Assembly (NCBI GenBank): GCA_963565915.1
Contig: OY751487.1
Coordinates: 2,294,001 to 2,358,000 of the forward strand
From: Entoloma clypeatum
Taxonomy: Eukaryota > Basidiomycota > Agaricomycetes > Agaricales > Entolomataceae
Direction: 5' to 3'
Length of the DNA: 64,000 nucleotides
A model generated the notes under the pieces. That model worked only from the letters and a program-made list of their open reading frames with translations, ran no database searches and was not told the DNA's origin. Position numbers and translations under genes: made by a program. Shown piece by piece: positions 1 through 64,000 of this stretch. Numbering within the stretch: the first letter of the stretch is position 1; each line of letters opens with the position of its first letter.

Positions 1-2894
1 TCGCTCGGCCTGTCCATCAGTCTGTGGGTGGTATGCGGTGGACAGGTTCCTCTTGATCCCTAACATGCGGCAGAGTATCTCCATGAACTTCGCAGCGAAC
101 TGCGGTCCCCTATCGCTGATGATCTTCTTGGGGATCCCATGAAGCTTCCATATCTGATCCCGATAGATCTTGGCTAATCCTTCAGCTGATAGTTCCACGG
201 TTGTCGGAATGAGGTGAAGCATCTTCGAATGTCTATCCGTGATGACCAGAATTGCGTTTTTTCCATCAGATTCTGGTATTGGTCCCACGATGTCGATTCC
301 TATGTCTTCCCATGGGTGACTTGGTGCTGCATGGGGGTGTAGCGGAGCATGTCGCTTTTGCCGGTTAATCTTGTTGCATTGACAAGTGTTGCAACCCTTC
401 ACGTACTTCTTCACATCATGCAGTATGGTGGGCCACCAGTAGGTGCGAGTGAGGAGTTCATGTGTCCGGTACTGTCCTGGATGTCCAGCCACTGGTGCAT
501 CGTGTGACTCAAACATCAATTCTTGTCGTAATTGTGGGTCTGGCGGGACATAGACTCGTTCTCCTGCATATGTGATGCCATTTTCCTGTTGATACCAATG
601 AGGATTCTTCTTTAGACCCTGGGCTACTTCTGTCTCCATGCGGTTTGAACCCTTGATGCGTGCGATCCACGGATTTTCAATGGTCGTGACGTTTCCAATT
701 TTGATGGAATCAGATGTTTCACCCCCTTCAAAGAGTTGTTCCTCCGTGAACATCTCCATTTGTACCATATCTTCTGATTCCAACCGTTTCAAGAATAGTC
801 CCTCCTTGAGCATTTGGTCACTGTCCTGTGGTTCGAGTTCCGCTTCATACCAGGGTAGGCGTGACAGGATGTCCGCTTTTGCATTGGTCTTGCCGGGCAC
901 ATGCCGTAATTCAAAGTCATAGTCTTGTAACTTCATTTTCCAGTGTCGCTGTCATTGATTTAGGTCCTGAGGACGACGGAAATATTCCAGGTTCTTGTGA
1001 TCGGTCAAGATCTCGAAACGTTCCCTGGCTTCAAGCAGATAGTGTCTCCAATCTTTCAATGCTTCCACGACTGCCAGGAGTTCTTTGTCGTATATCTCGT
1101 AATTCTGTTCAGCCGCGGACATGGTCCGCGACAAGAACGTGATGGGGTGCCATTTGTCGTCTTGCTTCTGAGAGAGTACTGCTCCAATTGCATAGCCCAA
1201 TGCATCGGTTTCAACCCTGAACTGTCCCTCTGGTTTCGGTAATGCCAAGACTGGTGCCGATGTAATTGCCCATATGAGACCTTCAAAAGCTTGCTGCTCT
1301 GTTGGTCCCCAAGTAAATGCCGTACTGCCTGTGAGCGCGGTGAGAGGTTTTGCGATGTTTGAGTACCCTTCAATAAAACGTCGATAGAAGTTAGCAAATC
1401 CAAGGAACTTCTGAACTTCCTTTTTTGATGTGGGTGCTCGCCAGTTTCGAATTGTATCCACCTTCTCAGTTTCCATCTCAACACGTCCCTCACCAACCAC
1501 ATATCCCAATATAGGACATTTCGTTACTTCCCATAAACACTTCTTCTCCTTTAGGAACAAATCATTGTCCGATAGAATCTGTAGGATTTCTTCAGTGTTT
1601 TGCACGAGTTCTTCCTTGGTTTTATCGATAACCACGATGTCATCCATGTAGATCACGCAGATACATCGGCGGATCTGGTCCCGGAATAGACTAGCCATCA
1701 TTCGAGAGAACGTTCCTGGGGAGTTGCAAAGACCAAAAAACATGACCAATGGTTCGAACAATCCTCAACTGGTGAGGAAGGCAGCTTTCCATTCATCGCC
1801 CTCCTTAATCCGGATGTTGTTATAGCCCCACATGATGTCCATTTTATTGAAGTAGACCGCATCTTTCAGTACGTCCAAGAGATCGGATATTCGTGGGAGT
1901 GGGAACTTGTCTTTGACCGTGAATTTATTGACCATGCGGTAATCTTGTACCAATCATTTGGAGCCATCCTTCTTGTTGATGAAGAAGCAAGGGGAGGCAT
2001 AAGGGGATTTGGACAGGCGGATCTTTCCTGTTGCTAGACCCTCGTCAATGAATGCGTCCAATTCCTCTTGTTCCTTTTGCGTCATAGGATATGTATTTCC
2101 CCCTAGTTCCTTTGGTGCGTCCAGTGTAAGTTCAATACCATGGTCCCATTCCCTCTCCTTTGGGATCTTATCAAAGTTCTCTTTCTCGAAGAGATGAGCA
2201 AATCGTTCAACATATGAGGGTCGTTTGGTTGTGGGAGGTGGTGTGGGAGTGACAGCTTCCAAAATAGGGTCTCCAGGCTTCCATTTCTGATCCGACTTTT
2301 TGGGTGCATCTTTGTCGCGCACCTCAACCATGCGAACCCGGTGTTTGCGACCATTAAGGTTAATCCTGAAATCTGAGTGTTTGGTCTGACATGTTGGGCA
2401 CCGGTTAAATGTTACCGCGCCGGTTGTCCAATTGATTGTGGGGTTGTGGTGTACCAACCAGTCATGTCCCAAGAGCATGTCTGTTCTCCCAATGTCCAGT
2501 ACCATTGCTTCCATGGTCTCCTGATGTGCTCCCAAATCCAGTTTGACTTCAGCAAGTTGGCTCGCTTTCTGTTGTCGATTTGGTGATCCGTCCACATTTA
2601 GAATTGCTATGGGTGGTATTCCTCGCGTGGGGAGGTTCTGTTCACGTACTATTCTGGGATGGATACATGTGCGTTCACATCCGCTGTCAACCTCGGGTCA
2701 GATAACCTTTGGTCCTCGTCGTGTTTTGAGCTGAGCTGACAGCCTGATTTCTCGTCTTTTTGGAGGGTTATCTCCCTTCACAATCTTAGTCGACGCAGCG
2801 GCTCGCTTGGCAGGGATGACATAGGTTCTATTGTCTGCAGTCATACAAGGCAAGCAAGTCCGTTTAATAGATAAGGGTCGCGACTTAGCATCGT
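1..2894 (-). pseudogene. pol: pol pseudogene of element A (protease, RT, RNase H, integrase start)
   Basis: Read on the minus strand, this holds the aspartic protease region ([12 protein letters not shown] follows the DSG site), the reverse transcriptase with IYMDD near 1640-1655, RNase H with an ETDALGYAIG motif near 1190-1215, and the first part of integrase reaching the window edge (HPQTDGQ region at 10-30). TGA codons at 952-954, 1765-1767, 1954-1956 and 2698-2700 break the frame. Element B has CGA (arginine) at each of these. No functional polyprotein can be made. Confidence 0.9.
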
Positions 2895-3761
2895 TTAATC
2901 GGACCCTTCGGGAAAATCCTTCTCGTCAGCTTCTAAGATTGTGGTTTCATCATTCTCGGCATCTTCCTCAGACACCTTCCTAACCCTTCCGGAGTTCTTC
3001 TTTGGCTTGCGGCAGTTGCACGCGATATGGCCTTCTTGGTCACAGTTGAAACACTTGCGACCATCTTTCTTCTTTGGAGCGCTACAGTCTTTAGCCAGAT
3101 GACCGAAGCATTGACAGTTGTAGCAATGGGCTACTCCTGCTTTGTCGATCTCCATGGCCTTGCCCTGACCACCATAAGTGGTACCCGATCCGGTGCGCAT
3201 GTCGCCGCCACCTCAGATGACCAGTGCGTGTCCTTCCATCTGTCATCCCTTGTTTCGGATCTCCTTTGCATAATCGGTGTACGTCTTGCCATCGCTAGCC
3301 ACTTGTTCAGAGATTCTGCGGTTGATGTTTTTCTCTAGGATGTATTTCCCAGTTTCTTCGCCAAGGTTTGACAGTTTCAAGAGTTCTTCAAATTCATCCA
3401 AGAATTCATCAACAGTGGGTTTCTCTTGTTTCAGGACTTTGAGTCTCGCTTTGGCAGCGACCGACTTGTTGGTGATGGAGAATCATGTGGCGATATCATC
3501 GGAAAAACCTAGCCAGGTGATGTTCTCGTTGTCAACGGCAAGAGCGTCTAACTTGTTACTGGCCCAGTGTCTGCCGGACCCTTCCATCATGCGGGATAGC
3601 ACTGCAAGAATCTTCTGATCGTCTGTGAGGCTCTTTTGGAACCTGATGTATAGTTTGGTGGCTTTCCACCACTCGTCAAAGGTGTATCTGTCCTTGAACA
3701 TCCCAGGATCCTTGATGATCTTGGATGTATCCATTGTTTGTACAGCCGGGGCTTCTGCCAT
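2895..3761 (-). pseudogene. gag: gag pseudogene of element A
   Basis: Corresponds to the 289-residue Gag of element B, starting at the same MAEAP methionine (3759-3761). The capsid region ([17 protein letters not shown]) is followed by two CCHC zinc knuckles near 3010-3130. In the first, one Arg reads Cys relative to B. TGA codons at 3213-3215, 3243-3245 and 3483-3485 replace CGA codons of B. pol follows in the -1 frame, as in B. Confidence 0.88.
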
Positions 3762-4549
3762 GTCTAGAGTCTGCGGAGGAGAAGAGGGGTCGGGTTGTTG
3801 GGATGAAGATGGGGTTCGGGATACAGGTAAGGATTGAAAATGAGTCCCTGTTCTAGGCGTCTGTTCGATATCTGACTGCACGGAGTCAAAAGTAAATTCG
3901 TCAGGGGACTCGTCGGCGGAATCGGTGGCAAAACGTTCAGAGTATTTCCTCTGTAAATCTCTAAGGAATCTCTGTTCCTGCGCGTCTGTTGGTCTCGAGA
4001 AGGGGTCAAGTCTCTCGTTTCGTGCCCAGCGGTTGTACTCGGTTTGTTGTTCTTCGATGGTGAAGTGGGCGTAGATCTGCTGCTTCGAGTAAGACGTGAT
4101 GATGTGGCTCTGGGACATCTCGATGTGAGCGTCCTAATCAATCTTCTGATAATGGTTGTCTGGACACCGATAAACTCTCTGATCTCTGTGATCCGACCTG
4201 TCTGAGGTCCTTGAACGCGAAAACTTTTGAGTTCGTTCTGTCGGGCGTTGTAACATGTGATCTGGTGTTGCCAAGCAAGATGGATGCTCTCTGCTATCTC
4301 GCCGTGGGGGCGATGCTCATCGTTGTCTAGTTCTTCGTCAAGCACCTGCTGTAGGATGCGACGGATCTCCGATTCGATGTACTGCTGGATGAGTGTAAAA
4401 TCGATACTGTCTCGAGGACTTAGCTCCTCCTGTCGGGCTTCTGGCATGCTGAATGGGTTACTGGTGAAGTCTTCAAAGAAGCGCGACATCTTGACTCGTC
4501 TGGTAGTTGCTCTCTTCGCTCTGGGCGAACCTAACGAGATTTAGCAACT
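3762..4549 (-). other. long leader of element A (decayed)
   Basis: Homologous to the ATG-free leader of B. Here five ATG triplets exist on the minus strand (plus-strand cat at 4116, 4254, 4318, 4445 and 4487). Four of them are ACG in B and one differs at two bases. The simplest reading is that they arose by CpG decay of an ancestral ATG-free leader. One frame is open from the primer binding site to 3764 and looks protein-like in its first half. The gag frame is open upstream of its ATG as far as a TAG at 4134-4136, as in B. Confidence 0.6.
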
Positions 4550-4951
4550 TGTTATGCTTAACAAACCATTCCAAGGTTCGGGCAGAGTATGCAGGAAAGT
4601 GGAAAGACGAAGAGCAAAGTGATTGCTAAATCTAAGGAATCTACTATAGTACAAGAGGTTTATATAGGTACTGACTATAGGCGGTAGCGGATGAGTCAGT
4701 ACTGCGGAAGGCAGTGCGCATAAGTAAGGCGACTGCGGAAGGCTATGTACAGTGAGTAAGCTGACTGCAGAAAGCGAGTCAGCGCGGGAGTGAAGTATAC
4801 TAAAGGGGATGACGAAGTAATGTAATGAGTCAGACTGGGAATCGAAGGTTGCGAAAGTAGACATTAGACATAGTAAGCTCGTAAGAGGGCGCCGAGTCGG
4901 GCCGATAAGTAAAAGATATGACGTGGTCCTCATACCGTAGAGTCCGTAACA
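4550..4951 (-). repeat. 5' LTR of element A (402 bp)
   Basis: Begins TGTTAC and ends AACA on the minus strand and is alignable with the 368-bp LTRs of B. A TATATAAA box lies at 4659-4666. About 33 nt downstream, the minus strand at 4633-4623 reads AGATTTAGCAA, the predicted 5' end of the transcript. The complementary 11-mer (primer binding site) is at 4537-4547, two bases inside the LTR end. Confidence 0.88.
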
Positions 4952-5009
4952 GATTCCTGTTCTGGGCACAGTACAGCAACCCATACATTCCCTCCTCTGG
5001 ATGGTACTG

Positions 5010-5901
5010 CAGTCAGTTCCATGTACTTCAAGAACGAATCTCTATATCAGCACAAGATCATTCGATTTAACTTTACAACCTATGACATGCGGAGAGGGAC
5101 TGATATTGTCAAACCGGAAGGGCCTTGTTGCAATGTGATGCTACTGGCAGATCATACAGATGATTCTGAACCTGCAAATCTGCACCTGTTTTTATACGCA
5201 AGGGTCCTGGGTGTATATCATGCAAATGTAATTATTATGGATCTGGGATGTAGGGCTTCCAGACTTGCCCCCTTGATTTTATGTGGGTGCGATAGTATGA
5301 GGTTGTTGATCCAGGGTCTTCAGGATGGAATAATTTGACACTGGACATGGTACACTTCCCACCCATGCACAAAGATACTTCCTTTGGCTTTGTGGATCTG
5401 AATGATGTGTTGTGAGGGTGTCATATTCTCCCGGCATTTGCAAAAGGCAACCACACAACTAAAGTCAATGTATCACACTGTGCAAAGGATAATAAAGACT
5501 ACATGCTATACTATGTTGGCAGGTAAGGCCAGCTGTTTCATCGTGACTATGACACAGACCCAAATTTGAATTACAGGTTTTCCGATTGGGATCTACTTAT
5601 GTGGTGTCATTTGGGGTTGGGGGTCAGCCATCTTCATGCACAGCACTCCACCTCCAGCCACATTTCTGGCAAGCCAGCGGGCATTGATGCTCTGGACAAT
5701 CCAATTCTAGAACAGCTGCCTGATAGTGGGGATACACGAACCACAGATATGGAAAATGAGATAGATTATAAATTGGATGATCCAGAAATGGCCTTGGATG
5801 ACCGTGAACTTGAGGATTGGCATGAGAGTGATGACTTAGATGGTGGTGATGAGGAAGGTTCAGAGGGTGATGATGAGGAGCATTCCAACTCAACACATTA
5901 A
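5010..5901 (+). pseudogene. Plavaka-type transposase-associated gene remnant
   Basis: The conceptual translation contains the run FLYARVLGVYHANV, then after a frame change FGFVDLNDVL, GCHILPAFAKG and YYVGR, then FSDWDLLMWCHLGLGVSH and a very acidic tail. I recognise this order from proteins linked to Plavaka (CACTA-related) elements of mushrooms, from memory only. Stops (for example after QGLQDGII near 5338 and in the FAKG segment near 5415) and frame changes show decay. The upstream catalytic part is absent, apparently cut where element A inserted. Confidence 0.5.
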
Positions 5902-6207
5902 TCAAGTTATCGTGCTCTGCATCAAAGAATACCAAAGAATGCATTTCCAAAATGCAGATGCTTAGATGATTCATCCCTATGGCCTGGGAAGGTTTTCAAT
6001 ATTCATGGATTTGAAAGCAAATCAAGCAACACCGCTTTCTTGCCCATCTTCCAAACTTATCATTTTACCAGATGGTGCCAAGACTGCAAAAATGTGTGGT
6101 GTGCTTCTTGTTCTAACTCTGATATTCATTTAAAGGGGATCATCTATAATTAATTGGAAAATGGCTGGGGATTACAGTATATACAATGTACATGCAACAT
6201 GGCTATA
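5902..6207. other. non-coding stretch
   Basis: AT-rich sequence between two gene remnants. I see no open frame longer than a few dozen codons, no repeat ends and no RNA gene. Confidence 0.5.
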
Positions 6208-7105
6208 TTACTCCTCACAGTCAGTGAGTTCCAAACCATCTTCCCCCAATGGCCTGCGCCTGCACTCATGATTGCGGAATACTAGACGAGCTGTTATAAG
6301 CCCGCATGCATCGCATTTTGCAAAGAGGCCAAAAAATTCTTTTTTGGTGAGCCCAGGTCGCTCAATGCAGTCAAGTCTGACTATCTTACTCCAGTCTGTT
6401 TCATACTGCAAATCCACCACTGTAACACCCAGAGGTGGTGTGGCGTTGAGATCTGTTCTCATAGCTGACTTGAAACTGGTCCGATTTTGGAGGCTGTCAC
6501 ATACCAGCTTGCCCATATGTCCTTTTCAATGGTCTCCTGGAAGAGCTAGACTGGGAATCCTCCTCCGAGTGGTGGAGGCATGGGAGAGGGCATGGTGTGA
6601 ACACATCTTGTTTTTCATAAGCAATCACATGCTAACCCACTAGGAAACAAGTGACATACATCTAAGAGGGTATCTCTTCACCAGCAGTCTGAGTTTGGGG
6701 TAGAATCTTTCCAGGAGCACTAGGTGGCGTGGTGTAAGAACAACCTATCTCCTGTGAATCCGAGGACTTGCCCAAGTATCCGCATTGACTGTTTGCACAC
6801 TCCGCAACCCAGTCCCCTTTATACTGGCCATGGAGTGGCAGGTAGACGGCGGCCTCCATGTAACAGGATCCTTCATCCAACCGCTGGAGCAATGGACAGA
6901 GGCAGCAAGGCCCTAGGAATTGATGGTTTTTGCGATAGACATGCCACTCATCTGGCATAACATGTTTCCCATTGTTCACCGGCCTATGCCAATGATGAAA
7001 AATGTCATCTAGCAGAATTATGCAAATCATTGCATACCATTGGAACATCTTGAGGGTTAGCATTTTGGGATCGAGGGCCAGCATGCACTCTTTGAGAGTC
7101 GGCAC
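6208..7105 (-). pseudogene. hypothetical cysteine-rich protein gene, two exons, state uncertain
   Basis: Two minus-strand open segments look like exons of one gene. The 5' part (7105 down to 6662) encodes HHWHRPVNNGKHVMPDEWHVYR followed by paired cysteines (GPCCLCPLL, then ECANSQCGYL). The 3' part (6516 down to 6208) encodes a ~100-residue segment with CDACGLI and a late NHEC motif, ending in an acidic tail. The Cys/His spacing suggests metal binding. I do not recognise the family. The stretch between the parts (6517-6661) contains stops and may hold an intron, but no clean splice pair was fixed. Confidence 0.35.
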
Positions 7106-7420
7106 TCTTGAAAGCGATAATCATAGCTGGTGTCTGGGCATGGCAAAGTATATACGGTATGTGGTTGCAATTATTCTGATGGTCAGTCGATGCTGATTTC
7201 TTGTCAGAAAATCGAAGCTTATATCTTGGAGCATGCCAAGCCTCCAGGAGTAGATTTAGGCTTGTTTGTTCACTCAAGTAATTCAGTAGCGTAACATGAC
7301 TCAAATTCATCCCTGGATCGGTGACTCATTAACACTTCTAACTTATTTTGGCCTTTAAAAGATTCTGGGCTTATAACATGTCCGACGAGAACTCACCACC
7401 CAGCACTCACAAGCAAGTCA

Positions 7421-8682
7421 ATGCTCTCAGACTTGCAAAAAGGAAAAGACCGTGAGTCCGTAATTATGTATGCAAATTATTTGACTGAATCATTGTTCCT
7501 CAGCTGCACAGGAGATCCCTTGATCAGCCATGGACGACACTTTGGTCGAACAGTGCGGGCCATGTGCAACATACAGGCATTGATCACGAAGTGTGTAGAG
7601 TATTTGGAGGAGGAGGAGCCTGTTGCAGAAGAGTCACTCACTTACAAGTTGGTCCCAGTTTTTCCTTCTGATCACCCCTTGCTGATATATCTCTCAAACA
7701 CAGGGCCAGGAGGGAACATCAAGTGTTCTTACAACTTATGAAGATCCCCCAGCTATGAGAACGCCTCCTGAAGGGGGAGGAAGATATCAACAAACTCGCC
7801 GACTTTGTATGTTTTTTTTGTCGCTTCTGGTTTTTGAATTATTATCTCATTCTTCAAAGGTTCAGAAGGGTATATCAAGTGCAAGATCTGACGACACCAA
7901 GAGTCTTAAAGGCATGGTATTGGACTGGATATTGCTGAGGGATAGAACTACGTGGTCTGATGCACCACCTGATACACCACCAATGCCAAAACCTACACCC
8001 CTCTTATGAAATGTCAAGACCAATCGGGGCTTCCGATCAATGGCCGCTGCTAGTCTACGAAAAAGGAGTGTACATCCCAGAGGAGCCTTGGGATGGCCTC
8101 TTTAAAAATGAATTACTTGTTAGTGTGAGTTGCATCCATTGGTTTCTGACTTATATATATTGCTTGTTTTGGTATGAACAGGCATTCAAGCATATCTTTA
8201 CCTTGCCAAGTTCTGTGGAGAATGAAGTAAGGGCAACCAGATCTGGGAATGCTCGTATACATGGGATGACTTGTGTCACTACAGCTTCTCTAGCATACAT
8301 AACGACACAGGTGTGTTTATTAGCGACTTCATTCCTGTATTACACATCTGATCGTGTGCCAGCTCTGCTTTGCATTGTCTTCCTCCTCAGTCTTCTGTAG
8401 GACTGACACAGCAACCGATTCTGAGCAATTTTACGACACTATTTTAGACTTCCTGGACGATCCAGACGAGAAAGATAACATAGACCAATTGTTAGATTGG
8501 TGGAATTGGTAAGCACTCCTTGACTCCAGAAACTCCTTCCAAGCTAACACTTTAATATTTGGATAGCCACATATTTCCAAGCCATGTCAGACATGAGCAT
8601 GCCATCAACAAGACAAGTGCACTTGCCAAGCTGAAGGAAAAGAGGGCGGTGCTGAAGCAACAAAATTTGGGGATAATCTAGT
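7421..8682 (+). pseudogene. DUF6698-like gene remnant with introns
   Basis: The translated pieces follow the order of a common mushroom family I know as DUF6698 (name from memory): HGRHFGRTVRAMCNIQALI near 7530, then SARSDDTKSLKGMVLDWI near 7880, NVKTNRGF, DQWPLLVYEKG and PWDGLFKNELLV near 8030-8110. After a GTGAGT intron come KHIFTLPSSVE and ATRSGNARIHGM, and after another intron TDTATDSEQFYDTILDF with LLDWWN. A final exon follows a GTAAGC...TAG intron and ends LKQQNLGII at about 8680. An in-frame TGA near 7757, another after PTPLL near 8009, and apparent loss of a few codons before TDTATDS make a functional product unlikely. Function of the family is unknown. Confidence 0.6.
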
Positions 8683-8962
8683 ACTTACATGTTATTTTTA
8701 ATTTTGTCAGCATTATCACAATGGACATCTCCCATCATTGAGCGAGTGACAAATAAGCAATTATATTTTAGCACCATGCTGAGGCTTAATATAATCTGTA
8801 TCAAATCTGCTACAACCAACAAGTCATTTCAAGTCTGCCATCCCGTGATCGACTCATGACATTTGGGTGTGGAATGATGAAATGTTATCATCGGGATATG
8901 CATTGCCAAAACCATCTTCCTTGCGAGATATTATAAATCCTTATGCTGTGGGACCCAGGATG
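8683..8962. other. non-coding stretch
   Basis: Sequence between the DUF6698-like remnant and the tandem repeat. Only short frames are visible and nothing is recognisable. Confidence 0.4.
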
Positions 8963-9719
8963 CCCTCTTATAAGGTATGCCTTTCAGATGATCCAATACT
9001 TGTATATCTGATAAGTTCTGGCCAGCACTTCAAAATCCTTCCAAACATCTGCCAGCCCTACCCCATCATATCGCAGGTCATGTTGCTGGCATGATTTTGC
9101 CATCTCTACCACGTCCTTCTAGCCATGGTGCTTGGCTTGGAAATCTTATCCCAATCAAGCTGTTAGATATCTGGCAATTGTGACAGGTCTGAGTGGCTGA
9201 ATTTCACAAAGTCTAGTGCCTCCTATAAGGTATGTTGTTTTGATACAGGTGATCCATTATCAAGATACTTAGACATCTGATAAGTGCTGGACAGCCATTC
9301 AAATCCTTACAAATATCCGCCAGCCCTGTCCCATCATATTGCAGGTCACCTTGCTGGCACAATTTTGCCCTCTACCACATCCTTTTTAGCTGTGATGCTT
9401 CACATGGGATTCTTATAGATGGTTATTGGATTCAAGGTGCCAGATACCCTGCAATCGTGAAAGGTCTGAGTGATCGAATTTCATAAAATCTAGCACCTCT
9501 TAGAAACCTTGATACATCTAGGTAGCTTTCATCACTCTGTGTTTTGATTACAATAAAAAATCATCCATCTCATGCCCTGTCAGATTCAAGCTTTCAGATA
9601 CCCCACGATCCTGAAAGGTCTGAGTGGCCGAATCTCATAAAATCTAGCACCTCTTAGAAACCTTGATACATCTAGGTAGCTTTCATCACTCTGTGTTTTG
9701 ATTACAATAAAAATCATCC
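8963..9719 (+). repeat. decayed tandem repeat, units of about 260 bp plus a partial unit
   Basis: Landmarks recur in order. cctcYtataagg occurs at 8963 and 9222. ccatcatatYgcaggtca occurs near 9063 and 9332. aaggtctgagtg precedes cctcttagaaacc at both 9490 and 9645. The last two partial units (about 9437-9566 and 9590-9719) share an almost identical stretch of about 80 bp (9481-9560 and 9635-9715). Spacing is about 259, 268 and then about 155 bp. There is no coding potential. Confidence 0.75.
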
Positions 9720-9943
9720 TCCTCTTTTTCAATCATATCCTTGTACGGGTGTCCGTTCTCGGCTCATACAGGTCCTTGGGAATCACACAAGTGTGGGGAG
9801 TCTCCTGAGCCTGGGTGATCTTTGCAAATGTTAGCGCTTCTTGTCTAGCCTTATCTAGCCATATGTAAGATATTTGAGATATTTTACTTTTTTTAAGACC
9901 TTATCTAGTCTTATCCTAATCATCCTGTTTTCCCAATGTCACG

Positions 9944-10431
9944 GTTATTCAGACATTGTTGTTCCGCTCACCTGACTCACCCAGAAGAGTACTCTGTTCT
10001 GTTTCTCTGACTCCACATGGAGTGCGTTCAATGAGTTGAAACTCACTTTTACCAAAGCACCAGTCCTCACTCATTGGATTCCTGATCGATCTATTATCAT
10101 CAAGATGGACGCCTCCGACTATGCACTTGGTGCTATTTTGTCCATCTGGACCTCCAACAAGGAGATACACCCAGTAGTGTTCCACTCCTGCACCTTCACC
10201 GCCTCAGAACTCAACTAGAACACACACGACAAGGAGTTACTTGCTATCCATGAAGCATTCAAGGTATGGCAACATTACCTTGAAGGCTCTGCTGCTCTGA
10301 TCGACGTTGTCATGGACCACAAGAACCTGGAGTACTTCGCCACTACAAAGGTTCTTACTCGCCGACAGGCCCGGTGGTCCAAGTTCCTCTCTCAGTTCAA
10401 CCTCTTGATTCGCTTCTGCCCTGGACGTCTC
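9944..10431 (+). pseudogene. pol: element E pol, RT end and RNase H (left part)
   Basis: Encodes the RNase H core: MDASDYALGAIL, then [21 protein letters not shown] and [16 protein letters not shown], matching the same segment of element F. An in-frame TAG after SELN (10216-10218) and a TGA near 9972 disable it. The frame is cut at 10431 by the LTR of D inside FCPGRL and continues at 14172. Confidence 0.85.
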
Positions 10432-10864
10432 TGTAAGGGCAACCTTACGATCCAAGACTCAAACTCAGATACTTGCAAGGGAGATCCAAAGTTTAGATTG
10501 AGCAGTCTGATAAGTAATACAACACACACCTTGCAAGGGAGATCCGAAGAGAAAGTTCTAGGGATTCCCCTGCAAGCTAGCGAGATAAATAGTAAAATGA
10601 GATATGAAATAAGAGATAAAACAAGACACATGAATGATGAGCAATGATCGGGAGTAGCAATGAAGGATGAATGGAAACAAGATGAATGATAGTACCTGTG
10701 ATCCGACGTGCAGAGTAGTGGATGGGGGCGGAGTCGTCGGATGTGGAGAGGCAGATAAGATGTTGGAGACAGCGGATATGATCGGAGGACGTCAGAGATG
10801 GTGGAATAGAAAGGAAAGGAAGAAAGGAAAGGAAAAGTGAAAAGTGAAAGTGGTTGCCCTTACA
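10432..10864 (-). repeat. 3' LTR of element D
   Basis: 433 bp with TGTAAGGGCAACC...CCCTTACA ends on the plus strand. Same family as the LTRs of element C (in opposite orientation) and the same length as its partner at 13739-14171. The polypurine tract of D lies just to the right (plus-strand cacccccccttc at 10867). Confidence 0.92.
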
Positions 10865-11092
10865 TCACCCCCCCTTCAAGGCACGGCATCTCGACGTGTC
10901 AGGTGAAAGGTTTTCAACATCATACTCCAATTCTTCTCTGACTACCGTCGGAGGCAGAGGAGAGCAGACTTGGCATCGGAAAGGGTCGTCGGGAACTAGT
11001 GAAAGGTTGACGACATGGAATACTGGATGAACGCGGGACATGGAAGGGGGAAGGCGAAGTTCGTAGGCATGTGTTCCGACAGGTCGGACCAC
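10865..11092 (-). pseudogene. element D integrase C-terminus without chromodomain
   Basis: Encodes the GPY/F-side segment (RVHPVFHVVNLSLVPDDPF) and ELEYDVENL, then jumps directly to SPDTSRCRALKGG. In element C these two segments are separated by a 57-residue chromodomain region (42334-42512). The deletion therefore removes the chromatin-targeting domain cleanly. Upstream the frame is separated from the integrase core by the TGA at 11111. Confidence 0.85.
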
Positions 11093-11110
11093 TGGGAAAG
11101 GGCCTATGTA

Positions 11111-12160
11111 TCAATGTGCAAGTTTCTTTGTGGGTCGGGTGGTTTTGAGGTCTGATGAGTCTAAAAAGACCTTGTCCCCCGGGCGGAATGTCAGAGTGGT
11201 GCTCCAATGCTGGTTGTAGTATCGCGCCATGTCGTCTTTTGCCTTTGTCAGTGCTGCACGAGCCTCCTCTAGAGCGGACTTCATCCACTGGCTGAAATCC
11301 GCTACCGCCTCGATCTCTGTCCGCTTCTCGCGAGGTTCGAATCCCATGCGCAGATGGCGGCCGGTGTCAATGTAGAATGGAGTTTGATGTGTCGATGCAT
11401 GAACATGGTTGTTGTATGCAAATTCAGCCATCGGAAGCCATTCGTCCCAATCGTCTTGACGTTCATTGACGAATAGGCGAAGGTATTGTTCCAATCCTTG
11501 ATTGACCCACTCTGTCTGTCCGTCCAACTGCGGATGGTAGGCTGTCGAGGCAGCAACCTTAATGTTAAGCAGCCTGTATAGTTTGCACGTGAACTTGGCG
11601 ACAAACTGTGGTCCTCGGTCGGAGACAATGGCCTCCAGTAGTCCGTGGAGTTTCCAGACATTTTGAACATAGGAGCGTGCAGTCCCGAGTGTGGAGATGT
11701 CGGAGTGCATCGGGATGAAGTGTTCCCGCTTCCCTACTGAGTCCACTATGACCATGATAGCGTCGTAGCCGTGGGCTTCTGGTAGTTCAGTAATGAAGTC
11801 AACACTGGTTACTTGCCATTTCTCCGTGGGGACCGGTAGCAGATTGAGCTCTCCGGAGGGCAGAATGCGTCGGACCTTGGTGCGGAGGCATGGGTCGCAT
11901 GTCTTGCAATATTGACCTATTAAACGAGACATATGTGGCCACCAGTAATTGCACGACACCAGTTCCAAGGTTTTCCACCATCCAGGATGTCCGGCCACCG
12001 GAGTGTCATGGTGTTGTGTGAGGATCCGATGACGCAGTTGGAGATTGTTAGGAACATAGATATGATCCCTGAAGTAGAGCAAACCTTCCACTTGCCTCCA
12101 CTCTGCACTACGGACAGACCCCGCTCTGACGGTCAGAAGGGATTTGACAACCTCCGCCAC
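11111..12160 (-). pseudogene. element D integrase core
   Basis: 349 codons: an HHCC-type zinc region (HHDTPVAGHPGWWKTLEL, then CKTCDPC), the first catalytic Asp in SVDFITELPEAHG, the second in SDRGPQF, and the Glu in GQTEW. It differs from the matching segment of C at about 14 residues. Both ends are bounded by TGA codons also present in C (CAC TGA TAC at 11111 and ATC TGA GAG near 12183), so the segment is open but not joined to the rest of pol. Confidence 0.85.
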
Positions 12161-12418
12161 ACTATCCTCCAGTAACCCCTCTCAGATTACCTGTTGGACC
12201 TGGCGGAGGACGTCGCATTCTTCCCCTTGAACAGTTACCCCACGCATTGCTCGCACTGCAAACAATTCTGGTCGAAGAAGGATGATGTTTTCGTTGTCCC
12301 ACGATCCATCTCCGTGGTCCGCTCGTTGGGACAAAGCGTCGGACTTGCCCATTGACTTGCCAGGTCGATGGTGCATTTTGAAATCGAAACAAGCGAGGTA
12401 TAAGGACCATCTAGCCTG

Positions 12419-13459
12419 TCATCGATTTAGTTTTTGAGCTGTCATGAAATACTCAAGATTTTTGTGGTCCGTCCAAATCTCCACTGTCTTCTCTGCTCCT
12501 TCCAGGAAGTGCCTCCACTCCTCCAATGCGCGGACCACTGCCAACATCTCCTTGTCATAGATCTCGTAGTTGCGTTCCACCGGACTAAGGCTTTTGGAAT
12601 AGAATGTGACAGGGTGCCACTTACCGTCCTCTGTTGGTTGGAACAGTACTGCTCCGGTTGCAAAGTCCGAGCTATCCGCTTCTATCCACCACTCCTTTCC
12701 ATGATCAGCTAAGACCAGGATCGGAGCGGATGTAATCCTCCGCTTCAACTCTGCAAATGCGGACACTTCTCCCTCCCTCCAAGACCAGAGGTGCCCTTTC
12801 TTCATGAGCTTGAAAAGAGGGCACGTGATGTCTGAAAACCCTTCAATAAAACGGCGATAGAAGTTAGTGAATCCCAGAAAGGACTGTACTTCTCGGACGT
12901 TTGTCGCGGTGCGGGTCGGAGCAGTGGCTTTGAAGGCTTTGTTGGCAATTCTATTGTCATCATTGACTCGTGCTGCAGAGTACCACTCATCGGGGTTGTT
13001 ATCTGCAGGCCGTCCATGGGTCAGGGTGGCAATCTCGTTCTGAATGTCGGAACGGAGACCATGGCGGAATTTGAGTACGATGTTGGTATCCTCCTGGTAG
13101 CCTGCTTTGTCAATGTAGTCTTTGAACTTGTCAATATAGGTCTCGACATCCCGTTGACCTTGATAATAGGATTCTCCTTCGAGGATCAGTCTTGCATCCT
13201 GTTCCTCATTCTTCGGAGTGAACTCCGCTGTAAAGACTGCATGGAAGTCCACCCAAGTCCGATAAGGCGGAGCACCGGTCCTCCGCTCCTGTCGGATAAT
13301 GCGATCCGCAAAGCATGCTGCACGTCCACTCTTCATGAAAGATAAGGCCCAATAAATTTTAGTGTGGTCGTCTGCAAACTGTTCTGGAGCCAGCCCCATG
13401 AACAATTCACAGGAGTTTAGAAAGGTCCAGCCATTTGCGCGTGATCCATTGAAGTCCAA
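12419..13459 (-). CDS. gag-RT/RNase H in-frame fusion of element D
   Basis: A 346-codon frame made by internal deletion. Residues up to about 182 are the Gag capsid region (GWTFLNSCELFMGLAPEQF...NKAFKATAPTR). From about residue 185 it continues as the RT thumb and RNase H (NVREVQSFLGFTNFYRRF, then EADSSDFATGAVLF, YDKEMLAVVRALEEW and TDHKNLEYF). In element C the two parts are about 2.1 kb of element sequence apart (31226 and 33761). Protease, zinc knuckle and RT palm are missing. A TGA upstream (near 13480) replaces CGA of C, and the stop at 12419-12421 is a CGA to TGA change shared with C. It may be made as a Gag-like chimera; this is inference. Confidence 0.7.
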   Translation of the reverse strand: MDFNGSRANGWTFLNSCELFMGLAPEQFADDHTKIYWALSFMKSGRAACFADRIIRQERRTGAPPYRTWVDFHAVFTAEFTPKNEEQDARLILEGESYYQGQRDVETYIDKFKDYIDKAGYQEDTNIVLKFRHGLRSDIQNEIATLTHGRPADNNPDEWYSAARVNDDNRIANKAFKATAPTRTATNVREVQSFLGFTNFYRRFIEGFSDITCPLFKLMKKGHLWSWREGEVSAFAELKRRITSAPILVLADHGKEWWIEADSSDFATGAVLFQPTEDGKWHPVTFYSKSLSPVERNYEIYDKEMLAVVRALEEWRHFLEGAEKTVEIWTDHKNLEYFMTAQKLNR

Positions 13460-13738
13460 CAGATTGGCAGGTTTTGCTCAACGCATGCCCGGATTGGCCG
13501 GAGCGAGCGGAGCGAGCGGAGCAGGTATAATAGCGGGTGTGGGAGCAGGTGGGATAGGTGGCGGAGCTGGGGCAGGAATTGTGTTGAAGGCGAGGAGGAG
13601 TTGGTCAAGTTGAGTCATTAGAAGAACTGGAAGGGGTGTGAGATGTATCGGAGTTGGACGCGGACGAAGCTGCTCCGAAGCGCGGAATCGTGACAACGAT
13701 GCAATCGGACCCAGTCCAATTAGAAGAGAACTTTCTAC

Positions 13739-14171
13739 TGTAAGGGCGACCTTACGATCCAAGACTCGAACTCAGATACTTGCAAGGGAGATCCAAAGTT
13801 TAGATTGAGCAGTCTGATAAGTAATACAACACACACCTTGCAAGGGAGATCTGAAGAGAAAGTTCTAAGGATTCCCCTGCAAGCTAGCGAGATAAATAGT
13901 AAAATGAGATATGAAATAAGAGATAAAACAAGACACATGAATGATGAGCAATGATCGGGAGTAGCAATGAAGGATGAATGGAAACAAGATGAATGATAGT
14001 ACCTGTGATCCGACGTGCAGAGTAGCGGATGGGGGCGGAGTTGTCGGATGCGGAGAGGCGGATAAGATGTCGGAGACAGCAGATACGATCAGAGGATGTC
14101 AGAGATGGTGGAATAGAAAGGAAAGGAAGAAAGGAAAGGAAAAGTGAAAAGTGAAAGTGGTTGCCCTTACA
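13739..14171 (-). repeat. 5' LTR of element D
   Basis: Same length (433 bp) as the 3' LTR. Just inside its end the minus strand reads GT then AGAAAGTTCTC, complementary over 10 nt to AGAACTTTCT within the LTR, the self-priming arrangement also seen in C. Confidence 0.92.
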
Positions 14172-15790
14172 GTCTTGGGGTACCAAGCCGGACTCTTTGA
14201 CTAGACAATGGGATGTCTATCCCAAAGAGGGGAATAGCGACTATGCGTCGGTTAAATCCAAGCAACTTCCAACCAGTCTTTTCCCAAGAATAGCTGTCCG
14301 CATCTCTCCAAGCTACGGAGTTGTTCACCCCCGTTCTCCATGCCACAGTCATCATGGACATTGATCAGTTACATTCCGACATCCTCCATTCACTCCCATC
14401 CGACCCAATCTTTGCCGACCATCTCAAGGAGCCCAAACTGCACTGGTCCATAGACTCCGATGGTTTCCTCCGTCATAGTGGTTGCATCTATGTCCCCAAC
14501 TCCGATAACCTCCAACTCCACATCCTCCGCAACAAGCACGACCATATTCTCTCCAGACACCCTGGACAGAACAAGACAGTTAGTCTCATTCAACGAGATT
14601 ATACTTGGCCTGGTGTTTGAGACTTTGTCAAAAAGTATTGCATATCCTGCACCACTTGCATGCACTCTAAACCTCAACACCACAAGCCCTATGGTATGCT
14701 CAAGCAACTTCCAGTTCTGAACCTTCTGTGGAACTCCATATCCATGGACTTCATCAAGACACTTCCGATCTCCGGCAGTTTTGACGCAATCCTTGTTATT
14801 GTTGACCAAATGACAAAACAAAGCACTTTTGTTCCGACTATGATCCACTGCATCTCCGAAGATCTAGCCACCTTGTTCATCTTGCATGTGTTCAGAGGAC
14901 CGGAACATGTCACCTCTGGCTGAGGCCCGGAGTTTGTCTCCCACTTTTTCCACTCCCTCGGAAAAGCCCTCAACATGACTCTGCACTTCACCTCTGGCTA
15001 TCATCCTGAAGGCGACAGTCAAACTGAACATACCAACCAAATCTTGGAACAGTACCTCCGCATTTTCTGCAACTATCAGCAGGACAATTGGTCCGAGCTA
15101 CTCCCGCTTGTGGAGTTTGCATACAACAATGCTCCGAGTGCTACAACTAGGATCTCGCCCTTCTTCACCAATAAAGGTTATCATCCAAACCTCTCCGTCC
15201 ATCCGGAGCGCGACCTCGCATCTGCCCGTGCCCGACAATTTGTCGTAGACCTGGACGAGCTTCACCAAGAGCTCAAATCTACAATCCTAGAAGCTCAACA
15301 ACGCTATCAAGGCCCTGCTGATCTCCGGTGTGCTCCGCCCCCTCTGCTTGAAGTAGGACAGCAAGCTTTTGTGAAGGCCAAGTTTTTCTGCACTATGCAA
15401 CCCTCCAAAAAGCTGTCTGAAAAGTACGTTGGCCCCTTTGACATCCTTGCCAGGAATGGTACACACTCTTACACCCTCCAACTTCTGGACACCATATGTG
15501 GTGTTCACCGCGTTTTCCACATCTCCGTGCTGGAGCCATCTGTTCTGAATATCATTCCAAACCAGACAGTAACTCCGCCTCCTCCAATTGATGTTGAAGG
15601 AGAAGTGGAATATGAAATCACCAAAATCCTTGACACCAAATTGGATTGGCATCGTTCTTGCAAATTGCTCTACCTAGTCCATTGGCTAGGCTATGAAGGG
15701 GCTACCCATCACAGAACTTGAACACATGATGGACTTAGTCGCGGACTTCCACTCTGTGTATCCAGAGAAACTGGGCCCCTTATCACACCT
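14172..15790 (+). pseudogene. pol: element E pol, integrase and chromodomain (right part)
   Basis: After the D insertion the plus strand continues GTKPDSLTRQWDVYPKEGN as in element F. The zinc region follows (HDHILSRHPGQNKTVSLIQRDY), with a CGA to TGA stop after YTWPGV, then SMDFIKTLP, and HPEGDSQTEHTNQILEQYLR, a GPF motif and an HP1-like chromodomain start (VEYEITKILDT, then LYLVHWLGYEG). A small deletion after LGYEG shifts the last segment (ELEHMMDLVADFHSVYPEK) out of frame. A TGA also follows HVTSG (14922-14924). Confidence 0.85.
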
Positions 15791-15852
15791 ATAGAACCTT
15801 GCAAGACATATATTGCACAATAAAATAAAATAAAAATTAGAGGGGGGTGGGG

Positions 15853-16711
15853 CTACTGGGTCTTGGCCTTTTTGGCCGGCGGACCGTCATCCTCAGACTC
15901 TTCCTCTGGCTCTCCCTCCATCTCCTCTTTCTCCGCTTGCAGTTCCGCAAGCTCCCCGTCCTCCAGCTCCTCGTCCTTCCCCTCGTCCTTTTTCTCGTCC
16001 TCTTCCTCTCCTTCTTCCTCTTCTCTGTCCTCCGGCTCCGACTCTGGAGCCACCGCCTCCAGCAAGAAGTTCCGGTAGGTGAGGTGGTTGTTCAAGATTT
16101 GCAGCTGCCAAAGCAGCGTGCAACCGACCATTGCCGACCATTCCTCCTTCTCCACCAGAGCCTCCCAGAGCTCCTGGAGCTCCTCTGCGACCCCTGCCCC
16201 ACAGCAGCCTTTTGCCCTGCTTGGACCCGCAACCTCTGCAATGGCCTCCTCCGTTTTTCCCCATTTCCGCTTCACCTGCATCTCACTGGCCTTCAGGCAA
16301 ACCCATTTGCCGTCTTTGCACCGCTGGCACGCAGTGCCTTTCTCCTGCCTAAGGAGATTGTCGGTAAAGAAAAGAAAATGGAGAAGTGGGTACTCACAGC
16401 GCCCACTTGCATTCTACCTTGGCCTGCGCACAGGCCTGATATGCCTCCCCCCAGACCTCCGACTCCTCCGCTCCGCTCTCCGCCCTCTGCTTCCCCGCTT
16501 TCTTTGCCCTCTTCTTCTCTGCCTCTGCCTTCGCCTCTGCCCTCTCTTTTGCCTCCACCTCCTTTGCCCTCCTCTCGGCCTCCGCTTTCCTCCTTGCCTC
16601 CACCTCCTCCTTCTCCTTACGTATCTGTGCCAAACGGCACAGGAGCTCCTCTTTGGAGTCATCCAGGTTGGCGCTGGAGCACGTGGGTTGTGTGTTCGAG
16701 TTTTGGGGCAT
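15853..16711 (-). CDS. antisense two-exon gene in element E, Zn2Cys6-like coiled-coil protein
   Basis: It lies on the strand opposite to pol, between pol and the 3' LTR. Exon 1 is 16711-16398, the intron 16397-16349 (49 bp, GTGAGT...CCTTAG), exon 2 16348-15853. Splicing gives 269 residues. Residues 15-75 are a charged coiled-coil-like stretch rich in Glu, Lys, Arg and Ala. Residues 91-122 fit a fungal Zn(II)2Cys6 cluster (C-X2-C-X6-C-X10-C-X2-C-X6-C), except that the first Cys is Tyr91 (TAT at 16439-16441). The C-terminal half is very acidic and ends in a basic PPAKKAKTQ tail that could be a nuclear signal. The intron interrupts the fourth codon after Cys3 in phase 2, exactly as in element F. 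Possible roles are DNA binding or regulation of element or host transcription. This is inferred from the motif alone. Confidence 0.68.
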
Positions 16712-16830
16712 GTTGGTGGTAACTGGAAGAAAACCCTTGGGCTGCTCATCTCCATTAAATAACTGAGACCACATGACCTTGTTCATTTTCTCACAGTCTT
16801 CCATGGGTGTCAGACCTAAGAGGGGAATAC

Positions 16831-16921
16831 TGTTATATCTGTCTCCGAGTCTCCAATCCACTCCGATTGTCCTCCAATATTCCAGACATCTGTTACCTCC
16901 ACATCTCCGCACGTTGCCCAT
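16831..16921 (+). repeat. 3' LTR of element E, truncated
   Basis: Starts TGTTATATCTG directly after the polypurine tract. It shares acatctgttacctccRcatctccgcacgttgcc with the solo LTR at 55663-56425, which identifies the family. It is cut at 16921, where minus-strand sequence of element G begins. Confidence 0.75.
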
Positions 16922-16993
16922 TGAGTCGGATGGGAGTGGAGGCACAGAGAGTGTCAACACAGTCCTCAGACCATGCTTCATGAGGACCACTGC

Positions 16994-18180
16994 CTATTTT
17001 TTTGACTCAATCTCCTTACCTTTATCCTTGGCTTGAGTGCTGATTTGGGTGGCCTTCCCTTTAGCCTTGGAAGCGGAGGAGGTGGACTTGGGACAGTCTT
17101 TGACAGCATGTCTGATGCTACCACAGAATAAGCAAAGGTTATTATCAAAACAATGTTTGCATTCTTGATACGTCAGTTTGCCATCCTTGCCTAATTCACT
17201 GGAGAGATCGGGTTTCAGAGCGGAAGTGGAAGTGGAAGCGGTAGCAGGTGTGGAGGGTTTCAAAGATGGTGTTTGTGCAGTGGATTGGTTTGGAGCGGAT
17301 GGTTTCTTGTCAGACTTGGGAGTGGGTTTATTGGTTCTGGATTTCTCTCGTTGACATTCCCAGTAGCAAGTGTCAATAGTTTGAGCCGCAGATCGTAAGT
17401 CTGGCAAGGACTTGATCTTGGGTTGTTGGGAGAGAATGTCCTTGATCTGATCCAGAAATAGCGGTGTCAGAGGGAGTTTTCATCCCAGTCAGTCTTGGTA
17501 GCAAGACGTTGAAATTCAATGTTGTACTTCAAAATCTTTTGATTTTCCTTCATCCACAGGTTGTCCAATTGTTCTTTGGCTTTGCCCTGAGGGTCAATGG
17601 TACCAAACTCGGAGCGGAGAAGTTGGACAAAGTCAGGGAAAGAACCCTGCCAATTGGGTTCATTATCATCAAGAATGAAGGGTTCAAAGAATTTGAGGGC
17701 TGTGCCTCAGAAGTAAGACATAGCAAAGTTGACTTTGGAATGTTCTGAGTTGAAGTTGTCATTGTTGGAGAAGTAGAGTTTGCATTGTAAAATAAATGCA
17801 GAGAGTTTGCACGGATCAGATCCATCAAAGGTATCTGGTTCGTTGGCATACAACTTTTTCTTCTTTGTGTCACGACATTTCAACTCTCTGGTCATAAGCA
17901 AAATGGCTTCAGCTAGATTGAGTTCTTGATCTGGATTGGAATCGGAGTCATCCAAATCTCCATGTAAACTAGCATCAGATGGAGGAGGAGATCCTCCTGG
18001 GGGTCCGCCAAATATGCCAAAATTTGGAGGTGCAGAGGGTTCCCTTGGTGGGTTTGGAGGACTGGGGGGAAGTGGTGGGAGCTGATCAGAAGAAGGCAGA
18101 GGAACAGATGGTCCAGGGGTAGGAGCGGATGTTGATGCTGTGGCTCCTCAAGGGGTAATGGTTACATTGCATGAAAGCAG
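16994..18180 (-). pseudogene. gag: gag pseudogene of element G
   Basis: The capsid part (AEAILLMTRELK, EPDTFDGSD, LYFSNNDNF) matches F Gag. The C-terminal part carries a Lys/Thr/Ser/Pro-rich linker and one CCHC knuckle (CLFCGSIRHAVKDC near 17100-17140), ending ESKK. Frames change between 17407 and 17955, so the gene is broken. The stop codon is preceded by seven A residues (minus strand, 17003-16997), the same -1 slippery arrangement as in F. Confidence 0.75.
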
Positions 18181-18249
18181 AGAATGGTGTGGATGACTGT
18201 GGATAGAGGTTGTTGGGTAAATCAAAGAATGATGGTAGTTCAAATATAC

Positions 18250-18780
18250 TGTCACGTAGTGTTTTCCTCAATGTTGGAAAATGTCGGATGAGTTGGAGCG
18301 GAGTAGCAGATGAGCAGATGCAACAGCTGCAACATCTGGCGGAAAGGACCTGGCTTCAACTTGTATGTTGCACCCCACTCTTTGATGTGGTCCTTGATTT
18401 CAGATTGATGGATGTCAGATCAGCGGAAGTGCAGCTGAGCGGAGGTGACAGAGAGAATGCTCAAAGACAAGGAGAGGCAGATGTGAATGAGGTGTAACAT
18501 ATGATATATGATATTTGAACTGAGATTCTACAACAGATTTGGTACACTATTTATAGTAAACTAAAATGATCAGTATTACCATAAGTGATGTGCAGATATT
18601 GGAATTGACCATTGGAACATTCAAAGTACAAAGAGTAGTAAATGAAAAGTGAACAACATGTGTCTACTTGTAAGTATGGTTGAAATGTTACGTATTAGAA
18701 GTATAATCAAATATAAATAGAATGTCGTCAGAGCGGATGTCAGATCAGATGAATCAGATGAATCGTTGGAGTTGTCGGAT
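18250..18780 (-). repeat. 5' LTR of element G
   Basis: On the plus strand it starts TGTCACGTAG at 18250; the outer end is indistinct. On the minus strand TATAAATA starts at 18555 and AGTTCAAATAT starts at 18521, 34 nt later. The complementary primer site is at 18237-18247, two bases inside the LTR end. Confidence 0.65.
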
Positions 18781-19495
18781 AAGTCATATGGCTATGACAT
18801 GCAAAACAAAAAGAAAAGCAGTCAAATGAGGATATCTCATCCACAGACAGTCGTGATCTCTGGGATCTAACAGTACTGAGAGGCACATATGACTGGTACT
18901 TCGACCCACGAATGCCAGATGAGTGGAATGAGATGGTCCAGATGATGCAAGTACATGAGGGTGTGAGGAAAACTTGCACCCAAGGAACATTCAGGAATGC
19001 ACTTCCTGAAGAACAATCTGAGACTATGGAGTTCAAACACATCTATAGATCTGATGAATGGGTCATTGAGGAGCGAAGGAGGTCAATGATTGTGTCAACA
19101 CTCAGAAAAGATGATACAGATGACTGTATCAGGGCATTACAAGATAAATTTGAGAAACTGTATTGACAAAAGCACCCAGAGGTGGAGGGAGAGAAACTCC
19201 CTGCACCAGAACGAGGACAGAATATGCAGAGGTTGACTCCCAATGATTATCCTTGGCTATGTCAGCAGTGGCATGAGGAATTTGTGGATATGGTGAACAG
19301 AATGCCAAACAAACTTCTCCCATGGAGGAAAGTCAACCATGAGATACATCTCATAGATGAGAAGAAGCGGTATGCATACCACACCCCACGCTGTCCGCAA
19401 TCCCTTCACAATGAGTTATATGTGAAGGTGAATTGATACGTCGACATGGGCTGGTGGGAACCAAAGTCTGTTCTGCAGGCCGTGCCATCACATAG
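18781..19495 (+). pseudogene. Ty3/Gypsy pol fragment H (protease-RT linker)
   Basis: The translation reads MEFKHIYRSDEWVIEERRR, then DDTDDCIRALQDKFEKLY, a stop (TGA at 19164), then KHPEVEGEKLPAPERG, LTPNDYPWLCQQW, VNHEIHLIDEKKRYAYHTPR and WWEPKSV. I recognise this order as the region just before the RT palm in a fungal Ty3 family different from A-G. Neither LTR nor RT catalytic motif remains. Confidence 0.6.
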
Positions 19496-19589
19496 TCAAT
19501 CTACAGTGTGCTGACTGAGATGGTGTAGCGAAGGCATACAATGTATTGAGTGAGTCGGCAACAGCGGGCCCGCTAGAGCTCCAGCGGAG

Positions 19590-19800
19590 CTGCATTGGCT
19601 GCACTATATGAACCAGCATTGCCTGTAATGTATGAACTGGCATTGCCTGTGCTATCTGAAGCAGCATTGCCTGTAATGTATGAAACCAGCAATGCCTGTA
19701 CGATATGTACCAGCATTTCCAGCTGTTGGTGGCAAATGTGTGACCTAGCATTTATTTGTGAGGCGGCAATGGCCTGTATTATATGTACCAGCAAACCATC
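19590..19800 (+). repeat. short minisatellite (about 30 bp units)
   Basis: About five imperfect units built on a core similar to accagcattgcctgtaatgt, with spacing near 30 bp. The frames across it are by-products of the repeat. Confidence 0.6.
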
Positions 19801-19924
19801 CACTTGCAACTGTATATGCATTGCAACTACTATCTATAATACCTATAAGATTGTGCTGCTATCTTCTTGTCTATCTATAATTCTGTCATGCAATGAATAG
19901 CATTCTCATATCTCTGGCCAAGAT

Positions 19925-20750
19925 GTTGTTGGAGAGGCTTTTGAGGTGGCAATGCAGAGAAAACCAGCAAAAAAAGCGGCATCAGTTGAGGTGGCAATGT
20001 AGAGAAAAGTGGCATTGGTTCAGAGAACCAGCATTGCCTGTACTATATGTACTGGTGTTTCCTCACCCCAGGAAAAAAAACAGCATCAGTTGAGGTGGCA
20101 ATTGTTGAGGCGACATGTGAGTCTGACGACTACATCCACAGGCCCGAACATAAAACACGCAAGGGGAGGGGATACGATGCCATCAAGACAAAGGAGCGAT
20201 GCTGACTATTGATCCACATGGGATCTCAAGAGAACAAGCTACAGAATACAAAGGAAAGTAGGCTACTTATATATGTAAATACCATGAGGCATAAATGAGG
20301 TGCACAGTAAATAAGACTGTTCTAGAATAACATGTGTCTAACATGAGGTAGGACAAGATAAAGGTTTCAGATAAGATAGGATAAGATCAATAGATAAGAT
20401 AAGATGAGATAAGATAAAGAGATAAGATAAAGATGAGATTAGATATTAGGATAAGATAAGAGCGATCATAACAGCAATGCAGAGAATACCAGCATTGGAA
20501 GTTCAGGCGGCAATGCAGAGACTGGACACAAAACTCACACCAGGAAAAAAACGGCATGAGTTGAGGTGGCAATGCAAAGAAAACTGGCATCTATTGAGGC
20601 AGCAATGCAGAGAATACTGGCAAAAAAAGCAGCATCTGTTGAGGCGGCAATGCAGAGAAAAGCGGCATCTGTTGAGGTTACAATGCAGAGAAAACTGGCA
20701 AAAAAAGCGGCATGAGTTGAGGCGGCAATGCAAAGAAACCCGGCATTGAA
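19925..20750 (+). repeat. minisatellite interrupted by a solo LTR
   Basis: Imperfect tandem units of about 32-45 bp with the core gttgaggYggcaatgcagag and spacers such as aaaactggcaaaaaaagcggcat occupy 19925-20102 and 20474-20750. The two halves were one array before the solo LTR inserted. At least eight units are recognisable. Confidence 0.8.
20103..20473 (-). repeat. solo LTR (371 bp), I family, with 5-bp target duplication
   Basis: Ends TGTTGAGG...CATAACA. Both flanks are GCAAT (20098-20102 and 20474-20478). It shares its start, the tctcaagagaacaagcta block, the TATATAAG box and the agataagataaga simple repeat with the LTR of element I at 62058-62345. No internal sequence remains, so it is a recombination product. 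Confidence 0.88.
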
Positions 20751-20767
20751 CTGATGTCGGTTTTCTC

Positions 20768-21303
20768 TAGTGTTTAAGGGTTCAGTCCAGTCCGGTTTTT
20801 TGACCAAAAGATTCATGAACTGGGGGCTGGCAGTTCATTTTTTTTTCTCAAAGTCTGAAATAACTGGACTGGACTGGTAAAGACTGGTTTAAACCAGTTT
20901 AAACTGGTAAAATCCTCAACCATTTATAAACCTACCAAAAGCCTGTTTTTTCAATCAAAAACTTGAAAATATACTCAATTTGTTATCTATAACATGTTTC
21001 TCAAGTATTTTTTTGGATATAAACTCTTGTAAAAATAATTGAAAAGTGTATAAAAGAACAACTTTGCCCATAAAAGTACAGTTTTTGAATGAATATATGG
21101 TCAAAAACTGGAACCAGTTCATATTTTTCAGATCCAAAACTAGAACTGGGGGTGAACCAGTCCAAATTTTTTCCAAATTTGGAGAGACTGGAGACTGGTT
21201 GAGCTCAAAATCAGTGAGACCTGAACTGGCAGTTCAGGTCTCTTCCAGTCCAGTCCAGTTCAGGTTCATTTTCCAGTTCATAAGACTGAACCCTCAAACA
21301 CTA
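20768..21303 (+). mobile_element. hAT-like MITE copy a
   Basis: Terminal inverted repeats TAGTGTTTAAGGGTTCAGTC and its complement at the right end enclose sequence filled with actggt/accagt motifs. It belongs to the family defined by 43335-43795, 46750-47236, 48643-48950 and 61163-61431. The flanking 8-mers do not match here. Confidence 0.7.
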
Positions 21304-21654
21304 AGTGTAGGTTGACTACCTGGTGGGGCAGCAGGTGTTTTCTGCCACATTGAGGACATTGTTGGGGGTCCCTGTCAACTGCACAGAACAATTGCCGGAT
21401 GTCATCCAGTTTGAGGTCTGTTCCCCATGTCCACTTCAGGGATAGTTGTGAGACGAGAAGTTGATGTTTGGCATTGGTGTGTTGACTCAAGATCTTGGCA
21501 AGCTCGGCCCTACTCAGATTCTTCACAACAGTCCCTTTAGGTTGCGAAGGCGTGATAGGCCGATGCTGATGCTGGTGCAGGTCATGATACAGGACCCGGT
21601 GAGGATACCATACCGGAGGCGATGAATCCAGTAGCCGTGTGTGTTCCTTCTTTT
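21304..21654 (-). pseudogene. unrecognised gene remnant, part 1 (split by element F)
   Basis: The minus strand encodes LLDSSPPVWYPHRVLYHDL, then LSRAELAKILSQHTNAKH, LKLDDIRQLFCAVDRD and a Cys pair (CPQCGRKH). It seems to continue a minus-strand frame right of element F, with a one-base frame difference. I do not recognise the family. Confidence 0.35.
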
Positions 21655-22138
21655 TGTTACATTCCGATCCATTCCGATGATTTCCGACCAATCCCGACAC
21701 CTCCGACACCTCTGACATTTTGACTAATACTTATTATGCATACTTACTGTTATGAATCTCGTTACTACATACATTACTTACATCTGACCATTTTACTTAT
21801 GTTATGAATCTCCAACAGCCACTCGTTATCCGACTCCGACGAAGCCACACGTCCTCCGACATAGTATTTAAACTTATGTAGAATCGTGTGTTAGCTTCAG
21901 TTTGAATATCAACTTAGATTTGACATCATACCTCCCGTCCTCTTTCCGACTCTTAACTTGAGTCCAACCTCCGACCTCCGATCCTCCGATCCTCCGAAAT
22001 AAGGACACCAACGTATTAGCGAGGGCGCAACACACAAGTTGAAGCCAAGTCCTTGCCCCTACGTTGCACGCGCTTCGACCCTCCGACTTTCCGATGCGTC
22101 CAACGTAGCTCCGATGTTTTGTCGATCAGTTCTTAACA
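21655..22138 (+). repeat. 5' LTR of element F
   Basis: TGTTACATT...TTAACA, 484 bp. TATTTAAA starts at 21865 and AGTTTGAATAT starts at 21899, the predicted transcript 5' end 34 nt downstream. Confidence 0.93.
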
Positions 22139-22140
22139 GT

Positions 22141-22151
22141 ATATTCAAACT
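22141..22151 (+). promoter_or_regulatory. self-priming primer binding site of element F
   Basis: ATATTCAAACT, two bases after the LTR end, is the exact reverse complement of AGTTTGAATAT at 21899-21909 inside the LTR. This is the Tf1/sushi-type arrangement, in which the RNA 5' end primes minus-strand synthesis. Confidence 0.85.
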
Positions 22152-22184
22152 GCCACTCGCTTATCCATATTTCAAATTCCAGTT

Positions 22185-23174
22185 ATGGCAGCCCGCACCA
22201 CTCAGAACTCCCACGCAGCAGCAGCAGCAGCGGAAGCTTCAAACCTGCAGGACACCAGGGCAACATTTCTACATATGTTCCAAGATATTCCCGCAGAAGA
22301 ATCTGCACCCAAACCTGACCCCATATCTCCGACACCTCGTCTCCGAACACCTCAGACACAAGGACCTCCGATTCCTGAAGAATTCCGTCCTTTTAAATCT
22401 CCGACCTCTCCTTTTGACAATAACAATCCTTTCCGTCGTGAGCAAACTCCAAACCTCGCCGAAGCAATTATGCTTATGACACAGGAGCTCCGACGTAGAG
22501 AGACTCCGAAAACTCCGAAAAAGAAGTCGAAGGAACCCGACACTTTTGACGGTTCCGACTCTCAGAAACTCACCAGTTTCCTTGCACAATGCACACTATA
22601 TTTCCGAAACAACCCCGCCTTTGACGACAATGATAACAAAGTCAGTTTCGCTCTGTTGTACCTCCGAGGAACCACGCTCGAATGGTTTGAGCCCACCCTC
22701 TTGGGAGAGTCCGACGACGACTCTGTCTGGTTGGACGACTGGTCCACCTTTGTGCACATCCTCCAATCTGAATTCGGACCTATCGATCGGACTGGAGAAG
22801 CAGAGAATAGCCTGGATCACCTTCGGATGCGCGACAATCAGAAGATCCTACGTTACAACATGGACAAAAAACAGACCCCCGCTTCATCATCCTCCAACAA
22901 CAACTCCTCATCGTCTAAACCCAACTCGCAACAACAACAAAAATCATCATCCACCTCTCTAAAATCCGCCCTCTCCGACAAACTTGGCAAAGATGGGAAA
23001 TTAACTCCCCAAGAACGCCAATGACGATTTGACAATAATTTATGCATGTCTTGCGGCAACGTTGGTCATCGGGCTTCCGACTGCTCGAAGAAATCATCTT
23101 CTAACGCCAAAGCAAAGGCCCGCGCGGCCCAAGCTGAGGACAAATTGGAGAAGACGACCGAGTCAAAAAAATAG
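22185..23174 (+). pseudogene. gag: gag of element F (one internal TGA)
   Basis: 329 codons. The capsid part contains EPDTFDGSDSQKL, CTLYFRNN and LRGTTLEWFEPTLL. One CCHC knuckle (CMSCGNVGHRASDC near 23046-23087) precedes the end ESKK. A single TGA at 23022-23024, next to a CGA codon and probably from CGA, interrupts it. The stop TAG at 23172 directly follows seven A residues (23165-23171). Slippage by -1 there leads into pol. Confidence 0.85.
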
Positions 23175-26100
23175 TAAGCAGTCCTCAGATTCCAGCATGT
23201 ACTGGGGATTGCGTTGACTCCTTTCGTGCACCTTTGGAAACCCTCCAACTCAATGTGTCCGCTCTCTCAAATCTGAACTCTCTATGTATTGATTTGATAT
23301 CTCCGATCTTTTCCGATTCTCTTCTGATAAAGACTCTTATTGATTCTGGTTCTACACATTGCTTCGCAGATACCAGATTTATTTCTTCTTTAAACTTATC
23401 TCCGACTCCGATTCCTTCACCTATGGTTTTGAAACTTTTTGACGGTTCTTCAAATACTTATATCATGCAATCTATCGATCTTCCTCTCCGATTTCCTTCC
23501 GGTGAACTTCTGACCGTCGCATTTTACGTGACAACCCTCGATTCGTCTTGTAATTTGGTTCTAGGACACAACTGGCTCACCCGCTACAATCCGTTGATTG
23601 ACTGGGTATTGGGCAGTATCTTATTCCGTTCTACGTTACCCGACACTCCGAGTCCGACTCCAACATCGACTGCTGAGGCAGCTCCGCCACCTCTGCAGTG
23701 TCTGCCCTCTCCGATGGGCACCTCTGATCCGCTCACTCCGAACACCTCCGACCCGCCACAGATTACCATGGTCAATGCAGCCGCATATCTCCATGCTTGT
23801 AAAGCTCCTGGGGCATACGCTTTCCGCGTTCACCTCTCCGACATCTCCGCCAATTCTGCGTCTGTCTCCGATGACGCTCCCGACCTCTCTGGCATACCCG
23901 AGGAATACCATGATTTTGCTGATGTATTCAGTAAGAAAAAAGCTGACACTCTTGCACCCCACCGACCGTACGACCTCAAGATCAATTTGGAGGATGGTAC
24001 TTCCCCTCCGATGGGTCTGATGTACTCACTCTTGCAATCCGAACTTGGATCCCTCTGAGACTTCATCAATGAGCATCTCAATATCGGTTTCATCAAACCT
24101 TCTAGTTCACCGCATGGTGCTCTGATCCTCTTCGTCCAAAAGAAAGATGGATCACTCTGACTATGTGTTGACTACCGAGGCCTGAACAAAATCACGAAGA
24201 AGGACCGATACCCACTTCCACTCATCTCTGACCTCTTAGCCACTGCCGGAAAAGCACGTGTTTATACCACCATAGACCTCCGACACGCATACCACCTAGT
24301 CCGCATCGCTGAAGGTGATGAATGGAAAACTGCATTCCACACTTGGTATGGATCGTTTGAATGGTTAGTCATGCCATTCGGATTGTCTAACGCACCTGCA
24401 GCCTTTCAACATTTTATGAACGACATCTTCTGGACAACTGCGTTACCGTTTACCTTGATGACATCCTGATCTACTCCGACAACCCCGAGGAACACAAAAA
24501 ACATGTCCGAGAAGTCCTCCAATGACTCCGACAACATGGTCTTTACGCTCGCACCGACAAGTGCAACTTCTCTGCTGAAACTGTAGAATATCTTGGATTT
24601 ATCCTTTCTCCCGACAGACTCAAAATGTCGGAAACAAAAGTCAAGATTATTCAGGATTGGCCTGAACCGCGCAGAGTGAAGGACGTCCAGTCCTTTTTAG
24701 GTTTTGCAAACTTTTACCGACGTTTCATTCCATTCTATTCCAACATCACTATTCCACTCACTCGTTTAACCAGGAAACATGCCACTTGGCTGTTCTCCAA
24801 CAATGCTCAAACCACTTACAATGACCTGAAAAAGGCATTTACCACCGCTCCGATCCTGACACACTGGATCCCGACTCTCCGATAATTGTTGAAACCGACA
24901 CATCTGACTATGCCCTAGCGGCTATTCTGTCGATAGTCACCTCCGACAATGAAGTCCACCCTGTCGCATTCCATTCCCGCACCTTCATGGCCTCCAAAGT
25001 AAACTATGACACCCACAATAAGGAACTTCTTGCCATCTACGAAGCGTTTAAAATTTGGCGCCATTACCTTGAAGGCTCCGGTACTCCGATTGATGTCGTT
25101 ACCGACCACAAAAATCTCGAGTATTTTGCCACCACCAAAGTTCTTTCATGCCGACAAGTCCGATGGTTGGAATACCTTTCTCAGTTCAACCTCATCATCC
25201 AATTCCGCCCCGGCTGATTGGGAACTAAACCTGACTCAATAACTAGACGTTGGGATGTCTACCCTAAAGGGGGAAATAGCGACTACGTCGACATCAATCC
25301 GACCAACCTCCGACCAGTCTTTTCGCAAGAACAGCTCTCTGCTTCAGTTCGCGCGACTCAACTCCTTGAGCCCGTCCTCCGTGCAACCATTATCATGGAC
25401 ACAGAAAAGCTTCACCATGACATACTCACAGCACTCCCTTCCGACACTCTTTACGACACTCTTTCTAAAGATCCTAAACCCCGCTGGTCTCTTGACCCTG
25501 ATGGTTTCCTCCGACATGACGATCGGATATACGTTCCTGACTCCGACGACCTCCGACTCCGAGTCCTACAGCACAAGCACGATCACATGCTTGCTGGACA
25601 CCCAGGTCAGAACAAGACACTCAGTCTCATTCAGCGTGATTACACCTGGCCCGGGATACGAGATTTCGTTAAACACTATTGCAAGTCATGTACCACTTGC
25701 ATGTGATCAAAGCCACAAAGACACAAGCCTTATGGCCTACTCAAACAGCTTCCGATTCCCGAACGTCCTTGGAATTCTATCTCAATGGATTTCATTGAGA
25801 CCCTTCCGACCTCTGACAACTTTGACTCCATCCTCATTATCGTTGACCGATTAACGAAACAAAGTATTTTCATTCCGACAACAATTCACTGCACCTCCGA
25901 AGACCTTGCCATTCTCTTCGTATTGCATGTCTTCTCTAAACACGGCGTTCCCGAACATGTCACCTCTGACCGCGGCCCTGAATTCATCTCCCGATTCTTC
26001 CGATCTCTCGGAAAGGCTCTAAACATGACCCTCCACTTCACCTCCGGTTACCACCCCGAAGGCGATGGCCAAACCGAACGCACTAACCAGACCCTCAAAC

Positions 26101-26721
26101 AGTACTTGCGGATATTCTGCAACTACCAACAGGACAACTGGTCCGCTCTCCTTCCGATTGCGGAGTTCGCGTACAACAACGCACCTAGTGCTACCACTGG
26201 CATATCTCCCTTCTTTGCTAACAAGGGTTACCATCTGAACATTACTGTTCACCCGGAATGAGACCTCGCCTCTTCCTGAGCCCGATCCTTCGTGACCAAC
26301 TGAGACGAACTTCACCAAGAACTGAAAGCCACCATCTCCGATGCTCAACAACGTTACCAGAAGTCCTCCGACAATAATCGGATCGCACCTCCGGCATTTT
26401 CTGTCAGACAACAGGTTTTTGTCAAAGCACAGTTCTTCCGCACAACACGCCCATCCAAGAAATTCTCAGAAAAGTACTTGGGACCATACGAGATCATTGC
26501 ACAACCTGGCACACACTTCTTTACCCTCCGACTCCCCGACACATTCCGCGGTGTTCACCCCGTCTACCACGTCTCCATGCTTGAACCCGCAACTCCGATA
26601 TGAAAACACTGATGAAGAATTCTCTTGGCTACCAGCCAATGAATTGGAAAACGCCCCCGAGCTTGTCTCCGACTTTCACTCCGCTTATCCCGACAAACCG
26701 GGTCTGCTCACATCGCTCTGA
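23175..26721 (+). pseudogene. pol: pol pseudogene of element F
   Basis: In order: aspartic protease (LIDSGSTHCF near 23330-23360, LGHNWL), RT with YLDD at 24451-24462, RNase H (ETDTSDYAL; YDTHNKELLAIYEAFKIW), integrase zinc region (HKHDHMLAGHPGQNKT; CKSCTTC), catalytic segments SMDFIETLP, SDRGPEF and GQTERT (25785-26075), and a GPY-type motif (YLGPYEII). Nearly the whole chromodomain is lost by a deletion after LEPATP (near 26600); only its last part (EEFSWLPANELENAPELV) remains. Stops near 24058, 24161, 24525, 25217, 25708 and 26262 are mostly TGA where CGA is expected, and there are two frame changes. Confidence 0.88.
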
Positions 26722-26748
26722 AACAAGAAAAAACAAGTACTATTCTAT

Positions 26749-27714
26749 CTACTTAGTACGTTGTTTCTTGTTTGATGGACCCTCCTCCTTGTCTGACTCC
26801 TCCTCCTCCTCCGCCTTCTCCAACGGCTCCGAAATCGACATGTCGGAATCGTCGGACAGCTCCGGCAACTCCAACCTCTTCCTATTCACAAGATCCTTCC
26901 TTATCCTCCTCGCGATCCTCTTCTCCAGCCTTAACTCATGCATCTCCTCCCTCGTATCCATCTCCGACTCCGACCCTTCCTCCGACACCTCCGGCAACTT
27001 GGGTTGATACTCGGTGTTCACCGAGCCTTCAACTGCTGTTAGCAGTCGCCTCACCTGCCTCGTCTCTGCCAGTATCATCTTGAGGACACCCAAGACGGTG
27101 TCCTCCGACCCACTCTCCGATGCCTTTTTCTTCCCCTTAATCACCTTCACCGTTTTCTTCACCTCCTTCACCTCCGACTTTCCCTCCGACACTCCGACCT
27201 CGCACTTCTTCTTGTCCTTGATGCAACCCTTGCAGGACGACTTATTCCTAAAACAAAAGGTTAAAACAGAAGAGACGAACCAAAGAAGAACTTACTCATC
27301 GCGTTCGCATTCGATGCCCTTCACAATGCACCTATCACAGGCGCTGACCCCGACCCCGACTCCCAACCCCTCTCCGACCGTCGCCGTCACCTCCTCTACC
27401 TTCCTTTTCTTCATCACCTTCTTCTTCTTCTTCTCTGCCTGCGGCCCCCCCGACCCCTTGCTCAATGCGCCTTGCGCAGCGACCACTTCATCGGCCCTCT
27501 TCTGAGCCGCCAGCTCCGACGCCCGACGCATCTCCTCCGCTACCCGCATCTCCTCTGCTAACCGCGCCGCCTCCGCAGCCCTCTCTTCCTCTGCTCTCCG
27601 CTCCTCCTCAGCCTTCCTCGCGGCCTCCTCCTCCGCTGCTCGCTTCTTCGCCTCCACCTCCGCGAGCTTAGCCTGCAGCACCTCCATCTCCTTTTGAAAA
27701 TCAGTTGCCGACAT
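26749..27714 (-). CDS. antisense two-exon gene in element F, Zn2Cys6-like coiled-coil protein
   Basis: It lies opposite to pol, between pol and the 3' LTR. Exon 1 is 27714-27296, the intron 27295-27248 (48 bp, GTAAGT...TTTTAG with a TTTAAC branch-like site), exon 2 27247-26749. Splicing gives an uninterrupted 305-residue product. Residues 5-85 form an Ala/Glu/Arg/Lys coiled-coil-like region. A basic run (KKKKKVMKKRK) follows. Residues 126-155 are a perfect fungal Zn(II)2Cys6 spacing (C-X2-C-X6-C-X8-C-X2-C-X6-C). The C-terminal half is Lys- then Glu/Asp/Ser-rich and ends NKKQRTK. A TATA-like TTTAAAATA (27784-27792) and a pyrimidine-rich stretch precede the ATG, suggesting its own promoter. The frame is intact while pol around it is full of stops. 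Role unknown; a DNA-binding regulator is the natural guess. Confidence 0.72.
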
Positions 27715-27875
27715 ATTGAGGTTTTTTTGGAAGAGTTTGAAATGAAAAGAGAATGGGGGAACAAGAAAGAACCATTCAGACGGTATTTTAAACCAATGCA
27801 TCACATGACGCAGTTCACGCGCACCGACCACCTAGGTCCTTAGGCCTCATGGGTTCGGCCCTAAGGGGGAAATAC

Positions 27876-28359
27876 TGTTACATTCCGCTCCATTCTGACA
27901 ATTTCCGACCAATCCCGACACCTCCGACACCTCCGACATTTTGACTAATACTTATTATGCATACTTACTGTTATGAATCTTGTTACTATGTACATTACTT
28001 ACATCCGACCATTTTACTTATGTTAAGAATCTCCAACAGCCACTCATTATCCGACTCCGACGAAGCCACACGTCCTCTGACATAGTATTTAAACTTATGT
28101 AGAATCGTGTATTAGCTTCAGTTTGAATATCAACTTAGATTTGACATCATACCTCCTGTCCTCTTTCCGACTCTTAACTTGAGTCTGACCTCCGACCTCC
28201 GATCCTCCGATCCTCCGAAATAAGGACACCAACATATTAGCGAGGGCGCAACACACAAGTTGAAGCCAAGTCCTTGCCCCTATGTTGCACGCGCTCCGAC
28301 CTTCCAACCTTCCGAGGCGTCCGACGTAGCTCCAACGTTTTGTCAATCAGTTCTTAACA
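27876..28359 (+). repeat. 3' LTR of element F
   Basis: 484 bp, paired with 21655-22138 and followed by the CTTTT target duplication. Confidence 0.93.
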
Positions 28360-28364
28360 CTTTT

Positions 28365-28930
28365 AGCAGAGTAGCTTCATACAACCTGTAGAAGGCCGAG
28401 GCATGCTGTGACATTCGAAGGTGCTGGTTCTTGGCTGCGGCCTCCTTTGCCTGAAGATTCCAGTGCAGTGTATGCAGGTGTCCAAGAGCACTTATTGCAG
28501 CATCATGATACAAACAACACTTGTTGCAAGTGAGGTCCACCTCAGGCATTGGACTGAGAGGAAGCTGTACCAGATATTCACCGCTATCCACGAATGCATG
28601 TGGTGGCTGGAGGTTTGATTTGGATACACCACAATAATGTGCCAAGCAGTCGGGCAGCAGTCGGGCAGCCGTTCCATGTTGAGGACTTTATCAGCTTGCA
28701 CAGGTGAGTCACTTGTCCACCAATCACAGAGATAGCTCTCAACCATGCCAGTCAGATGGCTGGGGTGTGAGCCGGCATCCAGGGTGAGCAACAAGTCCAA
28801 GGTGAGAGGTGGTGCATTGGAAGTCTCCAGCCAGTTCTGGAACAGATGCCAGGTAATGACTGGCGACTGGCACATCTACAGTTAGGCCGGATGCCATGGC
28901 AATACCAATGAACTGTAACAAAAACATCTA
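28365..28930 (-). pseudogene. unrecognised gene remnant, part 2 (split by element F)
   Basis: The minus strand encodes SKSNLQPPHAFVDSGEYLVQL, EVDLTCNKCCLYHDAA and ALGHLHTLHWNLQAKEAA, ending ATLLK at the insertion site of F. Another frame upstream gives PPLTLDLLLTLDAGSHPSHL. The remnant lies downstream of the KDZ transposase on the same strand and could belong to the same transposon, but I cannot name it. Confidence 0.35.
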
Positions 28931-29479
28931 TGAGGCAATCTTATCAGTATGTGTTTACCGTGATGCAGTGGGTGTGACAGTCACAATGTTGCATGAGTTG
29001 GGGGTCATTCTTCTTTGGTCCCTGTCATGGCATTGAGCATGGCATGAAAATGTGACTCGCAATATGACACAATCTCTTGTGGGTCCACAATAGAAGGAGT
29101 GCAGGTGATTGGGGTGGAGGACATGATGAATAGCACCACAATAATAATGTCGTGGTTGGAGATCAAGTTGATAAATCATGTGATCAGGAAAATTTTCTGT
29201 TAACACCAATCTATTGCTGGTCAGAGGTTACTGGCCAAAGGTTGCTGGTTGAACGCAATCTGCCAGTTGTGTCGGTGGTGTGGGTCATTCACTTACATTG
29301 ATAGGGACATGATGCCAGTAGAGTCCAGGGTGCCAGTTGCTAGTGCTGGATGGATCCATGGTGCTGGTTGGAGAACAGATGCCGGTTGAGTCCATCATAC
29401 TGGTTTCTGGTGCCAGATGGATACAGGTTGCCTGTGGCATACATCGTCTGTAAATTTACATGTTACATACAACTGGACA
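28931..29479. other. non-coding stretch with short degenerate repeats
   Basis: Contains many variants of a gccRgttg / gtgctggttg word (for example 29320-29420). No frame of note. Confidence 0.4.
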
Positions 29480-29889
29480 CGGATGTCAAATCAACTGGGT
29501 GGTGTATGATCTATCAACCAGGGCAAATGCTCTGTCGGCTTCAGCAGCCAGGGTACACCACATTGCTGACTTCCTGCAAGCATATGCTGCCGGTTCCACG
29601 TGGAACAGATTCTCCTCCTTCTGCTCATTCCACCAACTGGCCTTGAACAGAAAATACCTGACAGTCCACTGCATTTCATATCCAACAAGAATGGTTTTCT
29701 CTTCCCAACAAAGTTTCTGGGCCCGGCCATATAATCAGTGCACATGTTGAACTGGAAAGTGTCATGATATTCAATAGGTCAATACACACATTCTTGCAAT
29801 GCCTGTGGGGTGGTTTGGTTTGTAGGCTGCCAGTCTGCCATATCCATGACAGCCAGAGGGTTGAGGACCCAGGAGTGTTAGGATTCAAT
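29480..29889 (-). pseudogene. KDZ transposase pseudogene, C-terminal part
   Basis: The minus strand reads ALLNPNTPGSSTLWLSWIWQT next to element C and then, in a shifted frame, LQWTVRYFLFKASWWNEQ and AYACRKSAMWCTLAAEADRAF, which I recognise as the C-terminal end of fungal KDZ (Kyakuja-Dileera-Zisupton) transposases. The upstream part is on the far side of element C (42971 onward). Confidence 0.7.
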
Positions 29890-29894
29890 AGGGC

Positions 29895-30302
29895 TGTAAG
29901 GGCAACCACTTTCACTTTTTACTTTTCCTTTCCTTTCTTTCTTTCCTTTCTATTCCACCATCTCCGACGTCCTCCAATCGTATCCACCTCTCCGCATCCG
30001 ACAACTCTGCCCCCATCCGCTACTCCGCACATCGGATCGCAGGTACTATCATTCATCTTGTTTCCATTCATCCTTCATTGCTACTCCCGATCATTGCTCA
30101 TCATTCATGCGTCTCATTTTATCTCTTATTTCATATCTCATTTTACTATTTATCTTGCTAGCTTGCAGGGGAATCCTTAGAACTTTCTCTTTGGATCTCC
30201 CTTGCAAGGTGTTGTATTACTTATCGGACTGCTCAATCTAACCTTCGGATCTCCCTTGCAAGTATCTGAGTTTGAGTCTTGGATTGTAAGGTCGCCCTTA
30301 CA
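29895..30302 (+). repeat. 5' LTR of element C
   Basis: TGTAAGGGCAACC...GCCCTTACA. A TATTTAT box at 30147-30153 lies 32 nt before AGAACTTTCT (30179-30188), the predicted transcript start. Just inside the LTR (after GT) AGAAAGTTCT at 30305-30314 is its reverse complement: the self-priming site. Confidence 0.92.
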
Positions 30303-30349
30303 GTAGAAAGTTCTCTTCTAATTGGACCGGGTCCGATTGCATCTTTGTC

Positions 30350-31606
30350 ATGATTCCACGCTTCGGAGCAGCTTCGTCCGTGTCTGACTCCGATACATCT
30401 CACACCCCTTCCAGTTCTTCTAATTACCTCTCGTTAACTGGTGATTCTGCTCCGCGCATAGTAATGGATGACCCCAATCGCCTTGAACAGCTCGAGCACG
30501 AGTTCCAGGAACAACGTCAAACTCTCGCTGATATCTCGACTCAACTTGACCAACTCCTCTTTGCCTTCAACGCAATTCCTGCCCCAGCTCCGCCACCTAT
30601 CCCACCTGCTATTATACCCGCTCCGCTCGCTCCTGCCAATCCGGGCATGCGTCGAGCAAAACCTGCCAATCCGTCGGACTTCGATGGATCACGCGCAAAT
30701 GGCTGGACCTTTCTAAACTCCTGTGAATTGTTTATGGGGCTGGCTCCGGAACAGTTCGCAGACGACCACGCTAAAATTTATTGGGCTTTATCTTTCATGA
30801 AGAGTGGACGTGCAGCACGCTTTGCGGATCGCATTATCCGACAGGAGCGGAGGACCGGTGCTCCGCCTTATCGGACTTGGGTGGACTTCTGTGCAGTCTT
30901 TACAGCGGAGTTTACTCCAAAGAATGAGGAACAGGACACGAGACTGATCCTCGAAGGAGAATCCTATTATCAAGGTCAACGGGATGTCGAGACCTATATT
31001 GATGAGTTCAAAGACTACATTGACAAAGCGGGCTATCAGGAGGATACCAACATCGTACTCAAATTCCGCCATGGTCTCTGTTCCGACATTCAGAACGAGA
31101 TTGCCACCCTGACCCACGGACAACCTGCAGATGACAACCCCGATGAGTGGTACTCTGCAGCACGAGTCAATGACGACAATAGAATTGCCAACAAAGCCTT
31201 CAAAGCCACTGCTCTGACCCGTGCCTCCGCCTTCCGCAATGTTGTCGGACCAAGAGTACCTGGCACCTCAGTATTCCCTCGCCCCTACATTCCATTCACT
31301 CCGCATACAGCTCTGCTCGCATCCGCATCCGCTCCGCTGACAAGGGACCCCAATGCAATGGACATTGATACTTCACGCGTCAAAGGCAAGAATGCCAATG
31401 CATGCTTCAGATGTAACAAAACGGGTCACTTTAGTCGTGAATGCCCCCTTCGCTTCGATGTTCGCTTCATGACAACGGAGGAGCAGGACAAGTTTGTTAT
31501 GGAACAACTCGTGGTCAAGGATGCAGCGGAAGGCAACTCCGTTCTGCCCACGGAGTCTGCGGAGTCGGAGGAAGGACAGGAGGATTTTCCTCCCCACAGC
31601 GAGTGA
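30350..31606 (+). CDS. gag: Gag of element C
   Basis: 418 codons without a stop. The N-terminus is Ser/Pro/Ala-rich with a short coiled-coil-like segment (LEQLEHEFQEQRQTLADIS). Capsid: GWTFLNSCELFMGLAPEQF through FRHGLCSDIQNEIATL. One CCHC knuckle (CFRCNKTGHFSRECP near 31401-31445), then an acidic end (PHSE). The protease region continues in the -1 frame. A GGATTTTCC word shortly before the stop also occurs before the gag stop of B and may be the shift site (inference). No ATG lies between the predicted transcript start and this ATG. Confidence 0.85.
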   Translation: MIPRFGAASSVSDSDTSHTPSSSSNYLSLTGDSAPRIVMDDPNRLEQLEHEFQEQRQTLADISTQLDQLLFAFNAIPAPAPPPIPPAIIPAPLAPANPGMRRAKPANPSDFDGSRANGWTFLNSCELFMGLAPEQFADDHAKIYWALSFMKSGRAARFADRIIRQERRTGAPPYRTWVDFCAVFTAEFTPKNEEQDTRLILEGESYYQGQRDVETYIDEFKDYIDKAGYQEDTNIVLKFRHGLCSDIQNEIATLTHGQPADDNPDEWYSAARVNDDNRIANKAFKATALTRASAFRNVVGPRVPGTSVFPRPYIPFTPHTALLASASAPLTRDPNAMDIDTSRVKGKNANACFRCNKTGHFSRECPLRFDVRFMTTEEQDKFVMEQLVVKDAAEGNSVLPTESAESEEGQEDFPPHSE

Positions 31607-32146
31607 ACAGTGCGCCCTCGTTGTCTGCTAAAAATCATTATGCTGCCTTATTTATGGAACAATATGATCCTATACCCTCCATCTCTAAGCCTGCAAACGA
31701 TCCCATAGTCGCACCCAACTCCGCAAATCCCATCCGCCTTCGCCTCTCTAAATGGGAGCGCCAGCTTCCAAAACAATATGTCCTCGCCTCCGCTCACTCT
31801 GACAATTCTATTGAACTAGACATAGTTCTTGAAACTACCGACACCAAAGACACACTATCACAAAAGGCCTTACTCAACAGCGGGGCAACAGGGTCGTTTA
31901 TTGAACGCACTCTGGTCGAGAAACATTGACTCTCTACTCAAAAACTACAATGCGCAATTCCGGTATACAACATCGACGGAACTCCAAACGAGGCCGGAGC
32001 AATAACGGAGGTGTTGGATGTAGTGCTCCGCTATCGGGATCACTTGGAACGGACCCAGCTTGCAGTCACAAGTTTGGGAAAACAAGAAATTGTGCTAGGC
32101 TTCACTTGGCTCAAAGAACACAACCCCGAGGTAGATTGGATGTCAG
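31607..32146 (+). pseudogene. element C protease region
   Basis: In the -1 frame relative to gag: SLSAKNHYAALFMEQYDPI, then IELDIVLETTDTKDTL and the protease site LLNSGATGSFIE. The catalytic Asp of the D-S/T-G motif is Asn. A TGA at 31927-31929 follows VEKH, and the chain continues LGFTWLKEHNPEVDWMS to the point where solo LTR J is inserted. J and the altered active site both exclude function. Confidence 0.8.
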
Positions 32147-32604
32147 TGTTATGGATTCGCTATCCATGGCATTGATCGCTTGGACAAGATACAAGACATA
32201 GAGGCCTTATCTGATTAATGGCCAGTTTCATCTTATCTATTGGTTTCATGCTTACTATTCACTTTTACATCATTTGGACCCCGGCCTCCGCTTACTCACT
32301 ACAGTATGGTCATCATTACCATATCTAGATGGTTACTCTCACACATCCTTGACATTGTGTTACTTATTGGACTATACTTAGATACTCTGACTCACGCCGC
32401 AGCAGTTACCATAGACACCTACTCCGGGTCCACTTCTGGAGTCAGACCGGAACCGCTCTAGAGTCATCTAGATGACTCGACCTTCTAGTATATATAGGGT
32501 AGATACATTGCATGTATTCCCCAGATCTAGCAATCACCTTGGTATCCGCCTTTGCTACTTAAGCCTCTCTGCCTAAGCATTGCATGGGTTTGTCAACCAT
32601 AACA
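32147..32604 (+). repeat. solo LTR J (458 bp), B-like family, GTCAG target duplication
   Basis: Ends TGTTATGG...CCATAACA, with GTCAG on both sides (32142-32146 and 32605-32609). TATATATA starts at 32489 and AGATCTAGCAA at 32523, 34 nt later; B has AGATTTAGCAA in the same place. It interrupts element C between HNPEVDWMS and GEVKMSRCPAQC, and taking out the LTR plus one GTCAG restores the frame. Confidence 0.9.
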
Positions 32605-34249
32605 GTCAGGGGAAGTGAAGATGAGCCGGTGTCCTGCACAATGCCGGACATGTCACCAAGAGGCAGCCCAAGAGTGGAAGGAGTGGAAGTTTGAACAAGT
32701 CTGCATCTGAGCCTGTCAGGTGGGTTCCACTCCGACATCTGGTCTAGAGGAGGAGGCTCCATGCAGCCCATGGGTGGAGGATGTCACAGAAGGAGAAGAA
32801 GCGGAGGAGTTAGTGGAAGATGATGAGGAAGAGGATGAGTTTGAGGAGGGAGACCACCTTTTTGTCGGAACAGTACCCGCGGAGGCGGAGTTCATCCGCG
32901 CTTCATCCAATATCTCGCAATGTCTATCGGAGGCCTTCCTCCGTAACCAAAAACCTAAATCTTTCCGCGACTCTGTACCAGACCACTTGTTTTACTTCGA
33001 AGACATATTCTCAAAGACCTCTTTCAACACCTTACCAGAAGAGCGGACTTGGGACCACGCCATTGAACTTGTTCCGGACGCCTCTCTGGTGGGTTGTAAG
33101 GTATATCCGCTTGCTCCGAACGAACAGAAGGAACTCGACGCATTTTTGGAGGAAAACCTTGCAACTGGTCGGATCCGCCCTTCCAAGTCTCCGATGGCAT
33201 CTCCGGTATTCTACATCAAGAAGAAGGATGGCTCCCTTCGTCTTGTACAAGACTACTGGTCACTCAATTCCAAAACTATCAAAAACAAGTATCCGCTTCC
33301 GCTCATATCCGAACTGATCAATAAACTTCAACGCGCTCAATACTTCACCAAGCTCGACATCCGCTGAGGCTACAACAATGTGCAGATAAAACCCGGAGAC
33401 AAGTGGAAGGCTGCTTTTCGGACCAATCACGGACTCTATGAACCATTGGTGATGTTCTTCGGCCTCACTAATAGTCCATCCACATTCCAGACTATGATGA
33501 ACGAGATCTTTCAGGACCTTATCACTGAAGGTGTAGTCTGTGTTTACCTCGATGATATACTCATCTTCATGGAGACCCTTGCAGAGCATCGGAGAGTCAC
33601 ACGGATCGTACTGGAACGACTTCGCGAACACAAACTCTATCTAAAACCAGAGAAATGCGAGTTTGAACAAACGCGCATTGAATACCTAGGCCTTATTATT
33701 GAACAAGGACACATAGAGATGGATCCGGTGAAGGTAGTGGGGGTCGCGGAGTGGCCTGCTCCGACAAATGTCCGAGAAGTACAGTCCTTTCTGGGATTCA
33801 CTAACTTCTATCGCCGTTTTATTGAAGGGTTTTCAGACATCGCGCGCCCTCTTTTCAAGCTCATGAAGAAAGGGCACCTCTGGTCTTGGAGGGAGGGAGA
33901 AGTGTCCGCATTTGCAGAGTTGAAGTGGAGGATTACATCCACTCCGATCCTGGTCTTAGCTGATCATGGAAAGGAGTGGTGGATAGAAGCGGATAGCTCG
34001 GACTTTGCAACCGGAGCAGTACTGTTCCAACCAACAGAGGACGGTAAGTGGCACCCTGTCACATTCTATTCCAAAAGCCTTAGTCCGGTGGAACGCAACT
34101 ACGAGATCTATGACAAGGAGATGTTGGCAGTGGTCCGCGCATTGGAGGAGTGGAGGCACTTCCTGGAAGGAGCAGAGAAGACAGTGGAGATTTGGACGGA
34201 CCACAAAAATCTTGAGTATTTCATGACAGCTCAAAAACTAAATCGATGA
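32605..34249 (+). pseudogene. pol: element C protease end, RT and RNase H
   Basis: Starts with the last part of the protease region (RCPAQCRTCH), an acidic linker, then RT: KSPMASPVFYIKKKDGS, LDIR with TGA at 33365-33367 (TGG to TGA), VYLDDILIF near 33542-33568, the thumb (NVREVQSFLGFTNFYRRF) and RNase H ([38 protein letters not shown]). It ends at a TGA (34247-34249), where the neighbouring codon is CGA and arginine is expected. The same TGA is in element D. A further TGA follows VCI near 32708. Confidence 0.85.
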
Positions 34250-35616
34250 CAGGCTAGATGGTCCTTATACCTCGCTTGTTTCGATTTCAAAATGCACCAT
34301 CGACCTGGCAAGTCAATGGGCAAGTCCGACGCTTTGTCCCAACGAGCGGACCACGGAGATGGATCGTGGGACAACGAAAACATCATCCTTCTTCGACCAG
34401 AATTGTTTGCAGTGCGAGCAATGCGTGGGGTAACTGTTCAAGGGGAAGAATGCGACGTCCTCCGCCAGGTCCAACAGGTAATCTGAGAGGGGTTACTGGA
34501 GGATAGTGTGGCGGAGGTTGTCAAATCCCTTCTGACCGTCAGAGCGGGGTCTGTCCGTAGTGCAGAGTGGAGGCAAGTGGAAGGTTTGCTCTACTTCAGG
34601 GATCATATCTATGTTCCTAACAATCTCCAACTGCGTCATCGGATCCTCACACAACACCATGACACTCCGGTGGCCGGACATCCTGGATGGTGGAAAACCT
34701 TGGAACTGGTGTCGTGCAATTACTGGTGGCCACATATGTCTCGTTTAATAGGTCAATATTGCAAGACATGCGACCCATGCCTCCGCACCAAGGTCCGATG
34801 CATTCCGCCCTCTGGAGAGCTCAATCTGCTACCGGTCCCCACGGAGAAATGGCAAGTAACCAGTGTTGACTTCATTACTGAACTACCAGAAGCCCACGGC
34901 TACGACACTATCATGGTCATAGTGGACTCAGTAGGGAAGCAGGAACACTTCATCCCGATGCACTCCGACATCTCCACACTCGGGACTGCACGCTCCTATG
35001 TTCAAAATGTCTGGAAACTCCACGGACTACCGGAGGCCATTGTCTCCGACCGAGGACCACAGTTTGTCGCCAAGTTCACGTGCAAACTATACAGGCTGCT
35101 TAACATTAAGGTTGCTGCCTCGACAGCCTACCATCCGCAGTCGGACAGACAGACAGAGCGGGTCAATCAAGGATTGGAACAATACCTTCGCCTATTTGTC
35201 AATGAACGTCAAGACGATTGGGACGAATGGCTTCCGATGGCTGAATTTGCATACAACAACCATGTTCATGCATCGACACATCAAACTCCATTCTACATTG
35301 ACACCGGCCGCCATCCGCGCATGGGATTCGAACCTCGCGAGAAGCGGACAGAGATCGAGGCGGTAGCGGATTTCAGCCAGTGGATGAAGTCCGCTCTAGA
35401 GGAGGCTCGTGCAGCACTGACAAAGGCAAAAGACGACATGGCACGATACTACAACCAGCATTGGAGCACCGCTCCGACATTCTGCCTGGGGGACAAGGTC
35501 TTTTTAGACTCATCAGACCTCAAAACCACCCAACCCACAAAGAAACTTGCACATTGATACATAGGCCCTTTCCCAGTGGTCCGACCTGTCGGAACACATG
35601 CCTACGAACTTCGCCT
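34250..35616 (+). pseudogene. element C integrase core and GPY/F start
   Basis: A tether region, then a 349-codon open stretch (34508-35557): HHDTPVAGHPGWWKTLE and CKTCDPC zinc ligands, SVDFITELPEAHG, SDRGPQF and RQTERVNQ catalytic segments; Gly next to the catalytic Glu has become Arg. TGA codons near 34484 and at 35555-35557 bound it; both are also in D. The GPF motif (YIGPFPVVRPVG) follows and the chain is cut by element B at 35617-35621. Confidence 0.85.
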
Positions 35617-35621
35617 TCCCC

Positions 35622-35989
35622 TGTTATGCGTAACAAACCGTTCCAAGGTTCGGGCAGAGTATGCAGGAAGATGGAAAGGCGAAGAGCAATGTAATTGCTA
35701 AATCTAAGGAATCTAGCTATAGTACAAAGGGTTTATATAGGTACTGACTATAGGCGATAGCATATGAGTCAGTGCTGCGCAAGGCAGTGTATCTGAGTAA
35801 GATAACTGCGGAAGGCAGTGCGTCTGAGTAAGACGACTGCGGAATGAGTCAGACAGCTGCGGAAAGCGAGTCAGCGCGGGAGCGAAGTATACTAAAGGAA
35901 ATAAAGTATAATACGATATGTGTAAGCGGGGGCCGATGAGTAAAAGTGAAAAAGTAAGCATATACGTCCGTAGTCGTTAGTCCGTAACA
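35622..35989 (-). repeat. 3' LTR of element B
   Basis: 368 bp, TGTTACGG...CATAACA on the minus strand, identical by eye to the LTR at 41822-42189. The polypurine tract (minus-strand TTGAGGAGGGGAACA, 36004-35990) adjoins it. Confidence 0.95.
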
Positions 35990-36026
35990 TGTTCCCCTCC
36001 TCAAGGTCTGTGTCCTCACAGACTAC

Positions 36027-36395
36027 CTACTCCCATCCATCGTTGCCATTTGGATCGGCCCAGGCAGGGTCAACTCGGTTACCCCAATCCTTTATCAGTT
36101 CATCGTTTACCGCCGTGGCAAACTCTAAACCTCGAACGGCGAGGCGAAGGCGTCGGTTCTCGACAGCAAGGGTGTTGGTATAGTTTTTGAGGATGAGTTT
36201 CTCCTCAGCGGTGGGGGCGGTTGGCAAATCGGAAAGGGTATGAAGGCGGATATGCATCTGCCGGTGAAGGATGTCGGCAACGGAGGTTTCGAGCGCATGG
36301 ATCTGGTCGCGCATGGAGAGCGCTTCGCCGATGAGGGTGGTGATGGTGGGGTTGATATCGGAAGCATCGGTGGAGGCGGCGGTGATGTTGGACAT
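36027..36395 (-). CDS. ORF3 of element B, small coiled-coil protein
   Basis: 122 codons from an ATG, in the same sense as pol, starting about 115 bases after the pol stop. It begins MSNITAASTDASDI, has heptad-like leucines and isoleucines (LIGEALSMRDQIHALETSV; then AVENRRLRLAVRGLEF) and ends acidic and Trp-containing (DPNGNDGWE). It holds the position of env or other accessory genes but has no signal peptide or membrane segment. I do not recognise a family. How it would be translated downstream of pol is unclear. Confidence 0.55.
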   Translation of the reverse strand: MSNITAASTDASDINPTITTLIGEALSMRDQIHALETSVADILHRQMHIRLHTLSDLPTAPTAEEKLILKNYTNTLAVENRRLRLAVRGLEFATAVNDELIKDWGNRVDPAWADPNGNDGWE

Positions 36396-36510
36396 GGCAG
36401 AAATGATGTTTGAAAGGTATAAGAAGAACGGCGTGTTGGGCGAGAAGAGTTGGAGCGGGGAACTCGATGTGACAGAAGTCGATGTGGAAAATGGCTCAAA
36501 GTTTATTCTT

Positions 36511-39500
36511 TTATCGTGGACGCGATGGATTTTGCCGATGAAAGTCTCGGATCAAGTCTTGAGCGTTCTGAACATTAGTCCGAGGTTCCCACGTGTTCTC
36601 TTCTGGGCCATACCCTTCCCATTGGACGAGGTACTGGATCTTTCCGCGGAATTTTCGAGAGTCCAGGATCGTGGAGACATGGTATTCTTCTCGTCCTTCG
36701 ACGATGATCGGATCAGGGGCTGGCTTCTTTTTCTGAATGGCATACTTCGGGGTTTCGTATGGCGATAACAGGGTTTCGTTGAACACAGGGTGGATCATTT
36801 TCCAGGTTTTGGGAAGATCAAGACGGTATGCGCTAGCTCCTTTCTTCTCTAGGACTTTGAACGGTCCGTGTCGGAGGGCGTCAAGTTTCTTTGAGGGACG
36901 ATCAGTCCTGATGTTAGTCCCTTCCAGCCACACCTTGTCTCCGATGCGGTAATCCCGAGACGGGCTTCGTCGTGTGTCAACTGTCTTCTTCATCTGATCC
37001 TGTGCCTGTTTTAGTGCTGCGTTGGCTTCTTCTCGTGCCTGTTTGAGTTTTTTCAAGAAGTCGTTTGCTGCCGGATTGGTGTCTTCCAACACAAGTTCTC
37101 CCTTCCAAGGATGCAGACCGTAGTTGAGATAGAATGGTGTGTACTTTGTCGCTTGATGTTCTTTGTCATTGTACTGGAATTCTGCGATTGCGATCCATTC
37201 CGCCCAATCATCTTGTAGATGGTTGACAAAGTTTCGTAAGAACACCTCGGTTTCCTGATGCGATCGTTCGGCCTGTCCATCAGTCTGTGGATGGTACGCA
37301 GTGGACAGATTTCTTTTGATCCCTAACATGCGGCAAAGTATCTCCATAAACTTCGCGGCGAACTGCGGTCCCCTATCGCTGATGATCTTCTTGGGAATTC
37401 CATGAAGTTTCCATATCTGGTCCCGATAGATCTTGGCTAATCCTTCAGCCAATAGTTCCACGGTTGTCGGGATGAGATGAAGCATCTTTGAATGTCTGTC
37501 CGTGATGACCAGAATTGCGTTCTTCCCATCAGATTCTGGTATCGGTCCTACGACGTCAATCCCTATATCTTCCCATGGTTGACTTGGCGCGGCGTTAGGG
37601 TGCAGAGGGGCGTGTCTCCTTTGGCGGCTGATCTTGTTGCGTTGACAGGTGTCACAACCTTTCACATACTTCTTTACGTCATGTAGGATGGTGGGCCACC
37701 AGTAGGTGCGAGTGAGAAGTTCATGCGTTCGATACTGTCCTGGATGTCCTGCCACTGGTGCGTCGTGCGCTTCAAACATCAGTTCTTGGCGCAATTGTGG
37801 GTCTGGTGGAACATAGACTCGTTCTCCTGCGTAGGTGATGCCATTTTCCTGCTGGTACCAGTGAGGATTCTTCTTCAGACCCTGGGCTACTTCTGTTTCC
37901 ATGCGATTCGAGGCCTTGATGCGTACGATCCATGGGTTTTCGATGGTTGTGATGTTTCCGATTTTGATGGAATCAGATGTTTCACCCCCTTCAAAGAATT
38001 GTTCCTCCGTGAACATCTCCATTTGTATCACATCTTCTGATTCCAATCGTTTCAAAAATAGCCCCTCCTTGAGCATTTGGTCGCTGTCCTGCGGCTCGAG
38101 TTCCGTCTCATACCAGGGTAAACGTGACAGGATGTCTGCTTTCGCGTTTGTCTTCCCAGGTACATGTCGCAATTCGAAGTCATAGTCTTGTAGCTTCATC
38201 TTCCAGCGCCTCTGTCGTTGGTTTAGGTCCTGAGGACGCCGGAAATACTCCAGGTTTTTGTGATCGGTTAAGATCTCGAAACGTTCCTTGGCTTCAAGTA
38301 GATAATGTCGCCAGTCCTTCAGTGCTTCCATGACTGCCAAGAGTTCCTTGTCATAGATCTCGTAATTCTGTTCGGCCGCGGACATGGTCCGCGACAAGAA
38401 CGCGATAGGATGCCACTTGTCGTCTTGTTTCTGTGAGAGTACCGCTCCAATTGCATAACCCGATGCATCGGTTTCAACCCTGAACTGTCCGTCCGGTTTG
38501 GGCAATGCCAAGACTGGTGCTGTCGTGATTGCCCGTATGAGACCTTCAAATGCTTCTTGCGCCGCTGGTCCCCATGTGAATGCTGTATTTCCCGTAAGTG
38601 TCGTGAGTGGCTTTGCGATGTTTGAGTATCCTTCAATGAAGCGTCGATAAAAATTGGCAAATCCCAGGAACCTCTGGACTTCCTTTTTTGATGTGGGTAC
38701 TCGCCAGTTCCGGATTGTGTCCACTTTTTCAGTTTCCATCTCGACACGTCCTTCACCCACGACATATCCCAATATGGGGCATTTCGTTACTTCCCAAAGA
38801 CACTTCTTCTCCTTTAGGAACAAGTCATTGTCCGACAGGATCTGCAAGATCTCTTCGGTGTTCCGGGCAAGTTCTTCCTTGGTTTTACCAATAACCACTA
38901 TGTCATCCATGTAAATCACACAGATGCGCCGACGGATCTGATCCCTGAATAGGCTGGCCATCATCCGAGAGAACGTTCCCGGGGAATTGCAGAGACCGAA
39001 AAACATGACCAATGGTTCAAACAATCCTCGGCTGGTCAAGAAGGCGGCTTTCCATTCGTCACCCTTTTTGATCCGCACATTATTGTATCCCCACATGATG
39101 TCCATTTTGTTGAAGTAGACTGCGTCCTTCAATACATCCAAGAGGTCGTTGATGCGTGGGAGTGGGAATTTGTCCTTAACCGTGAATTTATTGACTGTGC
39201 GATAGTCCTGTACCAGTCGTTTGGAACCGTCTTTCTTGTTAATGAAGAAGCAGGGTGATGCATAAGGGGATTTGGACGGTCGGATCTTTCCGGTTGCCAG
39301 GCCTTCATCGATGAATTCGTCCAGTTCTTCTTGCTCCTTTTGGGTCATAGGGTACGTGTTTCCTCCTAGCTCCTTTGGTGCGTCCGGTGTGAGTTCGATG
39401 CTGTGGTCCCATTCTCTTTCCTTTGGGATCTTGTCAAAGTTTTCTTTTTCAAAGAGATGGGCAAAACGTTCAACATATGAGGGTCGTTTGGTTGTGGGAG

Positions 39501-40160
39501 GTGGTGTGGGAGTAACTGCTTCCAATATGGGGTCTCCGGGCTTCCATTTCTGATCCGATTTCTTGGGCGCGTCCTTGTCTCGTACTTCCACCATGCGAAC
39601 CCGATGTTTGCGACCATTAAGGTTAACCCTGAAATCCGAGTGTTTGGTTTGACATGTTGATGGGCATCGGTTGAATGTTACAGCGCCGGTCGTCCAATTG
39701 ATTGTGGGGTTGTGGTGTACCAACCAATCATGTCCCAAAAGCATATCCGTTCTCCCAATGTCCAATACCATTGCCTCCATGGTTTCCTGGTGTGTTCCCA
39801 AGTCCAGCTTGACTTCGGCAAGTTTTTCTGCTTTCTGTTGTCGGTTCGGTGATCCATCCGCATTTAGGATTGATATGGGCTTTATTCCACGTGTGGGAAG
39901 GTTCTGTTCACGTACTATTCTGGGATGGATACATGTGCGTTCACATCCGCTATCGACCTCGGGTCGAATGGCCTTTGGTCCTCGTCGTGTTTTGATCTGA
40001 GCTTGCAGCTTGATCTCTCGTCGTTTCGGAGGTTTATCTCCCTTGACAATCTTAGTTGACGCAACGGCTCGCTTTGCAGGGATAACATAAGTTATATTGT
40101 CTGTAACTGCACCAGGCAAGCGAGTTCGTTTAATGGATAAGGGTCGCGACTTAGCGTCGT
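36511..40160 (-). CDS. pol: Pol polyprotein of element B
   Basis: A frame of 1,202 codons from the TTG at 40117-40119, open upstream across the gag stop in the -1 frame, so it is probably made as Gag-Pol by frameshifting. Counting from that TTG: protease D56-S-G, RT active site Y-M-D-D at 403-406, RNase H Asp551 with [15 protein letters not shown] and TDHKNLEYF, integrase zinc ligands in [10 protein letters not shown]...CDTC, and a DD35E triad of Asp855 (GIDVVGPIP), Asp915 (SDRGPQF) and Glu951 (GQAERS). A GPF motif and a C-terminal chromodomain ([33 protein letters not shown]) follow. No key residue is missing. The chromodomain class usually steers integration to heterochromatin, in line with the insertion inside another element. 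Confidence 0.95.
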
Positions 40161-41030
40161 TTAATCGGACCCTTCGGGAAAATCCTTCTCATCGGTCTCT
40201 ATGGTGATGGTTTCATCGTCATCATCGGTATCTCCATCAGACACCTTCCTAATCTTTCCAGAGTTCTTCTTCGGCTTGCGGCAGTTGCGCGCAATATGTC
40301 CTTCTTGGTCGCAGTTGAAACACTTACGACCATCTTTCTTCTTTGGGGCTTTGCAGTCTTTGGCAAGGTGACCAAAGCGCTGACAGTTGTAGCAACGGGC
40401 TACTCCTGCTTTGTCGATCTCCATGGCTTTGCCTTGACCACCATAAGTGGTACCCGATCCGGTGCGTGTGTCGCCACCCCCTCGGATGACTAATGCATGT
40501 CCCTCCATCTGTCGTCCCTTGTTTCGGATCTCCTTTGCGTAATCAGTGTACGTCTTGCCATCGCTAGCCACTTGTTCAGAAATTTTGCGGTTGACGTTCT
40601 TTTCCAGGATGTATTTCCCAGTTTCTTCGCCAAGGTTTGACAGCTTCAAGATCTCTTCGAATTCGTCCAAGAATTCGTCGATGGTGCGTTTCTCCTGTTT
40701 CAGGACTTCGAGTTTCGCCTTGGCCGCTGCCGACTTGTTGGCAATAGAGAATCGCGTAGTGATGTCATCTGAGAATCCTAACCAGGTGATGTTCTCGCCA
40801 TCGGTGGCAAGGTCGTCTAATTTGTTGCTGGCCCAGTGTTTACCGGACCCTTCCATCATGCGGGATAACACCGCAAGAATCTTCTGATCGTCGGACAGTC
40901 CCTTCTGGAACCTGATGTATAATTTGGTGGCTTTCCACCACTCGTCGAAGGTGTGTCTGTCTTTGAACATCCCAGGATCTTTGATGATCTTGGATGTATC
41001 CATTGTTTGTACTGTCGGTGCTTCTGCCAT
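40161..41030 (-). CDS. gag: Gag of element B
   Basis: 289 codons from the ATG at 41028-41030, the first ATG after the predicted transcript start. The capsid core contains [18 protein letters not shown] and [13 protein letters not shown]. Two CCHC knuckles follow ([14 protein letters not shown] and [14 protein letters not shown]), then an acidic end. pol follows in the -1 frame. A possible slip site TTTTCCC is at 40176-40182. The frame is open for about 125 codons upstream of the ATG without any ATG, so a longer N-terminus is possible. Confidence 0.9.
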
Positions 41031-41821
41031 GTCTAGAACCTGCGGAGTAGGAGAGGTGTCGGATTGTTGGGATGAAGATGGGGTTCGGGATATAGGTAGG
41101 GGTTGAAAATCAGTCCCTGTTCTAGGCGTCTGTTCGGTATCTGACTGCGCGGAGTCAAAAGTAAATTCGTCAGGGGACTCGTCGGCGGAATCGGTGGCAA
41201 AACGTTCGGGGTATTTCCTCTGTAGATCTCTAAGGAATCTCTGTTCCTGCGCGTCTGTTGGTCGCGAGAAGGGGTCAAGTCTCTCGTTTCGTGCCCAACG
41301 GTTGTACTCGGTTTGTTGTTCTTCGATGGTGAAGTGGGCGTAGATCTGCTGCTTCGAGTAGGACGTGATGATGTGGCTCTGGGACGTCTCGATGTGAGCG
41401 TCCTAATCAATCTTCTGATAACGGTTGTCTGGACACCGATAAACTCTCTGATCTCTGTGATCCGACCTGTCTGAGGTCCTTCTTGAACGCGAAAGCTTTC
41501 GAGTTCGTTCTGTCGGGCGTTGTAACGCGCGATCTGGTGTTGCCGAGCAAGATGGATGCTCTCTGCTATCTCGCCGTGGGGGCGATGCTCGTCGTTGTCT
41601 AGTTCTTCGTCAAGCACCTGCTGTAGGATGCGACGGATCTCCGATTCGATGTACTGCTGGATAAGCGTAAAATCGATACTGTCTCGAGGACTTAGCTCCT
41701 CCTGTCGGGCTTCTGGCGTGCTGAATGGGTTACTGGTGAAGTCTTCAAAGAAGCGCGACGTCTTGACTCGTCTGGTAGTTGCTCTCTTCGCTCTGGGCGA
41801 ACCTAACGAGATTTAGCAACT
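41031..41821 (-). other. ATG-free leader of element B
   Basis: From the predicted transcript start (41905) to the gag ATG (41030) I find no ATG in any frame over about 875 nt. One frame is open from the primer site to 41033 and its first 120 codons look protein-like (SIDFTLIQQYIESEIRRIL). The gag frame is open upstream to a TAG at 41403-41405 and also looks protein-like (YNRWARNERLDPFSRPTD). Confidence 0.75.
41809..41819 (-). promoter_or_regulatory. self-priming primer binding site of element B
   Basis: Minus-strand TTGCTAAATCT, two bases after the 5' LTR end, is the perfect complement of AGATTTAGCAA at 41905-41895 within the LTR. No tRNA-type TGG start is present. Confidence 0.88.
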
Positions 41822-42189
41822 TGTTATGCGTAACAAACCGTTCCAAGGTTCGGGCAGAGTATGCAGGAAGATGGAAAGGCGAAGAGCAATGTAATTGCTA
41901 AATCTAAGGAATCTAGCTATAGTACAAAGGGTTTATATAGGTACTGACTATAGGCGATAGCATATGAGTCAGTGCTGCGCAAGGCAGTGTATCTGAGTAA
42001 GATAACTGCGGAAGGCAGTGCGTCTGAGTAAGACGACTGCGGAATGAGTCAGACAGCTGCGGAAAGCGAGTCAGCGCGGGAGCGAAGTATACTAAAGGAA
42101 ATAAAGTATAATACGATATGTGTAAGCGGGGGCCGATGAGTAAAAGTGAAAAAGTAAGCATATACGTCCGTAGTCGTTAGTCCGTAACA
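41822..42189 (-). repeat. 5' LTR of element B
   Basis: 368 bp and identical by eye to 35622-35989. TATATAAA (minus strand, 41939-41932) lies 34 nt before AGATTTAGCAA (41905), the predicted start of transcription. Confidence 0.95.
41932..41939 (-). promoter_or_regulatory. TATA box of element B
   Basis: TATATAAA on the minus strand, 34 nt upstream of the predicted RNA 5' end at 41905 and conserved in the LTR of A (4659-4666). Confidence 0.75.
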
Positions 42190-42194
42190 TCCCC

Positions 42195-42484
42195 CTTCCA
42201 TGTCCCGCGTTCATCCAGTATTCCATGTCGTCAAACTTTCACTAGTTCCCGACGACCCTTTCCGACGCCAAGTCCGCTCTCCTCCGCCTCCGACGGTAGT
42301 CGGAGAAGAATTGGAGTATGATGTTGAAAACCTCTTGGACAGCCGACTGCATCGAGGCAAGCTTCAATTCTTGGTCAAATGGAAGGGATATGGTTACGAA
42401 GAGAATTCCTGGGAAGCAGAAGACAATGTCCACGCTCCGCGCCTAGTCCGCGACTTCTACCGACACCATCCAGGAGCTCCATGA
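42195..42484 (+). pseudogene. element C chromodomain (3' part of pol)
   Basis: Resumes the element C frame after element B: MSRVHPVFHVVKLSLVPDDPF, then the chromodomain (YDVENLLDSRLHRGKLQFLV, WKGYGYEENSWE) and RHHPGAP at the stop. The domain itself is intact but separated from the rest of pol by B. Confidence 0.88.
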
Positions 42485-42554
42485 CGGATCGCCGCCGCGA
42501 TATTCGACTCGTTTCGCCTGACACATCGAGATGCCGTGCCTTGAAGGGGGGTGA

Positions 42555-42965
42555 TGTAAGGGCAACCACTTTCACTTTTTACTTTTCCTTTCCTTTCTTT
42601 CTTTCCTTTCTATTCCACCATCTCCGACGTCCTCCGATCGTATCCACCTCTCCACATCTGACGACTCCGCCCCCATCCGCTACTCCACACGTCGGATCGC
42701 AGGTACTATCATTCATCTTGTTTCCATTCATCCTTCATTGCTACTCCCGATCATTGCTCATCATTCATGTGTCTTGTTTTATCTCTTATTTCATATCTCA
42801 TTTTACTATTTATCTTGCTAGCTTGCAGGGGAATCCTTAGAACTTTCTCTTTGGATCTCCCTTGCAAGATGTGTGTTGTATTACTTATTGGACTGCTCAA
42901 TCTAACCTTCAGATCTCCCTTGCAGTATCTGAGTTTGAGTCTTGGATCGTAAGGTCGCCCTTACA
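42555..42965 (+). repeat. 3' LTR of element C
   Basis: 411 bp, paired with 29895-30302 and followed by the AGGGC target duplication. It is preceded by the polypurine-like cttgaaggggggtga. Confidence 0.92.
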
Positions 42966-42970
42966 AGGGC

Positions 42971-43326
42971 CATGCTTGATTTGACATCCTGTTTTGATAA
43001 AATACAGAACATGGAGAGGATGGTGGGACTGGCATCCAGGCCGACCATCGCTGCCTGGCACTTAGTGTATGCCCGGCAATGAAGGGATATTCAATTGTTG
43101 AGATTAGTTATTATTGAGCGAGCCCTGCTGCGAACACTCTTTTGTGGGGCCACTCGTATGACATGGGAATATTGAAATGACTTCTTGGCAATAGCCTCTT
43201 GTAAAGCATTGAGATGTCAGACTGCTTGCCGCCTCCTGAGAGTGAGCTCCAAAGCACAATGCGGCAGATGTCAATGGCATGGCCAGCGGTTGAGACTGAA
43301 CTGGCACTGTGTCTGGGGAAGATGCT
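42971..43326 (-). pseudogene. KDZ transposase pseudogene, segment before the C insertion
   Basis: The minus strand encodes HLNALQEAIAKKSFQYSHV, IRVAPQKSVRSRARSIIT and AAMVGLDASPT, leading to DVKSSMAL at the C insertion site. It joins LNPNTPGSSTLWLSWIW at 29889. Stops are present (for example a TAA after TNLNN). Confidence 0.75.
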
Positions 43327-43334
43327 GGTCCCTC

Positions 43335-43795
43335 TAGTGTTTTGAAGTCCAGTCTCAAAGACCTAGAACTGGACCAGAACCAGACTAGTAAAGACTGGTG
43401 AAAGACTGGACTGGAGTCTCAAGTTTCATATTTTTGAGAATTGACCAGTCTCAGGTTCTTCAAATTTTGGAAAAACAGAAGACTGGTTCAACACCAGTCT
43501 TGATTTGAGACTCAAAAAATATAAACTGGTCATAGGTTCACATAGTTTCTTATAGGTTCACATAGAGGCTTGAAGATTCACACAGATTTTTTTCATCAAA
43601 ACTTCTGAAAAATGTTTTGAAATGTGTCATAAATGATATTTTGAAAAGTTTGGATAAATTGGAAAAATAACCAGTTTAAACCAGTTTGAACCAGTCCTGG
43701 TTGCACTTTTTTGGAGAAACCACTCTACCAGTCTTGGTTCTAGGTCCTTAATTTTTTGGGCAAAAAACTGGACTGGACTGGACTTTCAAACACTA
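43335..43795 (+). mobile_element. hAT-like MITE copy b
   Basis: TAGTGTTTTGAAGTCC...TTTCAAACACTA ends; 8-bp flanks ggtccctc and ggtccccc agree at 7 of 8 positions. The interior is full of accagt/actggt words. It is inserted in the KDZ pseudogene. Confidence 0.85.
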
Positions 43796-43850
43796 GGTCC
43801 CCCAAAAGCTGGTGCCATGTGACTTTGTGCCAGCTCATCATCCTCATCAA

Positions 43851-44255
43851 CACTCCTGACACTGGTAAGTTTTTCTGGAGGAAAATCTATTGTGAAAGAG
43901 GAATCCTCTTTCCTTTGGGTGTATCTTTGAGAAAGATACAAAGTATTTCATATAGAAAATTTTAGGAAACATATAATGTGTTTCCAAAGTATTTCTTCTG
44001 TCAATTTTCCAAGAGTTTTCCTCAAAGATAAACTTATTACATTGTTCAAACAATGGATCTAGTTTTTCCTCAAGAAAAACGGTAGGATAAACAAAAAGTT
44101 TTTTGGCCAAAAATATTTGGAAAAAACATTACATGTTTCTTGAAAATTTCCATATAAAATACCTTGTATCTTTCTTAAAGATATACCCAAAGGAAAGAGG
44201 ATTCCTCTTTCATAATGAATTTTTCCTCCAGAAAAACTTATCAGTGTCAGGAGTG
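43851..44255 (+). mobile_element. CACTA-like foldback MITE K1
   Basis: An inverted repeat of 405 bp: CACTCCTGACACTGGTAAG at the left and its near-complement at the right. Arms of more than 100 bp contain gaaagaggaatcctctttcc on both sides. Flanked by CAA at 43848-43850 and 44256-44258. CACT termini with a 3-bp duplication fit the CACTA (CMC) superfamily. It carries no transposase. Confidence 0.75.
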
Positions 44256-44258
44256 CAA

Positions 44259-46500
44259 GGTTGTCAAAGGCTGATGGTTCATCATCTTCTCTTGCAACAT
44301 TGAAACCCCCTGCAATACCGGAAACTGTTTGTTGCAGTGTTTCCAGCATAATGAACTCAGCATTGAGGAGTTGGTGTAACCATTCTGCTTTCTTCACATT
44401 GTCCTCTCAAGATTTTTTGCCAGGTGGCACAAAGCATCCTGGAGCTCAATCCTATGAAGGGATTACACACTCCATACAAACACATGCCTTGATGTTACGC
44501 ACTGTTTTTCTTCCACCTCTATTGCCATTTGAATCCACTTTTCAGTGTTGGTCAAAGCACATTGGTTATCAGCAGGGGTAGCCTGAACAGGTTCGGCAGT
44601 GTCCCGAGCACTCAGGATGTCCATTGCAGCAGGATTTTCCAACCAGCAATTCTCAGCATCTTTAATCTCCCTCTCCCATTGTTGCTGGTCTGAAGCCAGC
44701 ACCCCTGTGGTCAACATTGTGAAATAGTTGTTTGCTTCCATCATCATATCTGATGCCTGTGTATGATGGCTGCACAATGTGGCAACTAATTAGCTCCACA
44801 ATTAGCATACTGGGACATGGACTGGCGACCGACAACTGGCAATACAACTGGCACCTCACCTATATTGAGCGTCAATTGTCTCGGCATGATTTGCCAGAGT
44901 TGCTGTCCAGACAGTTGATGTAATTCCATTGAGAGAAGCCCACAGCATCTCCAAGATTTCACCCACCGTCACTCCACTGCCCGGGATGAACAATGTTGCA
45001 AAGTGGAAGAAGCACTCATTCTTATGACCATGTATGTGAAAGAGGATTGCCTGATCCAGGGTTAGTTCTGCTGGTAACAGGGGTCTGATGCGGTCCCAGA
45101 CATGCTATATTGTATATGAGCATCATGCTCTGATCTGGATTGAAATTTGTCCTGAGCAAGGCTTGGAGCAGCACCCAATTGATATTCTTCTGTTGTTCTC
45201 CTTTGAAGAGATCAGCAATGCTATTGGGAGAAAAGCAGCTGTGCCGTGCACAGACAATGGCCACGATGCCTGTTATGTCACACACTTTGGATGCAAGCAT
45301 CACAAGCTCAATGGCACAAAAGCGATTTTCACAAGGCACTTTCTGCCAAGTGCCGGTCCCATCAATCAACACTGGCATCACACAAATCGGGGACTCACTG
45401 TCAGATGCTCTGTTGCTGTTTCCAAGAATTCTTGATACTCTTCATGTCATGTGATCATGCCGGCACCCTCAGAGAGCCAAATATTGGATGTGTTTTTTTT
45501 GCTGGATGTGATCTGCCTTGAAGTTACCATCCGCGACAAAAAGGTGTTGGTACACCCCTTTATTGGGGTCATCTCTCCAGTTTGATGGCAGATTGATTCC
45601 AGGATAAGGGCACACCACACAGAATTTGCAAGCTCTCCTGGTGCCGACTGATGGAAATCACCAGACCTGTGCCCGGCCCACTTCTTCTTCCTCAACCACT
45701 GCCACAGTAGAGACATTTGCAAAAGCTTCTGGTACAGGTTCAGTGTTTTTGCCGGTGCTGTTGGAAATGCCAATTGACTGAATATAAAAAGTATTAAATA
45801 ATAATACTCCAGCATATATGAAAATCTTCTGCATGGTTGACAAACTCCTACATTCACATTTGTTGTTATGAGATAGTTATTAATCAATATTAAGCATGAC
45901 ATGAATTTCAAATGACCTTGTTTTTTGCACGAGCAATGATGGATTAGTCTCCATCATCATTGCTATACATGCCAATACTAACTCCATCAAGGTTCACTCC
46001 ATCAAGATTATCATTCAGAACAACCTTGACCTCTGTCATTGTTCCTTCTTGGCTATCTTGTGTCATTGGCCTGAGTGGTACTTCGATCCTTCAAGTGATT
46101 GTTCCTGTCTGGGTGTTTGTCCTAATCTCTGTGAATGTCATGATGTCAATTGCCTCATCATCATCTTCAATTAACATGGCCTTGCCCTTTCCCCATTTAT
46201 GTTTTCTTGATTGTATTGGAATTGTAGGAGTGTCATTATTCATCTGTGATGGATTAAGAAAGAAAAGATATGAAGAGTGGAACATGTGTCCTTGTTTGAT
46301 CAAATATTCCCCATTTCAGCCTTATGTTCCAGATCGCAACGACACTGTAGATAATGGGATTTTGGATGTCATTGCCAATATCTCATCCCACCACAATGCT
46401 GCCAATCAAGAAAGTAAAGAAGACCAGATGAGACTGCCAATACACACAAGCTGAGCGTGTTGTGATTGATGTTTACAAAGATCAATACTGATCGCAAACC
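44259..46500 (-). pseudogene. KDZ transposase pseudogene, N-terminal and central part
   Basis: The minus strand shows, in changing frames, PSNWRDDPNKGV and LFVADGNFKADHIQ (45600-45480), then DITGIVAIVCARHSCFSPNS, ADLFKGEQQKNINWVL and LLRTNFNPDQSMMLIYNI (45300-45100), then NYFTMLTTGVLASDQQQWE and MDILSARD (44730-44560). I recognise these as the core of fungal KDZ transposases, which move large DNA elements by a DDE mechanism. Multiple frameshifts and stops, plus insertions K1, MITE b and element C, destroy the gene. The N-terminus is not resolved; a Lys/Asp-rich frame at 46300-46090 may belong to it. Confidence 0.75.
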
Positions 46501-46749
46501 ACCTCCAAACTCTGGGGACATGTTTTCAAATTCAACATACTCCCTGACATCTTCAACCACTAGACAAAGAACAAAACTGTACCTATAAGCAATGAAGAGA
46601 TGGATGGGCATGTGAAGATAAGTAAGCCTTCATGTACTTTAAAGAACAACATTAGTATGATGCTGTTGCTGTAGGCACTTGCAAAATGGCTCGTGAACAA
46701 TTGGCATCCTTATATTACTGTGAAGGCATCAAAGAGTCAAAGGAGAGTC

Positions 46750-47236
46750 TAGTGTTTGAAAATCCAGTCCAGTCCGGTTTTTTGCCCAAAAAATTAAGAA
46801 TCTAGAACCAAGACTGGTTGAGTGGTTTCTCCAAAAAAGTGAAACCAGGACTGGACTGGTCAAAGACTGGTGAACCAGTCTTTCCTTTCTCAAAAAAGTA
46901 AACCAGGACTGGTTTGAACTGGTTTAAACTGCTTATTTTCCAATTTATCAAAACTGTTTCAAAATTTTATTTATGACACATTTCAACACAGCTTTGATGA
47001 AAAAAATTATGTGAACCTATAAGAACCTGTGTGAACCTAAGACCAGTTTATATTTTTGAGTCTCAAATCAAGACTGGTGTTGGACCAGTCTTCTTTTTTT
47101 CCAAAATTTGAAGAATCTGAGACTGGTCAATCCTCAAAAATCTGAAACTTGAGACTGCAGTCCAGTCTTTCACCAGTCTTTACTAGTCTGGTTCTGGTCC
47201 AGTTCTAGGTCTTTGAGACTGGACTTCAAAACACTA
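46750..47236 (+). mobile_element. hAT-like MITE copy c
   Basis: TAGTGTTTGAAAATCC...TTCAAAACACTA ends; flanks ggagagtc and gaagagtc agree at 7 of 8 positions. The sequence is close to the complement of copy b. Confidence 0.85.
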
Positions 47237-47244
47237 GAAGAGTC

Positions 47245-47556
47245 TGTTGAAGTTCCACCTGGGCGCTAGCCACAGGCATACTGAGCGACACAGCTACAGT
47301 GTGGAAGTACTCTACTTAACCGTTCTAGCCACTTACATGGTTTGGGAGGGTGAGGCTGGTGAGAGCGGTTGAGGCTGATGAGAGCGATGGAGCTGGTTAA
47401 GAGTCAAGAGACAACTTATTGATATTGACAGTTTCCTGGTCTTATATACCGTACTACTGTTTGTACCAACCAAATAAGTATGTAATCGAAGATGTGTAAA
47501 TGGTCACGTGATGTAATCTAATCTAATCTAATCTACATGATGGAAAAGTTTCAACA
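47245..47556 (-). repeat. solo LTR (312 bp) abutting MITE c, GAGTC target duplication
   Basis: TGTTGAAG...TTCAACA ends, GAGTC at 47240-47244 and 47557-47561. The left duplication is the last five bases of the 8-bp duplication of MITE c. It contains TATATAAG on the minus strand near 47440 and a taatc simple repeat, which places it near the I-family LTRs. Confidence 0.8.
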
Positions 47557-49200
47557 GAGTCACTCACATAGATGTTGTCCAGAATACCCACAAAAACAAT
47601 GTGGAATTAGAATTGAAGAGGATTCTGGGAACTGATGAAGATGACACCATCAACCCATCATGCCCAAGTTACTTTCAACAGATCAATGCTGCTGCGAAGA
47701 AAGTGTATGAGAAGATGGATGAGCAGGAGAAGCAGGACATTGTGGTCCTTGTTGAAACATCTAAACAGGAGGGGAACAAACCAGAAATACAGCAGAGGTG
47801 AGTGACTGGTTAGTTGATGGGGTGGGCTGTTGTCATGTTGCTTGCCGGTGGGTGGGTGGGTGCTGGTTGGTGGGTGCCAGTAGTTGGCAGTTGGTGGGTG
47901 CTGGTGGGTGCCGGTCGCACAGTGGCTGGTGGTATTTGACCAATGCTGATATTGAAAATTAGGCTTGCAATGAAGACAGGGCACACAAAAGTGAAGGAAT
48001 GGTCTGAGAAGTGTTGGTTGGACATGGAGGTGCTGACCATGACTTTCTGGGGTCATGTCAGGCCAGATGGCAAGTTTGCAGTTGATGTGTGAGTCACGTC
48101 TTGATTGAAAACAGGTTGCTAATGAGTCTTTACATATGAAAATATGGCAAATAACATGAATGTGGATGCAGAACATTTATAACCTTGCATGGTGACCAGG
48201 TAGATGCCTTACTGCGGGACTTTGGTCAATATGTCAAAGATCTCTGCCATCAGAGGGATGGGCAGAGTTTGTTGTCTGATGCATCTGCAATGCTGGGAAT
48301 TGATATCATGTCCAATGGATTCTCTTGGGTACCCAATATATCATTGGCAAACTGGAAGAAGGAAGAGCTCGAGGATCTCATGAGAAGCTATTTCAGCAAG
48401 CACTACAGTATGACTTTCACTCATGTTTGATCTTCATGACCTCCTGATGAGTGAGAGCAGAGCTGGCCTCAGGTAATCGCAAGAACCATGTGCCATTTAG
48501 CACTCTGGCGACAGAAACATCCCAATTTGTCACACCTGAGTATCTACCCCCAGACTTCAACATCTGAGATCCTCATAACCTCAAGAAGCAGGAGATCCAA
48601 GAATTCTTTGCTCACGTAGGACCGGCAAGATGAGCATGGTCCTAGTGTTTGAAAGTCCAGTCCAGTCTGGGTCTTTTGTGGTCTTTTTGATGTTATAAAT
48701 GGCCCACAGAAGTTAAGATAAAATAACTAAAATCACCAAAATATTTGAGCAGCTGGGGATTGCAAAAAACTGGGGGGTTGTCTCTTACATGAAAGGGGTC
48801 TGTCTCACCATTATTGAGTTATTTCAACATGTTGCCAAAGGATAGAGAATGAAAAATAAATGGAGGTCATCTCTTGGATGAACAAATTCTGCTGATCCAT
48901 TGCTGAGATATGTATAGCCAAAATCCAAAAAACCGGACCTTCAAACACTACATGGTCCTGAAAATGCCTTTCGCTTCTACCAGTACCGGGACAAGGACCA
49001 CAATTATTGCACAGTGGTGTATCCTGGGAGTAGTGTGCTGGTGACCGGCACTAGCAGGAGAACAGATGCCACTCAGAATACTCATGTTGTGCTGGTGACC
49101 GGCACTGGCACAGAAGCAGGGAATCCCTCATCACACCCAGACTCAACTGTCACCAGTCAATGGCAGAATGATACTTGTGTTCCACTGGTGGCCAGCAATA
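47557..49200 (+). pseudogene. unrecognised host-like gene remnant, interrupted by MITE d
   Basis: Plus-strand exons seem to include MELELKRILGTDEDDTIN...KQDIVVLVETSKQEGN (47601-47801, followed by GTGAGT), then LAMKTGHTKVKEWSEKCWL and EVLTMTFWGHVRPDGKF (about 47965-48090), and VDALLRDFGQYVKDLC (48200 onward). TPEYLPPDFNI and DPHNLKKQEIQEFFAHVGPA (48535-48630) run to the MITE, and DEHGPENAFRFYQYRDKDH continues after it. The order resembles an uncharacterised Agaricomycete family. One stop (TGA near 48566) and a frameshift by the MITE break it. Confidence 0.5.
48643..48950 (+). mobile_element. hAT-like MITE copy d, perfect 8-bp duplication
   Basis: 308 bp, TAGTGTTTGAAAGTCC...ACCTTCAAACACTA, flanked by CATGGTCC on both sides (48635-48642 and 48951-48958). 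This copy fixes the target-site length of the family. It lies inside a coding exon. Confidence 0.92.
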
Positions 49201-49211
49201 GCAGGGCATCA

Positions 49212-49501
49212 CACTGGATGCAGTGAATGGTATTTAGTGCTGAATTATTCAAAAAGTATTTGAAAAATACTCCAATTTTTATCATGATTTTTTTTACATC
49301 TTTTTTTCCAAAAAATCTTGCAAATATTGAATACAAATATAATCTCCCAGTATTGTTGTCTATAGTGGTGATATTTATATTTAATATTTGCAAGATTTTT
49401 TGTAAAAAAACAGATGTAAAAGAAATCATAATCAAAATTGGAATATTTTTTTAATACTTTTCAAATAGTTCAGCACTAAATATTATTCACTGCATCCAGT
49501 G
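49212..49501 (+). mobile_element. CACTA-like foldback MITE K2
   Basis: 290-bp near-palindrome, CACTGGATGCAGTGAAT at the left and its complement at the right, arms of about 135 bp. Flanked by TCA at 49209-49211 and 49502-49504. Very AT-rich interior. Confidence 0.75.
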
Positions 49502-49564
49502 TCAGATGCCAGTAATCACTCATCACACCCAGACTGTGTTCCACTGGTAGCTGGCAATAGCAGG

Positions 49565-49745
49565 TAGTGTTTGAGGGTTCGGTTCAGTTTGGTTTTTTGT
49601 CTCCGAGGGGCATAGACCGAGACCGAGACCGGTCTTCATATATGACAAAAGGGCAAAAAACCGGACCGGACCACACAGGACCAGTCCATCGGACCCATGG
49701 ACGGTGGACCAAACCGGTCTGCACCGGTCAGAACCAGATTGGTGG
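49565..49745 (+). mobile_element. hAT-like MITE copy e, truncated
   Basis: Starts TAGTGTTTGAGGGTTCGG after atagcagg and carries the typical accggtc-type words, but no right terminus can be found before the minisatellite. Confidence 0.5.
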
Positions 49746-49798
49746 ATCAATTAATTATACATGGTGGCTAAATATATACATGTATAGGAGTGGTAGCT

Positions 49799-50150
49799 GT
49801 TGGGCATGAACGGAGGCTGTTCAACACGTTGGGCGTGAGTTGGCGCTGTTGGGCATGATTTGGCGACTTTGGGCATGATTTGGCGGCTTTGGGCATGAGT
49901 GGAGGCTGTTTGGTGTGATAGGGGGGCGTTGGACATGGGTGGATGCTGTTGGGCACGAAAAGAGGCCGTTGGGCATGAGTGGAGGCCGTTGGGCACAGGA
50001 GGGGCCGTTGGGCGTGGGTAGAGGCGTTGGGCATGAATGGAGGCCGTTGTCCATGAAAGTAGGCTGTTGGGCACTAGAGGGGGTGATAGCAGGCCGTTGG
50101 CCACAAGTGGTGGGCATTGGGCAGAGATGGTGGCCATATGGAGTGGAGGT
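49799..50150 (+). repeat. 22-bp minisatellite
   Basis: About 16 imperfect units of the type gttgggcatgagtggaggcc. The minus strand is open in several frames across it (Pro/Ala/His/Gln-rich); I regard this as a by-product of the repeat. The far end of the large inverted repeat (52763-52800) holds two units in reverse orientation. Confidence 0.8.
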
Positions 50151-51225
50151 GGGGGATAAAAAGAACTGTGGGAACGTTTCGCTGGCCGTCGACTTATGGT
50201 TCGACTTTTGGCAATTGCCGAGGTGCTCGGCAGTCAATGCCAAGCAAGTGTGTCGTTGAAACTCACAGCCTCAATGCCCAAACCGTGGCATCACAGGCCT
50301 CAAATATACTTATTAACTGATTTAGGGATGTTTATAAACCTATAAGAAGTATATATACAGTTAGATACATGATCCATGTATGGTAGAGAGTCTGGGCAGC
50401 AAATTGATGTATCAAATCACACTGTAAATCGTGATAAACAGTGCATCATGAGTTACCTCAAACACAAAAAACATCATTTTCTCACTTTCTCCTTTCCACT
50501 AACCCTTTAAACTACAAGTAGTAAATATATACTATTGCAACATTGTATGTAAACCTATTCAGATCATGCAAATAAAATTCAAGGACTTAAAAAGGTGAAT
50601 ATAAGCAAAATAGGTCGAAAATTTGACCAGAAAATTTTACTTCAGCTTTGGATTCTCCCCATTTAGGGGATCTCACAGCACATTTGTTTTTCAAATTTGG
50701 TGGATTAATCATGGAGATATATAACACTTTTACTGAAATCTGCATATTTGATTATTTCTATCTTATCTAGACATCTTAAAATTATTCAAGGTGTTTCAGA
50801 AGGTCAATACATATGTATTTATGAGTTCTATGACTTCAAACCCTTATTAGACCATGAGGAAGGTGCCGCATGCACCCGTGCAATGTATGCTGCGCATTGT
50901 TTACTATTACTTGGTGCAGAGCTCTGCATCGCTATATCATAAGATCCGTGGCAAAATTTCACAAAATAGATACATAGTAAGTGACACATAATGCTCTAAT
51001 ACTTAATTGATATAGTGCATAAGCTTTTGCTGCCCCTGTGTAAGACATGTAGGCAGATGTGCGATGTTTTTTTAAGTGTGTTTATATTTAGTTGAAACAT
51101 TTGATGCGCATCTGATGCATATCCAAATGAGAGCAGGCTATTTGCCCTTATTTGCTTTGGCTGCTTTCTGGGCCAAACAAACCCTTTGCCCAGTTCGCCA
51201 TCTGACTTTCATGCCCACTCTTGCC

Positions 51226-51422
51226 TAGTGTTTCTAAGTCCAGTCTCAAGAACCTAAAACCAGACCAAAACCGGACCCGAATGAACCGGTTTGAGACCGG
51301 ACCGCAGTCTCAAGTTTTAAGGTTTTCAATCACAACCAGTCCTTGGTTCTCTCCGAATTTCAAGATTTGAAAGACCAGCCAAAGACCAGTTCGGACTGGT
51401 TTAAACCGGTCTTTTTCACAGA
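51226..51422 (+). mobile_element. hAT-like MITE copy f, truncated
   Basis: Begins TAGTGTTTCTAAGTCCAGTC after ctcttgcc. Its right end is not clear (cagaacactccgg near 51418). Confidence 0.5.
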
Positions 51423-51456
51423 ACACTCCGGGGCCAGCACCAAGCAAAATTTGTGC

Positions 51457-51540
51457 CATCAGTAAGACTTGAACTCTCAGCCTCTATAATATATACTATT
51501 ATTCTAACAACTTAACCAACTAAGCCACAGAACCATGGTA
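51457..51540 (-). other. tRNA-like segment, probably pseudo-tRNA or SINE head
   Basis: The minus strand reads gtggcttagttggttaag (box A-like) and, about 35 bases later, gagttcaagtcttac (box B-like). The D and T stems can pair, but the acceptor stem does not, so a working tRNA is unlikely. Confidence 0.35.
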
Positions 51541-52800
51541 ATTTCTTGCTCACTCACTCTACATACCCACTTTTTCACTTCCCAAATAAGCCACTTCCCA
51601 AATAGGCACAACCAGCCAAAAAAGACAAAAGGTGTGTGTGCACCCCCTCTGCCTCAATCACATGTAGACACAGGCTTTCAATAAAATCTATAAATATATT
51701 GTAACCTTTTCAACATGTGTGCCCCTCATTGCAAGATCAGTAATGGGTGGATGCATCGTTTCGACGTTGGATGACGCGCATCACACGTGCATCAAATGTG
51801 TCAAATACATGTAAACAAATCCCCAAAAACATCGCACATCTGCTTATTATGTCTACACAGGAACAAGTAAGGGTTTCTATTATATCAATTATGTAGGAGT
51901 GGAGTATATCTCACTCAATATGTATTGCTTTTCTGAACTTTCACCACAAATTTTAAGTTATAGAGGTGCCATGCTCTACAACAAATAATAGTAAACAATG
52001 TGCAAAATGCATTGCACAGGCATGCACGGTGCCTTTCTCATGGCCTAATAATAGTTTGAAGATATAGAACTACTTATGGGATATGTATTCACCTTCTGAC
52101 ACACTTTGTATAATTTTCAGAAGTCTAGATGAAATAGAAATAATAAAATTTGCAGATTTCAGAAAAAGTGCTATATCTCCCCAAGGAATGAACCAAATTT
52201 GAAAAACAAATGTGCTATAAGATCCCCTGAATGTGGAGAATCCAAAGCTGGAATAAAAAAATTTGGTCAAATTTTCGACCTATTTTGCTCATATTCACCT
52301 TATTAAGTCCTTGAATTTTACTTGAAGTGTCTGAATAGGTTTACATACAATGTTTGAATAGTATATGTACAGTATATTTGGAGTACAAGTGTTGTGGAAA
52401 GGAGGAAGCCAGGACATGTTGTTTTTTGTGTTTGAAAACACCATGCCACACTGTTCATCACGATTTACAGTGTGGTTTGATGTATCATTTTGGAGTACAG
52501 ACTTTCTACCATACATAGCTGATGTATTTAACCTTATACATACTTACTATAAGTTTCTAAATATCTCTACATAAGTTAAGATCTGTTTTTAAGGCTTGTG
52601 GTGCCACAGTTTGGACATCGAGGGCACGAGTTCGACAATGTGCATTGCTCGGCACTGACTGCCGAGCACTCTCAGCAATTGCCAAAAGTCGCACCATAAG
52701 TCGACAGACAACCAACCACATTCCCACCCTTTTTTTATGCCCCACCTCCACTCCATCTGGCCACCTCTGCCCAACGGCCACCACTCATGCCCAATGACCA

Positions 52801-53205
52801 TGGAAAAAATTTGGACTGGTTCACCCTCAGTTCTAGTTTTGGGTCTGAAAAATATGAACTGGTTCCAGTTTTTGACCATATATTCATTCAAAAACTGTAC
52901 TTTTATAGGCAAAGTTGTTCTTTCATACACTTTTCAATTATTTTTACAAGAGTTTATATTCAAAATGCCTGAGAAACATGTTATTGATAACAAATTGAGT
53001 ATATTTTCAAGTTTTTGATTGAAAAAACAGGCTTTTGGTAGGTTTATAAATGGTTGAGGATTTTACCAGTTTAAACTGGTTTAAACCAGTCTATACCAGT
53101 CCAGTCCAGTTTTTTCAGACTTTGAGAAAAAAAAATGAACTGCCAGTCTCCAGTTCATCAATTTTTTGGTCAAAAAACTGGACTGGACTGAACCCTTGAA
53201 CATTA
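52801..53205 (+). mobile_element. hAT-like MITE copy g, left-truncated
   Basis: Starts inside the element next to the inverted-repeat arm and ends GAACCCTTGAACATTA. It is the reverse orientation of copy a. Confidence 0.6.
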
Positions 53206-53849
53206 GTCAAGCAGTGTGGCCAGTGCATCTGAAGAATTCCTGATTGATCCCACCCTGATTGAGGGAGGTGGAGCACATGATCCAGGTAAGTCCTGCAACT
53301 TGCAAGGGAGGTGTTGATCGATTGGTATCTTTGAGATCATCACCACATGCCGGTCAACCGGCAATATCAGATGAAAACAGCTGATCAGTTGGCATGTGAG
53401 GAGACAGAAAAACTTGTCAATAAGCCAGCATGTCGTCGAAGTGCAAGGCATAAATGCTAACCAAATATCTCATTTCATTCTGACATTCGGGTAATTTCCC
53501 AGAAATAAAAATATAAATGTTTTTAACCCATAAGGGGTTCCAAGTTCATATGTATACAGAAAAAAAATGTCCGCAGCTAAAAGAAAGGATACAACTGACC
53601 AGCAATTACCTCCATGCCTTACAACCCCCACAATTCCCATCATTGCATGTAGCCTTGCACTTCTTACCCCTTGTCAGTTTGTCAATGTCCATGGCATCAG
53701 ACAGAATTGAAGGGGAGGCTGATCCTGACCAGCTATGTGTGTGCTGATATGGCAGGACCAGCACAGGGAGCTCTGCCAGCTGCAGTGTCACACCTCATGA
53801 GTTCAACCTTGTGTTTGGGTAGGGGACTAGCGATGGCACTGGGGTCGGA
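53206..53849. other. non-coding stretch
   Basis: No frame or repeat end that I can support. Confidence 0.4.
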
Positions 53850-55170
53850 CTTCATGTTGTCTTTGCTGCTTCTGGCATGATGAGGGTGACATGGGTGGCC
53901 ACAGTTTCCTGCGAGTTCAGCGGGGTGGCGGGTATAAGCTGTACAGCCAGGTGTGTGGGCGGCTCGACAATTGGGGTGGTGGGGACAGTGGAGGGGACCA
54001 GGTTGGTGTCTTGTGCCGGGTGTGGTGCCAGTCCTGGGTGACCAGCAACCACATCTGCATTGGGAACTGGGTTCACATTGCCCCCCGCACCCAGGGCCCG
54101 CTCAAGATCAGTGTGACTGAAGGTCCTTCTGTGCTGGTGAAGCTGAGGCAATGAGGTCAGTTGAGGAGACCTGATCGACATCATCTGCTGGTCCAGGTGG
54201 ACCAGCAACCAGGTTGGTGTCCACTGCCCAGTTATCATCACCCGCCGCTGCAAGTGGCTGCTCAACATCAGCCTGGGGCTCAGGGCACTCATGTGCCAGT
54301 TCTAAGTGGCAACATGTCATCTGTCTGTGCCGGGGCATCTTGTGCAGCGAAGGTTGCCAGGGACAGTGTCCATGTTGCCAGCTTCAACATGGCCTGGGAT
54401 TTCTTGTTGCCTTCCCCCACAGAAGCTTTCTCTGAGTCCTCACTCAATGAAGAATCTGACTGATCCATTTGGCACAGTGTGGGGTTTGCTGTTGTGTCCG
54501 GTATTCTGGGTGAGAGATGGTGCATCACAGAGGCCTCTCGGAGGGGTGTCAAGGGGGAAGGACCGGGTTGGAAGGGGGCCAATGGTAGGGATTGTGGAAT
54601 CTCTCGGAGAGGTGTCACTCATGGCAAGGGGGAAGGACCAGGGCAGAAGGGGACCCATGGTGGGGATTGAGGGGTCCCTGGTGGTGAGGTGGAAGGGCTG
54701 TGCTCGACAGGACCAGCGGGCAGGTTGGGGGGTGTCTCAGCCTTCCTCCACTCAAGCCAAGTGAGCTGTGTTGCTTGTGGAAGATCTTTGTGAGCAAAGT
54801 CGGCAGGCAGGCCCATGTACTCACAGATGCCTGACATTGTCCTTGTGAGCTGGTCAATACCCGCCTCCACAGCTTCAAGCTCTTCAAGGATGGTCATCTC
54901 CTGGGCCATGAACTGTGATTCCACCTGAGAAAAGATGGCTTGCAGCTTTGTTGTGATGGCCACCATCTTCTGGTCATATGTGGCGAGCCATTCACCCACA
55001 GTGTCCATCCTCACCTGGTTGGCATGGAGGGCCTGTTCTGACTCTCTTCAAAATCTGCCGGCTTGTCTGTCAAGGTCTTCAAGATAGCTCTCAACTAGGC
55101 CCAAGCAATGTAAGTCCTTGATCTTGTCATCATGGAGGCTGGGACCACTCACCTGCCACCTCGAGCATCT
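53850..55170 (-). pseudogene. unrecognised Pro-rich/coiled-coil protein remnant
   Basis: The minus strand encodes DKIKDLHCLGLVESYLEDLD and, after a stop, EWLATYDQKMVAITTKLQAIF and ILEELEAVEAGIDQL (coiled-coil-like), CEYMGLPADFAHKDLP and TQLTWLEWRKAE. Pro/Ser/Gln-rich segments in shifting frames follow, down to 53850. Frame changes suggest decay. No family recognised. Confidence 0.35.
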
Positions 55171-55235
55171 CCAGCAATTCTACTTATTGGTCCAATGAAC
55201 GAGCTGGTTGAGGAGGAGTTGGTGCCGGTCAAGGA

Positions 55236-56446
55236 GTAGTGTTCAAGGTATCAGTCCAGTCTGGTTTTGACCAAAAAATTGATGAACTGGAGACTGGCAG
55301 TTCATTTTTTTTTCTCAAAGTCTGAAAAAACTGGACTGGACTGGTGAAAACTGGTTTAAACCAGTTTAAACTGGTAAAATTCTCAGCCATTTATAAACCT
55401 ACCAAAAGCCTGTTTTTTCAATCAAAAACTTGAAAATATACTCAATTTGTTATCAATGACATGTTTCTCAAGCATTTTGGATATGAACTCTTGTAAAAAT
55501 GATTGAAAACTGTATAAAAGAACATCTTTGGCCATAAAAGTACAGTTTTTGAATGAATATATGGTCAAAAACTGGAACCAGTTCATATTTTTCAGACCCA
55601 AAACTAGAACTGGGGGTAAACCAGTCCATTTTTTTTCCAAATTTGGAGAGACTGGAGACTGGTGTTATATACCATTCTAGCTCCAACAACCTCTGATCAT
55701 CTCCGATCAATTCCGATCAATTCCGATCAATTCCGCTCCAATGATCTCCAATCAATTCCGATATTCTGGACATCTGTTACCTCCGCATCTCCGCACGTTG
55801 CCATCGTGCATTTCATATTCATAACTCCATGCCTTTATGCATTTCATATTCATATTCCCGTTTACTTATGCATCGCCTTTTCTGCATGGTCCATTGACCG
55901 ACATCTCCGATGTTCGTTACAGTCGCTGACAACTTATGCCACAACTCCGGACCTACTCCGACCATCTCCGTAAAGTAATCACATTTAGATATTTTAGCTC
56001 GTACCATACCTGTAGTTCCTCAGTTCGAATATCAACAAAGTTCACTCCTACTCCCCGTTCATGCCAGAGATCCTCGCCGTGGTACAATAAGCCAACGACA
56101 TCTTCATCTACTGCTCTTCCTCCATCGTTACCCTTCGACAAGCTCAGTACTGTGTCCGAGTCACAACTCCAATGTCGTCCGACCACTTCCACGTCAACGT
56201 GTCTCTCACCGAGATCTCTCCGAGGACCTCCGCACCTCCGACCACTCCTCCGACCTCCTGAAATTGGGACACCTTATCCAACAAACAGCGGCGCAACACA
56301 TACCTTGAAGCCATGTCCCTCCCCTTCGTCGTTCCTCCGCATTTCCAGAGTTCTGCTCCGGTCTCAGTCCTATGTCTGACCTCCGACGGACTCCGACGAA
56401 GCTCCGATGTTTCACCCACTTAACAACTGGTTACCCTCAAACACTA
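55236..56446 (+). mobile_element. hAT-like MITE copy h, split by a solo LTR
   Basis: Starts TAGTGTTCAAGG and ends ACCCTCAAACACTA at 56446. The interior matches copies a and g. A 763-bp solo LTR lies inside it. The flanking 8-mers (tcaaggag and ttgagaag) agree at only 5 of 8 positions. Confidence 0.7.
55663..56425 (+). repeat. solo LTR (763 bp), E family, ACTGG target duplication
   Basis: TGTTATATACC...CTTAACA with ACTGG at 55658-55662 and 56426-56430. It shares the acatctgttacctcc / catctccgcacgttgcc block with the truncated 3' LTR of element E. It is inserted in MITE copy h, so it is younger than that copy. Confidence 0.88.
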
Positions 56447-56506
56447 TTGAGAAGGGGTAGGTGCCGGGGATGGTACCGGCTTTGCTGCTGGTTGTGGTAC
56501 CAGTTC

Positions 56507-56960
56507 TCACCCTGTTTCCCCCATACAATCAGCATCACTCACCTCAACATACTCGGTGGTCCACTTCTTCTTTCTCCGCTTCTGCACTTCCTCCTTGAAC
56601 TTCTCACGGAGCCTTTCACGGTCCACCTTGCGAAACAACCTCATGTGTTTCCATTGCCACACTGCACACAGGCCCCACCCCCAACTTCCTTCTGGCAAGC
56701 ATTGTTTATCTTCTGGCACTGCTCGCATGGCTCATCGTACAGCTCACCTGTGGCTTTTGGCTCATGGCGGCATTGACAGTGTTTGTTGAAAGGAGGCAGG
56801 AGAGGCTCTTTTGACGTCTCTGGGGCTGGATGCTGTGGTTCATCCACATCCATCTCCTTGTCAGTCAGGCTATGTGCTCTTTGCTTCCCCTTTCCTTAGT
56901 CCCCATCCATATCCTTGCATGCCCATTCCTTTCCCTTGACCTTTGAGCAGCCCTTAGGCC
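56507..56960 (-). pseudogene. remnant with Zn2Cys6-like cysteine pattern
   Basis: The minus strand reads KGKQRAHSLTDKEMDVDEPQ, then KHCQCRHEP and C-E-Q-C-X6-C-X8-C-V-Q-C, followed after a frame change by a basic RLFRKVDRERLREKFKEEV segment and VEVSDAD. The cysteine spacing matches five of the six positions of a fungal binuclear cluster; the last Cys is lost at a TGA. The same general plan (cluster, charged helix, acidic end) occurs in the antisense genes of E and F. Confidence 0.45.
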
Positions 56961-57236
56961 TGTATTCCTCATCCAATCCAGTCAAGCTGCCACCTACCAT
57001 TTGTGTGTCCGGGATGATGGGGTGTGGATGCTTCGATGGTCCAGCAACAGGTGGTGGTTCTATGACTGGTTGTCATACACACATAGCCTTGTGTGCCGGT
57101 CCAGCCGGTTTTGAGGAGGGTGCCGGCTGGGGAGGAGGTGCCGGTTGGAAAGAGGGTGCCGGTTGGGCAGGGGTTGCCAGTTGGGAGGAGGGTGTCAGTT
57201 GTATAAGATCAGGATTCCACACCCTTCTCATATCCC

Positions 57237-57360
57237 TGTTTCAACCCTTACTCTAACCAACTCTAATTTTCTAATCTTTAACCCTAACTACTCTAACCAC
57301 CTAACCCTAACTGAACCCTAACCACTCTAACCAACCCTAACTGGACCCTAACCACCATGG
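57237..57360 (+). repeat. degenerate telomere-like CCCTAA tract
   Basis: Around ten words of the type aaccctaac/tctaacca in irregular tandem, similar to the fungal telomere repeat TTAGGG read on the other strand. It is internal to the window, so interstitial. Confidence 0.6.
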
Positions 57361-57549
57361 TCACATGACCCATCAAAAGGCATGAAATACCCTTCTCTGA
57401 ACTATTTCTCAAAAGATCATATGATCCTGAGAAAAGGTCACATGACTTTGTCTCTCAGATATCTCTTTTAAACACTTTTGCTTTTGATCATGTGACTTGC
57501 TTATTCAATGATTAGTCAGCCAGTTCCCTAGTCTGATGTATAAATGAGC

Positions 57550-58740
57550 TTATTAACCCGTGCTTCGCTACGGCAGTGAGCATTGCTCACGGTGCTCGCA
57601 AAAGCTCACAACCGTTGAGCTTCACACGGGTCACAGCTCATTGGGGGCTGCCGCCCCCAAACCCCTGCTGCGAGTTTTTGTGCTCGCCAAGGCTCGCCAT
57701 ATCCTATTTCTAGGGTTCCGCCCCCCTCCAGGGGGAGGGGGGGGGGTGGAGTTCATCAAACTTATTCTCTTAACCTTGGCACTCGCCAAGGCTCCTGCTT
57801 GTATACAAATTTTGTGCTCACCAAGGCTCACAGAGTAAGTATCTTTACACAATGTGTTATGGCGCTCGGACCTGCGGCCCTCGCTTGTCTGGTGGAATAG
57901 TAACACTTTACGCAATGTGTCATGGCACTCGCCAGGGCTCCTGCCTGTATACAAATCTTGTGCTCGCCAAGGCTCACATAATAAGTATCTTTACACAATG
58001 TGTTATGGAATTTTGTGCTCGCCAAGGCTCACAGAGTAAGTATCTTTATGCAATGTGTCATGCCGCTCGGACCTGCGGCCCTCGCTTGTCTGGTGGAATA
58101 GTAACACTTTACGCAATGTGTCATGGCACTCGCCAAGGCTCGCAGAGTAAGTATCTTTACACAATGTGTTATGGCGCTTGGACCTGCGGCCCTCGCTTGT
58201 CTGGTGGAATAGTAACACTTTACACAATGTGTCATGGTGCTCAGACCTGCAGCCCTTGCCTGTCTGGATTAACCCCTGCTTCGCTACGGATCACAACTCG
58301 TTGGGGGCTGCTGCCCCCAAACCCCTGCCACCGTATATATTCTTGTGCTCGCCAAGGCTCGCCATATCCTATTTCTAGGGTTTCCTCCCCCTCCAGGGGG
58401 AGGGGGTGGGTGATGCCAAGGCTCCTGTCTGTATACAAATTTTGTGCTCGCCAAGGCTCACAGAGTAAGTATCTTTATGCAATGTGTCATGGCGCTCAGA
58501 CCTGCAGCCCTCGCTTGTCTGGTGGAATAGTAACACTTTACACAATGTGTCATGGCGCTCGGACCTGCGGCCCTCGCTTGTCTGGTGGAGTACTAATACT
58601 TTACGCAATGTGTCATGGCACTCGGACCTGCGGCCCTTGCTTGTCTGGTGGAATTTACACAATGTGTCATGGCACTCAGACCTGCGTCACTTGTGCGGCA
58701 GTAACATAATATGGTCCTCAGATCTCCTGCCCTTGCTTGT
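57550..58740 (+). repeat. complex hairpin-bearing tandem repeat
   Basis: Two interleaved modules recur: agtaagtatctttacRcaatg (57835, 57982, 58037, 58147, 58464) and ggacctgcRgccctYgcttg (57867, 58069, 58179, 58502, 58560, 58622). A third block of about 130 bp occurs twice (57629-57750 and 58279-58410). It holds the near-perfect hairpin TTGGGGGCTGCCGCCCCCAA and a ccctccaggggga tract. The long plus-strand frame across it changes nothing in this reading: several frames on both strands are open because of the repeat. Confidence 0.75.
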
Positions 58741-59660
58741 GTGCCCAAGGACTCATCCAAACAACCAAAAAAGCGCCACATGACAACCTTGATGGGAGAA
58801 ATGCAGCCGTTGCATGGCGCCAAGGCACAGACCCTGAGACAGGGCTCCATCAAAATCAGGACAAAAGATTCGCACTCCGTGCTCACACAGGAAATAAGGT
58901 TCATGCTCCGCACTCACCCCATGGGAGGACGAAAAGCTGACCAATTTCTTATGTAATTTTACATAAGACTTACATAAAACTTACATAACTTTTTTTCAGT
59001 CTTTGTCAGACTATTCCCACAATTGTCAAAATGTCAAGCAACCAGATTCCCACCTTCCCTCCCATTAGTAGTATAGATATAGTTACGTAGGCTGAATATA
59101 TGGTAAATATGAGCCTGGGCAGTTGACCATGGACAGTGGACAGGCTGGATGCATCAAGTGTTTTGGACAACTATCTAGGATTGATGTATGAACATGGCTG
59201 TATCAGGTGCATGAAGAGCCTTAAAAGGTGGTGGTGATCACCAAGAACCTTGTTTATCAATAAATGATAAACAGTCAAACAAATCAATGAGGTCCTGTGA
59301 CCTCATGTGACCACATGACCACATGTGTTTGACAACTTGATGCACATCCAACAACAAGTCAAAATTCAACTTGATGCGAGCCGCTCTGCCTCCATTGAAC
59401 CCATGGCAACACTCAGGAGGGGTCTAACAATCCCTGATTGGCTTAAAGGGTCAATGAAGGTGGAGTAACTCATTCTAAATTATTGTTATTTATCCTTTTA
59501 TTCTATTGGAGTCCAAAGACTCCAGATTATACCCATGGCCATGAATCTTTGCAGTCAATCCTTCAAAATTCAAAATTGTTGGAGGCCACCATGACCTCCC
59601 ACTTCAATCTCCTCACATGAAGTCAAGTTAAGATCACAGCAGCAATCTTGAAAGGGGATA
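58741..59660. other. non-coding stretch
   Basis: No supported gene. The last bases (gaaaggggata at 59650) resemble a polypurine tract before the LTR-like segment. Confidence 0.4.
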
Positions 59661-59837
59661 TGTAACGAGTGGGATTGGCATGGGCATTTATTGGAGTTAC
59701 CATATTAGACTGAGCACAGCCACTTATATAAAGAAAGCCTTCCACCCCACACAACATTGTACAGCCAATACCAGATTTCGGTCAAGCTTACCTTGTTCTG
59801 TGAGATTGAGGGCTTTTCCTTGTAACCACTGGTTACA
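59661..59837 (+). repeat. LTR-like segment (177 bp), candidate Ty1/Copia 3' LTR
   Basis: Starts TGTAACGAGTGG and ends CCACTGGTTACA (11 of 12 positions pair). A cttatataaag TATA-like box lies at about 59724 and a polypurine-like tract is immediately upstream. No partner LTR or pol was found and no target duplication is visible. Confidence 0.4.
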
Positions 59838-60639
59838 AACTGGGATTCAGAATGCAAACTTTTTGTGTCAACACAAGTAAGAGTGTGATCCATCAGATAG
59901 ATGTGGCATATATGTAGTAATGGGCAGGGCCCATAACCTTTTAGCAGTTACGCAGATTATTGCCAAGAGACGGAGAGGCAAGAAAGGTTAATTCTCTGCT
60001 AATCAGAGTAAGTATATATATGTATTACATCACATGTCTCAGTTGTATGTCATATTGCCTGTATTCAGCTTGTATATGGAATCCTAACATGTCATAACGT
60101 CTAGATCACATCAAGAATGAAAGAGCTCATAACCTGTAGGAGCGAGATCCTGAACATAGACAAGCAAGTCCTCAGTGTCAGGGATGAAAAGAAAGTGACA
60201 CATCAGCAATTCCACATGTCACTGGCATGGATGGCAATAGATCAACCATTGCTGCCATCATGTCGCCACACATAACCATACTGCTATAATTGTATCTAGG
60301 AGCATATACACACTCACGGGTACAGCTTTTCATCTGATGCTATACCCTGTCCATAATTTTTGCATGGCTCTATCTTTTCATCACCCAGACAGCCACAACC
60401 CACCATAATATATCTTCTCTAGTTTTTTTTCACATCACATAAGACAAAGTAAGAAAATATCATTGATGTAAACTAAACAATCTACTGGACATGTAAGTTA
60501 CTTTGTAATTATAATGTGCTGTGTTGCTCGACAGGTTGTCGTCTCCCGTGTTCCTGCATGCTTCCCCCCATTGTTGTACATCTCTTGCCTTTCACACATG
60601 TTCTGTGTCATTCTGTATGCACCCCCTGCCATTTTTCCC
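59838..60639. other. non-coding stretch
   Basis: AT-rich, with no frame or repeat that I can support. Confidence 0.4.
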
Positions 60640-60880
60640 ATGTCCCATGTCATTCCTCCACTGCTGTTGTGTCTCGTGTGCCGTGCTTTGTGCGTGCCCT
60701 GCTATTCTTGCACAATTGGTCAGTGGTCTGCTCTGGTGTGAAGAGTGTGTTGCTTACCTGTCATTCCCCCACAGTTTTTGTCTTGTGTGCCATGCTTCAT
60801 GCATGCCTCGCCATTCTTGCATGTTTGGTGAGTGGTCTGCTCTGGTGTGAACAATGTGTTGCTTACCTAGATTTTGGGGC
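60640..60880 (+). repeat. direct duplication of about 110 bp
   Basis: gtggtctgctctggtgtgaa followed by gtgttgcttacct occurs at about 60722 and again at about 60832, each preceded by similar cttgYgtgccRtgctt sequence. Degenerate. Confidence 0.6.
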
Positions 60881-61162
60881 TCCTTGGCCCTCATGTGGAC
60901 AGATGAGTGATTGACAGAGGAGAAAGTGGGTGGAGGTGATGGGAAGCAAAGAAGATGTTGATGTGGCAATGCTTGGCTATATACTGGGCAGGTTTCAGGT
61001 CCAGGCACATGAAATGTCAGAACTTGCTGAACCCAGTCAAACAATTATTCTAAGTCTTTCTAAGTCTCCATCATCTCACCTTGCTTTCCCCCATCACCTC
61101 CCTCCACCTCTGTCCACAGCCGTCCACTCCCTCATGCTATTATGTGATCCAGCCACAACATG

Positions 61163-61431
61163 TAGTGTTTCAAGGTCCAGTCTGGTCCGGTTTTTTGCTC
61201 AAAAATTTTGAGACCAGAGACCAAGACCAGGTGAGTGGTCTCTCTGAAAAACTAAGACCAAGACCAGTTTAAACCGGTTTTTTGGAAAAAAAAACTGGTT
61301 TGAACCTATGAACTGGATAGAACCAGGGGCGATGGTCTTTGTATTCTTGAAAAGATGAACAAGGACCACCCTCTGGTTCAGTCTGGTCTCAGTCTTCTTT
61401 GTGGTCTTTGAGACTGGACCTTGAAACACTA
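61163..61431 (+). mobile_element. hAT-like MITE copy i
   Basis: 269 bp, TAGTGTTTCAAGGTCC...GACCTTGAAACACTA with 8-bp flanks acaacatg and gcaacatg (7 of 8). Adjacent to the RCC1 remnant. Confidence 0.88.
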
Positions 61432-61439
61432 GCAACATG

Positions 61440-62000
61440 CACAAGCGGATCATTTCCATCGCTTAGAAACTGTAGTAGCGCTGGCCCAGCCAACAAGCCC
61501 TTATCCAGCCAGTTCGCGTCACTGGGTCATTTGCTGGCTGCCCTAGCTGCCCATTGTATGTCCGCCCACATGCAAACACCCTCCCTCTTGACATCAAGAA
61601 CAGTGAATGGTGCTCTCTGCCTGCAATCTCCACCACCCTCTCCCCACCCCCCAGCTCCTCTGCACTCAGCCCTTTAACCTTCTTTGGCAGCCACACCTCA
61701 TCATCCACCCTGCCCTGCTGTCCTGTTCTGTCTGCCCAAGATGGTTCGTGCCCCAGCCCCACATGTCACCCTCCATGTTGATCGTGAACGAGTGGTAGCT
61801 CCCTGCCATGATGGCCATGGCCTTGCATGCCCACGTTCTGAATATGACCTTCTCAGAAACCATCCTGTGGATCTTGTGCCGCTCCATGACACGCTGGCCG
61901 AGCTGTGCAGAGTCCTCCCTCCATTCAAATGAGGGCCACAGACCCTCATATATAGGTAAGCACTGCTTCACATCAGAAAGAGGCCACTGACAAGACATGT
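61440..62000 (-). pseudogene. RCC1-like gene fragment
   Basis: The minus strand encodes two RCC1-type blades: AMAIMAGSYHSFTINMEGDMW followed by GWGTNHLGQT, and after a frame shift VDDEVWLPKKVKGLSAEEL, VVEIAGREHHSLFLMSRG and VFACGRTYNGQLG. RCC1 is the Ran nucleotide exchange factor, a seven-bladed propeller. Only about two blades are present and the frame is broken, so this is a duplicated fragment and not the host gene. Confidence 0.7.
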
Positions 62001-62057
62001 ACAACCTGCCAGACTCACACAAAGGACGGCATACTACACACAAGAACGGTCAGGCAG

Positions 62058-62345
62058 TGTTGAGGCGACGCTAAGTCAAACGACGTCGCGAGCCCAAACT
62101 TAAGAACGAAGTGGAAAATGTGAAGTGAACTGAATTGCCCAGAGACCCAGCGGGAATCTCAAGAGAACAAGCTATCGAATACAAGTGAAAGTACTCTACT
62201 TATATATGTAAATTCCATGAGGCTGCGTTGTGGCAGCGTCATGCTGCGTGATAATGATAAGATGTCCTCATGTGCGATATGATGTAGATAAGATAAGATC
62301 GAGATAAGATAAGATAAAGTGAAAAGTGAAAATACGATCATAACA
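62058..62345 (-). repeat. 3' LTR of element I (288 bp)
   Basis: TGTTATGATCG...GCCTCAACA on the minus strand, with TATATAAG near 62207-62200 and an agataagataaga simple repeat in U3. Confidence 0.85.
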
Positions 62346-62356
62346 TTACCCCCTTT

Positions 62357-64000
62357 CTAGATCTCGACTTCCAGGCGAGATATGATGTCGTCCGGGGTGT
62401 TCGTGAAATTTTCATATGGTTTAAATTCCAATCCTTCAAAGATGTTTGCGCGTAAGCGCCGAGGTGCATTCGGGTTTAATTTAAAGAAGTCCTCCACCGC
62501 TTCCTTGGCATGTTCTAGGTGATCCTCGGGTTCCCACGTGTTGTGGTCCTGAGTCAGACCCTCCCATTGCACTAAATATTCCAGTTTTCCTCTCTTCAAC
62601 CTTGAGTCAATAACTTTTGCGACATCGTACTCCTCTTCGCCATTGATAACTATCGGGTTTGGTGCCTGCACCCTTTGTGACATAAATAGTGGTTCCTTAA
62701 ATAATCGGACTCGTGATACATTGATGACCGGGTGGATTTTCCAGGTTTTCGGTAATTTAAGTTCTACGGCGTGTGACGAAATGATTTTGGTTACGGTATA
62801 GGGTCCAATCCATCGTTCGGCAAGTTTCTTTAAGGGTCGGTTCAACTTCAGGTCTTTAGTCGATAACCAAACTTTGTCGCCAACTTGGTAAACTGGTGCA
62901 TCACCCCGTTTCAGGTTCGCATACCGTTCCATCTCTTCTCGTGCTTTTACTAGCGCCGCTTCCGCCTCCTCATGAATCTTCTTCATTCGCTCTGCGAATT
63001 CTTTTGCCGGTTCTGACTTTTCTGCCCTCCGAGGTTCTACGCCCATCCTAGGGTTAAACCCATAATTTACAAAGAACGGCGAAAACTGAGTTGCCGTGTG
63101 AATTTTATTATTATAGGCGAACTCCGCGGTTGCCATCCATTCGGGCCAATCTGTTTGCCGATGGGAAATAAATGATCTTAGATATTGTTCCAACTCCTGG
63201 TTGATGTGTTCCGTCTGTCCGTCTGTTTGCGGATGATACGCCGTTGATAATTTAGTTGTGATCCCCAATATTTTATTTAGTTCCTTCATAAATATTGCCG
63301 CAAATTGTGGTCCTCGATCTGACGTTAATGATTCTGGCAATCCATGAAGTTTCCAGACTTCGTCCCGATATAGTTTAGCTAATCCTTCTGCTGAGACTTC
63401 ATCACGTGTTTTGATAAAGTGTGATTGCTTTGTTGATCTGCAAGCCACGACTAATACTGCGTTGTACCCCTGAGCTTCTGGGAGTCCTACGATAAAATCT
63501 GCTGTAACATGTTTCCATGGTCCTGCATGTTCCGTGTTTGCTTTTAATTTACCGGCTAGCGGTTGAGGCACGTTTTTTGATCGTTGACATCTGTCGCAGC
63601 CCTCGACGTATGCTTTGACCATGTTTGTAATACTAGGCCACCAATAATTTCGTGTAACCAATTCCAGGGTCTTCCACTGCCCTGGGTGTCCTGCAACTGG
63701 GTTGTCGTGGTGTAATTTAATTATTTCCTCCCTGAGTTCCTGACTTTTCGGAACATAAACCTTTCCTCTATGTAACCAGAGTCCCTGCTCTTCATGCCAT
63801 TCATCTGCGCGCAATGTTTTGGTATTTGTTTTCTTTAACTCTTCCACTGCTTTCAACACTTGTTCGTCAAACTCTTTGGCATCCCTGATGCGTTTTAATA
63901 GTTTACTTTCTTCTCCATCAATAAGTATGTGACCTCGATCCATTGCTCGCAAGTGGAAGTATTCCGGTTTTAATAATGTTACGTCTTCGTTGTCATTTTC
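62357..64000 (-). CDS. pol: Pol of element I, integrase and chromodomain (partial)
   Basis: The frame is open from the stop at 62357 to the window edge (547 codons; upstream part outside). It shows the integrase zinc region ([26 protein letters not shown]), a catalytic triad in TADFIVGLP, SDRGPQF and GQTEHINQ, a GPY motif (RWIGPYTVTK) and a C-terminal chromodomain (YDVAKVIDSRLKRGKLEYLV; WEGLTQDHNTWEPEDH). All key residues are present. Confidence 0.92.
   Translation of the reverse strand, partial: ENDNEDVTLLKPEYFHLRAMDRGHILIDGEESKLLKRIRDAKEFDEQVLKAVEELKKTNTKTLRADEWHEEQGLWLHRGKVYVPKSQELREEIIKLHHDNPVAGHPGQWKTLELVTRNYWWPSITNMVKAYVEGCDRCQRSKNVPQPLAGKLKANTEHAGPWKHVTADFIVGLPEAQGYNAVLVVACRSTKQSHFIKTRDEVSAEGLAKLYRDEVWKLHGLPESLTSDRGPQFAAIFMKELNKILGITTKLSTAYHPQTDGQTEHINQELEQYLRSFISHRQTDWPEWMATAEFAYNNKIHTATQFSPFFVNYGFNPRMGVEPRRAEKSEPAKEFAERMKKIHEEAEAALVKAREEMERYANLKRGDAPVYQVGDKVWLSTKDLKLNRPLKKLAERWIGPYTVTKIISSHAVELKLPKTWKIHPVINVSRVRLFKEPLFMSQRVQAPNPIVINGEEEYDVAKVIDSRLKRGKLEYLVQWEGLTQDHNTWEPEDHLEHAKEAVEDFFKLNPNAPRRLRANIFEGLEFKPYENFTNTPDDIISRLEVEI

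Follow-up and report, generated by a model that had tools for sequence, protein, structure and literature searches.

Element F, a Ty3/gypsy chromovirus in Entoloma clypeatum, carries on its opposite strand a spliced gene for a six-cysteine protein. The gene is an established accessory of one lineage of fungal chromoviruses: it accompanies most of the integrase copies examined, and its second exon is constrained. The element itself is saturated with the motif CTCCGAC in a single orientation. In the best reading, held at a probability of about one half, the accessory gene encodes a self-recognising antisense regulator, whose link to the motif we infer. The interpretation given in a preliminary description of this DNA, an antisense Zn2Cys6-like gene carried by the element, is supported, and the protein may, as suggested there, regulate element or host transcription.

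The window, a stretch of 64,000 nucleotides, contains element F complete with its LTRs (21655..28359, plus strand), as delimited by LTR self-match, by its ends and by a CTTTT target duplication on both flanks (21650-21654 and 28360-28364); 5-bp duplications are also present in all seven other copies checked. The 5' LTR (21655..22138) and the 3' LTR (27876..28359), both on the plus strand, are 484 nt each, share 94.4% identity in the self-match and have the ends TGTTA...TAACA. They enclose an internal region (22139..27875, plus strand) in which the stretch AAGGGGGAAA (27863..27872, plus strand) precedes the 3' LTR and, from its sequence context, presumably serves as the polypurine tract. Counted from stop to stop, gag has 424 and pol 1245 codons, and both are open in five of the 20 copies fetched. 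In copy L023, the intact pol closes with a chromodomain (read by eye) and ends at 5990, and the antisense gene occupies 6021-6986, so that the two lie tail-to-tail. When the two LTRs of each element are compared in a sample of 12 (L010-L012, L014, L016, L018, L022, L025-L028 and the window copy), they show 149 differences in total, 97 of which are CpG transitions, and this CpG-dominated decay suggests that these elements are CpG-methylated. Just upstream of element F lies an array of 80-nt imperfect direct repeats (19938-20748), consisting of a reference copy and five others at 63-85%.

The antisense gene is located between pol and the 3' LTR. On the minus strand, exon 1 (27296..27714) encodes a coiled coil, a basic run and the first half of the cysteine cluster; a 48-nt phase-2 intron, GTAAGT...TTTTAG (27248..27295), follows; and exon 2 (26749..27247) supplies the second half of the cluster, a second helical region, an acidic tail and the basic end SNKKQRTK. 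Splicing in silico yields a product of 305 aa, in which the intron-split cluster C-X2-C-X6-C-X8-C-X2-C-X6-C runs from C126 to C155 (27202..27339, minus strand). The coordinates and the splice given for this gene in the preliminary description are thus reproduced. An intron of the same pattern is found in 19 of the 20 fetched copies, L025 being the exception by pattern match. Its poly-T varies in length, giving introns of 52-56 nt in L018-L023 and L046-L048 and of 48-50 nt in the other matched A copies. Exon 2, unlike this poly-T, shows no frameshifting length change: the entries across 21 copies, taken from the top exon-2 matches and with shared events counted repeatedly, are 15 in-frame and 0 frameshift. 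A sense-strand intron would be expected to disappear through RNA cycles, and the persistence of this one therefore agrees with minus-strand transcription.

Of the stretches examined upstream of the gene, 17 of the 20 from A copies contain GTCATGTG (in element F at 27802..27809, minus strand) exactly, as do all 4 from B, the single one from type 2 and all 10 from D. This sequence sits 13-15 nt ahead of a TATA-like box and is the better conserved of the two. In element F this box reads GGTTTAAAATACCG (27781..27794, minus strand), for which most A/B copies have GGTTGAAAATACC. The TATA-like sequence singled out in the preliminary description, TTTAAAAT, proves to be private to the window copy among 20 aligned A copies, most of which read TTGAAAATA. 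In most copies GTCATGTG is followed by GGTT and an A/T-rich box, and this arrangement is kept from A to D although the proteins differ, which agrees with the antisense gene having a promoter of its own.

Domains of the Zn2Cys6 type are known for DNA binding, have the spacing C-X2-C-X6-C-X5-12-C-X2-C-X6-8-C and carry a basic loop between Cys2 and Cys3. The spacing fits the window copy, types A, B and D and the relatives; the exceptions are P0016, with 8 residues in its first loop, and the window's decayed D copy, where Tyr replaces Cys1. Across nine diverse, hand-picked sequences, the six cysteines are the sole invariant columns. Against Pfam Zn_clus (PF00172), the family that had been proposed for the cluster, the window protein scores 10.4 bits, below the gathering score of 21; the cut-out A domain reaches 13.5 bits, also below 21, and the L023 and D proteins give no match to this family. 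At E <=1, weak PF00172 matches are obtained for 7 of the 11 relatives, with 0.081 as the best E, and for 7 of the nine cut-out domains, where the best E is 3.2e-4. No bZIP family occurs among the Pfam matches at E <=1 for the element proteins and their relatives. When the modelled structure of the nearest relative in the databases is compared with the PDB by Foldseek, all nine matches at E <=10 are Zn2Cys6 DNA-binding domains, weakly matched (best E 0.035), and a cluster profile searched against PDB sequences places Pho7, AlcR and Leu3 on top (E 0.05-0.09).

The basic loop between Cys2 and Cys3 is absent: in the window protein the net charge is 0 in loop 1 and +3 in loop 2, and the charge of loop 2 exceeds that of loop 1 in 8 of the nine sequences. 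HMMER weakly pairs the first half of the element cluster with the second half of Pho7 and Leu3 and vice versa, but aligns AlcR and Put3 in order, and a half-swapped cluster is for that reason recorded as an observation only. The likeness to Pho7, AlcR, Leu3 and Gal4 consists of the six-cysteine spacing, the weak Foldseek and sequence matches and a Pho7-like half-site in the element; the differences are the score below the Pfam cut-off and the basic loop in the second half.

The same antisense frame recurs in the genome, where the preliminary description had proposed to look for it. For the A/B exon-2 frame there are at least 150 genome matches (151), with an internal stop in 19 of the 150 listed (hand count), and for sister type D there are 150 exon-2 matches among the matches listed. 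In a pol search that scored 150 of 2329 candidates, an opposite-strand gene lies within 2.5 kb downstream in 133 of the 150 integrase copies (86 A/B, 47 D) and a same-strand gene in none; 17 of the 150 are without the antisense gene among the matches listed. An open spliced frame of 284-320 aa is present in 16 of the 20 fetched copies, which were drawn from the top exon-2 matches; of the others, L010 and L014 are frameshifted within exon 1, the 5' end is missing from L016, and L025 has no intron-pattern match.

The copies fall into several types. Type B is near A up to the cysteine cluster and divergent thereafter: between A and B29, pS and pN are 0.02 and 0.006 before the cluster and 0.43 and 0.20 after it, and between A and B30 they rise from 0.10 and 0.015 to 0.42 and 0.21. 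At the level of sequence, this profile is a mosaic pattern. L032 and L034-L039 represent a less common and seemingly older type whose N-terminus differs, and in L032 and L035 this N-terminus is joined to a B-type C-terminus, a junction that points to module exchange between families.

Type D, whose pol has 1246 codons, was reached through an integrase of about 92% identity and has its own two-exon antisense gene in the same place in all three copies fetched. A and D share one build: a coiled coil, C-X2-C-X6-C, a phase-2 intron between Cys3 and Cys4, a further C-X2-C-X6-C, a second helix, an acidic tail and a basic end. BLASTP aligns nothing between the two proteins up to E 100, and MAFFT aligns them with 67 of 238 residues identical. 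Since the integrases are about 92% identical and the antisense proteins hardly alike, either the antisense gene has changed at a much higher rate than integrase, or an exchange has replaced it. With its many conserved copies and a sister family holding a gene in the same place, the gene is not the one-off host insertion considered earlier. Further afield, where the preliminary description had pointed to related fungi, Paxillus and Scleroderma provide probable relatives (weak E-values); no matches came from a protein search with the A protein, from viral contigs, from genome contigs, or from the D cluster against the PDB.

A second, decayed instance of the D-type gene lies in the window on the minus strand, with exon 1 (16398..16711, Cys1 changed to Tyr), a phase-2 intron GTGAGT...CTCCTTAG (16349..16397) and exon 2 (15853..16348). 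Judged by eye, a decayed plus-strand D element between 14000 and 17700 seems to adjoin, near its 3' LTR, the minus-strand gag of a related element (16994-17407 and beyond), seemingly as nested or joined insertions. Elsewhere, a Cys-rich stretch CEQCQKINNACQKEVGGGACVQC followed by a stop (56727-56630, minus strand) may be another zinc-cluster relic; it is close to an LTR that looks D-type by eye (55660-56430), with 14 TCCGA and 0 TCGGA. The window also holds an open pol of a different chromovirus (36511-40119, minus strand, 1202 codons), without TCCGA enrichment and, among ORFs >=100 codons inspected by eye, without such an antisense gene alongside. It is followed by a small sense ORF of helical look (36027-36395).

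As CpG transitions dominate the decay, pN/pS was calibrated by simulation, with a neutral star of 21 copies generated from L023 under the LTR spectrum of the 12 elements (60 replicates; for pol, 15 replicates and the first 1500 nt only). Exon 2 has a pN/pS of 0.201 against a neutral 0.401 (sd 0.041), gag 0.364 against 0.571 (sd 0.059) and pol 0.332 against 0.547 (sd 0.049); for exon 1 the value of 0.404 does not differ significantly from 0.463 (sd 0.053). Exon 2 is thus under purifying selection as clearly as gag and pol, and exon 1 is not demonstrably so; the comparison between copies, proposed at the outset as a check, gives selection for the second exon. The raw NG86 ratios (antisense 0.28, gag 0.36, pol 0.33) were rejected as a sign of strong selection everywhere: the neutral null is already 0.40-0.57, and for the same reason no claim is made for exon 1, and exon 2, gag and pol are judged only by their distance from the null. 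In both exons the lowest raw ratio among the six frames is that of the annotated frame. In an uncalibrated comparison of the C-terminal parts of A and B30, where the other frames serve as control, the true frame gives a pN/pS of 0.51 and the remaining five give 0.77-1.21, and six intact D copies of the 11 tried give an uncalibrated 0.417.

The preliminary description had stressed that the gene is intact although pol around it has stops. The frame is indeed open, but its openness owes something to composition and to the choice of copies: in the neutral simulation 4.0 and 5.1 stops are expected in the two exons of 21 copies, and 1 and 0 are observed in copies that are the top exon-2 matches. Stop counts were dropped as proof of constraint because of this origin of the copies and because the pol search scored only part of its candidates.

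The second line of evidence is the motif. Element F contains 94 TCCGA and 10 TCGGA, compared with 82 and 73 in the other 57.3 kb of the window; the ratio is 15:0 in its 5' LTR, 14:0 in its 3' LTR and 65:10 on the sense strand of its internal region. On the sense strand of copy L023 it is 19:0 in each LTR, 22:3 in gag, 63:7 in pol and 14:2 in the antisense region. Over 13 elements it amounts to 1659:173 in 91.8 kb, and in their flanks (13 of 20 copies) to 17:43 in 25.2 kb. The LTRs are the densest region, with steps of 6-11 nt within clusters, and the prevailing context is C-TCCGA-C, with the flanking C in 86 and 85 of 137 cases. In pol, all three codon phases have their share of TCCGA (20/17/26), which shows that it is not the product of a codon; its 63 occurrences compare with 19.6 (sd 3.4) in synonymous-codon shuffles, making it the most over-represented of the 1024 pentamers. 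In gag, 22 occurrences compare with 5.7 after such shuffling. Type D behaves likewise, with 15:0 in its LTR, a similar bias in its 5' half and 10 occurrences against 4.1 shuffled in part of its pol.

The controls are few, namely four pieces of other Ty3 families, the flanks of 13 copies and the rest of the window, and two of the pieces show minor excesses. TCCGA counts are 5 against 6.3 shuffled in pol 36511-40119, 3 against 2.9 in gag 30350-31606 (where TCGGA is 5 against 1.6) and 5 against 2.2 in 34508-35557, and the TCCGA:TCGGA ratio is 3:3 in 33380-34249. A one-orientation CTCCGAC array exceeding what codon usage explains is therefore present in A and D and not clearly in the window's other Ty3 pieces. 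Two further candidates were discarded: TCGGA on the strand of the antisense coding sequence itself, which codons explain (in A, 14 against 13.0; Ser codon TCG 24/29), and a protection of motif CpGs from decay, whose effect is small and confounded. The Zn2Cys6 factor Pho7 has the site TCG(G/C)(A/T)xxTTxAA, two of which stand as direct repeats in the pho1 promoter, according to the available text of PMC5559640.

Antisense ORFs in this place are already known, from plants and, as brtn, from Botrytis; the oriented CTCCGAC saturation is new. As reviewed in the available text of PMC7264820, plant aORF-3R frames lie between pol and the 3' LTR in Grande (gene23), RIRE2, Retand and PvRetro13, gene23 has a promoter upstream and a nuclear product, and the function of LTR-element antisense accessory genes is unknown. 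The gene described here resembles them in place, orientation and presence in most copies, and is conserved like gag and pol (exon 1 not significantly); it differs in kingdom, and neither an intron, an element-wide motif nor the term 'zinc finger' is found in that text. In fungi, Boty of Botrytis cinerea carries the antisense gene brtn, credited to Zhao et al. 2011 in the available text of PMC7264820, PMC8365987 and PMC4227169, and the likeness, judged by description, is that of an antisense gene in a fungal LTR element. PMC2864245, which surveys the chromoviruses of fungi, reports further ORFs and a dUTPase in its available text, and its main text is without the word 'antisense'; neither 'antisense' nor 'zinc cluster' occurs in that of PMC10799480. 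The earlier statement that no fungal element with a binuclear-cluster protein in this position is known to be described agrees with the literature surveyed, where no report of one was found among the papers listed (Repbase and subscription papers lay outside its scope); an antisense gene as such is on record for a fungal LTR element in brtn.

Two more distant systems offer partial models. HBZ of HTLV-1 is encoded on the minus strand, has a spliced form and is driven by a negative-sense promoter in the 3' LTR (available text of PMC10186651). Strand, splicing and a transcription-factor-like product are shared with it; HBZ is a retroviral bZIP protein, and the candidate promoter of the element lies instead between gene and LTR. 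VANDAL elements are Mutator-like DNA transposons. They combine a VANC protein with a short, dense, one-orientation motif in the same element (available text of PMC5735166), and by analogy the pairing of an element-encoded protein with such an array may correspond to what is seen here. VANC motifs are mainly non-coding, whereas here coding DNA is filled too and the match of protein and motif is putative.

CpG decay suggesting methylation, a CpG within the motif and a zinc-cluster-like protein have as their simplest joint reading a regulator that is encoded by the element and recognises the element's DNA. A minus-strand promoter just internal to the 3' LTR would drive the spliced regulator, which would be a nuclear, dimeric nucleic-acid binder of Zn2Cys6 type. 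It would recognise TCGGA/TCCGA in the DNA of its own element, most densely in the LTRs, and binding there would counteract silencing or set LTR transcription, an action that may be VANC-like combined with an HBZ-like placement. The binding of the motif, the direction of the effect and the choice of DNA over RNA are all steps that we infer. In its fullest form, which is put forward tentatively, the proposal is a self-recognition system. Its protein, of Zn2Cys6 type and made from the spliced antisense gene, would combine a permuted-looking cluster with a C-terminal module exchangeable between A and B; it would read the CpG-containing CTCCGAC spread one way through LTRs and coding regions whatever the codon phase, and would thereby keep host silencing off the element, as a fungal counterpart of VANC that arose by convergence.

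The protein evidence is independent of the motif, and the gene could therefore encode a Zn2Cys6-like host-directed regulator or nuclear factor without self-recognition, the CTCCGAC array being otherwise caused. Plant antisense ORFs in the same place, conserved, of unknown function and with one nuclear product (available text of PMC7264820), fit such a role. This explanation is somewhat unlikely, as an oriented, frame-independent motif resembling a known Zn2Cys6 site stays unexplained by it. The orientation on one strand across LTR, gag and pol would also suit a single-stranded target, in which case the protein or Gag would bind repeated CUCCGAC in the genomic RNA and so serve its export or packaging, as Rev or a nucleocapsid does. 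The greatest density in the LTRs, the 6-11 nt steps within clusters and the general association of Zn2Cys6 domains with DNA make this distinctly unlikely.

Control by dsRNA or siRNA, with the antisense transcript acting as RNA and the frame incidental, is discussed for plant and Drosophila elements in the available text of PMC7264820; it is very unlikely here, given the codon-frame constraint in exon 2, its in-frame length changes (15 against 0 frameshift entries in 21 copies from the top exon-2 matches) and cysteines that are invariant over very diverged proteins. A chance open frame or a single captured host gene draws some plausibility from the few stops, about 9 in 21 copies, expected under neutral decay. 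It is scarcely credible in the face of hundreds of matches, the agreement of two diverged groups in place and intron phase, the probable relatives in other fungi and a copy census that already speaks against it.

In conclusion, the favoured reading remains that of an accessory gene encoding a self-recognising antisense regulator. The element offers an antisense accessory gene whose cysteine cluster can be recognised and which bears a selection signal, and the candidate target is open to counting within the element's own sequence. If the reading is true, self-recognition by oriented motif arrays, so far found described only for plant VANDAL elements, would extend to fungi, and it would have arisen separately in a fungal retroelement, where it would even have shaped the codons of gag and pol.
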